Shown here piece after piece: positions 1 to 48,127 of a DNA stretch of 48,127 nucleotides. The translations under genes were made by a program, and so were the position numbers. Source of the DNA: Phycisphaeraceae bacterium (GTDB taxonomy: Bacteria > Planctomycetota > Phycisphaerae > Phycisphaerales > UBA1924); assembly GCA_021604785.1 (NCBI GenBank), contig BQJQ01000001.1:1-48127 (forward strand), written 5' to 3'. Below the pieces are notes generated by a model, which worked only from the letters and a program-made list of their open reading frames with translations, was not told where the DNA came from and searched no databases. How positions within the stretch are numbered: the stretch's first letter is position 1; each line of letters starts with the position of its first letter.

Positions 1-2
1 CG

Positions 3-71
3 GGCGAGCGGGCGGCGCTGGGCGCGCGCCCGGGGAAGGTGGAGTTCGGGCGGGCGAAGACGAAGGGGTAG
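3..71 (+). CDS. C-terminal end of an unidentified protein (partial)
   Basis: An open frame enters from the left edge and ends at a TAG at 69-71, giving about 22 residues that finish in G-R-A-K-T-K-G. It is basic and too short to assign to a family. The next gene, ftsY, ends on the other strand at 235, so this would be the end of a convergent gene. In such GC-rich DNA a short open frame can occur by chance, so this is only a plausible gene end. Confidence 0.35.
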   Translation, partial: GERAALGARPGKVEFGRAKTKG

Positions 72-188
72 CGGCCCGGAGGCCTAAGCCTCGCGCGTGG
101 GGTTGGACTCTCACCCCACCCCTCAATCCCCGCCCGGTGCCACGGCTTGACTCGCAAACGTGTCCTCGCCGCGCGAGCCGTGTTTCCG

Positions 189-216
189 CACGGGTTGCCC
201 TGCGGGTCAACCCGTG
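189..216. repeat. Perfect inverted repeat between convergent gene ends
   Basis: CACGGGTTG at 189-197 and CAACCCGTG at 208-216 form perfect 9-bp arms around a 10-nt loop. It lies just past the ftsY stop in the short non-coding stretch 72-234. There is no T-run on either side, so it is not a classic intrinsic terminator. It could end transcription of both convergent genes, or be one copy of a dispersed intergenic hairpin; one copy cannot decide. Confidence 0.5.
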
Positions 217-234
217 GCACCGCGGGCGTCAACC

Positions 235-1158
235 TCACTCCGCCAGCATCGCCTCGATGAACGTCTCGGGGTCGAAGGGTTCGAGGTCGTCGGGGGTTTC
301 GCCCACGCCGACGAACTTGACGGGGATGTCCGTCGCGGTGCGGATGGCGACGACGATCCCGCCGCGGGCGGTGCCGTCGAGCTTGGCGAGGACGATGCCC
401 GTGACGCCCGCCGTCTGCTTGAACTCCTCGGCCTGACGCAGCGCGTTCTGCCCGCTCGTCGCGTCGAGCACCAGAAGCGTCTCGTGCGGGGCGCCGGGGA
501 TGCGTTTGTCAATCACCCGCCGGATCTTCTCGAGCTGGCCCATCAGGCCCTGCTGCGTGTGCAGGCGGCCGGCGGTGTCGAGGATGAGGACATCAACCTT
601 GCGCGCAACGGCGGCATCGCACGCGTCGAACGCGACCGACGCGGGGTCGCCCCCCTGCTGCCCCTTGACGACCTCGATGCCCAGGCGCTCGCCCCAGATC
701 TCCAGCTGGCGCACGGCCCCTGCCCGGAACGTGTCGCACGCGCCCAGCAGCACCGTCCTGTTCTCGTTGGTCAGCGCCTTGCACAGCTTGGCGATCGACG
801 TCGTCTTGCCGACGCCGTTGATGCCGGTCACGAGGATGACGGTTGGGGCGGCATCGGCGAAGTGGAGCGTGCGGTCGGCCTCGGGCCACATCGCCTTGAG
901 CTCGCGCTTGAGGTGGTCGAGCACCTGATCGCCGCTGTCGATCCTGCCTGCCTTGTGGTCCGCGCGGACGGACTCGACCAGCTCGCGCGCGCCCGCGACG
1001 CCGACGTCGGACTCGATGAGCCGGCGTTCGAGGTCCGCCAGCAGCTGCTCGTCGATCTTGCGCCCGGTGAGCAGCGAGCGGAGGCCCCCGCCCAGCGACT
1101 CGCGGGTGCGCGAGAGCCCCTGCTTGAGCTTGCCGAGTGCGGACTTGAACAGGGCCAC
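235..1158 (-). CDS. ftsY: Signal recognition particle receptor FtsY
   Basis: This 307-residue SRP GTPase receptor docks SRP-bound ribosomes at the inner membrane so that membrane proteins are inserted as they are made. A short helical N domain (about residues 1-95) precedes the NG GTPase. The P-loop GINGVGKTT is at 112-120, DTFRAGA at 142-148, DTAGR at 194-198 and the AKLDGTARGG guanine-specificity region near 258-267. The long acidic A domain of the E. coli protein is absent, as in many bacteria. The start is GTG at 1158, three bases after the nusB stop, so the two are probably cotranscribed with ribH. Confidence 0.96.
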   Translation of the reverse strand: MALFKSALGKLKQGLSRTRESLGGGLRSLLTGRKIDEQLLADLERRLIESDVGVAGARELVESVRADHKAGRIDSGDQVLDHLKRELKAMWPEADRTLHFADAAPTVILVTGINGVGKTTSIAKLCKALTNENRTVLLGACDTFRAGAVRQLEIWGERLGIEVVKGQQGGDPASVAFDACDAAVARKVDVLILDTAGRLHTQQGLMGQLEKIRRVIDKRIPGAPHETLLVLDATSGQNALRQAEEFKQTAGVTGIVLAKLDGTARGGIVVAIRTATDIPVKFVGVGETPDDLEPFDPETFIEAMLAE

Positions 1159-1161
1159 GCG

Positions 1162-1683
1162 TCAGCCCTCCGCGGCGCCCGGGGCGGCGCCGTTGGGCTC
1201 GAGCTCGCTTGGCGTGTCGCCGCTCGCATCCGCCTCGCCCTGCGCCCGCTTGAGCACCTTGCCCAGCACGCCGTTGACGAACGAGGGCGAGTTCTCCGTG
1301 GAAAACGCCTTGGCCAATTCGACCGCTTCGTTGACCACCGCCTTGGGCGGCGCGTCCGAGCGTGTGATCTCGTGGTGCGCCAGGCGCAGGATCGCCCGGT
1401 CCACGGCCGCCTGACGCCCGGGCGGCCACTCGGGCGCAAGCCCGACGATCTCGGCGTCCGCCTCGTCGCGGTGTTCCCACGCGCCGGTCGCGATGGCGAA
1501 GGCCTTGTTTGTGTCTGCGGGGGTGAAGGCCGCGTGCGGATCGACGAACTCGAGCCCCTCCTCGGCGAGCGATTCGAGGTCGTCCAGCGACGCGCGGATC
1601 GAGTCGGGCTCGGCGGCGCCCGTCGCGTCGAGCTGGTAGAGCGCCAGGAGCGCCAGCCTGCGGATGTCACGCGGCGTCGCCAC
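1162..1683 (-). CDS. nusB: Transcription antitermination factor NusB
   Basis: A 173-residue NusB-family RNA-binding protein, which with NusE (S10) binds boxA RNA during processive antitermination of rRNA operons. The N-terminal signature R-R-L-A-L-L-A-L-Y-Q-L-D is at about residues 8-19. The C-terminal part carries A-I-L-R-L-A and the conserved V-V-N-E-A-V-E-L-A-K, F-V-N-G-V-L-G-K elements. An acidic and alanine-rich tail of about 25 residues extends past the usual NusB end. GTG at 1683 follows directly on the ribH TGA (TGAGTG), so translation is probably coupled. The ribH-nusB order is common in bacteria. Confidence 0.95.
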   Translation of the reverse strand: MATPRDIRRLALLALYQLDATGAAEPDSIRASLDDLESLAEEGLEFVDPHAAFTPADTNKAFAIATGAWEHRDEADAEIVGLAPEWPPGRQAAVDRAILRLAHHEITRSDAPPKAVVNEAVELAKAFSTENSPSFVNGVLGKVLKRAQGEADASGDTPSELEPNGAAPGAAEG

Positions 1684-2205
1684 TCAGACGCCCCCGCCCG
1701 GGCGCGTCTTGTCGGGCGACGGCCCGCCCACCCGCGACTGCGCCCCGGCGTTGCGCGCTTCGGCACCCTGGCGGACGACCGCCATCGCCTTCATCGTCTC
1801 GAGCGCCGCGGCCATCGCGTCGGTGCCCTTGTTGCCCTTGTCCCCGCCGGCCCGTGCCAGGGCCTGCTCGGGCGTGTTCGCGGTGATCAGCCCGTACCCG
1901 ATCGCGATCCCCGTCCGCGCCGTCAGCCCGGCCAGGGTGTTGGTGACCGCCGACGCGATGTATTCGTCGTGCTTCGTCTCGCCCTTGATCAGGCACCCGA
2001 GGCAGATGACCGCGTGCCACCCCTTGAGCCGCGTGAGGACGCCGGCCATTGTGGTCAGCTCGAACGCCCCGGGCACCTCGAAGACGCCCAGCGACCACTC
2101 CGAACCGCCCCGGCGGAGGTACTCCGCCTTGGCCCCCGCGAGCAGGCGGCCGGTCACCTCGCCGTTGTATTGGCTGACGATGACCGCGACGGGGGGCGGG
2201 CCCAT
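1684..2205 (-). CDS. ribH: 6,7-dimethyl-8-ribityllumazine synthase
   Basis: Lumazine synthase makes the direct precursor of riboflavin from a ribityl-aminopyrimidine and dihydroxybutanone phosphate. The family pattern is clear: F-E-V-P-G-A-F-E-L, then C-L-I-K-G-E-T-K-H-D-E-Y with the active-site His, then G-L-I-T-A-N-T-P-E-Q-A. From ATG 2205 the protein has 173 residues, slightly over the usual 155 because of a Gly/Pro/Arg-rich tail of about 20 residues. An in-frame GTG at 2256 would add 17 Thr/Pro-rich residues; neither start has a strong ribosome-binding site. It heads ribH-nusB-ftsY. Confidence 0.93.
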   Translation of the reverse strand: MGPPPVAVIVSQYNGEVTGRLLAGAKAEYLRRGGSEWSLGVFEVPGAFELTTMAGVLTRLKGWHAVICLGCLIKGETKHDEYIASAVTNTLAGLTARTGIAIGYGLITANTPEQALARAGGDKGNKGTDAMAAALETMKAMAVVRQGAEARNAGAQSRVGGPSPDKTRPGGGV

Positions 2206-2308
2206 GCTGTTGGGGTCGCCGGGCGTCGGGGGCGTGCTGGGGGGGGTCGTATCCACGGGGACCGATGGTAGCCCCCGGGCCCGCGCGCCGAGGCTGTACC
2301 ATCGCGCC

Positions 2309-3289
2309 GTGCGATCCCTCATCCGCAAGCTCGAGCCGGTGCTGCAGCTGACCCGCGTGACCGCGGCGTTCGCCGCCGTCGCGAACGTCTGGTTCGTCAT
2401 CCTCTGGACGTGGGCCAACCCGAACGAAGGGCACTACCAAACGCTCAGCGACAAGAAGCTCTGGCTCCTCCTCCTCGGAGGCGCGTGCGCGGCGATCGGG
2501 CTCAGCGCCTTCGGCGCCGCGCTTAACGACTTCCTCGACGCCAATCGCGACCGGGCCCTCGGGCTCGACCGCCCGCTCGCCGTGGGCAGCGCCTCGCCCG
2601 AGCTGGCGCTCAGCGCCGTCGCGGGGACGCTCATCTTCGCCGCCCTCGGCGCGACCGCCTTCGGCATGCCCGCGGTCATCGTGACACTGCTGCTCGCGGC
2701 CCTCATCATCGCGTTCAACACCGCCGCCCGGTTCGTCCCGGGCGTGGGCTTCGTCGTGCTGGGCGTCATCTACGCCGTGCAGATGATGGTCCCAAACCTC
2801 TGGCTCGAATTCCTCGCGCCTGTCTGGCTCGTGATGACGCACGCGATCGTCGTCGCGGGGCTCACCCACTGGCTGGCGCGCAAGAGCCCGACGATCTCGC
2901 GCCGCGCCGTCGTCGTCGGCGTGCTCGGGTGGGCGATGTGCTCGCTCGTGCTGCTCGCCGTCGCGTTCCGCCACGCCGGGTCCGCCGGCGTCTGGCCCGC
3001 GTGGGTCCCGCTGACGGCCCCGGTCTTCCCGGGCGTGCTCGTCGTCGCGTTCGCGTTCCTCGCGATCCGCCGGATCTCATCGCTCGGATCGGGCGTGCGC
3101 TCAGCCGAGAAGATCCGCCGCTACGGTGCGCTCTGGATGCCGCTCTACGCCTGCGCCTGGCTCTTCGGCAGCGGGCACTTCGACTACGCCGCCCTCATGG
3201 GCGCCGTCGCGCTGGCCGGCTTCCTCGGCATGACCGCTCTCCGCGAGGCGTACACCATGCTCGAGCACCCGGTGGGGTACCGCAGATAG
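2309..3289 (+). CDS. UbiA-family prenyltransferase, integral membrane
   Basis: A 326-residue polytopic membrane protein with about eight or nine hydrophobic helices. The first loop holds N-D-F-L-D-A-N-R-D, matching the UbiA NDxxDxxxD motif that binds Mg and prenyl diphosphate, followed by R-P-L-A-V-G. Family members attach prenyl chains to aromatic or other acceptors (quinones, haem O, chlorophyll, archaeal-type lipids). The acceptor cannot be told from sequence, and no quinone or haem genes are nearby. GTG at 2309 is chosen as the start: it opens a basic N-terminus and lies just outside the divergent ribH. Confidence 0.85.
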   Translation: MRSLIRKLEPVLQLTRVTAAFAAVANVWFVILWTWANPNEGHYQTLSDKKLWLLLLGGACAAIGLSAFGAALNDFLDANRDRALGLDRPLAVGSASPELALSAVAGTLIFAALGATAFGMPAVIVTLLLAALIIAFNTAARFVPGVGFVVLGVIYAVQMMVPNLWLEFLAPVWLVMTHAIVVAGLTHWLARKSPTISRRAVVVGVLGWAMCSLVLLAVAFRHAGSAGVWPAWVPLTAPVFPGVLVVAFAFLAIRRISSLGSGVRSAEKIRRYGALWMPLYACAWLFGSGHFDYAALMGAVALAGFLGMTALREAYTMLEHPVGYRR

Positions 3290-3290
3290 G

Positions 3291-3337
3291 CAATTGGCGA
3301 TAGGAACGGTGCCTCGTCCCGTTGCCTATTGCCAATT
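3291..3337. terminator. Imperfect hairpin between convergent genes, possible bidirectional terminator
   Basis: The arm at 3291-3309 (CAATTGGCGATAGGAACGG) pairs imperfectly with 3319-3337, leaving a loop of about nine bases. It fills the 57-bp gap between the end of the UbiA-like gene and the end of the MlaE-like gene. There is no long T-run, so a terminator role is inferred from position and pairing only. Confidence 0.45.
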
Positions 3338-3346
3338 CCCCATTGC

Positions 3347-4204
3347 CTAATTCAGATCCAACGCGAAGAAGATCGTCGTAAAGATCAGGTCCGCGACGAC
3401 GATCGAGACCACGCACTCGACCACGGTGAACGTCGTCGCCCGCCCCACGCCCGCGGCTCCGCCCGAGACCTTCAGCCCGTTTGTGCACGCGATGATGCCG
3501 ATGAGCATCCCGAAGACCGCGCCCTTGACGGTGCCCGTCCAGAAGTCCACGACGTCCGACTGGATCAGGATGTTCTTCACGAACGTCTCGAACGGGATGT
3601 CCAGCACCAGCACCGAGACGAGCAGCGCCGCGAAGATCGCCATGAAGCTCGACAGCACGCCCAGGATCGTCATCGCGATCGTCGCCGCCACCACCCGGGG
3701 CACCACCAGGAACCGCACCGGGTTCAACGCATGCGCTTCGAGCGCCTCGATCTCCTCGGAGACGACCATCGTCCCGATCTCCGCGGCGATCGACGCCCCG
3801 GCGAACCCCGTCAGCACGATCGCCCCGATCAATGGGCCAAGCTCGCGCAGCACCGCGACGGAGATGATGTTCGCCAGCTTCTCCCGCTGCCCGAAGTCGT
3901 CCAGCGGCGGCGCCAGCTGCAACGCCAGGATCAGCCCCACCGCGCCCGACACCAGCGACACGATCAGGATCGACTGGACCCCGATGCGGCACAGCTGCGA
4001 CACCATCGCCGCCTTGCCCACGCGCACCTTGCGGTTCGTCAGCGCCCGCCACATCCAGAGCGTCGCCTGCCACTGCAGCGACATGACCGCGCCGATGTGC
4101 TCGAGCGTGGTCAGCGTCTTGCGCCCCAGCAGCTCGAAGGGGAGCAGGAAGAGGACCACCGCCACGCGCCCGCTGCGCGATGCCGGGGTGTTCTTGTTGT
4201 TCAT
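3347..4204 (-). CDS. MlaE-family ABC transporter permease
   Basis: A 285-residue MlaE/YrbE-type permease. This family forms the membrane part of ABC systems that move phospholipids between inner and outer membranes. Five or so hydrophobic stretches are present, with the family core around R-E-L-G-P-L-I-G-A-I-V-L-T-G and S-E-E-I-E-A-L-E near the middle. ATG at 4204 opens M-N-N-K-N; an upstream in-frame start at 4285 would overlap the STAS gene by 32 bases. No MlaF ATPase or MCE protein lies in this window, so its partners are elsewhere. It is last in the lipoprotein/RsbW/STAS operon; Mla systems often include a STAS protein (MlaB). Confidence 0.9.
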   Translation of the reverse strand: MNNKNTPASRSGRVAVVLFLLPFELLGRKTLTTLEHIGAVMSLQWQATLWMWRALTNRKVRVGKAAMVSQLCRIGVQSILIVSLVSGAVGLILALQLAPPLDDFGQREKLANIISVAVLRELGPLIGAIVLTGFAGASIAAEIGTMVVSEEIEALEAHALNPVRFLVVPRVVAATIAMTILGVLSSFMAIFAALLVSVLVLDIPFETFVKNILIQSDVVDFWTGTVKGAVFGMLIGIIACTNGLKVSGGAAGVGRATTFTVVECVVSIVVADLIFTTIFFALDLN

Positions 4205-4253
4205 CGGGTCGCCCACGCCTCGGCCGCCTTGCCCCGCGTGGACCCGGCAGCGC

Positions 4254-4601
4254 TCACGCCTCGACGGCCTGGTCCACCGAGTCAACGATCGTGAAGAAGT
4301 GGTGCAGGCGCGCGATCTCGAAAATCGCGCGCACCTTGTCGTTCATCCCGCACAGGATCATCTTGGTGTTGGCGCCCTTGGCCGCCCGCATCGCCTCGAC
4401 CAGCGTCGCGAGCCCGGACGAGTCCATGTAGTCCACGTCGGACAGGTTCACCACCACCCGCGCCGGCGAGCCCCCCTGCACGTCCCGCAGCGACTGGCGC
4501 AGCACGGGCGACCTGCTCATGTCCACGTCCCCCCGCGGGGCCACGATCATGGCGCCGGAGGTGGCGTCTGCGTTCACACTCACGATCTCGGGGTCGCCCA
4601 T
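4254..4601 (-). CDS. STAS-domain protein (anti-sigma factor antagonist / MlaB-like)
   Basis: A single STAS domain of 115 residues. The key loop V-D-Y-M-D-S-S-G-L-A-T-L carries the serine that RsbW-type kinases phosphorylate in partner switches. It starts nine bases after the RsbW-like kinase gene and ends 49 bases before the MlaE-like permease. That position fits two roles: anti-anti-sigma factor for the adjacent kinase, or MlaB-type accessory subunit of the lipid transporter. The sequence cannot separate these. Confidence 0.92.
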   Translation of the reverse strand: MGDPEIVSVNADATSGAMIVAPRGDVDMSRSPVLRQSLRDVQGGSPARVVVNLSDVDYMDSSGLATLVEAMRAAKGANTKMILCGMNDKVRAIFEIARLHHFFTIVDSVDQAVEA

Positions 4602-4610
4602 GCCGACACT

Positions 4611-5114
4611 CTAGCGGGCTGAGCGGTGCGTGCTCAGGGGCAGCCGCGCCGCGGCGTCGGTGATCACCCCCGGCTCGCTCGGGCGGGGGGCCCGCTTGAC
4701 CAGCGTCAGCCGCATCCCGATGGGCCCCTCCCGCTGCTCGTACTTCGCCTCGTCCATCACCTCGCGGATGATGTGGACGCCCAGCCCGCCCGGGCGGATG
4801 TCCGTCAGGCTGCGCCCCTGCATGGACTTGGGATCGACCTGCTTCGCCTCGTCCTCGATCACGATCCGGATGCCCTCGGGCGCGTCCTCGGTCCCCTCGG
4901 GCCAGATCGAGATCCAGATCGGGCGGTCCAGGGCCCTGCCGTACCCGTGGCGGATGATGTTGCACAACGCCTCGTCCACCGCCAGCGAGATCTTCGAGCA
5001 GTCCAGATCGTCGAACCCGAGGCGCTTAGCGACGGTGCCGACCAGCTCCCGCGCCCCGCTCAGGTAGATCGGATTGCTCAGCAGCTCGACCCGGATGTGC
5101 GGGCGTTCACTCAT
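4611..5114 (-). CDS. RsbW-like serine kinase / anti-sigma factor (HATPase_c_2)
   Basis: A 167-residue GHKL-type ATP-binding protein of the RsbW/SpoIIAB family, which phosphorylates STAS proteins and can sequester a sigma factor. The N-box is A-L-C-N-I-I-R-H-G-Y-G (about residues 69-79) and the G2 loop G-G-L-G-V-H-I-I-R-E follows at about 128. ATG 5114 is preferred because AGGGAG lies a good distance upstream and the ATG overlaps the upstream lipoprotein stop (ATGA). The adjacent STAS gene is the natural substrate. No sigma factor gene is in the window. Confidence 0.9.
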   Translation of the reverse strand: MSERPHIRVELLSNPIYLSGARELVGTVAKRLGFDDLDCSKISLAVDEALCNIIRHGYGRALDRPIWISIWPEGTEDAPEGIRIVIEDEAKQVDPKSMQGRSLTDIRPGGLGVHIIREVMDEAKYEQREGPIGMRLTLVKRAPRPSEPGVITDAAARLPLSTHRSAR

Positions 5115-5470
5115 GGAGAGACACTCCCTGGGGTCGCGGCGGCCTGTTCCTTCCCCGCCGCGTACTTCTTCCATCGGTCAACCGCGGCCCTTCGCTTCCA
5201 TGCCGGGTCGGAATGGGCGTATCCCAGGGTCTCACCGGTCCGGCGCTCAAGGGCCTGGATCGCCAGGACCCGGGCTGCGGGGTCCGTGCTCTCGAGCTGC
5301 CCGACCAGCCCGTCGAGGGAGACCTGGTCGGTGCCCCCGGCCGCCCCGACGATCGCGTCGAGGCGCTTGTTCGGCGCCGGCGCGTCGAACGCCGCGTGCT
5401 GCTTGGGCAGACACCCGGTGACCGCGAGGCAGCACGCGACAATGACAAGATTTTGTGTGGAGTTCCGCAT
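5111..5470 (-). CDS. Small lipoprotein with a HEAT-like helical segment
   Basis: A 119-residue predicted lipoprotein with lipobox L-A-V-T-G-C and acylated Cys at residue 20. After the signal comes a helical region with a HEAT-like pattern (L-V-G-Q-L-E-S, A-A-R-V-L-A-I-Q-A-L-E-R) and W-K-K-Y near the end. No known domain could be assigned. Its stop overlaps the RsbW-like start by four bases, so it is probably the first gene of a translationally coupled operon. It might act as an envelope sensor for the partner switch; that is inference. Confidence 0.75.
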   Translation of the reverse strand: MRNSTQNLVIVACCLAVTGCLPKQHAAFDAPAPNKRLDAIVGAAGGTDQVSLDGLVGQLESTDPAARVLAIQALERRTGETLGYAHSDPAWKRRAAVDRWKKYAAGKEQAAATPGSVSP

Positions 5471-5674
5471 GGTGTGGGGCGGGCACGCCAGTGTAGGGGT
5501 TGGGAGGCACGCGCTCACGTAAGGAGCGACTAACCTCGGCACGCCGCAGGGCCTTGCATCACCTTCCGTTGTGAACCCCCGCGGGGACGCGTGCTACCCT
5601 CCGGATTCTCGATTTCGCACCCGGGGATAGGGCCCCGGGGCCTCAGAGCCCGCGGCACGTGGACGGAGTCACGC

Positions 5675-7291
5675 ATGACGGGTCCCATAACACAATCGAC
5701 CGACGCATCCCCCGCTGCTGGCAGGGCCGCCGCGACCGACCCGCACACCGAGGTCGTGCCGGTCATCGACTTCGGCTCCCAGACCGCCCAGCTCATCTGC
5801 CGGCGTCTCCGCGAGGCCGGGGTCTTCTCCGTGCTTATGGCACCCGACGGGGCCCTCGACAAGCTCCGCGCGATGAAGCCCAAGGGCATCGTGCTCTCGG
5901 GCGGACCCGCGAGCGTGCACGCCGACGGCGCCCCCACCATGGACGCGGCGATCCTCGACCTGGGCGTTCCGGTGCTGGGCATCTGCTACGGCATGCAACT
6001 CGCGGCGCACCTCTTGGGCGCGCGGGTGCGGGGTTCGTCCAAGCGCGAGTTCGGGCGCGCGCAGGTGCACGTCACCACGCGCGACGCCATGTTCGACGCG
6101 ATCCCCGACGCGACGCAGGTCTGGATGTCGCACGGCGACCAGATCGACCACCTCGCCGAAGCCGCCCTCGAGCCCGTCGCGCAGACCGAGACGTGCGACT
6201 ACGCCGCCGTCCGATCGACCGACCCGGCGCGCCCGTTCTTCGGCGTCCAGTTCCATCCCGAGGTCACCCACACCCCGCACGGCGCGGACATGTTCCGCAA
6301 TTTCCTGTACGAGGTGTGCGGGTGCCGCGGCACGTGGAAGATGGCGGACTTCGCAGAGGTCGAGTGCGAACGGGTGCGCGCGCTTGTGGGCGACCAGCGC
6401 GTCATCTGCGGGCTCTCGGGCGGCGTGGACTCGTCCGTCGTCGCGGCCCTCTTGCACAAGGCGATCGGGGACCGCCTGACGTGCGTTTTCGTGGACAACG
6501 GGCTGCTGCGCACCAAAGAACGCGATCTCGTCGAGCACACCTTCCGTGACCACTTTCACGTGGATTTGCGCGTGGTAGACGCAGCAACGGAGTTCCTCGG
6601 TGATCTCGCAGGCATCTCCGACCCGCAGGAGAAGCGCAAGCGCATCGGGCACCGGTTCATCGAGGTCTTCAAGGAGGCCGCTGAGGGCATCGAGGACGCG
6701 AGCTTCCTCGCCCAGGGAACGCTGTACCCGGACGTGATCGAGTCCGGGCACGGGCACGCGGGGATCAGCGCGAACATCAAGCTGCACCACAACGTGGGCG
6801 GGCTGCCCGAGGACCTCGGGTTCGAGCTCGTCGAGCCGTTGCGGGAGCTGTTCAAGGACGAGGCGCGGCGGCTGGGCCAGGTGCTCGGGCTGCCCGAGTC
6901 GATCATCTGGCGCCACCCGTTCCCGGGCCCGGGGCTGGCGGTGCGGGTGCTCGGCGAGATCACCGAAGAGAAACTCACCGTGCTGCGCGCCGCCGACGAG
7001 ATCCTGCTCGAGGAGATCGTCGCGGCGGGGCTGTATCGCAAGACGAGCCAGGTCTTCTGCGTGCTGCTGCCGGTGCAGTCGGTGGGCGTGATGGGCGACG
7101 GCAGGACGTATGAGAGTGTCGTCGCGGTCCGGGCCGTCGAGACGCAGGACTTCATGACGGCGGACTGGTCGCGGATCCCCTACGAGGTGCTGGCACGGGT
7201 CTCGAGCCGGATCATCAACGAGGTCAGCGGTGTGAACCGGGTGGTCTACGACATCTCGTCCAAGCCGCCGGCGACGATTGAGTGGGAATGA
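5675..7291 (+). CDS. guaA: GMP synthase (glutamine-hydrolysing)
   Basis: A complete 538-residue GuaA, which converts XMP to GMP with glutamine and ATP, the last step of guanine nucleotide synthesis. The N-terminal class I amidotransferase has nucleophile Cys104 in G-I-C-Y-G-M-Q and His194/Glu196 in Q-F-H-P-E-V. The PP-loop G-L-S-G-G-V-D-S is at about 246-253, and the dimerisation domain contains [11 protein letters not shown] and ends in P-P-A-T-I-E-W-E. The start at 5675 has GGAG upstream and leaves an extra N-terminus of about 25 residues before the conserved D-F-G-S-Q-T. It diverges from the lipoprotein operon; no obvious riboswitch was found in the 204-bp leader. Confidence 0.98.
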
Positions 7292-7389
7292 GACGCCCGC
7301 TCCGGGGGTTCGCCCGGGGCAGCACGCTCTCGCCCGGGCGCTCGCTCGGGCTCCAAACACAGACACACCAAGCATTTCAGGAGGCGACG

Positions 7390-8010
7390 ATGAAGACGCA
7401 GGCAATCGGCGGGGTTGTGATCGGGCTCGCGGGCATCGCGGGGCTGGCGGGGTGGGCGGGCGCTTCGGGCTCGGCCGTCAGGACCGTTGAGACCGCCGCG
7501 ATCGAGCGCGCGGACTCGTACGAGGTGGACAACGTCCACTCGAACGTGATCTTCAAGGTCCGCCACATCGGCGCGTCCAACTTCTACGGGCGGTTCAACG
7601 ACCTCTCGGGCACCGTCGGGTTCGAGGGCGGCAAGGTCACCAGCGCCGACATCACCGTCGAGGCCGACTCGGTGGACACGAAGAACTCCGGACGCGACAA
7701 GCACCTCAAGAACGCGGACTTCTTCAACGCCCGCCAGTACCCGGAGATCACGTTCATGGGCACGAGCTCCGACGGCGTGACGCTGACCGGCGAGCTGACG
7801 CTGCACGGCGTGACTAAGGAGATCTCCGCGACCATCAGCGATGTCGGGTCCGGCGAGATGCGGGGCACGCCCAAGATGGGGTTCGAGGCGACGTTCACGA
7901 TCCAGCGCTCGGACTTCGACATGCGCGGGTATCTGGCTGACGATCTGTCCGACGACGGACCCCTGGGCAACACCATCGAACTGACGGTCGCGATCGAAGC
8001 GGACGGGTGA
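7390..8010 (+). CDS. YceI-family periplasmic lipid-binding protein
   Basis: A 206-residue secreted protein with a hydrophobic signal region (residues 1-27). The YceI-like beta-barrel then opens with Y-E-V-D-N-V-H-S-N-V-I-F-K-V-R-H and runs through L-T-L-H-G-V-T-K-E and D-F-D-M-R-G-Y. YceI proteins bind isoprenoid or other long-chain lipids in the periplasm and respond to stress or high pH. The start at 7390 has a strong CAGGAGG upstream, and the gene follows guaA on the same strand after 98 bases. The ligand is unknown. Confidence 0.92.
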   Translation: MKTQAIGGVVIGLAGIAGLAGWAGASGSAVRTVETAAIERADSYEVDNVHSNVIFKVRHIGASNFYGRFNDLSGTVGFEGGKVTSADITVEADSVDTKNSGRDKHLKNADFFNARQYPEITFMGTSSDGVTLTGELTLHGVTKEISATISDVGSGEMRGTPKMGFEATFTIQRSDFDMRGYLADDLSDDGPLGNTIELTVAIEADG

Positions 8011-8050
8011 GCCCGTACGGCGCCCCCACGCACACGGACCGGAGCGGGCG

Positions 8051-9079
8051 ATGACGATGGAGACCAAGCTCGCGTTGTTTGGGGGCGTGGTGCCCGGGGC
8101 GATCACGCTCGGGGTGCTGGTGCTCGTGTGGCGCGTGCTGGCGCGCGCCGAAGAGCAGCACGAGCCGGAACGCGAGGGCGTGCGTGCATGGATCGGGCCC
8201 GTCTGGGCGGGGCCGGTGCTCGTCGCGGTGGCGCTGGTGCTCGGGGATTACACCAAGCACGGGTGGCCGACGCTCTGGCCCGACAGCAACGTGTACCGGT
8301 ACCCGCACGCGTTGGGCGTGTTTGCGCTGGCGGGGCTGATCGAGGCGTTCGTGCGCTTGCCGGTGTGGGGGGCGTGGTGTGTGCGCGCGGTCGCGTTCGC
8401 GGGGGTGTTCTGGATGCTCGCCGAGGGGTACCACCCGGGCGCGGTGCCGACGCCCTGGTTCGTGGGGCTGATGGGCGCGGGTGCTTTGGGCGGGGCGACG
8501 GTCGCGACGATGGCGGACCGGGGGGCCGCGTTGCTGCCCGGGTGGCGGGCGCCGGCGCTGGTCGGGGTGCTGTTCGCGGGGGCGGGGCCGATCGTGCACG
8601 TCGGCGGGCTGTCGTACGGCATGCACGCGGCGGCGCCCATGATCGCGTTCGGGGTCGCGGGGGCGATCGCGGGGTTGATCGCGCCGCGACTGACGCTCGA
8701 ACGCGGGGCGATGACGGCGGTGGTGGGCGTGGTGTACGTGCTGATGATCGGGGCGGGCGTGCAGACGGAGGCGCTTTCGGTGGCGTCACTCGTGGCGCTC
8801 GGGCTGGCCCCGGGGGCGTTCGGGCTGGCGTGGTTCGTGCGCACGCGGCGGCCGATGGCGCGGGTCGGGATCGTCGCGGCGGGGCTGATCGTGCTGCTGG
8901 GGGTCTCGCTCGGGCTGGCGATGATCGCGTCGGGGGGTTCGAGTGAGGAAGAGGAGTACGACCCGTTCGCGCGCGCATCGGGGGCGGGGACGCCCCGGAT
9001 CGCCGAACTCGCGGTCGCTCGCTTGAGGGGGGAAGACGATGGGCTCGACGAACATCGAGGGCGCGCTCGCCGCGGGTGA
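8051..9079 (+). CDS. Polytopic membrane protein of unknown function
   Basis: A 342-residue protein with about nine or ten hydrophobic helices rich in Gly, Ala and Val, starting at an ATG preceded by GGAGCGGGCG. The last 45 residues are charged and cytosolic-looking (S-S-E-E-E-E-Y-D-P-F, then basic). No family was recognised and there are no obvious transporter or enzyme motifs. Its 3' end overlaps the next gene by 41 bases, which suggests cotranscription with the acetyltransferase. Confidence 0.7.
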   Translation: MTMETKLALFGGVVPGAITLGVLVLVWRVLARAEEQHEPEREGVRAWIGPVWAGPVLVAVALVLGDYTKHGWPTLWPDSNVYRYPHALGVFALAGLIEAFVRLPVWGAWCVRAVAFAGVFWMLAEGYHPGAVPTPWFVGLMGAGALGGATVATMADRGAALLPGWRAPALVGVLFAGAGPIVHVGGLSYGMHAAAPMIAFGVAGAIAGLIAPRLTLERGAMTAVVGVVYVLMIGAGVQTEALSVASLVALGLAPGAFGLAWFVRTRRPMARVGIVAAGLIVLLGVSLGLAMIASGGSSEEEEYDPFARASGAGTPRIAELAVARLRGEDDGLDEHRGRARRG

Positions 9080-9620
9080 TCTGGTCGCGTTGCGGCACCC
9101 GCGGGCTGCGGACCTCGAAGAATGGTGCGAGCTGAAGCGCTCGAGCGCGGCGCACCTGGCGCCGACGTCGCCCATCTCCGAGCACGGGGACAACATGGAG
9201 GCCGAGTTTGCGCGCGTGCTCGACGGGTACGACTCGGAGACGACGCAGCGGCACCTGATCGTTCGCGTTGAGGACGGGGCGATCGTCGGGATGGTCGGGC
9301 TGAGCCAGATCTTCCGGCGGGCGTTTTGCAACTGTTTTCTGGGGTACTGGGTGGGCGATGGGCACCTGCGCCGGGGGTACGGCACCGAGGGTTCGCGGTT
9401 GGCGGTGGACCGGGCGTTTCGCGATCTCGGGCTGCACCGGGTGGAAGCGAACATCATGCCCACGAACACGGCGTCGATCGCGCTGGTGCGGTCGCTCGGG
9501 TTCGCGTTCGAGGGGTACTCGCGGAAGTACCTTCAGATCGCGGGCGCATGGGAGGACCACACGCGCTGGGCGGTAACGGCCGAAGGCTGGGCGGGCGGCG
9601 GGACTCCTGACGCCGGTTGA
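9039..9620 (+). CDS. GNAT N-acetyltransferase, RimJ/RimL type
   Basis: A 193-residue acetyl-CoA-dependent acetyltransferase resembling those that modify ribosomal protein N-termini or small-molecule amines. The acetyl-CoA loop is in R-R-G-Y-G-T-E-G (about residues 111-118). The typical RimJ-like end follows: H-R-V-E-A-N-I-M-P-T-N-T-A-S-I-A-L-V-R-S-L-G-F in short form, then G-Y-S-R-K-Y-L. The start at 9039 lies inside the end of the membrane protein gene and has a purine-rich GGGGGAAG upstream. The substrate cannot be told. Confidence 0.88.
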   Translation: MGSTNIEGALAAGDLVALRHPRAADLEEWCELKRSSAAHLAPTSPISEHGDNMEAEFARVLDGYDSETTQRHLIVRVEDGAIVGMVGLSQIFRRAFCNCFLGYWVGDGHLRRGYGTEGSRLAVDRAFRDLGLHRVEANIMPTNTASIALVRSLGFAFEGYSRKYLQIAGAWEDHTRWAVTAEGWAGGGTPDAG

Positions 9621-9688
9621 AACAGCTTCCTGCGTCGGTGCCGTGGGCGGCGCGCCGGCGCCGATCCGCCCGAGCCATTGAGCAGTGG

Positions 9689-9730
9689 AAAAAACAACGC
9701 ACGCGGGGGATGAGCCCGCGTGTGTTGTTG
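9689..9730. terminator. Strong hairpin, intrinsic terminator for the leftward dockerin gene
   Basis: A 15-bp stem (9693-9707 with 9715-9729, one G-T wobble) surrounds a 7-nt loop. On the minus strand it is followed by six T bases, the classic layout for ending the leftward gene at 9777. On the plus strand the hairpin is followed by a T/G-rich stretch and may also stop the GNAT transcript. Confidence 0.85.
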
Positions 9731-9776
9731 TGTTCAGCCGGGGCGATGGGGCACGCCTCGGTTGTGTGGTGATCGG

Positions 9777-11045
9777 TTAGTCGGGGAAGGGGTACGGGTA
9801 GTCGTCGCCGCCGTCGGGACCGACGCACCCGGAGAGGAAGGACTCGACGAAGGCGTCGATGTCGTCCACGTTGAGAACCTCGTCGCCGGTCAGGTCCGCG
9901 GCGAGGTTGCCCTCGAGGAAGAGGGAGACGAACGCGTCCACGTCGTCGACGTTGAGGACGCCGTTGCCGTCGAGGTCGGCGGGGCAGCCGAGGAGCTCGA
10001 GAGAGGCGCCGGTGTCGCCGCCGCCGGAGAGGATCGCTTCGACGTCCCACGGGTCGGCGGGGTTGAGGGCGAGGTCGTAGTCGAGGTTGAAATTGGAGGG
10101 CAGGGGGATGTCGAAGGGGACGGCGGTGCCCAGCGGGGGAAGGAGGCCGTCGAAGATGCCCGAGTCGTTGGCGACGGTGACGGCTCCGTTCTCGACGCGG
10201 AACTCGATGCGCCCTTCCTGGCCCGGGGCGACGTGCGTGGGCGGGATATCCACGACGAGGTCCATCTCGGCGGTGTCCACCGTGAGCCCGGCGGGGTTCC
10301 AGTCGATGAGACCGGTGTCGTCGAAGTCGAGGTCGATGTCCAGGAGGACGGCATCGACGGTGACGCCCGTGTTGAGGTTGGTGGCGATGAAGTGGACGGG
10401 GTCGGCGAGTGCGGAGGCGCCCACGCCGCCGCCGACGGCGTCGGAGTAGAAGGACGTGCCCCACTGGATGAATCCGCTGGCGAGCTGTGTGCCGCCGCGG
10501 ACGGATATGCCGCAGGAGCTGTAGGCGTAGGTGAACGCGGCGCCGCGACCCTGCACGCCGGCCTGCACACCGCCGGAAGAGCCGAACGAGCCCTGGATGT
10601 GGTACGGGGGTGTCGCGGACCAGGGCGCCACGGTCAGCGAGTTGCACGCGATGGCGAACGAGGGCGGGAAGTCCACGAGGGTGCAGGCGGAGCCGCTGGC
10701 GCCGGCGTTGGAGATCTGGCTGGACTGCCAATCGCAGGGGACGGCCGAACCAGCGAGGCCCGAGTTGAAGCAGGTGGGCGAGCCGAAGGAGTCGGTGCCG
10801 AAGCCGTCGAACTCGGGGTGGGACTGCGCCGGGACGGAGTCCCAGTCCGAGCCTTGGGTGGACTGCACCCAGGCGTGCCGGAACTCGGAGAACCAGACGG
10901 AGACGACGTCGCCGGCGGGCTGGAGGTCGAAGGTGTGCGAGACGGAGTAGGAGTTCTGTTGGAATGACTGGGCGGTTGCCGTCGCGGTGCACCCGGCGAG
11001 GGTGAGGGCGACGATTGCTCGGGTTGTTGTGGTCTGCGTGTTCAT
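9777..11045 (-). CDS. Secreted protein with C-terminal GC-type dockerin
   Basis: A 422-residue exported protein. A signal peptide (about 1-25, ending T-A-T-A-Q) precedes a Ser/Gly-rich beta-type region with no recognised enzyme domain. The C-terminus carries two dockerin-like repeats, C-P-A-D-L-D-G-N-G-V-L-N-V-D-D and A-D-L-T-G-D-E-V-L-N-V-D-D, each followed by (V/I)-D-A-F-V, and then S-G-C. These Ca-binding loops belong to the 'GC-type' dockerins seen mainly in Phycisphaerae; their partner is not known. A short acidic tail (D-D-Y-P-Y-P-F-P-D) follows the GC. The start at 11045 gives the best signal peptide. Confidence 0.85.
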   Translation of the reverse strand: MNTQTTTTRAIVALTLAGCTATATAQSFQQNSYSVSHTFDLQPAGDVVSVWFSEFRHAWVQSTQGSDWDSVPAQSHPEFDGFGTDSFGSPTCFNSGLAGSAVPCDWQSSQISNAGASGSACTLVDFPPSFAIACNSLTVAPWSATPPYHIQGSFGSSGGVQAGVQGRGAAFTYAYSSCGISVRGGTQLASGFIQWGTSFYSDAVGGGVGASALADPVHFIATNLNTGVTVDAVLLDIDLDFDDTGLIDWNPAGLTVDTAEMDLVVDIPPTHVAPGQEGRIEFRVENGAVTVANDSGIFDGLLPPLGTAVPFDIPLPSNFNLDYDLALNPADPWDVEAILSGGGDTGASLELLGCPADLDGNGVLNVDDVDAFVSLFLEGNLAADLTGDEVLNVDDIDAFVESFLSGCVGPDGGDDYPYPFPD

Positions 11046-11178
11046 TGGGGGAGCCCCCTTTTGGACGGGCACGCGGGCGGGCCGACGGTCGGTCCGGATC
11101 GCGGCCGCGTGCCGCACAAGGGTTGAGCGGCGGGCGGGGGCGGGGGTCACGGGGATTCTGGGGAATTGACGGGCGCAG

Positions 11179-11206
11179 AAAAAAAGCCCCGCGTGTGCGG
11201 GGCTTT
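11179..11206 (-). terminator. Intrinsic terminator downstream of tRNA-Ser(GCU)
   Basis: A perfect 10-bp stem, AAAGCCCCGC with GCGGGGCTTT, surrounds a 4-nt loop. On the minus strand it is followed by a run of Ts. It sits seven bases past the tRNA 3' end and ends its transcript before the dockerin gene. Confidence 0.9.
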
Positions 11207-11212
11207 CGTGAG

Positions 11213-11302
11213 CGGAACGGGAGGGATTCGAACCCTCGGTACGGGTTTACCCCGTACACCGGATTAGCAATCCGGCCCCTTCAGCCTCTCGGGCACCGTT
11301 CC
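11213..11302 (-). tRNA. tRNA-Ser (anticodon GCU)
   Basis: A 90-nt class II tRNA on the minus strand. The acceptor stem is GGAACGG paired with CCGTTCC, with discriminator G. The anticodon stem CCGGA/TCCGG holds the loop TTGCTAA, anticodon GCT at 11266-11268, reading AGC/AGU codons. The long variable arm and the T-loop GTTCGAAT are typical of tRNA-Ser. CCA is not encoded. Confidence 0.96.
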
Positions 11303-11395
11303 GGGATGAGCCGGGTGGGCTGAGGGGTGAGGGTAGGTCCGGGCGCGGCGGGGAACAACGGGCGAGGGGCCCGGCGTCGCCCCGGCGGGCGGGGG

Positions 11396-11662
11396 TCAGC
11401 CCTCGTCGTTGCGGGTCTCGATGAGCGAGCGGAGGTACTTGTTCTCGCGGCGGGTGGCTTCGAGGTCGAAGACGAGGTACTTGACGCTCAGGCGGAGGTA
11501 GTCCAGGGACTCCTGGAGCTCGCCGATGGTCTTCTTCATCTTCTGGTGACGCTGGCGGGACTCGGCGGCGAGGGTCTCGAGCTTGGGGCGCTCGGACTCG
11601 GGGAGGGAGCCGATCTGCGCGAGGAGCTCGCCGAGCTTGGACTGGAATTCGTTCTCGGTCAT
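11396..11662 (-). CDS. Small coiled-coil protein of unknown function
   Basis: An 88-residue charged, helical protein starting M-T-E-N-E-F-Q-S-K-L. Heptad spacing of Leu/Ile/Val runs through most of it, for example L-E-T-L-A-A-E and the segment from K-M-K-K-T-I-G-E-L to N-K-Y-L-R-S-L-I, so it probably forms a dimeric coiled coil in the cytosol. It has no membrane segment and no recognised domain. The ribosome-binding site is weak. The stretch 11663-11915 upstream holds no gene I can support. Confidence 0.65.
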   Translation of the reverse strand: MTENEFQSKLGELLAQIGSLPESERPKLETLAAESRQRHQKMKKTIGELQESLDYLRLSVKYLVFDLEATRRENKYLRSLIETRNDEG

Positions 11663-11915
11663 GGGAGGGATTCCTATCTCTTCTCTTGCGTTGTCGATGG
11701 GCCGGTGGGGCACATCAGGCCGGGGAGTGTTCCCCGTCCGGATGACCCTTTATCAACCGGCGCGCCGACTCGTGCCGGAGTTGGGCGAGGGCGTGGGTGT
11801 CCGAGAAGATGTGTGTCTGGGCGTCCGTGCCGCGAGGGGCGCCGATCCTCGGCGCGTTCTCGGGCCTCGATCCTCGAGGGGCCCGGGTGGGTTTGGGCGG
11901 GGACGTTGACTGGGG

Positions 11916-12515
11916 TCAACGCCCGCGGTTCACTCGCTTCAACGCGTCGCGGGCGGCCGCGGGGGCGTCTGCGATGATGGGCGCCAGCTCCGCGGGCGCG
12001 AGGGTCTTGCACTCGGACACGACCTTCTTGAGGTGCGCGTCGAGGGTGTTCTTCCAGCGGTCGAAGGCGCTCTCGAGCTCGTGGCGGTTGAATAAGGAGA
12101 GCGGGTCGGCGGTGCCGGTTCTGTCGGTCGCCCAGGTGAAGAGGTCGGCGGGCGAGGACCCGTATCGGTACTGAGCGAGCGTTCCCTTGAGGCGTGCCGC
12201 TGGGGTGGCAAACGGGTCGGTCGCGCTGTCGGGGAGCTGGCCCAGGGACCGCTCGGCGTCGTCTCTGGTCGCAGGCGCGGGCTCGGCGATGGCCGAGGCG
12301 TCGGCGGAGACAGGGCGGAGCTGGACAAAAGCTGTCGAGATGGTCTTGAGCCCCTCGCGGTCGAAGCGGACCTGGAGCCGCTGGCAGACGCGGCCGTCCT
12401 GGCGGGCGGGGGCGGCGGAGGTGACGATGCCGGTGCCCCACTCGGGCTTGGTGGGGTGGAGTACGCGATCGCCCATGGAGAAGGTGGGCTCGGTGGCGGC
12501 GGGCGTCTGGGGCAT
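11916..12515 (-). CDS. DUF3553-domain protein
   Basis: A 199-residue protein. Near the N-terminus (about residues 14-60) it has the DUF3553 pattern G-D-R-V-L-H-P-T-K-P-E-W-G-T-G-I-V followed by a beta-strand-rich segment ending S-T-A-F-V-Q-L. That SH3-like fold resembles the CarD/UvrD-C small beta domain that contacts RNA polymerase or nucleic acids; a transcription link is inference. The remaining 130 residues are helical with conserved-looking W-K-N-T-L-D-A-H-L-K-K. It diverges from rpoZ across 210 bases, which fits a transcription-related role. Confidence 0.75.
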   Translation of the reverse strand: MPQTPAATEPTFSMGDRVLHPTKPEWGTGIVTSAAPARQDGRVCQRLQVRFDREGLKTISTAFVQLRPVSADASAIAEPAPATRDDAERSLGQLPDSATDPFATPAARLKGTLAQYRYGSSPADLFTWATDRTGTADPLSLFNRHELESAFDRWKNTLDAHLKKVVSECKTLAPAELAPIIADAPAAARDALKRVNRGR

Positions 12516-12725
12516 TGTGGGGCTCTGCGGGGGGATCCCGGTGCGTGGCGCGGCGGTGGCCCGCGGGCGGGTGTCGCTTCGCGAGGGGATGGGGTCTACA
12601 GTCAGTATCGTGGTTGTGGGGCCTCCGGCCCCGTCTGGACGCGTCGTGAGACGATCGCGGAAGCATAGGCGAGCCGCCCTGATGGGGGCTTGGTCGGTGC
12701 CCGCGGGTGATTCAAAGGGTGGCGG

Positions 12726-12965
12726 ATGATCGAAGCTCTCAAGAGTGACGAAATCGTCGAGAAGGCCGGCGGTCGGTTCAAGCTTTGCACGCTGATTCAG
12801 CGTCGGCTTGAGCAGTTGATCGAGGGCGCGCGGCCGCTGGTCGAGCGCGAGGGCCGGTCGGACCTGGAGCTGGTGATCGAGGAGATCCTCCAGGACAAGA
12901 TCACGCTGACGTTCGACACCCCCACCGCTGTGGGCGCGAGCGCGGCGGACGAGCCGCTGCTCTGA
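12726..12965 (+). CDS. rpoZ: DNA-directed RNA polymerase omega subunit
   Basis: A 79-residue omega-like subunit. The N-terminal conserved region reads G-G-R-F-K-L-C-T-L-I-Q-R-R-L-E-Q-L, followed by the helix E-L-V-I-E-E-I-L-Q-D-K-I-T, matching the RpoZ pattern of 'nRFkLv ... RarqL' and 'aLrEI ... ki'. Omega helps assemble RNA polymerase by clamping the beta' subunit. The next gene is a CoaC-type flavoprotein 25 bases downstream; rpoZ followed by coaBC is a common bacterial order, which supports the call. Confidence 0.85.
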   Translation: MIEALKSDEIVEKAGGRFKLCTLIQRRLEQLIEGARPLVEREGRSDLELVIEEILQDKITLTFDTPTAVGASAADEPLL

Positions 12966-12990
12966 AGCGGACGGCGCGGGGCACAGCATC

Positions 12991-13617
12991 GTGAGCAAGG
13001 ACGGAGCGAGCACGGGCGGCGGGGCGGACCCGCTGGACCCGGCGTGGCTGCGCGCGCACGTCGAAGGCAAGCGGATCCTCGTTGGGATCACCGGCGGGAT
13101 CGCGGTGTACAAGGTGTGCACCGTGGTGAGCCGGCTGGCGCAGGCGGGGGCCGAGGTGACGGTCGCGATGACCGAGCCGGCGACGCGGTTCGTGACGGCG
13201 CTGACGTTTCAGGCGCTGAGCGGGCGGCCGGTCTATACCAGCGCGTGGCAGCACGTTGAGTCGCACGACCCCCAGCACATCGCGCTGGCGCGGGACGCGG
13301 ACGCCGCGGTCGTGGCGCCGTGCACGATGGACTTCCTGGCATCGCTGGCGACGGGGCGGGCGAACAACGTGGTGTCGCTGATCCTGTCGGCGGTCGATCG
13401 GGCCAAGACGCCCGTGCTGCTGGCGCCGGCGATGAACGAGGTGATGTGGAATCAGCCGGCGACGCGGCGGAACCTGGCGCAGGTGGAGGCCGACGGGTTC
13501 GGGCTGATCGCGCCCGGGACGGGGTGGCAGGCGTGCCGGACCGACGGAGAGGGGCGGATGGCCGAGCCCGGGGAGATCGCGGCGGCGGTGGTTGGGGCGC
13601 TCGGCGCCCGGGCGTAG
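12991..13617 (+). CDS. Phosphopantothenoylcysteine decarboxylase (CoaC-type flavoprotein)
   Basis: A 208-residue FMN-dependent decarboxylase converting 4'-phosphopantothenoylcysteine to 4'-phosphopantetheine in coenzyme A synthesis. The Rossmann start I-L-V-G-I-T-G-G-I-A-V-Y-K, the catalytic His in Q-H-I-A-L-A, the P-A-M-N-E-V-M-W motif and A-C-R-T-D-G-E-G-R-M with the active Cys are all present. It lacks the CoaB synthetase domain usually fused in bacterial CoaBC, so CoaB must be encoded separately. The start is GTG at 12991. It ends seven bases before the convergent peptidase gene. Confidence 0.92.
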   Translation: MSKDGASTGGGADPLDPAWLRAHVEGKRILVGITGGIAVYKVCTVVSRLAQAGAEVTVAMTEPATRFVTALTFQALSGRPVYTSAWQHVESHDPQHIALARDADAAVVAPCTMDFLASLATGRANNVVSLILSAVDRAKTPVLLAPAMNEVMWNQPATRRNLAQVEADGFGLIAPGTGWQACRTDGEGRMAEPGEIAAAVVGALGARA

Positions 13618-13624
13618 CGGGGTA

Positions 13625-14596
13625 CTACGGCCTGGCGATTTCGATCGCCCGATCGAGGACGGGGTCTTGTCCATTGTCCGTGTCGTCCCACTTCACAGCG
13701 ATGTCCGGCTTGATGCCGACGCCTTCGAGTGCGCTCCCGTCGGGCGCGTACACGCGCCACGAGGGAAGGTAGAGCGTGACGCCGTTCGCCAGCTCGTGGG
13801 GGCGGGCGTTGGCGGACGCGCCGAAGGTCGTCTCGCCCACGAGGGTCGAGCCGGCGCCGTGTCGCATCATGTGGATGAATGTCTCGTTGCTGCTGCAGCA
13901 GACCGGGCCGATGAGCGTGAGCACCTTGCCGCGGTAGGGCTCGGCGTTCTTCTCGGGAGCGAGCGCGCGCTCGTGCCGACGTGAGAAACCGGTCGGAGAA
14001 GAAGGGTCCACGAGCTCGACGAGTTCGACGACATGCTCGCGTTCAAAGAAGCACCGCGCGACGAGCTCGGCGAGGGAGTCGTCCCCGCCGCCGTTTGGGC
14101 GCACGTCGATGATGATCGCGGGTTTGTCGTGCATCGCCTCGATCGCGCCGACCGCCGGCTCGATGTCGCCACTCCAGCTCGTGATGAGGAGATAACCTAC
14201 ATCGCCTTCGAGCGTGCCGGCCCAGACATTCCGCGAGCGTTGGTCCAGGTCTGCGACGCGTTCGCGCACAGCGTCCATGGAGAAATTGGGTTTGACCTCC
14301 GGGTTGTACACCTGGCGGCGCCCCTGCCCTGAGTCGATCGCGATGTGGACGTCCTCGGCTTTGGAAAGCACACCCCCGAGCACGGTCGCGAAGGCCGCGG
14401 GGCTCGACGCCGAAAGCAGGTCCGGCGTGGTGGCATCCAACTCGGCGTCCCAATCGATCGCCAAGCGGTCGGCGTGGGCGTAGCGCTCGTCCAACGCATC
14501 GCGGATCTGCCCGATCGCGGCTCGGTTGGCGTCCTGGCTGCCCTGAGCCGGCGATGCTGAAGCGACCGCCAGGGTCAGGACCATGGTGGTGAACAT
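13625..14596 (-). CDS. Secreted S41-family peptidase
   Basis: A 323-residue exported serine peptidase of the C-terminal processing/tail-specific type. A signal peptide spans about 1-20 (cleavage near A-S-P-A-Q). The S41 core is visible: V-G-Y-L-L-I-T-S-W at the start, I-I-D-V-R-P-N-G-G-G-D in the middle, nucleophile region C-C-S-S-N-E-T-F, and G-E-T-T-F-G-A-S. I see no PDZ domain. The ATG at 14596 is preferred over one 24 bases upstream because AGGAGC lies just ahead of it. The substrate is unknown. Confidence 0.9.
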   Translation of the reverse strand: MFTTMVLTLAVASASPAQGSQDANRAAIGQIRDALDERYAHADRLAIDWDAELDATTPDLLSASSPAAFATVLGGVLSKAEDVHIAIDSGQGRRQVYNPEVKPNFSMDAVRERVADLDQRSRNVWAGTLEGDVGYLLITSWSGDIEPAVGAIEAMHDKPAIIIDVRPNGGGDDSLAELVARCFFEREHVVELVELVDPSSPTGFSRRHERALAPEKNAEPYRGKVLTLIGPVCCSSNETFIHMMRHGAGSTLVGETTFGASANARPHELANGVTLYLPSWRVYAPDGSALEGVGIKPDIAVKWDDTDNGQDPVLDRAIEIARP

Positions 14597-14757
14597 GGAA
14601 TAGCTCCTGCTCGAGTGCATTCGGGGGTACGCGCCGTGCCCAGCGTGAATACGCCGGCCCAGACCGAGCGTTACGCCTCCCGTCGGAGCGACGACGGGGA
14701 TCGCCGCCCATGGTTCACCCGGCTACACTTTCGGCCCGCGAGGGACAGCCCGCGCGT

Positions 14758-14844
14758 GGAGAGGTGGCAGAGCGGTTGAATGCGCCGGATTCGAAATCCG
14801 GTTGGGCTTTCGGGTCCACGGGGGTTCGAATCCCCCCCTCTCCG
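14758..14844 (+). tRNA. tRNA-Ser (anticodon CGA)
   Basis: An 87-nt class II tRNA. The acceptor stem is GGAGAGG/CCTCTCC with discriminator G at 14844. The anticodon stem CCGGA/TCCGG encloses TTCGAAA, anticodon CGA at 14792-14794, reading UCG. A long variable arm and the T-loop GTTCGAAT are present. CCA is not encoded. Confidence 0.96.
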
Positions 14845-15079
14845 TTCTGGCGACGAGGTTCCCGGCCTGCCGGTTCCAGACCGGGAATTGGACGACCCGG
14901 AGCTCCTCGACGCTCGCTCGGACTTCACTCCGCTCACGCTGCGGGTGATCGTTAAGCAGGCTGGCGACAATCACGCTCAACGGCTGCTCGGGGTACAGAT
15001 TTCGGGTCATACAGCAGGGGATCGCAGGGATCAGAGCGAGTCACCGTCTCGGCCGAGTCATTGGTCCCTGCGGAAACAC
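14845..15079. other. Non-coding stretch after tRNA-Ser(CGA)
   Basis: This gap and the 161 bases before the tRNA (14597-14757) hold no complete gene that I can support. A possible oxidoreductase remnant is listed separately. Apparent reading frames across the tRNA are translations of tRNA sequence. No clear terminator for the tRNA was found. Confidence 0.5.
14918..15022 (+). pseudogene. Possible remnant of a pyridine nucleotide-disulfide oxidoreductase
   Basis: Translated on the plus strand, this stretch gives D-F-T-P-L-T-L-R-V-I-V-K-Q and then R-L-L-G-V-Q-I-S-G-H-T-A-G-D. That resembles the start of the dimerisation domain of flavin disulfide reductases (typically '...rlLGvqivG..Agd'). No upstream FAD or NAD domain and no continuation is seen, so if real it is a decayed fragment next to the tRNA. 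It may also be chance similarity. Confidence 0.25.
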
Positions 15080-15505
15080 TCACCGGGCCGGGCGGATCTC
15101 CAGCCGCCAGTACCGAACCGCGTCCGACCCGGAGTTCGCACGGAACCGCTGTTCAAACTGTGGCTCCAGAAAGACCCGCTGCCATTCGCTCGCGCCGATC
15201 TGCATCTCGTCGGCGTCGAACCAGAGCGCCCGATGCTGAATCCATACAGGGTTCTGCGCGATGCTCCGCACGGGAACCTCGAGCGACGCGACCTGGCCGG
15301 GCGACCCGGGTGTCCATCCGATGCGCGCAAAGTCGCTCACGATCGCCCCGGCCAGAGCTGGGTGCACCGCGATGCTCGGGTACTGCTCGACGGGCAAGGG
15401 ATCCTGCAGCGCCGAGTTCGGTGCGATCTTGGTCGGCTGACACCCTGCTACGCCCATCGCCGCTCCCGCGACCGAGCACGCCGCCAACATCTTGATCATC
15501 CTCAT
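15080..15505 (-). CDS. YcfL-like (DUF1425) lipoprotein
   Basis: A 141-residue predicted lipoprotein with a signal ending G-V-A-G-C, Cys at residue 22. The mature part has the pattern N-P-V-W-I-Q-H-R-A-L-W-F-D-A-D-E-M, close to the 'vqYrf.WyDa.G' centre of the YcfL/DUF1425 family, and then R-V-F-L-E-P. YcfL is of unknown function but in enterobacteria is encoded beside lpoB, a penicillin-binding-protein activator. Here it is the last gene of a four-lipoprotein operon that also has LpoB-like proteins, so the context repeats. Family call moderate. Confidence 0.72.
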   Translation of the reverse strand: MRMIKMLAACSVAGAAMGVAGCQPTKIAPNSALQDPLPVEQYPSIAVHPALAGAIVSDFARIGWTPGSPGQVASLEVPVRSIAQNPVWIQHRALWFDADEMQIGASEWQRVFLEPQFEQRFRANSGSDAVRYWRLEIRPAR

Positions 15506-15536
15506 CGCAAACTCCTTCCCGCGCCAAATCGCGCGC

Positions 15537-17105
15537 TCAACGCATGTCATTCTGGATCCGAATCGCCATCTCGCCCCGCGCCACATACACCGGGTGTTCG
15601 CCACAGAACAGCCGCACGAACCCCACGCTCCCGGGCACGGGCGCGTACATCGCGTCGCCGCCCTCAAGCACGTGCACCCCGTTGGGCACACCCGCCGACC
15701 ACCCCGAGATCGCGACGCCTTCCTCCTCGTACATGATCCGCAAGTCCCCCACCGTCACCCACTCGGGCAGCCCCGCGGCCCGGTACTCACGCAAGAGATC
15801 CTGCGAGGGCGAACGGACACACCGCCCGCCGAGCACCCAGGGCAACTCGGGCCGATCGAGCGCCCCCGTGGCGTCGTTCGCGTAGAGCACCCGCCCGCCC
15901 GCGCCCCACGCCTGGCCGCGCACGGGGAGCCGTACGTAGAAGACTCGAAACCCCCCGTCGATCTCGATCGCCGGCAGCTCAACCCGAGCCCCCGGGCGCC
16001 CTTCGATCCCGATCGACACCAGCGACACGCCCTGGGGCAGCGTTGCGAGTGCCAGGTATGTCCGCTGCGGCACGCCCACGCACTGGCGTGTGTCTGCACG
16101 CGATGTTGCTTTGAGCGCCAGCCCCGCCAGCGCGGCGCCCAGGCCCGCGAGCTGTGCCCCGCTGTCGTCCGAAAGTGCGGCGACCCCGATCCCGCCGTAC
16201 ACGAGCCCTGTTCCGATCGCGCTCTTGGCGCGGCGCTGTTCTTCGAGGCTCGTCCACTTCAGATCGCTCGCCAACCGGTTGTAATCTGTGAGCACCGGGA
16301 ATGCTCCGCCCGTGCGCCCGTTCACCGATACGACGACGCCCGCGGAATCGCTGGGCGTCCGCGGCTCGAACGCGGCGACCGACCCGTCCTCGCCCGCCGC
16401 CACTTTCTCCGGCCCGAGCCCGTAGTCGATGATGAACGCCGCGTTGTCCGAGCCGGTGCGGATCCGGGCCGCGAGCCCACCCAGTCCCGGACTGATCGCG
16501 ACCAACGCGCGCAACGACTCCTCCATCTCCGCTCGAAGGCCGAGTCTTCGCTCACCCAAAGCCGCGAGCGCGTGCCCCGGCTCGAAGTCCGACGCGATGA
16601 ACTCGACCTCGTTCTCGGCTGTGCCCTCGACTTCGGCCAGCTCGCGCAGCTGGAACGTCGCCCCGAGCGCCGAGGCCCGCATGTTGCCCCAGTCGCCGTT
16701 CACGCCGTCCACCGTTGCAACCGCCGCAAACGCCGCCGCCTGCTCGAACGGCTCGCCCTTCCACACACGCACGGCCTGATCGCCCAAGAAAAACCGTCCG
16801 AAGTCCGTGCCCGCGTTCACGCCCTGCACGCGCAGCTGGTCATAGGTGTAGTCCGCGGCGCCGTTCGCGGCGGGCATATCCCCCTCGGCGAGCGCCGTCC
16901 AGAGCACCAGCTGGCGATCGAGGAGGTACCGCTTGTCGCTGATTTTTCGGGTCTTCTCCCGCATGGCGATCGAGCGGGCCACGCCGTAGTCACCGTTGTG
17001 CATCGCGCGCAGGATGGCGTCGTCGCTCGGGCGCACACCGCCGGCGCACCCGACGCCCAGCGCCGCGGCACCAACCAGCACCAGCATGACCACCCATCGG
17101 CGCAC
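15537..17105 (-). CDS. Large lipoprotein resembling the COG3014 family
   Basis: A 522-residue predicted lipoprotein with lipobox L-G-V-G-C, Cys20. The N-terminal part is helical and repeat-like (D-Y-G-V-A-R-S-I-A, K-R-Y-L-L-D-R-Q-L, followed by Ala-rich helices). The middle has a hydrophobic Gly/Ala stretch (about 300-345) and the C-terminal part is beta-rich. It resembles the uncharacterised COG3014 lipoproteins often found with LpoB and YcfL. The start is GTG at 17105, with GGAGG five bases ahead, better than any other start. It lies between the second LpoB-like gene and the YcfL-like gene. Confidence 0.72.
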   Translation of the reverse strand: MRRWVVMLVLVGAAALGVGCAGGVRPSDDAILRAMHNGDYGVARSIAMREKTRKISDKRYLLDRQLVLWTALAEGDMPAANGAADYTYDQLRVQGVNAGTDFGRFFLGDQAVRVWKGEPFEQAAAFAAVATVDGVNGDWGNMRASALGATFQLRELAEVEGTAENEVEFIASDFEPGHALAALGERRLGLRAEMEESLRALVAISPGLGGLAARIRTGSDNAAFIIDYGLGPEKVAAGEDGSVAAFEPRTPSDSAGVVVSVNGRTGGAFPVLTDYNRLASDLKWTSLEEQRRAKSAIGTGLVYGGIGVAALSDDSGAQLAGLGAALAGLALKATSRADTRQCVGVPQRTYLALATLPQGVSLVSIGIEGRPGARVELPAIEIDGGFRVFYVRLPVRGQAWGAGGRVLYANDATGALDRPELPWVLGGRCVRSPSQDLLREYRAAGLPEWVTVGDLRIMYEEEGVAISGWSAGVPNGVHVLEGGDAMYAPVPGSVGFVRLFCGEHPVYVARGEMAIRIQNDMR

Positions 17106-17116
17106 AATAACCTCCG

Positions 17117-17722
17117 TCAGTCCAGCAGCAGCCCGCGCGCCTGGCGCGCGAAGCTCGTCTCGCCCGACCAGACCACCCGCCCGGTGGCGAGGTCCGTAAT
17201 CTGTGCGTCCACCACGAACACATCCTTGCGCGCATCGGCCACGCCACCGGCGACCGCTGCAGCCCGCTGGATCGACCGGAACGCGACGTTGAACAGGTGC
17301 GTGTCCGCGGGAAGGTCGTACGGGTCCGCACTCGATCCAGGGAGCACGTACCTCCGGAACAGCATGCGTTTCTCGGGCGTCAGGTGCACAAAGACGTTCG
17401 TCGCCTCGAACGCCGCCCGCACCTCGGGGTCGTACAGGATCATGCTCACGACACCCCACCGGTCTGCCTCGGGCAGACGCTCGCTGGAGAGGTTCACGGC
17501 GTCGCCCGCCATGATCACGAACGGCTGAGAGTCCCGCGACCGCCCGGCGAGCAGCTCGGCCGCCAGAAGCTCGCGGCGCAGCTCGCCCGCGCTGAACTCG
17601 ACATCCGAGACCGTGAACCGCGTGGACCCGGTCCGCTGCTTCGTCGCGCACCCGCCCGCGAGCGCACCCGCCAGCACGCACACGGCGCCCACCCGCAGGA
17701 TGTCCCGAGCCCGTGCGCGCAT
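17117..17722 (-). CDS. LpoB-like lipoprotein (copy 2)
   Basis: A 201-residue predicted lipoprotein with lipobox L-A-G-G-C, Cys25. The C-terminal strand pattern V-F-V-V-D-A-Q-I-T-D-L-A-T-G-R-V-V-W-S-G-E-T matches the LpoB end ('..L.D..tG.ivWsde'). LpoB proteins sit in the outer membrane and reach through the wall to activate a class A penicillin-binding protein. It starts 14 bases after the first LpoB-like gene stops. Its divergence from copy 1 suggests a distinct role rather than a recent duplicate. Confidence 0.75.
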   Translation of the reverse strand: MRARARDILRVGAVCVLAGALAGGCATKQRTGSTRFTVSDVEFSAGELRRELLAAELLAGRSRDSQPFVIMAGDAVNLSSERLPEADRWGVVSMILYDPEVRAAFEATNVFVHLTPEKRMLFRRYVLPGSSADPYDLPADTHLFNVAFRSIQRAAAVAGGVADARKDVFVVDAQITDLATGRVVWSGETSFARQARGLLLD

Positions 17723-17736
17723 CGCCGCCCTTTCGG

Positions 17737-18366
17737 TTACCGCGCTTCCTTGGACCTGATCTGATCCGAATAGATCACCCGCCCGTCGGTCGCCCGCACG
17801 AGGGTGATGTCGAAGACGTAGAGGCTGACCTCGCCGCGCCCGCGGGAGATCTCGCCCATCTCTCCGTTGAGCAGGAAGACGTCGCTCGCCGGGAAGATCC
17901 CCTCGGGCGTGTTCATGGACGCGCCGGACCAACCGGGCCCGTCGGACGTGAACCGGTCCTGCCAGTCACGCACGCGCGCCGGGTCGTTGTAGACCACCGC
18001 GTGCCGGCGCATCACCGGCGAGTTCGTGATGTCGTGCGAGATCATTTGCTGCACCGTGCGGAAGTCGCTCGAGGGCGTCTTCGTCCGGTTCTCGATCTCG
18101 CCCAGATACATCACCGCCTCGCGGTCGCGGTTCGCGATCTCCGGGATCGACGTGATCCGCGCGGGCAGCGACTGGGCGACCTGGTCGGCGAACTCGACGA
18201 GCGTCACCGAGCTGACCTCGCGGCCGTACCGGTCCGCGGCGGTCGATTCGCTGGTGCCAATCCGTCCGCCGGAGTCCCCGTACACCGTCTTGGGGTTCGA
18301 CGAGCACCCCGCCAAGAGGAGCGCCCCTGACAGCCCGGCCAAGACCCTCAATCCTCGCGTCTTCAT
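17737..18366 (-). CDS. LpoB-like lipoprotein (copy 1)
   Basis: A 209-residue predicted lipoprotein with lipobox L-L-A-G-C, Cys21. It has the LpoB-type core: V-M-Y-L-G-E-I-E-N-R-T, a conserved D-I-T-N-S-P, and the end Y-V-F-D-I-T-L-V-R-A-T-D-G-R-V-I-Y-S-D-Q. It heads the four-lipoprotein operon and has GGAGGG upstream of ATG 18366. No penicillin-binding protein is in the window, so its partner is elsewhere. LpoB homology is by pattern and moderately sure. Confidence 0.82.
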   Translation of the reverse strand: MKTRGLRVLAGLSGALLLAGCSSNPKTVYGDSGGRIGTSESTAADRYGREVSSVTLVEFADQVAQSLPARITSIPEIANRDREAVMYLGEIENRTKTPSSDFRTVQQMISHDITNSPVMRRHAVVYNDPARVRDWQDRFTSDGPGWSGASMNTPEGIFPASDVFLLNGEMGEISRGRGEVSLYVFDITLVRATDGRVIYSDQIRSKEAR

Positions 18367-18521
18367 GGTGGATCCCTCCTCAAGAGCGTGCCCTCGCGGG
18401 CGATGAGTTCCAGAACGCCGCCGGAGCGGCGGCACAGCACGATATGCCCGGTTAGGGCTCACCATACATACGAGACCGGCCCCCGCGCGTCGCGTCCTGA
18501 CAGAAAAATCCTCACCGGCCC

Positions 18522-19499
18522 TCAGTCGCCGGCCGGATCGACCAGCCGGACCCCGCCCAGGCGTCCTCCCGCCCGTGATGCGGCTTCGTTCCCCCGCAGG
18601 CGGGCGATCGTTGCGACCGCGTCGGCGATCCACCCTTCGGGCGCAATAACGGCGACCGCCCCCCCGCTTGGCGCGGGGATCGCCGTCGCCGGCTCGATGA
18701 CGTGAGACGCGGGGACGCCGTCGATCTCGACGTACCGGTACGCATCCCCGCTCGTCGCGACCGCTTCGTTCGCAAGCACGAGCGTTGCCCCGGGCGCCAC
18801 CCCGTTCGAGACGCGGACCGACCATCCATGGGCGCCCGGCGGCGGGCTCCCCACGACCAGATCGCCGCCGATCTCGACCAGCGCGGTCTCGAACCCCGCG
18901 TGCCACAGCTCGGCGAGTGCGAGATCCGCCGCGAGCCCCTTCCCGATGCCGCCGAAGTCCAGGCGCATGCCTTCGCGGGCCAAACGCACCCGGCCAGCGT
19001 CGGCATCGACTTGCAGCAGGCTCATCCCGACACGCTGTTGCGCCGTAGCGAGTTGCTCGCGTGTCGGGGCAACACCTGTCTCTTTCGATCGGCGCCACAG
19101 CACCGTCACGGCGCCGATCGTGATATCGAACGCGCCGTCGGACGCCTCCCACGCGTCGCGCGACCGCAGCACCGCTTCGATCAGCAGGGGGCTCGCCTCG
19201 TGCCAGACCCCCGGCGGGCGACCTGCGAGCACCATGCTCTCGCTGTTCGGGTCGTAGTCGCTCATCGCCCGATCGCACCGGTCGATCACCTCGAACGCAC
19301 GCCGCACCGCGTCGATCGGCTCCTCGGGTGCATAGACAACAATCCGCGCCCGGCTGCCCATCACGACCCTTGCGTATTCAAAGCGTTCGCCGGTACGCTC
19401 CACCCGCGAGCTATTCGGGTGTGTTCCGACGCACCCGCCCGCCGAGAGGAGAGCGAAGACTGTGATCACCACGGCAGCGAGATGGGTCGTGGTCCTCAT
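18522..19499 (-). CDS. ApbE-like FAD:protein FMN transferase, lipoprotein
   Basis: A 325-residue lipoprotein (lipobox S-A-G-G-C, Cys23) of the ApbE family. These enzymes attach FMN through a phosphoester to Thr or Ser of exported proteins such as NqrB/C and RnfG, using FAD. The signatures M-S-D-Y-D-P-N-S-E, D-F-G-G-I-G-K-G-L-A-A-D and G-G-D-L are present. The usual C-terminal T-H-(I/V)-I-D-P appears as S-H-V-I-E-P, a mild variant. The start at 19499 (or the ATG at 19505) overlaps the first 38-44 bases of the divergent FGE-like gene. No flavin-bearing target protein is nearby. Confidence 0.88.
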   Translation of the reverse strand: MRTTTHLAAVVITVFALLSAGGCVGTHPNSSRVERTGERFEYARVVMGSRARIVVYAPEEPIDAVRRAFEVIDRCDRAMSDYDPNSESMVLAGRPPGVWHEASPLLIEAVLRSRDAWEASDGAFDITIGAVTVLWRRSKETGVAPTREQLATAQQRVGMSLLQVDADAGRVRLAREGMRLDFGGIGKGLAADLALAELWHAGFETALVEIGGDLVVGSPPPGAHGWSVRVSNGVAPGATLVLANEAVATSGDAYRYVEIDGVPASHVIEPATAIPAPSGGAVAVIAPEGWIADAVATIARLRGNEAASRAGGRLGGVRLVDPAGD

Positions 19500-20277
19500 G
19501 CTCATCGCCGTCACCATAGCCCACGGCGAGGAGCCGCCCGCCGAGCAGGACGCGGTCGACTCCGGCCCGGAATCCGCCACGGTCGCGGTGCGCACCGTTC
19601 GTATACCGGGAACGGTCGAGGAATTTGAGCTGGTGGAAATTCCCTCCGACTCGGACGGCGACCTCTGGGTCGCCCGCACCGAGGTGGCGTGGGAGCTCTA
19701 TGACATCTATCTCTATGCGCTCGATGTGCCCGAAGGCGAGGCGGACGCGGACGCCGTCTCGCGACCGAGCAAGCCGTACGTCCCGCCGGACCGGGGGATG
19801 GGGCACGCCGGGTACCCGGCGATCGGGATGACACGCCAGGCGGCGCAATCTTTTTGCGACTGGCTTGAGGTCCGCACGGGGCTCGCGGCACGCTTGCCCA
19901 CGCCCGCGGAGTTCACGCGGTTTGCTGCGGTCGACGTAACTACTTCTCTTGAGGATCTTGCCTGGACCAACGCGACGAGCGAACGCACAACGCACCCCAC
20001 GGGAAGGCTCGCCCCGAATGCGCTCGGGCTGTATGACACGATCGGCAACGTCGCCGAGTGGGTGATGACCGAGGGCAAGCCCGTGGCGATGGGCGGCAGT
20101 TACCTGGACGATCCCGAGTCATGCACACCCCAGGCCGCGCAACGCCAGCTCCGAGCCTGGAATCAGTCCGACCCGCAGATCCCCAAGAGCCGCTGGTGGC
20201 TCGCCGACTGCTCGTGGGTTGGATTCCGGTTCGTGGTCGAAGAAGCCGCCGACACCGAGGAGCACGCAGATGAATGA
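19462..20277 (+). CDS. FGE/SUMF1-family exported protein
   Basis: A 271-residue secreted protein with a signal peptide (about 1-22) followed by a formylglycine-generating-enzyme-type domain: R-T-E-V-A-W-E-L-Y, the A-R-L-P-T-P-A-E-F segment, N-A-L-G-L-Y-D-T-I-G-N-V-A-E-W, then G-G-S-Y and the terminal W-V-G-F-R-F. True FGE converts a sulfatase Cys to formylglycine; many relatives lack that activity. The Cys after G-G-S-Y-L-D-D is kept, but no sulfatase is adjacent, so the reaction is uncertain. GTG 19462 has AGGAGAG upstream. Its stop overlaps the next gene by eight bases. Confidence 0.8.
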   Translation: MITTAARWVVVLMLIAVTIAHGEEPPAEQDAVDSGPESATVAVRTVRIPGTVEEFELVEIPSDSDGDLWVARTEVAWELYDIYLYALDVPEGEADADAVSRPSKPYVPPDRGMGHAGYPAIGMTRQAAQSFCDWLEVRTGLAARLPTPAEFTRFAAVDVTTSLEDLAWTNATSERTTHPTGRLAPNALGLYDTIGNVAEWVMTEGKPVAMGGSYLDDPESCTPQAAQRQLRAWNQSDPQIPKSRWWLADCSWVGFRFVVEEAADTEEHADE

Positions 20278-21589
20278 ACAGTGGACGAGGCGTGAGTTTG
20301 TGAAGACCGCCGCGGCCCTCGGTGCTGCCAGCGCGATCGCGACGCCCGCGTGGGCGCGCGCGGGGCGGAGTGCGAGCGAGCTGCGCGTGGGCGTGATCGG
20401 GTGCGGCGGGCGCGGGACGGGCGCGGCCCTGCAAGCCTTGAACGCCGACCCGGGCGCCGTGCTGTGGTCGATGGGCGATCTGTTCCCCGAGAAGATGCAG
20501 CCGTGCCTGGAGTACGTCCAGAGCGAGCTCCGCGGGATCGCCGAGGAGCGTGGAACAACCGCCGGCGCGCACAAGATCAACGTGCCAGACGAACGTCGGT
20601 TTTCCGGGTTCGACGCGTTCGAGCGCGTGATGGCGTCCGGGGTCGATGTCGTCTTGCTGACCACGCCGCCCGCGTTCCGTCCGCAGCACCTCGCGGCGGC
20701 GGTCGATGCGGGCAAGCACGTGTTCTGCGAGAAGCCGGTCGCGGTCGATGCACCGGGGGTGCGTTCGGTTCTCGAGTCGGCGAGGCGGGCGCGCGAGAAG
20801 AAGCTCTCCCTTATGAGCGGGTTCTGCTGGCGCTACCAGGACCAGGTCCGCGAGACCTTTGCGCAGCTGCACGCGGGCGCGATCGGCGAGCTGCACACGG
20901 TCCAGTCCACGTACAACACGACCGGGTGGGTGCCCGCCAAGGCACGCCAGGACGGGTGGTCGGACGCCGAGTTCCAGGCGCGCAACTGGCAGTACTTCCA
21001 TCCGCTCTCGGGCGACCACGTCGTCGAGCAGGCGGTGCACGCGATCGACTGGATCGGATGGGCGATGCGCGACGCCGCGCCCGAGCGGTGCTTTGCTGTC
21101 GGCGGGCGCCAGACACGCCCAGACGTGCCCGAGACCGGCAACGTGTACGACCATTTCTCGATCACGTACGAGTACCCCCGCGGCGTGCGGGCGTATCACA
21201 CGTGCCGACACTGGCCCAACACGCCCTCGGACAACTCGATGTACGCGCTCGGCGCGCGCGGCTCTTGCACCATGAAGCCATGGACCAATGAGCACGTAAT
21301 TGCGGGCAACGCCGCCTGGCGGGGCTCGGCGCCCGGGAACGACATGTACCAGCGCGAGCATGACGTGCTCTTTGGCGCGATCCGTTTGGGCGAGCCCGTC
21401 AACGACGGCGTCCCGATGGCCCACTCCACGCTGCTCGCGATCATGGGGCGCATGGCGGCGTACACGGGTGCCGTCGTCACGTGGGACCAGGCAATGAACT
21501 CGGCGGAAGATCTGAACCCGAACGCTTGGACAATGGGCGACCGCCCCACGCCCGAGCTCGCGGTCCCCGGGAAGACGAGGTTTTCCTGA
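20270..21589 (+). CDS. Tat-exported Gfo/Idh/MocA-family oxidoreductase (copy 1)
   Basis: A 439-residue oxidoreductase with a Tat signal, T-R-R-E-F-V-K-T, at the N-terminus. The Rossmann fold opens V-G-V-I-G-C-G-G-R-G-T-G. The family E-K-P motif is in H-V-F-C-E-K-P-V-A, and a catalytic-region H-A-I-D-W-I-G-W follows. These enzymes oxidise or reduce sugars and inositols, commonly using tightly bound NAD(P) folded before Tat export. It overlaps the FGE-like gene by eight bases and the next gene by one (TGATG), so the cluster is tightly coupled. Confidence 0.92.
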   Translation: MNEQWTRREFVKTAAALGAASAIATPAWARAGRSASELRVGVIGCGGRGTGAALQALNADPGAVLWSMGDLFPEKMQPCLEYVQSELRGIAEERGTTAGAHKINVPDERRFSGFDAFERVMASGVDVVLLTTPPAFRPQHLAAAVDAGKHVFCEKPVAVDAPGVRSVLESARRAREKKLSLMSGFCWRYQDQVRETFAQLHAGAIGELHTVQSTYNTTGWVPAKARQDGWSDAEFQARNWQYFHPLSGDHVVEQAVHAIDWIGWAMRDAAPERCFAVGGRQTRPDVPETGNVYDHFSITYEYPRGVRAYHTCRHWPNTPSDNSMYALGARGSCTMKPWTNEHVIAGNAAWRGSAPGNDMYQREHDVLFGAIRLGEPVNDGVPMAHSTLLAIMGRMAAYTGAVVTWDQAMNSAEDLNPNAWTMGDRPTPELAVPGKTRFS

Positions 21590-22530
21590 TGGATCGGCGT
21601 CGTTTTATCGCGAGCGCCGCGGCGTTGGGCGCGATGTCCGCCATCGGAGCGCGGGCTCCTGTATACGCGGGCATGAGGCGCGCGCGCCGCGTGCGGTATC
21701 AGAAGGCTCTGAAGATCGGCATGATTTCGGGTGGCGAGACGCTCGCGGAGAAGTTTGCCATAGCGAGCAAGGCGGGGTTTGCGGGCGTCGAGCTGGACTC
21801 ACCCTCGGGCCTCGCGGCGGACGAAGTGATCGACGCCCGGAACCAGACCGGGATGGCTGTGCCGGGCGTCGTCGATTCGGTGCACTGGGCCAAGCCGCTG
21901 AACCACCCGGACGAAGCGGTGCGCGAAGAGGGGCTCGCGGGGCTTGAGCGCGCGATCCGGGATTGTGCCGCATGGACGACGCCGGCGAGCGTCGAGGATC
22001 CCGATCGCACGGTGCTGCTCGTGCCCGCGGTGGTGAGCGCAGACATGCCCTACGCGGATGCGAGGCGGCTGTCGATCGAGGGGATCGCGACGGTTTTGCC
22101 GCTGGCGCGTAAGCTGGGGATCAAGATCGCGATCGAGAACGTGTGGAATGGGTTTCTGCTGAGCCCGCTCGAAGCGGCGGCGTACGTGGATGAGTTGAAC
22201 GACCTCGCGGGCGCGCGCACGTGCGGGTGGTACTTTGATGTCGGGAACATCTGGCGTCTCGGGTGGCCTGCGCACTGGATCGACGCGTTGGACGATCGGA
22301 TCTTTCGGCTGGATATCAAGGGGTACTCGCGCACCAAGGCGGATAAAGAAGGCCGGTGGGCCGGGTTCGGGGTGGAGATCGATGAGGGTGACCTGGACTG
22401 GGGCGCCGTGCGCACGGCGCTCATGCGGATCGGGTACACGGGGTGGGCGACCGCCGAGGTGCGTGGCGGGGACCTGACGCGGCTCGAAGACATCAGCGCC
22501 CGCATGGGGCGCGTGCTCGGAACGGGATGA
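21589..22530 (+). CDS. Tat-exported sugar phosphate isomerase/epimerase-fold protein
   Basis: A 313-residue TIM-barrel protein of the xylose isomerase-like/AP endonuclease 2 superfamily. The N-terminus, M-D-R-R-R-F-I-A-S, is a Tat-type signal. The barrel shows I-A-I-E-N-V-W-N-G-F and, later, W-Y-F-D-V-G-N and D-I-K-G-Y segments that carry metal ligands in this family. Members catalyse sugar isomerisation, epimerisation, or 3-keto-glycoside cleavage steps. Its ATG lies within the stop of the oxidoreductase gene, so the two are probably made together and may act in sequence. Confidence 0.88.
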   Translation: MDRRRFIASAAALGAMSAIGARAPVYAGMRRARRVRYQKALKIGMISGGETLAEKFAIASKAGFAGVELDSPSGLAADEVIDARNQTGMAVPGVVDSVHWAKPLNHPDEAVREEGLAGLERAIRDCAAWTTPASVEDPDRTVLLVPAVVSADMPYADARRLSIEGIATVLPLARKLGIKIAIENVWNGFLLSPLEAAAYVDELNDLAGARTCGWYFDVGNIWRLGWPAHWIDALDDRIFRLDIKGYSRTKADKEGRWAGFGVEIDEGDLDWGAVRTALMRIGYTGWATAEVRGGDLTRLEDISARMGRVLGTG

Positions 22531-22559
22531 CGCAGGCTGACACGCAGGGGAGGGACTCG

Positions 22560-23837
22560 ATGACCGACATGACACGACGCGACGTGATCCGGACAGGGCT
22601 CGCCCTTACCGCGGGGGCGATTGTGACGCCGGCCTTTGCGTCCAGGCTCTCGGGATCGAATGACGATCGGATCCGCGTGGGCGTGATCGGGTGCGGCGGC
22701 CGTGGGACGGGCGCGGCGGTGAATGCGCTCGAGGCGCACCCCAGCACCACCATTGTCGCGATGGCCGACCTGTTCCAAGACCGCCTCGACAGCAGCCATC
22801 GGCACCTGGCCGACGAGGAGGAGTTTCGGGGGCGTGTGGATGTGCCGGCGGATCGCAGGTTCGTGGGGTTCGACGCGTACGAGCGTCTGCTCGCGCTTGC
22901 GGATGTGCAGTACGTCGTGCTGGCGACGCCGCCCCACTTCAGGCCGATCCACTTCGACGCCGCGGTGCGCGCGGGCAAGCACGTCTTCATGGAGAAGCCG
23001 GTCGCGACCGATCCCGCGGGCATCCGCAAGGTGATCGCGGCGGCCGAGGAGGCCGACGCGCGCACGCTGTCGGTCGTCGCTGGCACGCAGCGGCGGCATC
23101 AGGACAACTACCTCGAACTCATGGAACGGCTTGAGAACGGCGCGATCGGTGAGCCCGTCAGCGCCCGGTGCTTTTGGAACCAGGGCGGGCTGTGGGTCCA
23201 CGAGCGCACGCCAGAGTATTCGGACATGGAATGGCAGTGCCGCAACTGGCTGTACTTCTGCTGGCTTTCGGGCGATCACATCTGCGAGCAGCATGTGCAC
23301 AACCTGGACGCCGTCAACTGGGTGATGGGCGGGCACCCGACCAAGTGCGTCGGCATGGGCGGGCGGCAGGTGCGGCGGGACGCGAAGTACGGCAACATCT
23401 TCGATCATTTCGCGATCGACTACGAGTATGCGAACGGCGCGCACCTGACGAGCATGTGCCGGCAGACCGACGGGTGCCAGTCGCACGTCGCCGAGCACGT
23501 GCAGGGCACCAAGGGAACGTCCACGAGCTGGCACGGGTATTCCAAGATCGAGGGTGCCACGAGCTGGGAAACCCACGGGTCGGCGAACCCGTACGTGACG
23601 GAGCACGCGGCGCTCGTCGCGTCGATCCGGGGCGAGCGCCCGCGTTTGAACGAAGCGAAGCGGGTGGCGGAGAGCACGCTGACGGCGATCATGGGGCGGA
23701 TGAGCGCCTACACGGGGCAGGAGGTCACGTGGGAGCAGGCGATGGGATCCGTGCTGGACCTGTCGCCGACGTCGTATTCGTTCGGCCCGAACCCGACGGG
23801 CCCGGTGCCGACGCCGGGACGCACGCCGCTGATCTGA
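22560..23837 (+). CDS. Tat-exported Gfo/Idh/MocA-family oxidoreductase (copy 2)
   Basis: A 425-residue oxidoreductase like the one at 20270 (V-G-V-I-G-C-G-G-R-G-T-G, E-K-P in H-V-F-M-E-K-P-V-A, H-N-L-D-A-V-N-W-V) with a Tat signal (T-R-R-D-V-I-R-T-G). The chosen start 22560 has GGGAGGG upstream. An ATG at 22527 would overlap the previous stop (ATGA) and add 11 residues. The two copies share their layout but differ enough to have separate substrates. Confidence 0.92.
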   Translation: MTDMTRRDVIRTGLALTAGAIVTPAFASRLSGSNDDRIRVGVIGCGGRGTGAAVNALEAHPSTTIVAMADLFQDRLDSSHRHLADEEEFRGRVDVPADRRFVGFDAYERLLALADVQYVVLATPPHFRPIHFDAAVRAGKHVFMEKPVATDPAGIRKVIAAAEEADARTLSVVAGTQRRHQDNYLELMERLENGAIGEPVSARCFWNQGGLWVHERTPEYSDMEWQCRNWLYFCWLSGDHICEQHVHNLDAVNWVMGGHPTKCVGMGGRQVRRDAKYGNIFDHFAIDYEYANGAHLTSMCRQTDGCQSHVAEHVQGTKGTSTSWHGYSKIEGATSWETHGSANPYVTEHAALVASIRGERPRLNEAKRVAESTLTAIMGRMSAYTGQEVTWEQAMGSVLDLSPTSYSFGPNPTGPVPTPGRTPLI

Positions 23838-23850
23838 GGAGGGTAACGCG

Positions 23851-24777
23851 ATGAACCGACGGTCTTTCATGGCGAGCGCAGGGGCGCTGGGGGTGGCCGC
23901 GGCGGGTTCCCACGCGGGGCTCGGCTCACGAACCCGCCCGGAAGGGCGAGCAGCACGCGCCGAGTCCTTCGGGATGCACTTCGCGCCTCACTTCGGCATG
24001 TTCCGCCATCACGCGGGCGAGGACCCGGTCGCGCAGCTCGAGTTCGCGGCGAAAGAGGGCTTCACCGCCTGGGAGGACAACGGGATGTCGGCTCGCCCGA
24101 TCGCCGAACAGGAGCGCATCGCGAGCGCGATGCACGATCTCGGCATGACAATGGGCGTGTTTGTCCTGAACCCGGGCACGGCGTGGGGACCGACATTTAG
24201 CAGGGGCCACGGGGAGGACCGGGGAAAGTTCCTCGACGAGACAAAGGGAGCGATCGAGGTTGCGCAGCGCGTGGGCGCGCGCTGGATGACGGTCGTCCCC
24301 GGCACACGCGAGCCGAGGTTGGACAATGGGTATCAGACGGCGCACGCGATCGATCAGCTGCGCGGCGCGTCCGAGTTGCTTGAGCCGCACGGCTTGGTGA
24401 TGGTGCTCGAACCGCTTAATCCGCGAGACCACCCCGGGATGCTTTTGGCGAAGATGGCTCATGCGTACGAAATCTGCCGGGCGGTGGACAGCCCGTCGTG
24501 CAAGATCCTGTGCGATCTCTATCACCAGCAGATCACCGAGGGGAACCTGATTCCCAACATCGATCGGTGCTGGGACGAGATCGCGTACTTTCAGATGGGG
24601 GACAACCCCGGGCGGAACGAGCCGACGACGGGCGAGATCAACTACGCCACCGTGTTTGCGCACATCAAGGGCAAGGGGTTCGGGGGCGTGCTCGGGATGG
24701 AGCACGGGAACTCGCGCGCGGGCGCGGAGGGAGAGCGTGGCGTGATCGACGCGTACCGCGCTTGTGATCCGGGCTGA
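23851..24777 (+). CDS. Tat-exported hydroxypyruvate isomerase-like TIM-barrel protein
   Basis: A 308-residue protein of the Hyi/xylose isomerase-like TIM-barrel superfamily. The Tat signal is M-N-R-R-S-F-M-A-S. The mature region has V-M-V-L-E-P-L-N-P, C-D-L-Y-H-Q-Q and a metal-binding pattern (E, D/H, H-I-K-G, E-H-G-N) typical of the family. Cytosolic Hyi isomerises hydroxypyruvate and tartronate semialdehyde; an exported relative more likely acts on a sugar acid. It follows 13 bases after oxidoreductase copy 2, with GAGGAGGG upstream, and ends the cluster. Confidence 0.85.
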   Translation: MNRRSFMASAGALGVAAAGSHAGLGSRTRPEGRAARAESFGMHFAPHFGMFRHHAGEDPVAQLEFAAKEGFTAWEDNGMSARPIAEQERIASAMHDLGMTMGVFVLNPGTAWGPTFSRGHGEDRGKFLDETKGAIEVAQRVGARWMTVVPGTREPRLDNGYQTAHAIDQLRGASELLEPHGLVMVLEPLNPRDHPGMLLAKMAHAYEICRAVDSPSCKILCDLYHQQITEGNLIPNIDRCWDEIAYFQMGDNPGRNEPTTGEINYATVFAHIKGKGFGGVLGMEHGNSRAGAEGERGVIDAYRACDPG

Positions 24778-25029
24778 TCCTGATACCGGTGAAGTCAATT
24801 CTTCGACTTTCCGGGGGCAACGGGTGCGCGAGCCGGGGTCGCCCCGAACACGCGGTCGATGCTGCGTGATGCGCCGCTCAACTCCCCCACCCTGTGGTAC
24901 CCAACTGACACCGGCAACGAAACAGGTCCTTCCACTTCGGCCGGCGCGAAGGTACCATGCGAGACATCGGGCGAATCGTCGTTCCGCCAACCACTTTGTG
25001 CGCCGGGTTGAGCCCGTGGGAGTATTCAG

Positions 25030-26646
25030 ATGATTAACGCGGTTGCTTCGAGCCGGATTCTTCACGCCCTGCTCGCACTGGTGCTGGCTGCGGGCGTTGC
25101 CCTGGCGGGCGAGCCGAGTGTCGACCAGGTGGATGGGCTGCTGCGTCGCGCCGAAACGAACCTCGCGTCCGTGGCGGCGAGTCTGAACGGGCGGGCGACC
25201 CCGCCGACGGGATCCGCTGGCAAACTGTTGGCCCGACGGCTCGGGCAGGCCCTCGAGGATCTCACTCCCGCGAAAGAGATGCTTGAGCAGATCCCCGCGG
25301 GGAGTGAAGGACGCGACGAGGCGGCGGCGCGGTACACCGCCGCGGCGGAAGAGTACAACCGCCTTCGTACGATCCTGACAGGATCGTCTGCCCCCGCACC
25401 GACCGAGTCATCCGAGGGCACGCCGCTCAACTATCAGCAGAAGGACCAGTTGAGCGGTGCCGCGTTCAATCTGCGTGAAGTTGAAGCCAACGCGCAGCAG
25501 CTCACCGACAAACTCGAGGAGCTCCGGGCGGTCGAGGACCAACTCTCGATCAACCACCGTGTGGTCTCGGATCTGCTCGGGGTCGTCGCGAACGCGCAGC
25601 GGAAGTCGGGGTTTACCAAGGACACGCTCGGCCAACTCCCCGAGGGCGGCCAGGGCGTCGCCGACGTACGCCAGCGCCTTGTCAACGCCGACGCGAAAGT
25701 CTCGATCGCCGCGGAGTATCTCAACGGACTCAACACGGCGCTCCAAGATCTGATCAATCCCGCAAATTATCCGGAGTTCGACGCGGATTACAAGCGGCTC
25801 CGCGAACTGTCCATCATGTTCGCTCGACCAGAGATCTTGCAAACCAACCGCCCGCTCGCGGCTGAGACGTTTGCACAAGCGGAGGCCGCCAAGGAAGAGT
25901 GCTTCCGCATCGCGCGCCGGTACGCCAGACTGCTCCAACAGCAGACCGATCAGGGCGCATCACTCGAAGGTGTGGGCAACGGGTTTCTGCGCAAGCACGC
26001 GGAATTCCTCGCCGAGGCGCAGGCCCAGAAGGCTGTGTTGCCCGATGAGATCCGCGCAGACCTACAGCAGGCACGGCGGTACGCTGCCGACGCGGTCGCC
26101 GAGCAAAAACCGATGTGGTTCACGGGCGGGATCCCGCAAACCATGGGGTTCGCCGAGGAACGAGTCGCGCTGCTCATGGCCCTCGACCCCGCATCGGGCT
26201 CGACGATGCAGGCGGAGTACACCGCCACGCAGAGCGACCTGAGGAAGCAGGCCGACGCGCTGCGCGAACTGATCATCCGTGAGAACACAATGCCCGCAGA
26301 CCGGTTTGAGGGCCCGGACCGCGACAAGGCGGTCGAGACCGCGGTCAGCGGGTGGAAGGTCCAGCAGAAGGACTTCAAGGTTCTCAAGGTCCGCATCCCG
26401 GCCGAGGAGTGGGCCCGCGAGACCAAGTGGACCTACAGCAACGGGACGTGGTACTTCTCGGATCGGTCCAGGCTGCAGGTGCGGCTGTTCATCGCGGACC
26501 ACACAAACCCGGAGCTGGCGATCGACCGCCCGATCAATGTGTGGAAGGATCACCAGAAGAACGACTCGATGATCGGTGTGCCATTGCGCAGTTTTGAGGA
26601 CGAGTTGCAGCCAAGCGACTACATCCTCCGCGCCAAGGTCAACTGA
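25030..26646 (+). CDS. Secreted protein of unknown function
   Basis: A 538-residue protein with a signal peptide (about 1-26, cut near A-L-A-G-E). The body is mainly helical with many Glu/Gln/Arg heptad-like stretches. A C-terminal part (about 430-538) is more beta-like, with W-T-Y-S-N-G-T-W-Y-F-S-D-R-S-R and two further W/Y-rich strands, so it may bind another molecule. No family was recognised. It is a single gene between a 252-bp gap (nothing else seen in 24778-25029) and a convergent phosphoesterase three bases away. Confidence 0.65.
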   Translation: MINAVASSRILHALLALVLAAGVALAGEPSVDQVDGLLRRAETNLASVAASLNGRATPPTGSAGKLLARRLGQALEDLTPAKEMLEQIPAGSEGRDEAAARYTAAAEEYNRLRTILTGSSAPAPTESSEGTPLNYQQKDQLSGAAFNLREVEANAQQLTDKLEELRAVEDQLSINHRVVSDLLGVVANAQRKSGFTKDTLGQLPEGGQGVADVRQRLVNADAKVSIAAEYLNGLNTALQDLINPANYPEFDADYKRLRELSIMFARPEILQTNRPLAAETFAQAEAAKEECFRIARRYARLLQQQTDQGASLEGVGNGFLRKHAEFLAEAQAQKAVLPDEIRADLQQARRYAADAVAEQKPMWFTGGIPQTMGFAEERVALLMALDPASGSTMQAEYTATQSDLRKQADALRELIIRENTMPADRFEGPDRDKAVETAVSGWKVQQKDFKVLKVRIPAEEWARETKWTYSNGTWYFSDRSRLQVRLFIADHTNPELAIDRPINVWKDHQKNDSMIGVPLRSFEDELQPSDYILRAKVN

Positions 26647-26649
26647 GGC

Positions 26650-27489
26650 CTAGGGCACTGCAGAATCATGCTTCTGAACACTGGCTACGGGTGTCCTGTG
26701 CGCATTGCGCGGCGACTCGGAAGTAGCCGGCTCGAAGCTTGCACCATTCCAATAGTAATTCGCGAAGTCCAGCCCAGTGGAATCGGTCGTCAGGCAGACG
26801 AACCCGTTGGCGTGATGACGGTTGCGGCGTGACGTCGCGGTCGAGACCTGCGCGATTGTGAGATCGTGGTGGCCGCCCTCAAGATGCACACGTTGGCTCA
26901 CACGATACTGGCGGTGGAGATGTCCGGAGAGCACTGTGTGCACGCGGTTGTTGGCGAGGACACGGAGCATGGCGTCGCCGTTGCGGATCGTTCGGAACCG
27001 GGTGAGATCGTCGGGCACCGAGAACGGGTGGTGCACGACGAGCGCGCGGAACGGAACGTCGGCGTGCTCGCGGAAAAACCGGTCTGCCTGTTCGGCTTGG
27101 AATCTGGAGAGGTGCCCGTGAGACCAGTTGAGCGAGGGACCCCAGGAGCGCGCGGAGTTCATGCCTAGCAGCGCGGCATCAGGGGATACGAACTCCGTGC
27201 AGGTGATCGGCACGATGTAGCGGCGGTACCTACGCAACGGGCGGAAGAACCGCTCGAACAGGTTGTGGGCCGGGAGGTCATGGTTGCCGGGGACTGCGAG
27301 GACCGGCGCGGGGAGTTCCTTGAGAAAATCAGCGGCGGCGCGGAACTCGCGGTGGCGGGCGGCCATGGTGAAATCGCCGCTCGCCACGATGAGGTCTGGG
27401 TTGATCGCGTGGAGGGTGGACGAGAGCGCCGCGACGATCGCCGGGTCTTCGGTGCCGAAATGGGTGTCGGAGATGTGGGCGATCTTCAC
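26650..27489 (-). CDS. Calcineurin-like metallophosphoesterase
   Basis: A 279-residue cytosolic phosphoesterase. The dimetal motifs are in order: I-S-D-T-H-F-G (about 5-11), A-S-G-D-F, P-G-N-H-D, V-H-H-P and S-G-H-L-H. They fit cyclic-nucleotide or other phosphodiesterase members of the family (3',5'-cAMP PDE-like, CpdA layout). The GTG at 27489 overlaps the stop of the lipid kinase gene by four bases (GTGA), so the two are cotranscribed. The substrate cannot be told from sequence. Confidence 0.88.
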   Translation of the reverse strand: MKIAHISDTHFGTEDPAIVAALSSTLHAINPDLIVASGDFTMAARHREFRAAADFLKELPAPVLAVPGNHDLPAHNLFERFFRPLRRYRRYIVPITCTEFVSPDAALLGMNSARSWGPSLNWSHGHLSRFQAEQADRFFREHADVPFRALVVHHPFSVPDDLTRFRTIRNGDAMLRVLANNRVHTVLSGHLHRQYRVSQRVHLEGGHHDLTIAQVSTATSRRNRHHANGFVCLTTDSTGLDFANYYWNGASFEPATSESPRNAHRTPVASVQKHDSAVP

Positions 27490-28457
27490 GCGGGGCCGCC
27501 CCGTTCGCCGGCGCTCGGAACTGTCACGCGGAGAGCCCGCGGATGAATCAGGCAACGGAGGGGCGGCGTGAGCTGCGTGATCTCGCCGTCGATGGACGCA
27601 TCGATTCGCGCCTTGCGCAGCCGCAGTGTTGCCTCGGTGCACCCTGCCGAGAGGGTTTCGTCGTCCTGCGCCAGGGTGCCCGTGCCCAATGTCATGAGGA
27701 GCCTGAGCGGGGCGGCAACGCCGCGGTGCGCCGAGGCGTACACGCCCATCTCGCCCGCGGAGACCGACCGGCGTTTGAAGGTGAACGGGAGCTCGTCGGC
27801 GAGCAGGTTGTTGCTCACGCCGAGGCTTCGGGTGGTGAGGGTGTCGCTGCCGCGGTCGGATTCGATGCGGACGCGGATCGCGGGGGATGTGAAGGCGTCG
27901 CGGAGCCCGCGCGCCGCGGCGCGGCACGCGCTCGCCATGCCCCGATCGGAACGGACGAGCTCGCGGTCTCGCGCGAGCGTGGGCACGATGCCGAGGAAGA
28001 CGGAATGCAGGAACATGTGGCCGTTGATGGTCGCGTAGTCGATGGCGGTTTCGCGGGGGTGATCAAGCTGGCGGATCGCCGCGTCTACATCGTCGGCGAT
28101 GCCCAGATCTCGGGCGACCAGGTTCATGGTCCCGGTGGGCACGATGACGAGCGTCGCGTCGTGTGCGACCGCGGCTTTCGCGCCGACGTTGACGGTGCCG
28201 TCGCCGCCGATGGCGAGGACGGTGTCGTACCCGCCTGCCTCGAGCGCGCGGATCTGGTCAGCAAATGGGGTGGTGAGGCAGTCCGGCCCGACCACGCGGT
28301 GCCCGCCGTGCGCAATCAACTCGACCGCGCGTGCGGCTTGGTCGGCGGCCTTCCCAGATCCGGCGGTTGCGTTCGCCAAGAGGACGACATTTTGCCGATG
28401 TGTCGGGCCCTGCTCGGCCGGGATGGCGTGGGGCTCGCTCTCGGAGGCGAGGGTCAT
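27486..28457 (-). CDS. Diacylglycerol kinase-family lipid kinase (YegS/BmrU type)
   Basis: A 323-residue protein with the DAGK catalytic start: the nucleotide loop V-L-A-I-G-G-D-G-T-V-N and P-T-G-T-M-N-L-V-A-R-D-L. The C-terminal half is the beta-rich lid typical of YegS. The family phosphorylates diacylglycerol or related lipids using ATP and Mg. ATG 28457 is favoured over 28463 by the spacing of GGAG upstream. It is translated ahead of the phosphoesterase with overlapping ends. Confidence 0.9.
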   Translation of the reverse strand: MTLASESEPHAIPAEQGPTHRQNVVLLANATAGSGKAADQAARAVELIAHGGHRVVGPDCLTTPFADQIRALEAGGYDTVLAIGGDGTVNVGAKAAVAHDATLVIVPTGTMNLVARDLGIADDVDAAIRQLDHPRETAIDYATINGHMFLHSVFLGIVPTLARDRELVRSDRGMASACRAAARGLRDAFTSPAIRVRIESDRGSDTLTTRSLGVSNNLLADELPFTFKRRSVSAGEMGVYASAHRGVAAPLRLLMTLGTGTLAQDDETLSAGCTEATLRLRKARIDASIDGEITQLTPPLRCLIHPRALRVTVPSAGERGGPA

Positions 28458-28527
28458 GGTCATCTTCTCCGAAAACGTGGTGGGATATGGGTTTGCGAGC
28501 ACGGGGACCGGCAGCCGGGTTTGGCGG

Positions 28528-28911
28528 TCAAACGTCACAGGACGGCGGCAGGTGATCCCGGTCGCTGGTCCTCGCCAGCACGGTCCAGAATATGGGGTTG
28601 GCGAGGATGCCGAGCACGGTGCCGAGCCCGAACACGAGGACCGCTGCGGACCACGAGAAGGCGATCCCGACGACGAGCGCAAGCAGGCCCATGGTGGCGA
28701 GTTCCAGCAGCGCGGCGGTGACCCCGAGTCGGATCCCGGTCCGGGCGTGCGCCGGGCGGCCCTCCGGGGAAACTCGCTCAACCTCGTCGGCGGCCCGCTG
28801 CTCATCCTGATCGTGGGTGCACCGGCCTCGGGGCCGCGATGCCTGGTCGCGGTTTGTCTTACGGGCGCTGGCGTAGGGGTATTCGATGGTGTGTGGCTTC
28901 ACGTAATTCAC
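28528..28911 (-). CDS. Small membrane protein with two helices
   Basis: A 127-residue protein starting at GTG 28911 with AAAGGAGG upstream, an excellent ribosome-binding site. The first half is polar and basic (Arg/Asp/Glu rich). The second half has two hydrophobic helices, with L-L-A-L-V-V-G-I-A-F-S-W and V-L-V-F-G-L-G-T-V-L-G-I. No domain was recognised. It lies just upstream of the lipid kinase on the same strand and may be cotranscribed. Confidence 0.65.
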   Translation of the reverse strand: MNYVKPHTIEYPYASARKTNRDQASRPRGRCTHDQDEQRAADEVERVSPEGRPAHARTGIRLGVTAALLELATMGLLALVVGIAFSWSAAVLVFGLGTVLGILANPIFWTVLARTSDRDHLPPSCDV

Positions 28912-29017
28912 AACAACCTCCTTTGGGCTGCGTCTGTGCGGCCCGGTTCATGAAATGGCCGACGGGGCTGAGGACCCCGCCGGCCGCTACCCACCTGGCG
29001 TGTCTCGGGGAGAGAGA

Positions 29018-30280
29018 TCAGCCGCCGTGCTTGGGCATGGGCTTGCGGGCAGACGACCGCGTGCGATCGAAGTTCGCAGGCTCAAGATTGAACACCTTGT
29101 AGATGTCCTGGCGCATCTGCGGCGAGGACAGGTCCGCGGCGTCGTCGGGAAGGGTCGGGCATTGCTGCATGACCGCGTCGGACGCGTAGACCCGGGCCTT
29201 GTCGCTACCGGTGAGGTTCACCGCGTCCCAAGGCATGGCGAGGATGTCGTCCCCCATGCCCAGGAAGTTCTCGTTCGGGTCGAACCCGACGAACGCGATG
29301 CGGCCCGAGCTCGTCTCGATGACCACGTCCTGGATCTCGCCGACGTTCTGGCTGGCGACGGTGCCGGCTTCGGCGCCGATCAGGCTGCTCATGAGCACAA
29401 GACGGCGCGGCGGGTTCGCGTGGTCGCTGCTGGAAGCGGTGTTCCAGCGGCCCGAGCCGTCGGCGGCACGGTACTTGGTCACGCGACCGTCGGCCATGGT
29501 CTCGACCAACACATTGCGGGAGCCGTTGTCGGAAGAGAGCACCGCGACCTTCGCGTTGATGGTGTCGCCCCGCTCGGGTGCGTCCTCCAGGCCCAGCACG
29601 TACCACGAGGGCCCGGCGATGACGTGCTCGGTCCCGTTCTTGCCCGCGACGACGAGGGTCATGTATTCCTGACCGTCGATCCAGTCATTGCGGCGAGCGG
29701 CGAGGATCTCACCCTTGATCTCCTTGGTCTGTGCGTCGCGCACGGCCGAGGCCCAGGGGTCGGGGCGCGCGTCGGCGTCATCCTCTTCGAAGAGGTCGCC
29801 GAGCCAGTCATCGCCGCCTGTCCAGGCTTGGCGGTCGAGTTCGCCCCAGTTCTCGGGGACGAACCTCGAGGAGTTCTCGATGTTGGCCTTGGTCATGTTC
29901 GTCGAGAACACGCCGTCGGTCGCGTCGAAATTGATCCGGGTGTACGGGACGGCGAGGGCCTTGCCGCCGAACCCGAGGACGGTGCCGGACCGAAGGACGG
30001 CCTGCTCGATCCGACCGGACCCGCGCTCGAAGATGAAGTCCTCGATCGTCGCGATGGTCTCGCCCTGGGCGTTCTGGACCTCGGTTCCGATCAGGTCGCT
30101 GGCACGCTCGAACGCGAGGGCCTTGTGCGCCTCACGGTCGTACTCGCGTGCCTGCTTGTGCTGCGTGGCCTTGTCGTGGGCACCGGGCTGCATCGGCTCC
30201 GGGCTCGCCAGTGCGGTCGTTGCGACGCCAGCGGCGAGGGCGATGGAAAGGACTCGGTTCATGTGAAGATGGCTCTGCAT
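29018..30280 (-). CDS. Exported protein with two PRC-barrel domains
   Basis: A 420-residue protein with an N-terminal signal (about 1-32). Two PRC-barrel-type segments, one near residues 55-120 (D-L-I-G-T-E-V-Q-N, I-A-T-I-E-D-F-I-F) and one near 300-370 (S-S-L-I-G-A-E, I-Q-D-V-V-I-E-T), are separated by an acidic region. PRC barrels act in photosynthetic reaction centre assembly, RimM and stress proteins; secreted ones in this context are linked to desiccation and envelope stress. ATG 30280 has AAAGGAG upstream. It diverges from no other gene and stands alone between small membrane-protein genes. Confidence 0.85.
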   Translation of the reverse strand: MQSHLHMNRVLSIALAAGVATTALASPEPMQPGAHDKATQHKQAREYDREAHKALAFERASDLIGTEVQNAQGETIATIEDFIFERGSGRIEQAVLRSGTVLGFGGKALAVPYTRINFDATDGVFSTNMTKANIENSSRFVPENWGELDRQAWTGGDDWLGDLFEEDDADARPDPWASAVRDAQTKEIKGEILAARRNDWIDGQEYMTLVVAGKNGTEHVIAGPSWYVLGLEDAPERGDTINAKVAVLSSDNGSRNVLVETMADGRVTKYRAADGSGRWNTASSSDHANPPRRLVLMSSLIGAEAGTVASQNVGEIQDVVIETSSGRIAFVGFDPNENFLGMGDDILAMPWDAVNLTGSDKARVYASDAVMQQCPTLPDDAADLSSPQMRQDIYKVFNLEPANFDRTRSSARKPMPKHGG

Positions 30281-30394
30281 CGTGGTCTCCTTTCAACGTG
30301 TGCTTCGCGGCTCCCAACTCCGGGGCCGGTTGCTGACACGTAGAAGGATGCGACCGCGATGTGACGCCAGTGTGAGGGCAGCATGAAAAGGGGA

Positions 30395-30667
30395 TCATTC
30401 TGGCGGGGTCAGTTCGTCATCGCTCGGATCGTCCCCCGAGCCCTTGCGATCACGGCGATCAACGCGGGGCAATTCCGAGCCGGGATCGAGGTGTCGGCGC
30501 AGCCGCTGGGCCTCGAACGCGATGACAATCGCCAGGCTCGACGCGGTCGAGGTGAGAAAGACGAAGTCCAGCACCGCCGTAGGAAAAGCCCGCCAGCCCA
30601 TGAAACGGGCGAGCCCGCTGAGGATCATGGTGGCGAGTGCGAGCACGAGAACAACGATCAGACGCAT
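30395..30667 (-). CDS. Small membrane protein
   Basis: A 90-residue protein with two hydrophobic helices (about 1-20 and 30-50) and a charged Arg/Asp-rich C-terminal half. No family was recognised. It starts 12-ish bases after a GGGAG and lies between the PRC-barrel gene and the sensor kinase on the same strand. The coding call rests on the hydrophobic profile and start signals. Confidence 0.55.
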   Translation of the reverse strand: MRLIVVLVLALATMILSGLARFMGWRAFPTAVLDFVFLTSTASSLAIVIAFEAQRLRRHLDPGSELPRVDRRDRKGSGDDPSDDELTPPE

Positions 30668-30776
30668 GGCGCGCAGGGACTCCCTTCTTGAGGGAGCATC
30701 GGCAAGGCACCTGAAGCCAACCTAAACGAACGATGAAAATGACTTCATACGGTCCATGGATGGGTCCATGCTCGTC

Positions 30777-32276
30777 CTAGGCCTGTTTTTTGGGGCGGCG
30801 GCGGCGGAGGCGGACCTCGAAACAGCAGCCCGTGGGTTCACGGTTCTGCGCGGAAATGGAGCCACGGTGGAGCTCCGCGACGCCCTGGGCGATCGAGAGC
30901 CCGAGCCCGTGCCCCCGCCCGGACCGCGCGCCGGTCTCGGACCGCGAGAACCGGTCGAAGATCGTCTCGATCCGGTCTGCGGGGATGCCGGCGCCCTCGT
31001 CTATGACCCGGATCGTGACGGTCTTGCCGTCGAGCCCGGCTGCGATCTCGACACGGCCGCCCTCGGGGGAGAACCGGATGGCGTTGCGGACGAGGTTGTC
31101 GAGCATGGTGCACAGGAGGTCCGGGTCGCCCAGCACTTTGACGTCCATGCCGTCTTCGCCGCCGATCAAGGTCGGCACGAGACGAACGTCGTGCTGCTCG
31201 GCCATCAGGAGGCACCGGTCGATGCAGTCCATGACCAGGTCGTTCGCGGCATACACCTTGCGGTGCACCGGGTCCTTGCCGTCGCGGACGCGCGAGAGGG
31301 TCAGGAAACTCTCGACAAGGTTGCCCAGGCGGGTCATCTCTTCTGTGACGCTGTCTACGAAGTCACGCATCTCGGGAGACGCGTCGTCAAGGGGAAGCGT
31401 CTGCGCCTCGGCGAGCATGACGGAGATGGGCGTCTTGATCTCGTGCGAGACGTTTGACAGGAAACGCTCCTGGGCCGCGAACGCTTGCTTGATGCGCTCG
31501 CGGGCGTCGTTGAGCTCGTTGGCGAGCGAGGCAACCTCGGTGTTGGAGGTCTCCAGATCGATCTCTTCCTCCATGGACTCGGGGCCGAGCTTGGCCGCGA
31601 CGAGCCGGAAACGCTCGAGCGGGGCGACGGCGATGCCCGCGATGAACCACCCGCTGATCGCCGCGGCGATCGGCCCGATAACCGAGGCGAGGAGGAGCAC
31701 GCGTGCCACGAGCTGCAGCTGATTCCTCGAATAATCGTCCGTCGCGACCAGCGCCATCACGTACGGGTCGCCCATGTGGTCACGGACCAAAACCAGCGCA
31801 GCCTTGGCCTTCGATTTCTTCCGCTGGCTCGCCCCCGCCTCCTGCTGGGGCGGCTCGGTAAGCATCACCTCCGCGAGGATCGGCTCTTCCGACGCAAACG
31901 CCCGGGCGAGCGGGAGAGATTCGGGTACGACACGCCCCGTCGGATGCGTGAGCACGCTCTGCCCATCCTGACCGAAGACGTCGAGGTAGAACCGTCCGAA
32001 ACTGAAGTGACGGAGCTGCCGAGTCACGCCCAGCAGCTCGAAGTCGTCCACGAGGGGCAGCTCGGGCCTGATCTGCTCGGCTGCGAGCGCCGCCCGGTTC
32101 GAGAGCGCCTCGTCGAGGACTCGTTCGATGCTGGACCGCTGATACAACCAGAAGACGCCTCCCGTGACCCACTGGATGAGGCAGAAGATCGCGACGACCC
32201 AGAGCGTCAGGCGGATCCTTAGGCTGACGCGCGGGCGCCCAGGCCCCGTGTGTTGGTTGGTTGCCCCGCCTTCCAT
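30777..32276 (-). CDS. Sensor histidine kinase
   Basis: A 499-residue inner-membrane kinase. TM1 (about 24-46) and TM2 (about 188-215) frame a periplasmic domain of about 140 residues. A HAMP-like linker follows (about 216-270), then HisKA with phospho-accepting His278 in N-V-S-H-E-I-K-T-P and the HATPase N-box D-N-L-V-R-N-A-I and G-H-G-L-G-L-S-I. The N-terminal part of the periplasmic region is Glu/Pro-rich and likely to be a metal or envelope sensor (inferred). It starts four bases after the response regulator gene ends. Confidence 0.93.
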   Translation of the reverse strand: MEGGATNQHTGPGRPRVSLRIRLTLWVVAIFCLIQWVTGGVFWLYQRSSIERVLDEALSNRAALAAEQIRPELPLVDDFELLGVTRQLRHFSFGRFYLDVFGQDGQSVLTHPTGRVVPESLPLARAFASEEPILAEVMLTEPPQQEAGASQRKKSKAKAALVLVRDHMGDPYVMALVATDDYSRNQLQLVARVLLLASVIGPIAAAISGWFIAGIAVAPLERFRLVAAKLGPESMEEEIDLETSNTEVASLANELNDARERIKQAFAAQERFLSNVSHEIKTPISVMLAEAQTLPLDDASPEMRDFVDSVTEEMTRLGNLVESFLTLSRVRDGKDPVHRKVYAANDLVMDCIDRCLLMAEQHDVRLVPTLIGGEDGMDVKVLGDPDLLCTMLDNLVRNAIRFSPEGGRVEIAAGLDGKTVTIRVIDEGAGIPADRIETIFDRFSRSETGARSGRGHGLGLSIAQGVAELHRGSISAQNREPTGCCFEVRLRRRRPKKQA

Positions 32277-32280
32277 ACGG

Positions 32281-32955
32281 TCAGTTGAGCACGCCGAAGC
32301 GGTACCCGGCGCCCTTGATTGTGTGGATCAGCGGCGTCTCGAACTCATAATCGAGCTTCTTGCGCAGCGACGACACGTACACGTCGATCACGTTGCTGCC
32401 AGGCTCGAAGTTCATGTCCCAGACCTTCTCAGCGATCTGGGTGCGCGAGAGCACCCGGTTCGGGTTGCGCATGAGATACTCGAGCAGGGCGAACTCCTTG
32501 TTGCTCAGCTCGAACTCGGCGTCGCCCCTTTTGGCCCGGCGGGAGTACAGGTCCAGCTCGAGGTCCTCGCACGTGATCAGACGCCCTTCGGACGCCTCGC
32601 CCCGGCGGAGCAGGGCGCGGATCCGGGCGAGCAGCTCCTCGAACTCGAACGGCTTGGCCAGGTAGTCGTCCGCCCCGGCGTCCAGGCCCGCGACCTTGTC
32701 CTCGGTCGTGGAGAGTGCCGTGAGCATGAGCACGGGCGTCGCGACGCACCGGCGTCGGAGGTTGCGGCAGACCTCGACGCCGTCCCGGTCGGGCAGCATC
32801 AGGTCGAGAACGATCAGGTCGTACGGCTGGGTCGCCCCGAGATCTTCGCCCTCGTGCCCGGTGTGGCACATGTCCGCGGCGTACCCGTGGTCGGTCAGCC
32901 CGCGCTGGATCGCGCCGGCCATCTTGGGGTTGTCTTCGATGATCAGGATCCGCAT
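32281..32955 (-). CDS. OmpR/PhoB-family response regulator
   Basis: A 224-residue regulator with receiver domain (1-120) and winged-helix DNA-binding domain. The phospho-acceptor is Asp51 in V-L-D-L-M-L-P-D-R-D-G, with D-Y-L-A-K-P-F for the conserved Lys. The effector half holds the OmpR-like L-S-N-K-E-F-A-L-L-E-Y and V-Y-V-S-S-L-R-K-K segments. It is closest in layout to PmrA/QseB/CusR-like regulators. ATG 32955 is the start, with GGGGGAA just upstream. It heads the operon with the kinase and is divergent from the entericidin-like gene. Confidence 0.95.
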   Translation of the reverse strand: MRILIIEDNPKMAGAIQRGLTDHGYAADMCHTGHEGEDLGATQPYDLIVLDLMLPDRDGVEVCRNLRRRCVATPVLMLTALSTTEDKVAGLDAGADDYLAKPFEFEELLARIRALLRRGEASEGRLITCEDLELDLYSRRAKRGDAEFELSNKEFALLEYLMRNPNRVLSRTQIAEKVWDMNFEPGSNVIDVYVSSLRKKLDYEFETPLIHTIKGAGYRFGVLN

Positions 32956-33074
32956 GCGCGTTCCCCCGTTGCGTACCCGGGCACCAACCGCGACGCCCGG
33001 CTCGCAACTGCATCCTATCGCCCCCATGCCCCCCGTCCTGCCCTGTGACGGCCCGTGGCGGGATGCCGGGCAAA

Positions 33075-33090
33075 ATGAAACACGTTTCAT
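33075..33090. promoter_or_regulatory. Inverted repeat in the divergent promoter region, possible operator
   Basis: ATGAAAC at 33075-33081 and GTTTCAT at 33084-33090 are perfect 7-bp arms with a 2-bp spacer. It lies between the divergent response regulator (start 32955) and the entericidin-like gene (start 33168), where a regulator site would be expected. OmpR-type sites are usually direct repeats, so another regulator may bind it. Confidence 0.45.
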
Positions 33091-33167
33091 CTCCGGTTCA
33101 GGGAGGGGCCATCCCGGCCCGGCATGGTGTGTTCTGTACAGGTCCATCCACACACAAAGGAAACACC

Positions 33168-33344
33168 ATGCACCGCACGAACCGCTTGAGCCACCGCGTC
33201 ACGATCTGGGGCGTGCCCGTCGCCGCCCTCGCCTTGGCCTTTTTCGCCTGCTTCACCCCCGGGTGCAACACGACCGAGGGTCTGGGCAAGGACATCAAGG
33301 CGGGGGGCGAGGCCCTCGAGGACGCCGCCGACGACGCGAACTGA
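33168..33344 (+). CDS. Entericidin-like small lipoprotein
   Basis: A 58-residue lipoprotein with lipobox F-T-P-G-C, Cys33. The mature part reads C-N-T-T-E-G-L-G-K-D-I-K-A-G-G-E-A-L-E, close to the entericidin EcnA/EcnB pattern 'CNTxxGxGxDixxxG'. Entericidins are small membrane-active lipoproteins induced under stress or starvation. Start 33168 has AAAGGAAA upstream. There is no adjacent antidote gene, so a toxin role is not shown. It opens a rightward run of small envelope-protein genes. Confidence 0.8.
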   Translation: MHRTNRLSHRVTIWGVPVAALALAFFACFTPGCNTTEGLGKDIKAGGEALEDAADDAN

Positions 33345-33482
33345 CCCCCGACGCAGTATGAGCCCGGATTCATCCGGGGCTCATCGCGGGGTCACGCGTC
33401 GGTACGAAGATTCTTACGTCAACGCAGAGGCCGGCACGCAGCCGCACACCGCGGCCCGCTCGGCGAATACAAGGAGATAGTC

Positions 33483-33665
33483 ATGCTTGGTTGGGCACTC
33501 GCCTTTTTCATCATCGCCATCGTCGCCGCGGTCTTCGGATTCGGCGGCATCGCCGCGGGCGCCGCGACGATCGCGAAGGTTCTGTTCTTCGTCTTCATCG
33601 TGCTGTTCCTGCTCTCGCTGATCGCGGGGCTGTTCCGCCGCGGGAGCACGACCGTCAAGATCTGA
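33483..33665 (+). CDS. DUF1328-family small membrane protein
   Basis: A 60-residue protein with two hydrophobic helices: [12 protein letters not shown] and [13 protein letters not shown], joined by a Gly/Ala-rich loop ([10 protein letters not shown]). This is the DUF1328/YtjA layout, widespread and of unknown function, often in stress-response regions. Start 33483 has AAGGAGA upstream. It stands between the entericidin-like gene and the acidic lipoprotein. Confidence 0.92.
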
Positions 33666-33725
33666 ACGCGGCGTGCAATGCTCCCGCATCGGCCCGGAAC
33701 CACCCCTCAACTGGAGGTCAACACC

Positions 33726-33947
33726 ATGCAATCTGATACCAAGGCTCGAATCCTGGCCCGCATCGCGGGCGCCGCGTTCCTCGCAGGGGCCGCGCCCATC
33801 GTGATGAGCGGGTGTGACGACGGCGGCCCCGCCGAAGAGATCGGGGAAGACATCGACGACGCCGTGGACGACGCGGGCGACGCCATCGAGGACGCCGCGG
33901 ATGACGTCGAGGACGCGATCGATGACGCAACCGACGACGAGCCGTAA
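33726..33947 (+). CDS. Acidic repeat-rich small lipoprotein
   Basis: A 73-residue lipoprotein with lipobox V-M-S-G-C, Cys30. The mature part has about 43 residues with no Lys or Arg and many Asp/Glu in short Ala-spaced units such as D-D-A-V-D-D-A and E-D-A-A-D-D-V. It is expected to be an extended acidic helix or to bind cations. It resembles the tail of the entericidin-like protein, E-A-L-E-D-A-A-D-D-A-N, so the two may be related. No known family was assigned. Confidence 0.75.
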   Translation: MQSDTKARILARIAGAAFLAGAAPIVMSGCDDGGPAEEIGEDIDDAVDDAGDAIEDAADDVEDAIDDATDDEP

Positions 33948-34027
33948 TCCGGCGCCCCGCTCGCAAGCTTCGATCGCTCGCAGAAACTGACTCGCAACGA
34001 CTGTCATCACGGGAAAGGAACATCGCC

Positions 34028-34492
34028 ATGACACTCGAAACCAAACTCTCACTGACCGATGAGACCATCGGGGACGTGCAGGACCTGATCAGCATCAACA
34101 TCGACAGCGCCAAGGGCTTCCAGGCAGCTGCCGACCGGATCGAGAACGACGCGGTCGCGTCGTACTTCAGAGAGTGCGCCGCCCAGCGGGATGCTCAGGC
34201 GTCTGAGCTGAAGTCGATCGTCTCTGCCAATGCCGAGGAGCCGACCGATTCGGGCACGTTCAAGGGGACCCTCCACCGGTGGTGGCTCGAGGCCCGCGGG
34301 ACCGTGCAGGGCGGCGACACACACGCCGTGCTGGCAGAAACTGAGCGTGGCGAAGACGCGATCAAGGGCTGCTACGAGAAAGTCTTGAAGCAGAACCCCG
34401 GGAACGCGTTGAGCAGTGTGCTCCATGGTCAGTACGCCAACGTCAAGACGCGCCACGATCGGATCCGCGATCTGCGCGATCAGCACGCGTGA
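34028..34492 (+). CDS. PA2169/DUF2383-type four-helix protein
   Basis: A 154-residue helical cytosolic protein with the DUF2383 ferritin-like pattern: I-S-I-N-I-D-S-A-K-G-F-Q, then F-R-E-C-A-A-Q-R, W-W-L-E-A-R-G, and a C-terminal helix. The family is of unknown function and common in stress clusters beside PRC-barrel and DUF1328 genes. Start 34028 has AAAGGAAC upstream. The region after it, 34493-34706, holds no supported gene. Confidence 0.82.
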   Translation: MTLETKLSLTDETIGDVQDLISINIDSAKGFQAAADRIENDAVASYFRECAAQRDAQASELKSIVSANAEEPTDSGTFKGTLHRWWLEARGTVQGGDTHAVLAETERGEDAIKGCYEKVLKQNPGNALSSVLHGQYANVKTRHDRIRDLRDQHA

Positions 34493-34706
34493 CCAATCCC
34501 CCCTTGGGCCAGGGCGTGCCACCGCCGCCCCGGTCTCTTTCGTTGCCGTGCATTGAGCGGAGTAGGCAAGTACTCGCGCGAACAAGGTGACGAGCCTAGA
34601 CAGCTCGCACTCGGCATTAGGTGCTCTCGAACCTTCTCCATTTCCACGAAATCGGCGCATAGGCCGGCCCCGCATAGAAGATCCGGCACGCATAAAGCCC
34701 GCAACT

Positions 34707-37430
34707 TCACTGGCAATCGGCGAGGAACGCGTTGACAAAGACGTCAATGTCATCGACATTGAGAACAGTGTCGGCGTTCAGGTCCGCCGCGAGGTCGCCG
34801 CTGAGGAATGCGGCCACGAACACGTCGATGTCGTCCACGTTGAGCGTGCCATTGCCATCGAGGTCGGCCGGGCAGCCACCCGAGCCTGAAAGCGTAACGG
34901 CATCAACGAACGGGAACTTCACGTACTCAATCAGCGCGTCGCGCTCGGCGGCGTCCATCGCGAGCACGGCGTCGCGTGCCGCGGTGCCCTCGCCGCCGTG
35001 CCAGAGGATGGCTTCCAGAAGCGACCGCGCCCGCCCGTCGTGCAGGTAGTTCGGGTCGGCGGGGTTGCCGTTGGGGTCGAACGGGTCGGTCGGCGTGCCG
35101 AGCACGTGCCCGACGTAGCCAACACCCCACAGCGGGGGCGTGCGCCACTCGTTCCCGCTCGCAGCGAACTCGGGGCGCCCGTCCGCGAGGTCGTCGCCCA
35201 TGTCGTGGAGCAGCATGTCCGTGAATGGCTGGATGACCTGGTCGCGGTACGGCGCGAACGCCGCGTTGGCCGCGGTGCGCATCACCGGGCGGTGGCATGA
35301 GACGCATCCGGCGGCCTCGAAGAGCATCTTGCCCTGCTGCGCCACGGGATCGAGGTGGTTCTCACGCGGGGGGACGGCGAGCCCGCGCAAATAGGCGACC
35401 ATGGCATCGAGTGACATGACGTCGACCTCGACCGGGCCGTCCCCGACCAAGTCTGACGGCATTCCCATGTCGTGCGCGAACGCCGACGCGGCCTGCTGGC
35501 GCAGGTTCGGCTCGGCAGCCTTCCATCCGAACCTGCCCAGCGCGCTGCCCCCGGTGGCGCGGTCCGTGACGATGTTCGCCCGCCCGGAGATGCCGTCGCC
35601 GTCGGTGTCGTGCTCGTCGGCCCAGGCCAGAACTTCGGACTCGTCGATCGCCTCAAGCAGCCCGAGACCGACGAGCATCGGGGCGACGCGTACGGACACC
35701 TCGGCCTCGCCGTCGTAGGGCCCGCCGGCGGTGGTTGCCGCGGGGTCGCCCGGGATGTTGGTCCCGATCTCGCCGTAGAGCAAGTCCGTGAACTCGACGC
35801 GCGGACGCCGGAGCTCATACGGCGTGCCGTCGTCGAAGAAGTCGCTGATGTACTCCCACACGATCGCGGCCGAGCCCTCGGGCGTCGCGCCCGGGGCGGC
35901 CTTCGTGTCCAGCTGCACGCCGTACAGCGGGTGGGGCTGCGGCGCCGCGCCGGGCGAACCTGGCACGCTCAGGCGCACGACATAGTCGTCGAGCGGGTCG
36001 GCGCTCGAGCCGGGTGCCTGGCCGCGGCCGTCGAGCATGTGGCACTCGATGCACGAGTTGTTGGTGTAGAGCGGGCCGAGCAGCCCGGGATCGAAGACCG
36101 GGCTGGGGCCCATGTCGAACCCGACCGGCCCGCCGTTGCAGTCGAACGCGGTGGGCGGGTTGAAGAGCAGCCCGTCGTCCCACCTCGTCTCGAACTGGAC
36201 CTTGCCCTCCATGAACTCACCGAGCTCGGTCGGGGGCAGGTTCAGCGCGTGCTGGTTGAACGCGAACTGCTTGACGGTGACCACCGGGATCGACGCGTCG
36301 CCCGCGGCGTACGCAAGCGGGTGCTGCGATTCGCGCTGCAGGCGTCCGTCGCCGACGTAGTAGTAGATGAACTCGCTGTAATACGTCTGCCCGGCCAGGA
36401 GCGTGAACTCGACATCGACCCGCTGCCCGTGCACCAGGTCATCGATCGTCGACGTGAACAGGCCCCCACCGCCGTCCATCCGCTTGCTGATGGCGGAGAT
36501 GTTCCGGTCGCAGAAGCCGACCTCGCCCGACTGGTTGTACCACTTGATGTCGACGGCATTCACAGGCACCTCGGGCGCCGTGGTCAGCTCGAAATCGAGC
36601 CGGTCGCCGCGGTCGGTGATCTTCAGGTCGAAGGTCCGGCCGATGTCGTACCCGGCGGGGTAGTGATCGAACCGCCACTCGTTCTCATGCCGGTCACGGA
36701 AGCGGATCCCCGCGACGGTCTCGATCGGCTCGTCCGAGATCGGGGGCGCGGCCTCTCCCAGCGTCCGCTCGAACCAGGCCGTATCGACCGGCTCGATCCC
36801 GACGGTCTTGACAAACGAGTATGAGACTTCGTCACCCGCGGCCACACCGGGCAGCTCATAGCCCCAAACGAAGCCGCCCTGATTCGACATCGGCGCGGTC
36901 TGCATGGGGCCACCGTTGAGCCGGTAGCGCAGGTCCACGCCCACCACCCCGGGGAGCGGCGACGCCGGCGCGCCGGTCTCGATCTCGACCGACCACGCGC
37001 CCCCGCTGTCGACGACATCGTGGCTGAACGAGCGCGAGTGCGCCAACCCGCCCGGCCCGGGGTCGGTGTCGTCATCATCGTCCGAGGTGAACGACGTGCA
37101 GCCCTGCTCAAGCGTGAGCGTGTGCGCTGGGAACTGGTGCTGCGACGGAACCTGCACCACCAGGTGGAAGTTGAACTGGGTCCCGGAGGAAAGCCCCGAG
37201 AACGTGGCGGCGAAGTTGCCCGAGCCGTCGTCGCTCATGAAGTACCCGCCCCCCGGGGGGTTGGGGTAGATCAGAACAGCCGTCGCGGTTGGCGTCGCCG
37301 CGACCGTAACTGTTACATCTGAACCGTCCAGGCAGACCGTGCCCGTATAGGTCGGGGCCGCAGGCTGTGCCGATGCTCCAGCGGAAGCCGAGGCTGCTGT
37401 CAGAACTGCGACCAAGGCTCTGAAACCCAT
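34707..37430 (-). CDS. Di-haem oxidoreductase-family protein with C-terminal dockerin
   Basis: A 907-residue exported protein. A signal (about 1-22) precedes roughly 400 residues of beta-rich and partly FN3/CBM-like character with no clear family. The DHOR (di-haem oxidoreductase) part has two c-type haem sites, C-I-E-C-H at about 460-464 and C-V-S-C-H at about 709-713, with G-D-G-I-S-G-R-A-N and H-D-G-R-A-R nearby, as in the family. The last 55 residues form two dockerin repeats (A-D-L-D-G-N-G-T-L-N-V-D-D, A-D-L-N-A-D-T-V-L-N-V-D-D) ending D-C-Q, not the usual G-C. Start 37430 has GAGGGTC upstream. Confidence 0.85.
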   Translation of the reverse strand: MGFRALVAVLTAASASAGASAQPAAPTYTGTVCLDGSDVTVTVAATPTATAVLIYPNPPGGGYFMSDDGSGNFAATFSGLSSGTQFNFHLVVQVPSQHQFPAHTLTLEQGCTSFTSDDDDDTDPGPGGLAHSRSFSHDVVDSGGAWSVEIETGAPASPLPGVVGVDLRYRLNGGPMQTAPMSNQGGFVWGYELPGVAAGDEVSYSFVKTVGIEPVDTAWFERTLGEAAPPISDEPIETVAGIRFRDRHENEWRFDHYPAGYDIGRTFDLKITDRGDRLDFELTTAPEVPVNAVDIKWYNQSGEVGFCDRNISAISKRMDGGGGLFTSTIDDLVHGQRVDVEFTLLAGQTYYSEFIYYYVGDGRLQRESQHPLAYAAGDASIPVVTVKQFAFNQHALNLPPTELGEFMEGKVQFETRWDDGLLFNPPTAFDCNGGPVGFDMGPSPVFDPGLLGPLYTNNSCIECHMLDGRGQAPGSSADPLDDYVVRLSVPGSPGAAPQPHPLYGVQLDTKAAPGATPEGSAAIVWEYISDFFDDGTPYELRRPRVEFTDLLYGEIGTNIPGDPAATTAGGPYDGEAEVSVRVAPMLVGLGLLEAIDESEVLAWADEHDTDGDGISGRANIVTDRATGGSALGRFGWKAAEPNLRQQAASAFAHDMGMPSDLVGDGPVEVDVMSLDAMVAYLRGLAVPPRENHLDPVAQQGKMLFEAAGCVSCHRPVMRTAANAAFAPYRDQVIQPFTDMLLHDMGDDLADGRPEFAASGNEWRTPPLWGVGYVGHVLGTPTDPFDPNGNPADPNYLHDGRARSLLEAILWHGGEGTAARDAVLAMDAAERDALIEYVKFPFVDAVTLSGSGGCPADLDGNGTLNVDDIDVFVAAFLSGDLAADLNADTVLNVDDIDVFVNAFLADCQ

Positions 37431-37785
37431 TGTATTGACCCTCAGGCGGCATCGATCGCATGGCGACTCCACACGCATGCGACAGGATGTCCGTGTCACC
37501 ACATCAGTTCATGGCTTGCGAGGGTAATCTGGGGCCCGGCTACCCGCAACTGTTACAGAGCATTTCGTGCATGAGCTTCTCCAGAGGGAGGTCGACGCCC
37601 GAGTTGTAGTGACGCCCTGAGTTCCAGAATGAGCCCAGTTCGGTGCGTTGTGGTCGGACAGAGTTCGGGCAAGCGGACAAAATTCGAACATCGAGCTCCG
37701 GGCTCGCAGACCGGCGACCGCGATTCTGTTCAAACCGAGATGACTTCGCCTGCAACCGCTGAGGATCTCTCTCTGTCCGTTCACG
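37431..37785. other. Non-coding stretch between two leftward genes
   Basis: About 355 bases, less GC-rich than the surroundings. They hold the upstream region of the di-haem gene and the end of the phytase-like gene. Short reading frames on the minus strand (about 71-91 residues) lack start signals and family resemblance, so none is called. No clear hairpin terminator was identified. Confidence 0.5.
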
Positions 37786-38943
37786 TCAATCCAATCGGAG
37801 CCGCACGAACACAGTCGGCCCTTCGGCCCCGTGGTCGTTGTCCGAGCAAACGAGCAACGACCCGTCGGGCAGGATCGTCATGCCCTCGAAGTTCATCGGG
37901 CGCCCTCCGGGCAGCCGGCAGGCGACCGCGTCGAAATCAAAGAGCAGGCACTTCTGCATGGTTGTCGAATCTTGATCGGCGGGACGCCCCAGAGCGGCTC
38001 GTCGCTCGGTGACCCGGGGAAGCTTGGGCACCTCTACGAGGTAGAGCCGAACGTTGTACTGCGGCGCGCCTTCGCCGACCCGCTCGGCTCGTTCGAGCGC
38101 GAGCAGCCTGCCCTCCCCAACACTCACCAGTTCGGTCAGCCCGTTTTGTTCACCCGCCCAGGACCCGGGCACGGGTCCGAGCGGGTAGCGGAGCGTGCTC
38201 ACGCCGCCGACCAGAAGTTCGTCTGCCAGCGTTCCTGACATGGAGAGTTGGTACCGGATCACTCGACAGAACACAGCAGTGTCCGATTCGTCCTGAGCCA
38301 GCGGCTCTTCGACCCCTGCGTACAGCACGCAGGTGTGCGGGCTCGCATGCACTTCGAGCGCGAGCGCTTCAAAGCCCCGGTTGTTGCGCACGCCCTTTGC
38401 CTGCACAGTCGCGTCCTGGGCATCAGCAATGAACATCTCCGGAACGGGCAGGCGTACGGTCCGGCCGCCGGAATCCCGTGCAAAGACCGCGGGCGGTTCG
38501 CCCTCCTTGGTTCGCCCCTCGCTGGACCAGAACACCGACTCTTGTTCACGCCACGCCCGGACCCCCTCGGGATCGACGCGATTCAGCTTGAAGGCTTCGG
38601 CGTACTCGTCGGTGAGCGCCACCCACTCGACCGTGGCAGAATCCGAGGGAGTAGGGGTATCGATGCCGGGGATTACAAGATGGGCCATCCGTGCCGGGGC
38701 AAACTCTGCGCGATCATCGGAGACCGCGTACACCTCAACCGAACGCCCGGGTTCACTGAACGCATCGATCCCCGAGATCCCACCGAACGGCCACGAGCGC
38801 TCGCCGAGGGTGGGCGGCTGGTCGAGCGTGAACGCGCTGACAAGTTCTACGGAGCGTGGGCGTGCAGCTTCGCCGGCGCTGGGCCCTGCTCCAGCAACGA
38901 CTGCCACCGAGGCGGCAACTGCGTAGAAAAACATCACTGGCAT
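37786..38943 (-). CDS. Esterase-like activity of phytase-family exported protein
   Basis: A 385-residue secreted protein with a signal region at about 1-20. It has the layout of the 'esterase-like activity of phytase' beta-propeller family: F-G-G-I-S-G-I-D-A-F, Y-A-V-S-D-D-R near the start, and N-F-E-G-M-T-I-L-P-D-G-S-L-L-V-C-S-D-N-D at the end. The substrate is unknown. The start (ATG 38943) lacks a strong ribosome-binding site; an alternative ATG is at 38934. It lies downstream of, and is separated by a terminator from, the lamin-tail gene. Confidence 0.8.
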   Translation of the reverse strand: MPVMFFYAVAASVAVVAGAGPSAGEAARPRSVELVSAFTLDQPPTLGERSWPFGGISGIDAFSEPGRSVEVYAVSDDRAEFAPARMAHLVIPGIDTPTPSDSATVEWVALTDEYAEAFKLNRVDPEGVRAWREQESVFWSSEGRTKEGEPPAVFARDSGGRTVRLPVPEMFIADAQDATVQAKGVRNNRGFEALALEVHASPHTCVLYAGVEEPLAQDESDTAVFCRVIRYQLSMSGTLADELLVGGVSTLRYPLGPVPGSWAGEQNGLTELVSVGEGRLLALERAERVGEGAPQYNVRLYLVEVPKLPRVTERRAALGRPADQDSTTMQKCLLFDFDAVACRLPGGRPMNFEGMTILPDGSLLVCSDNDHGAEGPTVFVRLRLD

Positions 38944-38970
38944 GTCGTGCGTCTCGGCTTGGGTGAGATA

Positions 38971-39003
38971 AAAGAAAAGCCCGGGGCATGGCGGCCCGGG
39001 CTT
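38971..39003 (-). terminator. Intrinsic terminator
   Basis: AAGCCCGGG and CCCGGGCTT form perfect 9-bp arms around a 9-nt loop. On the minus strand it is followed by TTTTCTTTTAT. It ends the lamin-tail gene 22 bases after its stop and lies just before the start of the phytase-like gene. Confidence 0.88.
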
Positions 39004-39025
39004 GCGATCGTGCGGGGATGTGCGA

Positions 39026-39694
39026 TTAGCGTCGGCGGCGCATCGCGGCCAGGCCGCCGAGCCCGAGAACAGCCGCGGACATGGGCGCCGGGACGACCCC
39101 GGGCGAGCCAATGGCGAACGTGCCGTCGTCCGAAGCGGGCTGATCGGAGGTGTACGCGCCGTAGACGCCGCCCTGGGCGAGGTCGCCGAAGGAGATGGTG
39201 CCCGGGTTGTAGATGAAGCTGGCGGGCAAGGCGGGGCCGGCGTAGGACTGGGAGGCGAGGGTGGCCGCGGCGCTGGTGTTGCCGTCGAAGAAATAGGCGG
39301 CGTCGCCGCCGCCGCCGAGGCCCGAGCCGCCGTCCACGTACCCGATCTGTACGCCGGCGAGGTTGCCCGCGCCCCAGACCGCCGCAAACGCGTCGAGTGC
39401 ATCGGTGGCGCTCCCCCAGTTGTCTTCCCACGAGACGAGCACGATGACAGACTCGCCCGCGGCGATGCTGCCGATGCCGAAGACCTCGTCGTCCTTGGTC
39501 GCGTCGGCGGAGTCGTCGTCGTAGTAGACGCCAGAGAAGCTCACCGAGCTGTTGCCGAAGTTGGTGATCTCGACCCAGTCCGCGGTCTGCTCGGTGCCCG
39601 ACACGCCGCCGGCCCAGATCTCGGTGATGGTCAGGCTCGCCGAGGCCGCGCCCGCGGCCAGGGTCAGTGCGCACGCCGCCGTCATGGTCTTCAT
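39026..39694 (-). CDS. Lamin-tail-like exported protein with PEP-CTERM-like anchor
   Basis: A 222-residue secreted protein. The signal is about 1-19. The N-terminal region resembles the lamin-tail domain, with L-T-I-T-E-I-W-A-G-G-V-S-G, D-W-V-E-I-T-N-F-G-N-S-S-V and F-S-G-V-Y-Y. The C-terminus, V-P-A-P-M-S-A-A-V-L-G-L-G-G-L-A, followed by A-M-R-R-R-R, is a variant of the PEP-CTERM sorting signal: short motif, hydrophobic helix, Arg cluster. Such proteins are cleaved and exported by an exosortase; none is in the window. The start is ATG 39694 with GGAGAGGA upstream. Confidence 0.85.
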   Translation of the reverse strand: MKTMTAACALTLAAGAASASLTITEIWAGGVSGTEQTADWVEITNFGNSSVSFSGVYYDDDSADATKDDEVFGIGSIAAGESVIVLVSWEDNWGSATDALDAFAAVWGAGNLAGVQIGYVDGGSGLGGGGDAAYFFDGNTSAAATLASQSYAGPALPASFIYNPGTISFGDLAQGGVYGAYTSDQPASDDGTFAIGSPGVVPAPMSAAVLGLGGLAAMRRRR

Positions 39695-39988
39695 GGTTGA
39701 TTCCTCTCCAGGGATCCCTTGGTGATCTCTCTCGGGCCCCCGACGGGCGCCACGGCCCGAAAAATACCTGCCTTCCACGACACTTTCCCCTGCAAAACCC
39801 ACGGAACAGGGTGAAGGTTGCGCTAACCGTCAGCCACGATGGCGTCGTGTGAGGGCGCTCAAAAATCTTGTCCGTTCGTCAGCGCGATCTTGATAGTTCC
39901 TGAACACAAACCAGAGGCATGAACATGCCGGCATGATCTATGGTCCACGCTCATCGACGACCCATTGCACTGACGCGGAGCGCGAGAC
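39695..39988. other. Divergent intergenic region
   Basis: 294 bases between the divergent lamin-tail and prepilin-like genes. No further gene is supported. It must hold the promoters for both, but I could not assign boxes with confidence. Confidence 0.4.
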
Positions 39989-41014
39989 ATGACCAACCGG
40001 GCCGGGAACCTCCGGGCGTTCACCCTCATCGAGTTGTTGGTCGTGATCGCGATCATCGCGCTGCTGATCGGCATCCTCCTGCCGGCGCTGGGCAAGGCGC
40101 GCGACACGGCCAAGCAGATCCAGTGCGCGTCAAACCTGCGGCAGTACGGCATCGCGTTCACGGGATACTCGGGAGACAACGACGGCCGGTTCTGCTCGGG
40201 TCCGTTCGACAACCGTCGCCGCTGGCACGCCGACGGGCTCACCTCAAAATTCGACAATGTCAACGGCATCGAAGAGATCGGGTGGGTCGCCGACATGATC
40301 AACGGCGGGTACGCCCGCCCGGGCCACCTGCTCTGCCCCACCTCCCCGGCTCGGCACAACCAGAACATGCGCATGAGTCGCCTGAACGACGCCGGTTTCA
40401 AGGACTACACGCAAGAGGAGCGCGACCTGCTCGTCGAGCAGGGGTACAACTCCAACTACGTCCAGTCGTGGGTCATGGCGTTCACGTGGTACAAGGTCAA
40501 CGACCGGCTCGCGAACCTGGGCACCCGACCGTCGGACTACGCGATCGGGCCGCTGCGCGACACGTACGTTTCGGGCTCCGTCTCGGCGTCGAGCATCGTC
40601 CTCTTCGGCGACGCCCGCGTGGACGCGGGATCCGACGACGCGAACGACACGTATGACCACACGACCGAAGGTGACCTGCCCGCGAGCAAGTCGCTGGGTG
40701 ATGCTCCGAATTTCTTCGTGGGCAGCAGCTTCGCCAAGCAATCGTTCGCCGACTTCGGCCCTGCCCACGGGCGCGGCAAGGCGCCCGGCGGTACCGGCAG
40801 CAAGGCCGGGCACGACCGCACCGACGCCAACTTCCTGATGGCCGACGGGCACGTCGAGCCGCTGCAGGACGTCAACGGCGACAAGAACTACGACTGGGAA
40901 GACCCCAACACCGGCGAGCCGTATGAGCTTAACGCGCGCGGGCTTCCCGTTTATCCCGATTTCAACGCCAGCGACGTGTTCACCGGCGACATGGTCACGG
41001 GACGCTATCGCTGA
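39989..41014 (+). CDS. Prepilin-type N-terminal, H-x-DG domain protein
   Basis: A 341-residue pseudopilin-like protein. The type IV prepilin signal [15 protein letters not shown] is at about 6-20, to be cut after Ala/Gly and methylated, followed by the hydrophobic helix. The C-terminal region has [14 protein letters not shown], similar to the planctomycete 'H-X9-DG' motif but with ten residues between His and DG. Such proteins are numerous in Planctomycetes, and their function is unknown. It precedes the dockerin gene by 40 bases. Confidence 0.9.
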
Positions 41015-41054
41015 TTCGAGAGAGATCCCCTTAAACCCTAGAGTGAGAGATCCC

Positions 41055-42488
41055 ATGAACCGCATCGCTTGCCTTGCGCTTCTCGCGGGCGCCGCCGCCG
41101 GCGCTGACGCCCAGGTCGTCATCAACGAGGTCCTGCAGAACCCGGTCGGGTCGGCCAGTTCGTCCGATGACTTCGCCGAGTACATCGAGTTCTACGGCGT
41201 CCCCGGGATGAGCCTTGACGGGTACGCCGTCGCCGTGTTCAAGGGCGGTGCCGATGACGGCGACAACATCCCCGAGAGCCCCGCCGAGATCGACGAGGCC
41301 TTCAGCCTCGACGGGCTCACCATCGGCGCCAACGGGTTCCTCGTCCTCTACAACGGCACCGACGCCAACTCCTTCATCCCTCTCTTCATGCCCGCCGGCG
41401 CCAACGGCGATAGCTTTAAGGACACCCACATCGCCACGAGCGACACGCCCGGCAAGCTCTCCAACGACGACTCGTCTACCTTCCTCCTCGTCCGCCGACG
41501 CGCGGCGACCGACGGCACGTACTCCACCGCCTTCCGCAAGGACATCGACCCGGACGTTAACTACGACGGCAAGATCGACTTCGGCTTTGAGACCCCCGTC
41601 GCGGGCAACCCGGCCGCCTCGAGGATCGACCCGCTGCAGATCATCGACGAGTTCGCGTGGTCGGACAACGGCGGCAAGGAGTACGTCCGCTCGCCCGAGC
41701 AGGAGATCTCGAACACCGACGGGTTCAACCCCGACGCCGTCTCCCGCGTCGCCTACTACGGCACCAACCCGATGCTCGGGCTGCGCCTCAACTCCGACAG
41801 CGAGACCGCCCCGACGCGCACCGCCGACGAGTCTTTCGTCTACGGCGAGACACGCGTCGTCTCCGGTGGGTTCTTCGAGTACATTCACGACTCGTACGGC
41901 GCCCCGACCGACCCCGCCGGCGACGGGTTCGCCGACATCTCGATCGGGGACGCCGCGGACGCCATGGACCTCACCCCGGGCGACTTCAATGACGACGCGG
42001 CCAACGGCATCACCCAGTTCCGTTTCGTCTCCGGCGATCTGAACTTCGACGGGTGCGCCAATACCGCCGACCTTGTGCTGGCCAGCGACCTCATCAACGC
42101 CGACTTTGACGCGACCGAGGACTACATCCACCCGGACACGGGCCTGCCCATCGCCGACCCGGATAACCCGGGCTCAAACTTCCAGTCGTACGTCTTCCAG
42201 GGGCGCGCCGCGCAGGCGTTCCTCGCCGCGACACAACTCGACACCACGGACGGCGCGGGCGGGACCAACGAGGCCTTCCCGACCAGTGGCGACTTCGACG
42301 CCCTTGACGCCGTCGTCTGCCGGGCGGACATCGACTGCACCGGCACGCTGAACGTGGACGACATCGACGCGTTCGTGACCGCCTTCCTCGGCGGCGGGTC
42401 TGCGGCTGACTGCGACCTCAACGGCTCGCTCAACGTCGATGACATTGACTGCTTCGTGACCGCGTTCCTCGCCGGCTGCCCCAGGTAG
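41055..42488 (+). CDS. Secreted protein with C-terminal GC-type dockerin
   Basis: A 477-residue exported protein (signal about 1-20, G-A-D-A-Q). The N-terminal part, V-V-I-N-E-V-L-Q-N-P-V-G-S then Y-I-E-F-Y-G, looks like a lamin-tail domain. Asp-rich loops occur in the middle, including D-V-N-Y-D-G-K-I-D. The C-terminus is a dockerin pair (C-R-A-D-I-D-C-T-G-T-L-N-V-D-D and A-D-C-D-L-N-G-S-L-N-V-D-D) ending A-G-C-P-R. Start 41055 follows GAGAG. It sits 40 bases after the prepilin-like gene on the same strand. Confidence 0.87.
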   Translation: MNRIACLALLAGAAAGADAQVVINEVLQNPVGSASSSDDFAEYIEFYGVPGMSLDGYAVAVFKGGADDGDNIPESPAEIDEAFSLDGLTIGANGFLVLYNGTDANSFIPLFMPAGANGDSFKDTHIATSDTPGKLSNDDSSTFLLVRRRAATDGTYSTAFRKDIDPDVNYDGKIDFGFETPVAGNPAASRIDPLQIIDEFAWSDNGGKEYVRSPEQEISNTDGFNPDAVSRVAYYGTNPMLGLRLNSDSETAPTRTADESFVYGETRVVSGGFFEYIHDSYGAPTDPAGDGFADISIGDAADAMDLTPGDFNDDAANGITQFRFVSGDLNFDGCANTADLVLASDLINADFDATEDYIHPDTGLPIADPDNPGSNFQSYVFQGRAAQAFLAATQLDTTDGAGGTNEAFPTSGDFDALDAVVCRADIDCTGTLNVDDIDAFVTAFLGGGSAADCDLNGSLNVDDIDCFVTAFLAGCPR

Positions 42489-42830
42489 GGGCCAGCAACT
42501 TGTTGTGCTACGCCAAGCTGGCCGCCCCGAGAATCGAGTCCACCTGCCGTGCGACATTTCGCATAAGGACACATCTGGGGTAGGCAGGTCCGTAGTTGCC
42601 ATGCATGAGCCCAAGCAGAATCTACCTCACAAGCCGCCTGCCATGCCCTGAGTACCAGCGTGAATTCCAAACCAGCGCTTCGAACTCGGACAATTTCGGT
42701 AGCAACCGGATACATACCGGACACCCAGGTCTGTTCTCCCGAATCACCTAGATCGATTCCGGTACATCTAGCGGTGTACTCACCCACCCCGCTTCGAATC
42801 CCGCCCTCTCTGTTCAGGCCCCAGACACGA
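42489..42830. other. Intergenic region between convergent genes
   Basis: 342 bases between the end of the dockerin gene and the end of the receiver gene. Just past the dockerin stop, GGCCAGC (42490-42496) and GCTGGCC (42517-42523) form a 7-bp stem with a 20-nt loop and no T-run, a weak terminator candidate. A tRNA-Ser-like 3' fragment at 42793-42815 is listed separately. No gene is supported. Confidence 0.5.
42793..42815 (+). repeat. tRNA-Ser 3'-end-like fragment
   Basis: The 23 bases match 21 of 23 positions of the 3' end of tRNA-Ser(CGA) and its first three downstream bases (14825-14847). The T-loop TTCGAAT and most of the acceptor side are kept. The 5' half of a tRNA is not found upstream, so it is not a functional gene. 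Such fragments often mark attachment sites of integrated elements. Confidence 0.55.
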
Positions 42831-43286
42831 TCATGCCGTGGCGGGTGCCGGCTCATTCCAGACGGTCCAGTACATCTTCAGTTCCTGAACAAGCGCCTGA
42901 AAACTCTCGAAGTTCAGCGGCTTCACAAGGTAGCTGTTTGCGTGTGCCGAGTACGCGCGGGACCGGTCAGCATCGGCGTGCGACGTCGTCAGCACAACCA
43001 CGGGGATCGAGCAGAGATCCGGGTCAGACTTGATCGCGGCGAGCACCTCGTGCCCGTCCATGCGGGGCAGGTTCAGGTCGAGCAGGATGACGTCGGGTCG
43101 ATCAGCGTCCTCGTACGGCGAATGCCGATTCACGAATGCCATCGCCTGCTCGCCGTTGACGACGTGCGAGACCGTGTTCGCGACCCGGTTGTCACGCAGT
43201 GCCCGCGAAATGAGCCCCGCGTGGTCCTCGTCGTCCTCGACGAGCAAGAAATGTACCGGCCGGACTGATTTCGATGCGGGCATCAT
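42831..43286 (-). CDS. Single-domain response regulator (CheY/Rcp1-like)
   Basis: A 151-residue receiver with phospho-acceptor Asp70 in V-I-L-L-D-L-N-L-P-R-M-D-G, the acidic pair in L-V-E-D-D-E, and Lys in Y-L-V-K-P-L. It has no output domain, so it acts by protein contact, as in Rcp1 or bacteriophytochrome partners. It starts at ATG 43286, overlapping the kinase stop by four bases (ATGA), so it is translationally coupled to the CHASE kinase and is its likely partner. Confidence 0.95.
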   Translation of the reverse strand: MMPASKSVRPVHFLLVEDDEDHAGLISRALRDNRVANTVSHVVNGEQAMAFVNRHSPYEDADRPDVILLDLNLPRMDGHEVLAAIKSDPDLCSIPVVVLTTSHADADRSRAYSAHANSYLVKPLNFESFQALVQELKMYWTVWNEPAPATA

Positions 43287-45868
43287 GCGATCTCCTCGAT
43301 GTCAGCTTGCTCGCAAGCAGACGCGGTCTCTGGCTGTGTGCTCGTGTGGCCCAAGGACACCCAGAATGTGGCCCCCTGCCCTTCTTCGGATTCAACCCAC
43401 GCGCGCCCGCCGAGTGACTCGGCGACCTGACGCACAATGGCAAGACCGACCCCCGTGCCACCTTCTTCCGCGCTGAGCCGGTTGAAGAGCTCGAAGATGC
43501 GGTCGTGGTGCTTGGGCGCGATCCCGTCGCCGTTGTCGCGGACAAAGAGATGGACATACTCGCCCTCGAGCCGGGAACCGATCTCGATAACGGGCCCGGC
43601 AGCCGAGCACCCATAGCGGATCGCGTTCGCGACCAGGTTCTGCATGATCTGCCCGATCCGGACCCGGTCCGCGTACACCGAAGGGTGCTCGAGCGACCGC
43701 TCGATGCATACGTGCTTCTCGTTCAGACCCTGCTCAAGCGCCGCGATGATGTCATCGAGCAACCCGTCGAGCGCGATCTCCTCGGGCTCGTGATGCGCCC
43801 GCCCGAGCCGGCTCAACTCAAGCAGGTCGTCCACGGTCTCGTTGAGCTTGTTCCCGGCACGCGCGACACGCCTGAAATAGTCCCGCAGTTCGTCGGCTGC
43901 CACCTTCCCGGCATCGCCAACGCCCAGTTCGGCGTACCCGATGATCGTGAGCAACGGGGCTTTCAGGTCGTGCGACGCGGAGTACACGAACCGTTCGAGC
44001 TCGACGTTCTTCCGCGTCAACTCTTCGTGCGCCTCACGGAGCACCGAGATGTCAGTGATCGATCCCGACATCTGAACGCCTGTCCCGTCTTCACTCCGCA
44101 AAGCCTGCCCGCGAGCCCGGAACCAACGGTACTGCCCCGTGCGCATCCGCATGCGGAACTGATGGTCGTACGGCGCGTCGCTGCTCAGGTGCGCCTCGAT
44201 CGCCTGGAGATTCCCTTCCTTGTCCTCCGGGTGGAGCAGACTGAGCCATGACTCGAGCCGGTGTGCAAGGAGGCCGTACTCTTCGGGGGCATACCCGACG
44301 AGGTCCTTGAACCGGTCGGAGTACCAGACATCGCCGGTCGCGGGGTTGTAATCCCAGAGCCCGTCCGCCGAGCCCGTGACCGCCCGGTCGAACCGATCTT
44401 GTGCTTCGCGCAGTTCGGTGATGTCCGTCGCGATCGCTAGGATGCGGTCGTATGCGCCGTGCTCGTTTGCCAGCGGTATTTTGTCGGTTCTGATGATCCG
44501 GCGGTCTCCGTTCCCGCCTTCGTGAACCTCTTCAATCCCGAGTTCGGGCTCCCCGGACGCGAGCACGGCCCGGTCGGCCACGAGGAACTCCGCCGCGTTC
44601 TTGGCCGGGAAGAACTCCTCGGTCTTGTGCCCACGGACCGCCTCGATCGGCATGCCCATCGCATCCGCAGCGGTCTGGTTCATATCCAGGATCGTGTTGT
44701 TGCCATCCTTGTAGTAGATGTACGCGGGCATCGCGTCGAGCAGCGTCCGGATCTCACGCTCGTTCGATTCGGCACGGCTCGCCCCGGCCACCGCCTCGGC
44801 TTGCGTGCGCTTCAGGTCCGTGCTCACCAGATCGGCAAACGCGAGTGCGTGCCGGCTTGCGCGGGCGTGGAACAAGAACAGCCAAACGAGCAGCCCCTCG
44901 ATCATCAACCCGGCAACCAGAATGAAGAACGGCTGCGAATTCGCCGAGGCCGCGTCGAATGAAACACCGCTCGCGATCTCGAACGTCCATGTCCGCCCGT
45001 AAAACGAAACAGCCTCGGCCTTCGTGTACTGCGGCGACGGGTCGTAGTCTGACTCGGTCGCAACGAGCTCGTCGTAAATAATGCTGCTGCCGTCGGTGAG
45101 CCGGACCCCGACATGCCGGTTCTCCTTGTGGAGGACCCCCTGCATCAGTCGCTTCACGACGAACGGCGCGTACACAAGCCCGCGGATCGTCTCGACCCGA
45201 TCGACAGGCTCCGGGTGGGCCACGCCTTCGTAAAACGGCGCAAAGAACAAGAACCCGGGTGTCTGCTGCGCATCCTGCACCAGCACGATCGGCCCCGTGA
45301 TCTGGGCGGCGCCCGTGTCGCGCGCTTTCTTCGCCGCGTCGAAACGGTTCGCTTCGTGCGCCATGTCGAGCCCGACGGCTGCGCGGTTCGCTTCAACCGG
45401 CTCGATGTAGGTGATGGGCCAGAACTCATCTTCCCCGTGCGCGGGGTGAATCTCGAAGGCTGGGCGCCGCTCCCGCTGCTCAGCAAGAAATGCCTCAACT
45501 TCGTCGGGACCAATCGCGTTGATAACCCCGATGCCGTTGATGCCGGGATACCGCTCGTCGATCCGCACGCTCTCCGAGTAGGCGACCCATTCGTCGTAGT
45601 TCACGCCGCCTTGCTGGCTTGCGTGAAAGAGCGCAACACCACCCCACAGCGCATCCTCATATTTGTGCATCCGATCCTGCACAAGATCCAAGACCTGGCT
45701 CGCCTCGCGCTCAAACCGTTGCTCGGCCTTGTCACGCACCTGCATGCGCGAGAAATGCCAGGCCGACACGGTGAGCACAAGCGAGAGCGCGATGACGGCC
45801 CAGTGCACCCAGCTCAGGTGGGTCCCACGCTCCAGCCGTGCGCGTTGCGTGTCACTCAGAGAAGTCAT
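43283..45868 (-). CDS. CHASE-PAS-PAS sensor histidine kinase
   Basis: An 861-residue inner-membrane kinase. TM1 is about 21-40, a CHASE-type extracellular domain spans about 60-270, and TM2 is about 314-334. PAS1 (about 372-480, A-Y-I-Y-Y-K-D-G) and PAS2 (about 488-610, G-L-W-D-Y) follow. HisKA has His633 in S-A-S-H-D-L-K-A-P, and the HATPase has Q-N-L-V-A-N-A-I and G-T-G-V-G-L-A-I-V. CHASE domains bind small ligands such as cytokinin-like molecules. The start is uncertain: ATG 45868 or 45880. It is coupled to the receiver at 42831. Confidence 0.92.
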   Translation of the reverse strand: MTSLSDTQRARLERGTHLSWVHWAVIALSLVLTVSAWHFSRMQVRDKAEQRFEREASQVLDLVQDRMHKYEDALWGGVALFHASQQGGVNYDEWVAYSESVRIDERYPGINGIGVINAIGPDEVEAFLAEQRERRPAFEIHPAHGEDEFWPITYIEPVEANRAAVGLDMAHEANRFDAAKKARDTGAAQITGPIVLVQDAQQTPGFLFFAPFYEGVAHPEPVDRVETIRGLVYAPFVVKRLMQGVLHKENRHVGVRLTDGSSIIYDELVATESDYDPSPQYTKAEAVSFYGRTWTFEIASGVSFDAASANSQPFFILVAGLMIEGLLVWLFLFHARASRHALAFADLVSTDLKRTQAEAVAGASRAESNEREIRTLLDAMPAYIYYKDGNNTILDMNQTAADAMGMPIEAVRGHKTEEFFPAKNAAEFLVADRAVLASGEPELGIEEVHEGGNGDRRIIRTDKIPLANEHGAYDRILAIATDITELREAQDRFDRAVTGSADGLWDYNPATGDVWYSDRFKDLVGYAPEEYGLLAHRLESWLSLLHPEDKEGNLQAIEAHLSSDAPYDHQFRMRMRTGQYRWFRARGQALRSEDGTGVQMSGSITDISVLREAHEELTRKNVELERFVYSASHDLKAPLLTIIGYAELGVGDAGKVAADELRDYFRRVARAGNKLNETVDDLLELSRLGRAHHEPEEIALDGLLDDIIAALEQGLNEKHVCIERSLEHPSVYADRVRIGQIMQNLVANAIRYGCSAAGPVIEIGSRLEGEYVHLFVRDNGDGIAPKHHDRIFELFNRLSAEEGGTGVGLAIVRQVAESLGGRAWVESEEGQGATFWVSLGHTSTQPETASACEQADIEEIA

Positions 45869-46142
45869 GGAGTCAGGCATCCCGAGAGGTGCGGCGCATA
45901 GGCACGCCCCGCAACGGTTCGGTGCGCACCACCGAGTCGGTATCGGCACCCTCTCCCCCACGCTTGTGACAGACACCGTCCTTCGCCCGATTATCGGCTC
46001 CTTCCTCATGGCCGCGGCCTCTACCCGCCCCGGCAGCCGCACGACCGGAAAAGGCGATCCGAGCCCTGTCCCAGACTGTGTCGAACCTCAAACGTGGCGC
46101 AGCCAAGGTTCCGATACGACCTGCTCAACCGGAGCCACCCCC
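45869..46142. other. Divergent intergenic region between two signalling operons
   Basis: 274 bases separating the CHASE kinase from the receiver-kinase. It presumably holds promoters for both, but no sigma-70-type boxes could be picked out with confidence. Confidence 0.4.
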
Positions 46143-47699
46143 ATGACACCAAACAAACCACAACACCCAATCACCGTCATCCTCATCGATGACAGCGAGG
46201 GGCACCTCGGCCTTTTGACGCGCGCCATCACGGTCACAGCCGCGGAACTCGACGACACAGCCCCGCCGCGGGTTGAGCCGTTCACGGACCCCGCCGATGC
46301 GCTGCAAAACATCCCCGCGCTCGGCCCGGTCGTGTTCCTCTGCGACTACCAAATGCCCAGCGGAACCGGGCTCGAATGGCTGCCGCACCTGCTCGCCACC
46401 AACGCCGGGCCTGTTATCCTCATGACAAGCTCGGGCAGCGAAGAAATCGCCACCCGCGCGCTTGAGTCGGGCGCTTCGCGGTACGTCATGAAAGAACGCG
46501 CGATGCGCGAGCCCGGGTACATCACCGGCGTGATTCGGGGCAGCTCCCGCCGCTTCGTGCTCGAGCAGAGCAACCGCGACCTCGTGCGGGCGCTCAAGCA
46601 CGCGAACCACGACCTTGAAAGCAAAAACACCAAGCTCAACACGATGACGAACACAGCCCACGCGTTCGTTGCGGACGTCGCCCACGATCTCCGGACCCCG
46701 CTCTCGGTCATCAAGGAGTTCGCATCCATCATCGCCGACGGCATCGCCGGCCCCACCACGGACCAGCAGCTCGAGTACCTCCGGTACGTCGATTCCGCGG
46801 TGATCGACATGGCGCACATGGTCGATGATTTCCTGGACAGCGCCAAGATGCGGGCCGGGATCCTGCGCGTGGACCGCCGCCCGCACGAGCCCGCCGAGCT
46901 GCTCGAAGCTGTCCGCCGCCCGATGGCCCGGCGTGCCCTGGCGAAGAACATCACCATCCACGAGCACATCGAGCCCGGCACCCCGCCCTTCTACGCGGAC
47001 CTCGAAAAAGCGGGGCGCGTGCTGACGAACCTCCTCATCAACGCGATCAAGTTCTCCGACGAGGGCAGCCAGATCACCGTCCGGGTCTCACCCGACCAGG
47101 GCGGCGCGACGCGGATCTCGGTCGAAGACTCCGGAAGGGGTATCCCCGCAGAGGACCTGTCCCTGATCTTCAACCGGTTCAGCCAGGTGGATCTCACCCA
47201 GACCGAGCGGGTCAAAGGATTCGGATTGGGCCTGTCCATCTGCGCGCAGCTCGCGATGCTCAACCTCGGCAAGATCGGCGTCGAAAGCACCTACGGCGAG
47301 GGGAGCACGTTCTCTTTCACGCTCCCGCCCGCCGATCCCACTGCCTTGATGCAGCACTACGCATGTTTCCTTATCGACATGAACGTCGGGTCGGACCTCG
47401 TCGCGCTCCGCGTCTCACCCACCGAAACCTTGCCCCAGCCCGACGCCATCCGCGCGTTTCTCCAGGCGACCTGCTTCTCCCTTGACATCATCATCGATGC
47501 GGCCGACGCCTCCTGCTTCGTTGCGGGCGTATCGAGCGACCCGGGCCGGTGGATCGCCCGCCTCAAGTTGGCCACAAAATCACTCGGCCATCCCTTCCCC
47601 ATCGAGATCGCACAGCACGGCATATGGCGCGTGCCCGACCAGATCGAGGATGCCATCGCAAGCCTGACCGCACCCCGAGGAGCCGCCTGTGCAGCCTAA
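46143..47699 (+). CDS. Receiver-histidine kinase hybrid
   Basis: A 518-residue soluble protein with an N-terminal receiver (1-130, Asp68 in F-L-C-D-Y-Q-M-P-S, Lys in Y-V-M-K) followed by a coiled linker, HisKA with His181 in V-A-H-D-L-R-T-P, and HATPase (N-box L-L-I-N-A-I-K-F-S, G-F-G-L-G-L-S-I). The last 110 residues have no known domain. The layout, with the receiver in front and no membrane segment, suggests it receives phosphate from another kinase. Its start has GGAG upstream. It overlaps the next receiver by 11 bases. Confidence 0.93.
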   Translation: MTPNKPQHPITVILIDDSEGHLGLLTRAITVTAAELDDTAPPRVEPFTDPADALQNIPALGPVVFLCDYQMPSGTGLEWLPHLLATNAGPVILMTSSGSEEIATRALESGASRYVMKERAMREPGYITGVIRGSSRRFVLEQSNRDLVRALKHANHDLESKNTKLNTMTNTAHAFVADVAHDLRTPLSVIKEFASIIADGIAGPTTDQQLEYLRYVDSAVIDMAHMVDDFLDSAKMRAGILRVDRRPHEPAELLEAVRRPMARRALAKNITIHEHIEPGTPPFYADLEKAGRVLTNLLINAIKFSDEGSQITVRVSPDQGGATRISVEDSGRGIPAEDLSLIFNRFSQVDLTQTERVKGFGLGLSICAQLAMLNLGKIGVESTYGEGSTFSFTLPPADPTALMQHYACFLIDMNVGSDLVALRVSPTETLPQPDAIRAFLQATCFSLDIIIDAADASCFVAGVSSDPGRWIARLKLATKSLGHPFPIEIAQHGIWRVPDQIEDAIASLTAPRGAACAA

Positions 47700-48087
47700 C
47701 CACGTGCTCGTCATCGACGACGAAGTCGCCCTGGGCAGAGCCCTCCGCATCCGCCTCGAAGCCGCGGGGTACCGCGTGACCCACGAAGCCCGCGGCGACA
47801 CCGGCGTCGAGTCCGCCCAGTGCGACCCGCCAGACTGCGTCGTCCTCGACCTCCGGATGCCCGGCATGGACGGGTTCGAGGTCCTCGCGATCCTGCGCTC
47901 GCAGCCCGCAACGCGCGAAACACCCATCTTTGTCGTCTCGGCAAACGTGCAAGACGAAGCACGCCAGCGAGCCCTGGACGCCGGCGCCACCGCGTTCGTG
48001 GGCAAGCCCTACAACGCCCCACTCCTCCTCGAAGCGATCGGCAAGAGCGTCCGGGAAACCATCAGCCACGGAGAGACCCATGAGTGA
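47689..48087 (+). CDS. Single-domain response regulator
   Basis: A 132-residue receiver with phospho-acceptor Asp54 in V-V-L-D-L-R-M-P-G-M-D-G, the acidic pair in V-I-D-D-E and the Lys in F-V-G-K-P-Y. It has no effector domain. The start is GTG 47689, inside the end of the receiver-kinase gene. Its own stop overlaps the next receiver start by eight bases, so a coupled series is likely. Confidence 0.93.
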   Translation: MQPNHVLVIDDEVALGRALRIRLEAAGYRVTHEARGDTGVESAQCDPPDCVVLDLRMPGMDGFEVLAILRSQPATRETPIFVVSANVQDEARQRALDAGATAFVGKPYNAPLLLEAIGKSVRETISHGETHE

Positions 48088-48127
48088 ACGATCGCGCGGA
48101 GCGATCCTTGTGATCGACAACGACGAG
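48080..48127 (+). CDS. Start of another response regulator, cut by the window edge
   Basis: The first 16 codons from ATG 48080 read M-S-E-R-S-R-G-A-I-L-V-I-D-N-D-E. This matches a receiver-domain first strand ending in the acidic pair. GGAGAG lies a suitable distance upstream, and the start overlaps the previous stop by eight bases. The rest lies beyond the window, so the output domain is unknown. Confidence 0.8.
   Translation, partial: MSERSRGAILVIDNDE

Follow-up and report, generated by a model that had tools for sequence, protein, structure and literature searches.

Four adjacent lipoprotein genes from a Phycisphaeraceae bacterium (contig BQJQ01000001.1) on balance seem to encode a conserved outer-membrane lipoprotein complex, which consists of a COG3014-like scaffold, two LpoB paralogues, and a YcfL-like protein, does not activate class A penicillin-binding proteins (PBPs), and works mostly at the outer membrane. 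The window, which is the whole stretch of DNA that was analysed, is 48,127 nucleotides long. We read the operon as a variant, with two LpoB genes and a domain fusion, of a widespread COG3014-YcfL-LpoB module. LpoB is named for the activation of a class A PBP. In the bacteria considered here, almost all of which have no class A PBPs, LpoB-family proteins in this conserved operon are common, and the family probably does something other than PBP activation here; an automatic annotation as "penicillin-binding protein activator LpoB" can be misleading.

The four open reading frames are all on the minus strand, span positions 15080-18366 of the window, and are transcribed in the order LpoB-like A (LpoB-A), LpoB-like B (LpoB-B), COG3014-like, and YcfL-like, with intergenic gaps of 14, 11, and 31 bp (Table 1). 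Each N-terminus features a signal-peptide-like stretch with a lipobox at its end, as read by eye, and the +2 residue after the lipobox cysteine is Ser in LpoB-A, Ala in LpoB-B and in the COG3014-like protein, and Gln in the YcfL-like protein. A lipobox with a non-Asp +2 residue is thus present in all four, and Asp is found at this position in 2 of 34 LpoB-A rows and 6 of 35 YcfL rows. Outer-membrane sorting by the +2 residue is an E. coli rule, applied here to Planctomycetota, and by this rule the four lipoproteins would be located in the outer membrane. The dN/dS values against a same-genus genome (G001) are 0.18 for LpoB-A, 0.25 for LpoB-B, 0.28 for the COG3014-like gene, and 0.15 for the YcfL-like gene. 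Purifying selection, a lipobox in each protein, a common strand, and short gaps confirm that the four genes are real, in agreement with the initial annotation, which had described four closely spaced lipoprotein genes in the same direction. A consensus scan for terminator-like hairpins gave 5 sites in the region against 1.5 expected. The upstream ApbE gene (window 18522-19643) was considered as an operon member and rejected: it is matched in just one of the 40 other loci (L050), and 155 bp and a terminator-like hairpin lie between its stop and LpoB-A, which is consistent with an operon start after the hairpin at the ApbE end.

Table 1. Features of the four-gene operon and its upstream border, in window coordinates
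Feature	Position	Strand	Description
LpoB-like lipoprotein A	17737..18366	-	209 aa, lipobox LLAGC, tether ~32 residues up to first long helix
LpoB-like lipoprotein B	17117..17722	-	201 aa, lipobox LAGGC, tether ~13 residues
COG3014-like lipoprotein	15537..17105	-	522 aa, GTG start, lipobox LGVGC
YcfL-like (DUF1425) lipoprotein	15080..15505	-	141 aa, lipobox GVAGC
TPR-like helical solenoid of COG3014-like protein	16443..17045	-	residues 21-221; structure matches
Glycine-rich helical hairpin of COG3014-like protein	16104..16250	-	residues 286-334; two helices in model
C-terminal part of COG3014-like protein	15540..15923	-	from ~residue 395; separate gene in other genomes of phylum
Terminator-like hairpin, end of upstream ApbE gene	18514..18533	-	consensus scan only

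The window proteins alone score below every curated cut-off, so their family assignment needs relatives. LpoB-A alone has no Pfam match at E <= 10, scores 14.7 bits against TIGR02722 (cut-off 110.55), and gave just two chance-level matches in a phmmer search of PDB chains. PF13036 (LpoB) matches 28 of the 34 LpoB-A family members at E <= 0.1 (best 9.5e-10), and the family profile matches E. coli LpoB at 94.7% (E 6.3e-8) and the solved LpoB chains with E values of 0.0028-0.032. The predicted model of LpoB-A aligns with the LpoB C-terminal domain (4q6z) over 123 residues with a Z of 10.6 and an rmsd of 4.4, and Foldseek matches it to 4q6l with an E of 4e-6; LpoB-A is thus predicted to feature the LpoB C-terminal fold. 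The next structural matches include PelC (Z 7.0), GNA1162 (6.5), CsgG (6.1), FlgT (6.0), and the LPHT ring (5.9), all in a range, Z under 8, that may reflect a common arrangement alone.

LpoB-B of the window matches PF13036 with an E of 0.21, below the cut-off, and the same domain matches 17 of 27 LpoB-B family members at E <= 0.1 (best 3.1e-9). The LpoB-B family profile matches family A at 99.8% (E 3.7e-28) and E. coli LpoB at 23.6%, with no match to the PDB at E <= 1. In a tree of 38 rows LpoB-B forms one clade with a support of 100/100, which indicates that the A/B pair is old, and by its sequence LpoB-B appears to be an old second LpoB paralogue. The YcfL-like protein matches PF07233 (DUF1425) with an E of 4.6e-4 and 20.5 bits, below the 28.3 cut-off, and all 34 tested members of its family match at E <= 0.1 (best 6.7e-16). 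Its family profile matches E. coli YcfL at 96.2% (E 2.2e-9) and the solved relatives 3o0l (E 3.4e-9) and 4gio (E 4.6e-9). Of the LpoB-like and YcfL-like proteins proposed in the initial annotation, LpoB-A and the YcfL-like protein are placed in the LpoB and DUF1425 families by the profiles of their relatives, and LpoB-B probably belongs to the LpoB family.

The family of the large protein is presumably the one named COG3014. The 522-aa protein alone has no Pfam match at E <= 10; its family profile matches the COG3014-like family that adjoins YcfL and LpoB elsewhere at 97.9% (E 6.2e-13) and the Azospirillum homolog weakly (71.9%, E 3.4e-5). Judged by these profiles it is distantly related to the gene found next to ycfL and lpoB in Azospirillum as well as in other Planctomycetota and in Verrucomicrobiota. 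The AlphaFold2 model has a pLDDT of 87.5 and a pTM of 0.88. The N-terminal solenoid matches TPR protein structures with Z values of 10.7-12.6, where for helical repeats a Z under ~13 may mean a common arrangement only, and at E <= 1 TPR_2 is found in 10 of the 25 members of the family, with a best value of 5.7e-6. No match to the C-terminal half of the protein was among those listed, and this does not argue for a new fold. The hairpin contains 11.5-22.9% glycine in 25 rows, compared with 9.5% in the whole proteins, and its highest 19-residue hydropathy per row is 0.93-1.85 (25 rows). The C-terminal part, whose alignment features 11 invariant columns in 8 rows, is a separate open reading frame beside LpoB in two loci (L137 and L138) and beside the COG3014-like gene in two others (L139 and L140). 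That this part is encoded separately next to these genes at four further loci of the phylum supports a multi-lipoprotein assembly.

All four genes share a strand in 36 of the 41 loci, and this check on gene order, suggested earlier, found the window order in 29 of the 36, LpoB-A moved to the end in 6, and the A-B pair last in 1. Conserved synteny shows functional linkage, and a physical complex would be a further step. The larger outer-membrane assembly that was initially suggested gains from this linkage and from the gene fusion, but its proposed reach to class A PBPs is not supported. The genome sample consists of 101 genomes, 85 of which are >=90% complete and <=5% contaminated; the window's own genome is 87.8% complete. 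The module is found in 78 of the 101 genomes with a broad COG3014-like profile (E <= 1e-10). Window-type genomes (43/101) and canonical-LpoB genomes (33/101), as defined by the thresholds used, overlap in 0 genomes against 14 expected if phylogeny is ignored; from this zero co-occurrence it looks as if one type replaces the other. A fifth exported protein is encoded downstream of the operon in 8 of the 41 loci; a weak search of the window's own genome, with a single divergent query, did not find it.

An alternative is an outer-membrane ring for export, comparable to CsgG or PelC, in which the LpoB-fold proteins are the subunits and the COG3014-like protein is a TPR receptor. PelC, CsgG, and GNA1162 are ring or pore lipoproteins that have a general fold in common with the LpoB-A core (Z 6-7), the TPR-like solenoid and the glycine-rich hairpin also speak for it, and one of four tested members of the fifth protein weakly matches FlgO (E 1e-3). 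However, LpoB ranks first for LpoB-A, the matches to the ring proteins are lower and may reflect a common arrangement alone, and no synthase, secreted substrate, or export operon context was recognised among the ten neighbour clusters, most of them unannotated, that are common to >=4 loci within 5 kb. We regard the export ring as quite unlikely. The FlgT and LPHT ring matches of LpoB-A could suggest a flagellar ring of the outer membrane, similar to FlgO/FlgT, but this is scarcely probable at all: among ten genomes with no strong FlgI match (best E above 1e-25), 7 keep a strong COG3014-like match, about the share seen in all genomes, and the flagellar link of the module was rejected.

No class A PBP with which the proposed interaction could take place was found in this organism. 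The class A PBP transglycosylase domain (PF00912) gave no match in the window's own genome, and it is found in 2 of the 101 genomes (G065 and G070), both of which carry the operon and both of which are among the 85 near-complete ones. In a wider scan it is found in 3 of 26 module-bearing genomes, for which completeness was not given and at least 4 of which overlap the 101. FtsW/RodA and MreB are found in 101/101 genomes and a transpeptidase in 100/101; these near-universal proteins provide no contrast with module presence. A lack of class A PBPs in some PVC bacteria has been reported before in a passage of PMC8406291. The proteins could still be true PBP1b-type activators if the class A PBP was missed through genome incompleteness, and the own genome, besides being incomplete, has a UB2H match of 29.2 bits, over the cut-off (in a scan of the full-length protein the score falls to 25.6 bits, which is under it). 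This explanation is very improbable, as near-complete genomes almost always lack PF00912 as well, while the search control was positive in 10 of 14 well-known genomes. The UB2H match does not point to a PBP docking domain; it sits in an Mfd-like protein (DEAD helicase/UvrB_inter/CarD/TRCF), a transcription-repair coupling factor, where UvrB_inter matches more strongly at the same place. UB2H matches occur in 61 of the 101 genomes at E <= 1e-3, 23 of them over the cut-off with the own genome included, and those of the other genomes fall in open frames that range from 385 to 1478 aa, with many between 1100 and 1260.

The tethers are short. The median tether is 29.5 residues in LpoB-A (n=34), and, measured to a motif of our choice and not to a modelled helix, 12 in LpoB-B (n=27) and 20 in canonical Phycisphaerae LpoB (n=15). 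The long disordered tether of the PBP activator LpoB is found in neither window protein; residues 1-60 of E. coli LpoB are treated as disordered in a passage of PMC4458516. Short tethers suggest action at the outer membrane rather than on an inner-membrane polymerase, although a short tether may still reach if the periplasm geometry differs. This bears on the possibility that the LpoB-like pair activates a SEDS-class B PBP machine (RodA-PBP2 or FtsW-PBP3), replacing the class A PBP activator role known from E. coli. SEDS proteins are the sole glycan polymerases found in 99 of the 101 genomes, MreB and the transpeptidase accompany them, and the LpoB fold is kept in the predicted LpoB-A model; however, at ~30 and ~12 residues the tethers are short if they are to span the periplasm, and the patchy module is not tied to the universal SEDS and MreB proteins. 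SEDS activation appears unlikely. In the outer-membrane complex that we prefer, the COG3014-like TPR protein would be the scaffold, on which the two LpoB-fold paralogues may assemble as a hetero-pair or a mixed ring, with YcfL as a small partner. Such a complex would not activate class A PBPs in these bacteria and would act mostly at the outer membrane itself, as a scaffold, gate, or envelope tether.

A bolder proposal, to which we give less than even credence, is that the trio of LpoB, YcfL, and the COG3014-like protein is an ancient envelope complex, independent of class A PBPs both in its origin and in its working, which has another job (outer membrane or SEDS) in Planctomycetota and Verrucomicrobiota and was put to a derived use in E. 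coli, where one subunit activates PBP1b after loss of the scaffold. Two questions become testable: what LpoB does where PBP1b is missing, and whether its role in E. coli is a derived one. The UB2H domain and LpoB are stated, in a passage of PMC4458516, to be restricted to enterobacteria and Vibrionaceae. Searches of the open-access literature gave nothing on COG3014, COG3417, or DUF6844, and nothing joining LpoB, lipoprotein, operon, and GNA1162.

In the E. coli hinT-ycfL-lpoB-thiK-nagZ cluster ycfL adjoins lpoB, which encodes the PBP1b activator, as the initial annotation noted of these neighbours in enterobacteria. The YcfL family and the LpoB C-terminal fold predicted for LpoB-A are common to both systems; however, the window operon differs in its two LpoB paralogues, its short tethers, and a genome in which no class A PBP was found, and the COG3014-like partner is absent from an 8-kb E. 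coli stretch around ycfL-lpoB. The canonical COG3014-like(-YcfL)-LpoB operon of other Phycisphaerae and Verrucomicrobiota includes the full set of three genes at 32 of 38 loci and has, unlike the window, a single LpoB in the loci seen and no C-terminal fused part found. On plasmid p1 of Azospirillum sp. TSH100 the COG3014-like, YcfL, and LpoB families are adjacent as in the window. This operon, in the order COG3014-like, YcfL, LpoB, and DUF6844, differs in its one canonical LpoB, which scores 145 bits to TIGR02722, and no C-terminal fused part was found in it. Its extra genes are the DUF6844 gene and a downstream gene for a 402-aa protein with a sub-cut-off LpoB match.

The four genes described in the initial annotation as running in one direction with short gaps lie on the minus strand, separated by 14, 11 and 31 bp. 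Each of the four products has a lipobox, recognised by eye. They encode the LpoB-like proteins A and B, a 522-residue COG3014-like protein and a YcfL-like (DUF1425) protein. No sigma-70-type promoter was found for the operon, which is a weak indicator in this phylum. A terminator-like hairpin, called by consensus scan alone (5 sites of this kind across the region versus 1.5 expected), lies upstream at the end of an ApbE gene. The distance between the ApbE gene and the LpoB-A gene is 155 bp. The ApbE gene (18522-19643, minus strand) encodes an apparently exported lipoprotein of the FAD:protein FMN transferase family (PF02424, E 8e-54) and is not a conserved operon neighbour. Other minus-strand genes of the window encode a di-haem oxidoreductase with a CBM56-type carbohydrate-binding match (34710-37502), after it a phytase-like esterase (37789-39402), and a sensor histidine kinase with CHASE and PAS domains (43286-46042).

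Genes of the four-lipoprotein operon in order of transcription
Gene product	Position in window	Strand	Length (aa)	Order	Remark
LpoB-like A	18366-17737	minus	209	1	
LpoB-like B	17722-17117	minus	201	2	
COG3014-like protein	17105-15537	minus	522	3	GTG start
YcfL-like protein	15505-15080	minus	141	4	

Conservation across relatives, raised in the initial annotation, is borne out. The 522-aa protein matches 43 of 101 genomes, the window's own included (E <= 1e-3, with one weak match, G093). Forty loci were fetched from 39 of the 42 other matching genomes (G027, G093 and G100 left out), giving 41 with the window. All four genes are on one strand in 36 of the 41, of which 29 have the window order, six the order B-COG3014-YcfL-A and one COG3014-YcfL-A-B. 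The exceptions are L036, a contig of only 3.5 kb, L053, near a contig end that could conceal LpoB genes and not YcfL, L051 and L070, in which YcfL was not detected, and L069, which features a single ORF matched by both LpoB profiles. Comparison with the same-genus genome G001 gave dN/dS values of 0.18 (A), 0.25 (B), 0.28 (COG3014-like) and 0.15 (YcfL). Of 392 genomes sampled across the phylum, 12 match the complete window-type profile at E <= 1e-100, every one of them in the window's own taxonomic order.

Accessory genes hint at a larger system. A fifth exported protein is encoded directly downstream of YcfL in eight of the 41 loci (L036, L042, L044, L046, L047, L049, L052, L055); a search with a single divergent query gave no match to it in the window's genome. 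Its open frames of ~380-730 aa contain repeated stretches that are TolB/FlgO-like in look, and one of four members tested matches FlgO (L049, E 1e-3). Additionally, six loci (L059, L062, L063, L064, L066, L067) carry a related gene for a conserved membrane protein directly upstream of LpoB-B; the one member tested, from L064, is a Rce1-like CAAX protease (PF02517, E 5e-20). As a separate observation, a second FlgI-like domain (profile positions ~6-228) occurs in open frames of ~610-1110 aa in many Phycisphaerae relatives (e.g. G037:C1:1778686-1779405), also in genomes without a strong FlgI match.

The family assignments stood for the relatives and not for the window proteins alone, which fall below every curated family cut-off. 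In family alignments, from which most sequences lacking a clear lipobox were excluded, PF13036 (LpoB) is matched by 28 of the 34 A-type proteins and by 17 of the 27 of B type, and DUF1425 by all 34 of YcfL type (E <= 0.1). The A and B family profiles match at 99.8%; against E. coli LpoB, A reaches 94.7% and B only 23.6%, and the YcfL profile reaches 96.2% against E. coli YcfL. The model of LpoB-A (pLDDT 80.6, 112 residues at >=90) most resembles the C-terminal domain of LpoB (Z 10.6, rmsd 4.4, 123 aligned), followed by PelC (Z 7.0), GNA1162 (6.5) and CsgG (6.1). An export ring built by these proteins is quite improbable.

The 522-aa model (pLDDT 87.5) begins with a TPR-like solenoid (Z 10.7-12.6, which for helical repeats perhaps reflects only a common arrangement), and TPR_2 matches 10 of 25 family members (E <= 1). 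It also features a glycine-rich helical hairpin, with glycine at 11.5-22.9% across 25 rows. For the C-terminal part, a structure search with the whole-protein model listed no match. This part, which starts near residue 395, is a separate ORF in L137-L140, four of six further loci of the phylum fetched for partial matches. In all four the ORF has a lipobox-like N-terminus by eye. Its neighbour is LpoB at L137 and L138; at L139 and L140 it is the COG3014-like gene, with LpoB and YcfL ~4 kb beyond at L139. When fused and separate forms are aligned, 11 columns do not vary. The separate ORF was not seen at E <= 0.01 in 20 + 38 canonical (single-LpoB) loci, some of which coincide. The fusion is the best sequence evidence that the operon products may work together.

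The second LpoB, B, is old. In a 133-row tree, midpoint-rooted for drawing only, all 38 B rows fall into a single clade (100/100); two changes are required for the A rows, and canonical LpoB is placed on the A side. Canonical LpoB (PF13036, E <= 1e-15) occurs in 33 of the 101 genomes and the window-type 522-aa protein in 43, and none has both, versus 14 expected with phylogeny ignored. Compared by profile, the 522-aa family and the canonical neighbour family match at 97.9% (E 6.2e-13). Twenty canonical loci were fetched, out of the 33 such genomes; 16 of them have a COG3014-like match and six a credible YcfL; two more YcfL matches were discarded, one being the LpoB ORF itself and one lying kilobases off. 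With the broad COG3014-like profile, 87 of the 101 genomes give a match at E <= 1e-3, and 78 still do at E <= 1e-10. G010 combines a canonical module with a second, non-window-type COG3014-like gene; the two genes, which differ in type, are on C55 and C41, and an LpoB match lies close to each. In G091 (C1:68396-69940) the COG3014-like match, reported with one TGA inside, falls within an open frame of unusual length (1515 aa).

A genome-collection scan returned 36 loci titled Phycisphaerae, other Planctomycetota, Verrucomicrobiota and, in three records, 'uncultured bacterium'. With Azospirillum and Aeromonas these make 38, of which 32 contain COG3014-like, YcfL and LpoB genes. Four Opitutae loci are without YcfL, L109 is without LpoB at a contig stop, and L135 has the COG3014-like gene without YcfL or LpoB. 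The Azospirillum protein is a weak match to the 522-aa family (71.9%). The Azospirillum locus differs by its additions: directly after COG3014-like-YcfL-LpoB on plasmid p1 of Azospirillum sp. TSH100 (L099:7421-10022) are a DUF6844 gene and a 402-aa gene with TolB_N and sub-cut-off LpoB matches (21.7 versus 22.3 bits).

In the window proteins the tether of A has 32 residues and that of B 13, with medians of 29.5 and 12 in the A and B families and 20 in canonical Phycisphaerae LpoB, the B and canonical lengths being measured up to a self-chosen motif. Residues 1-60 of E. coli LpoB are treated as disordered in a section of PMC4458516. Because its tether is so short by comparison, B especially would be expected to stay at its membrane. 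For these reasons a lipoprotein scaffold that would act at the outer membrane is modestly favoured over an export ring or activation of SEDS-class B PBPs; its localisation, binding and activity are inferred.

The initial annotation had the assembly reach the wall-building enzymes and suggested testing class A PBPs as partners. A link to class A PBPs is not supported: PF00912 was not found in the window's own genome. This transglycosylase domain, shared by class A PBPs and monofunctional transglycosylases, is present in two of the 101 genomes (G065, G070), both operon-bearing; a control search matched 10 of 14 known genomes. In the wider scan it was found in three of 26 searched module-bearing genomes (L108, L110, L134, titled Puniceicoccales and Verrucomicrobia); these 26 come from the 36 loci, with genome completeness not given, and the genomes of L102, L104, L120 and L121 were already among the 101. 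The Aeromonas record carries PF00912; the Azospirillum record, a plasmid, is uninformative. Absence of class A PBPs in some PVC bacteria is already known (a section of PMC8406291); no published report of LpoB-family operons persisting in such bacteria was found in the open-access literature searched. FtsW/RodA and MreB occur in all 101 genomes and a transpeptidase in 100. Activation of SEDS (FtsW/RodA)-class B PBPs by the LpoB-like proteins is considered unlikely beside the outer-membrane scaffold. UB2H matches occur in 61 of the 101 genomes at E <= 1e-3 and in 23 above the family cut-off, the window's own included, where the match sits in a helicase/UvrB_inter/CarD/TRCF protein, i.e. Mfd-like.
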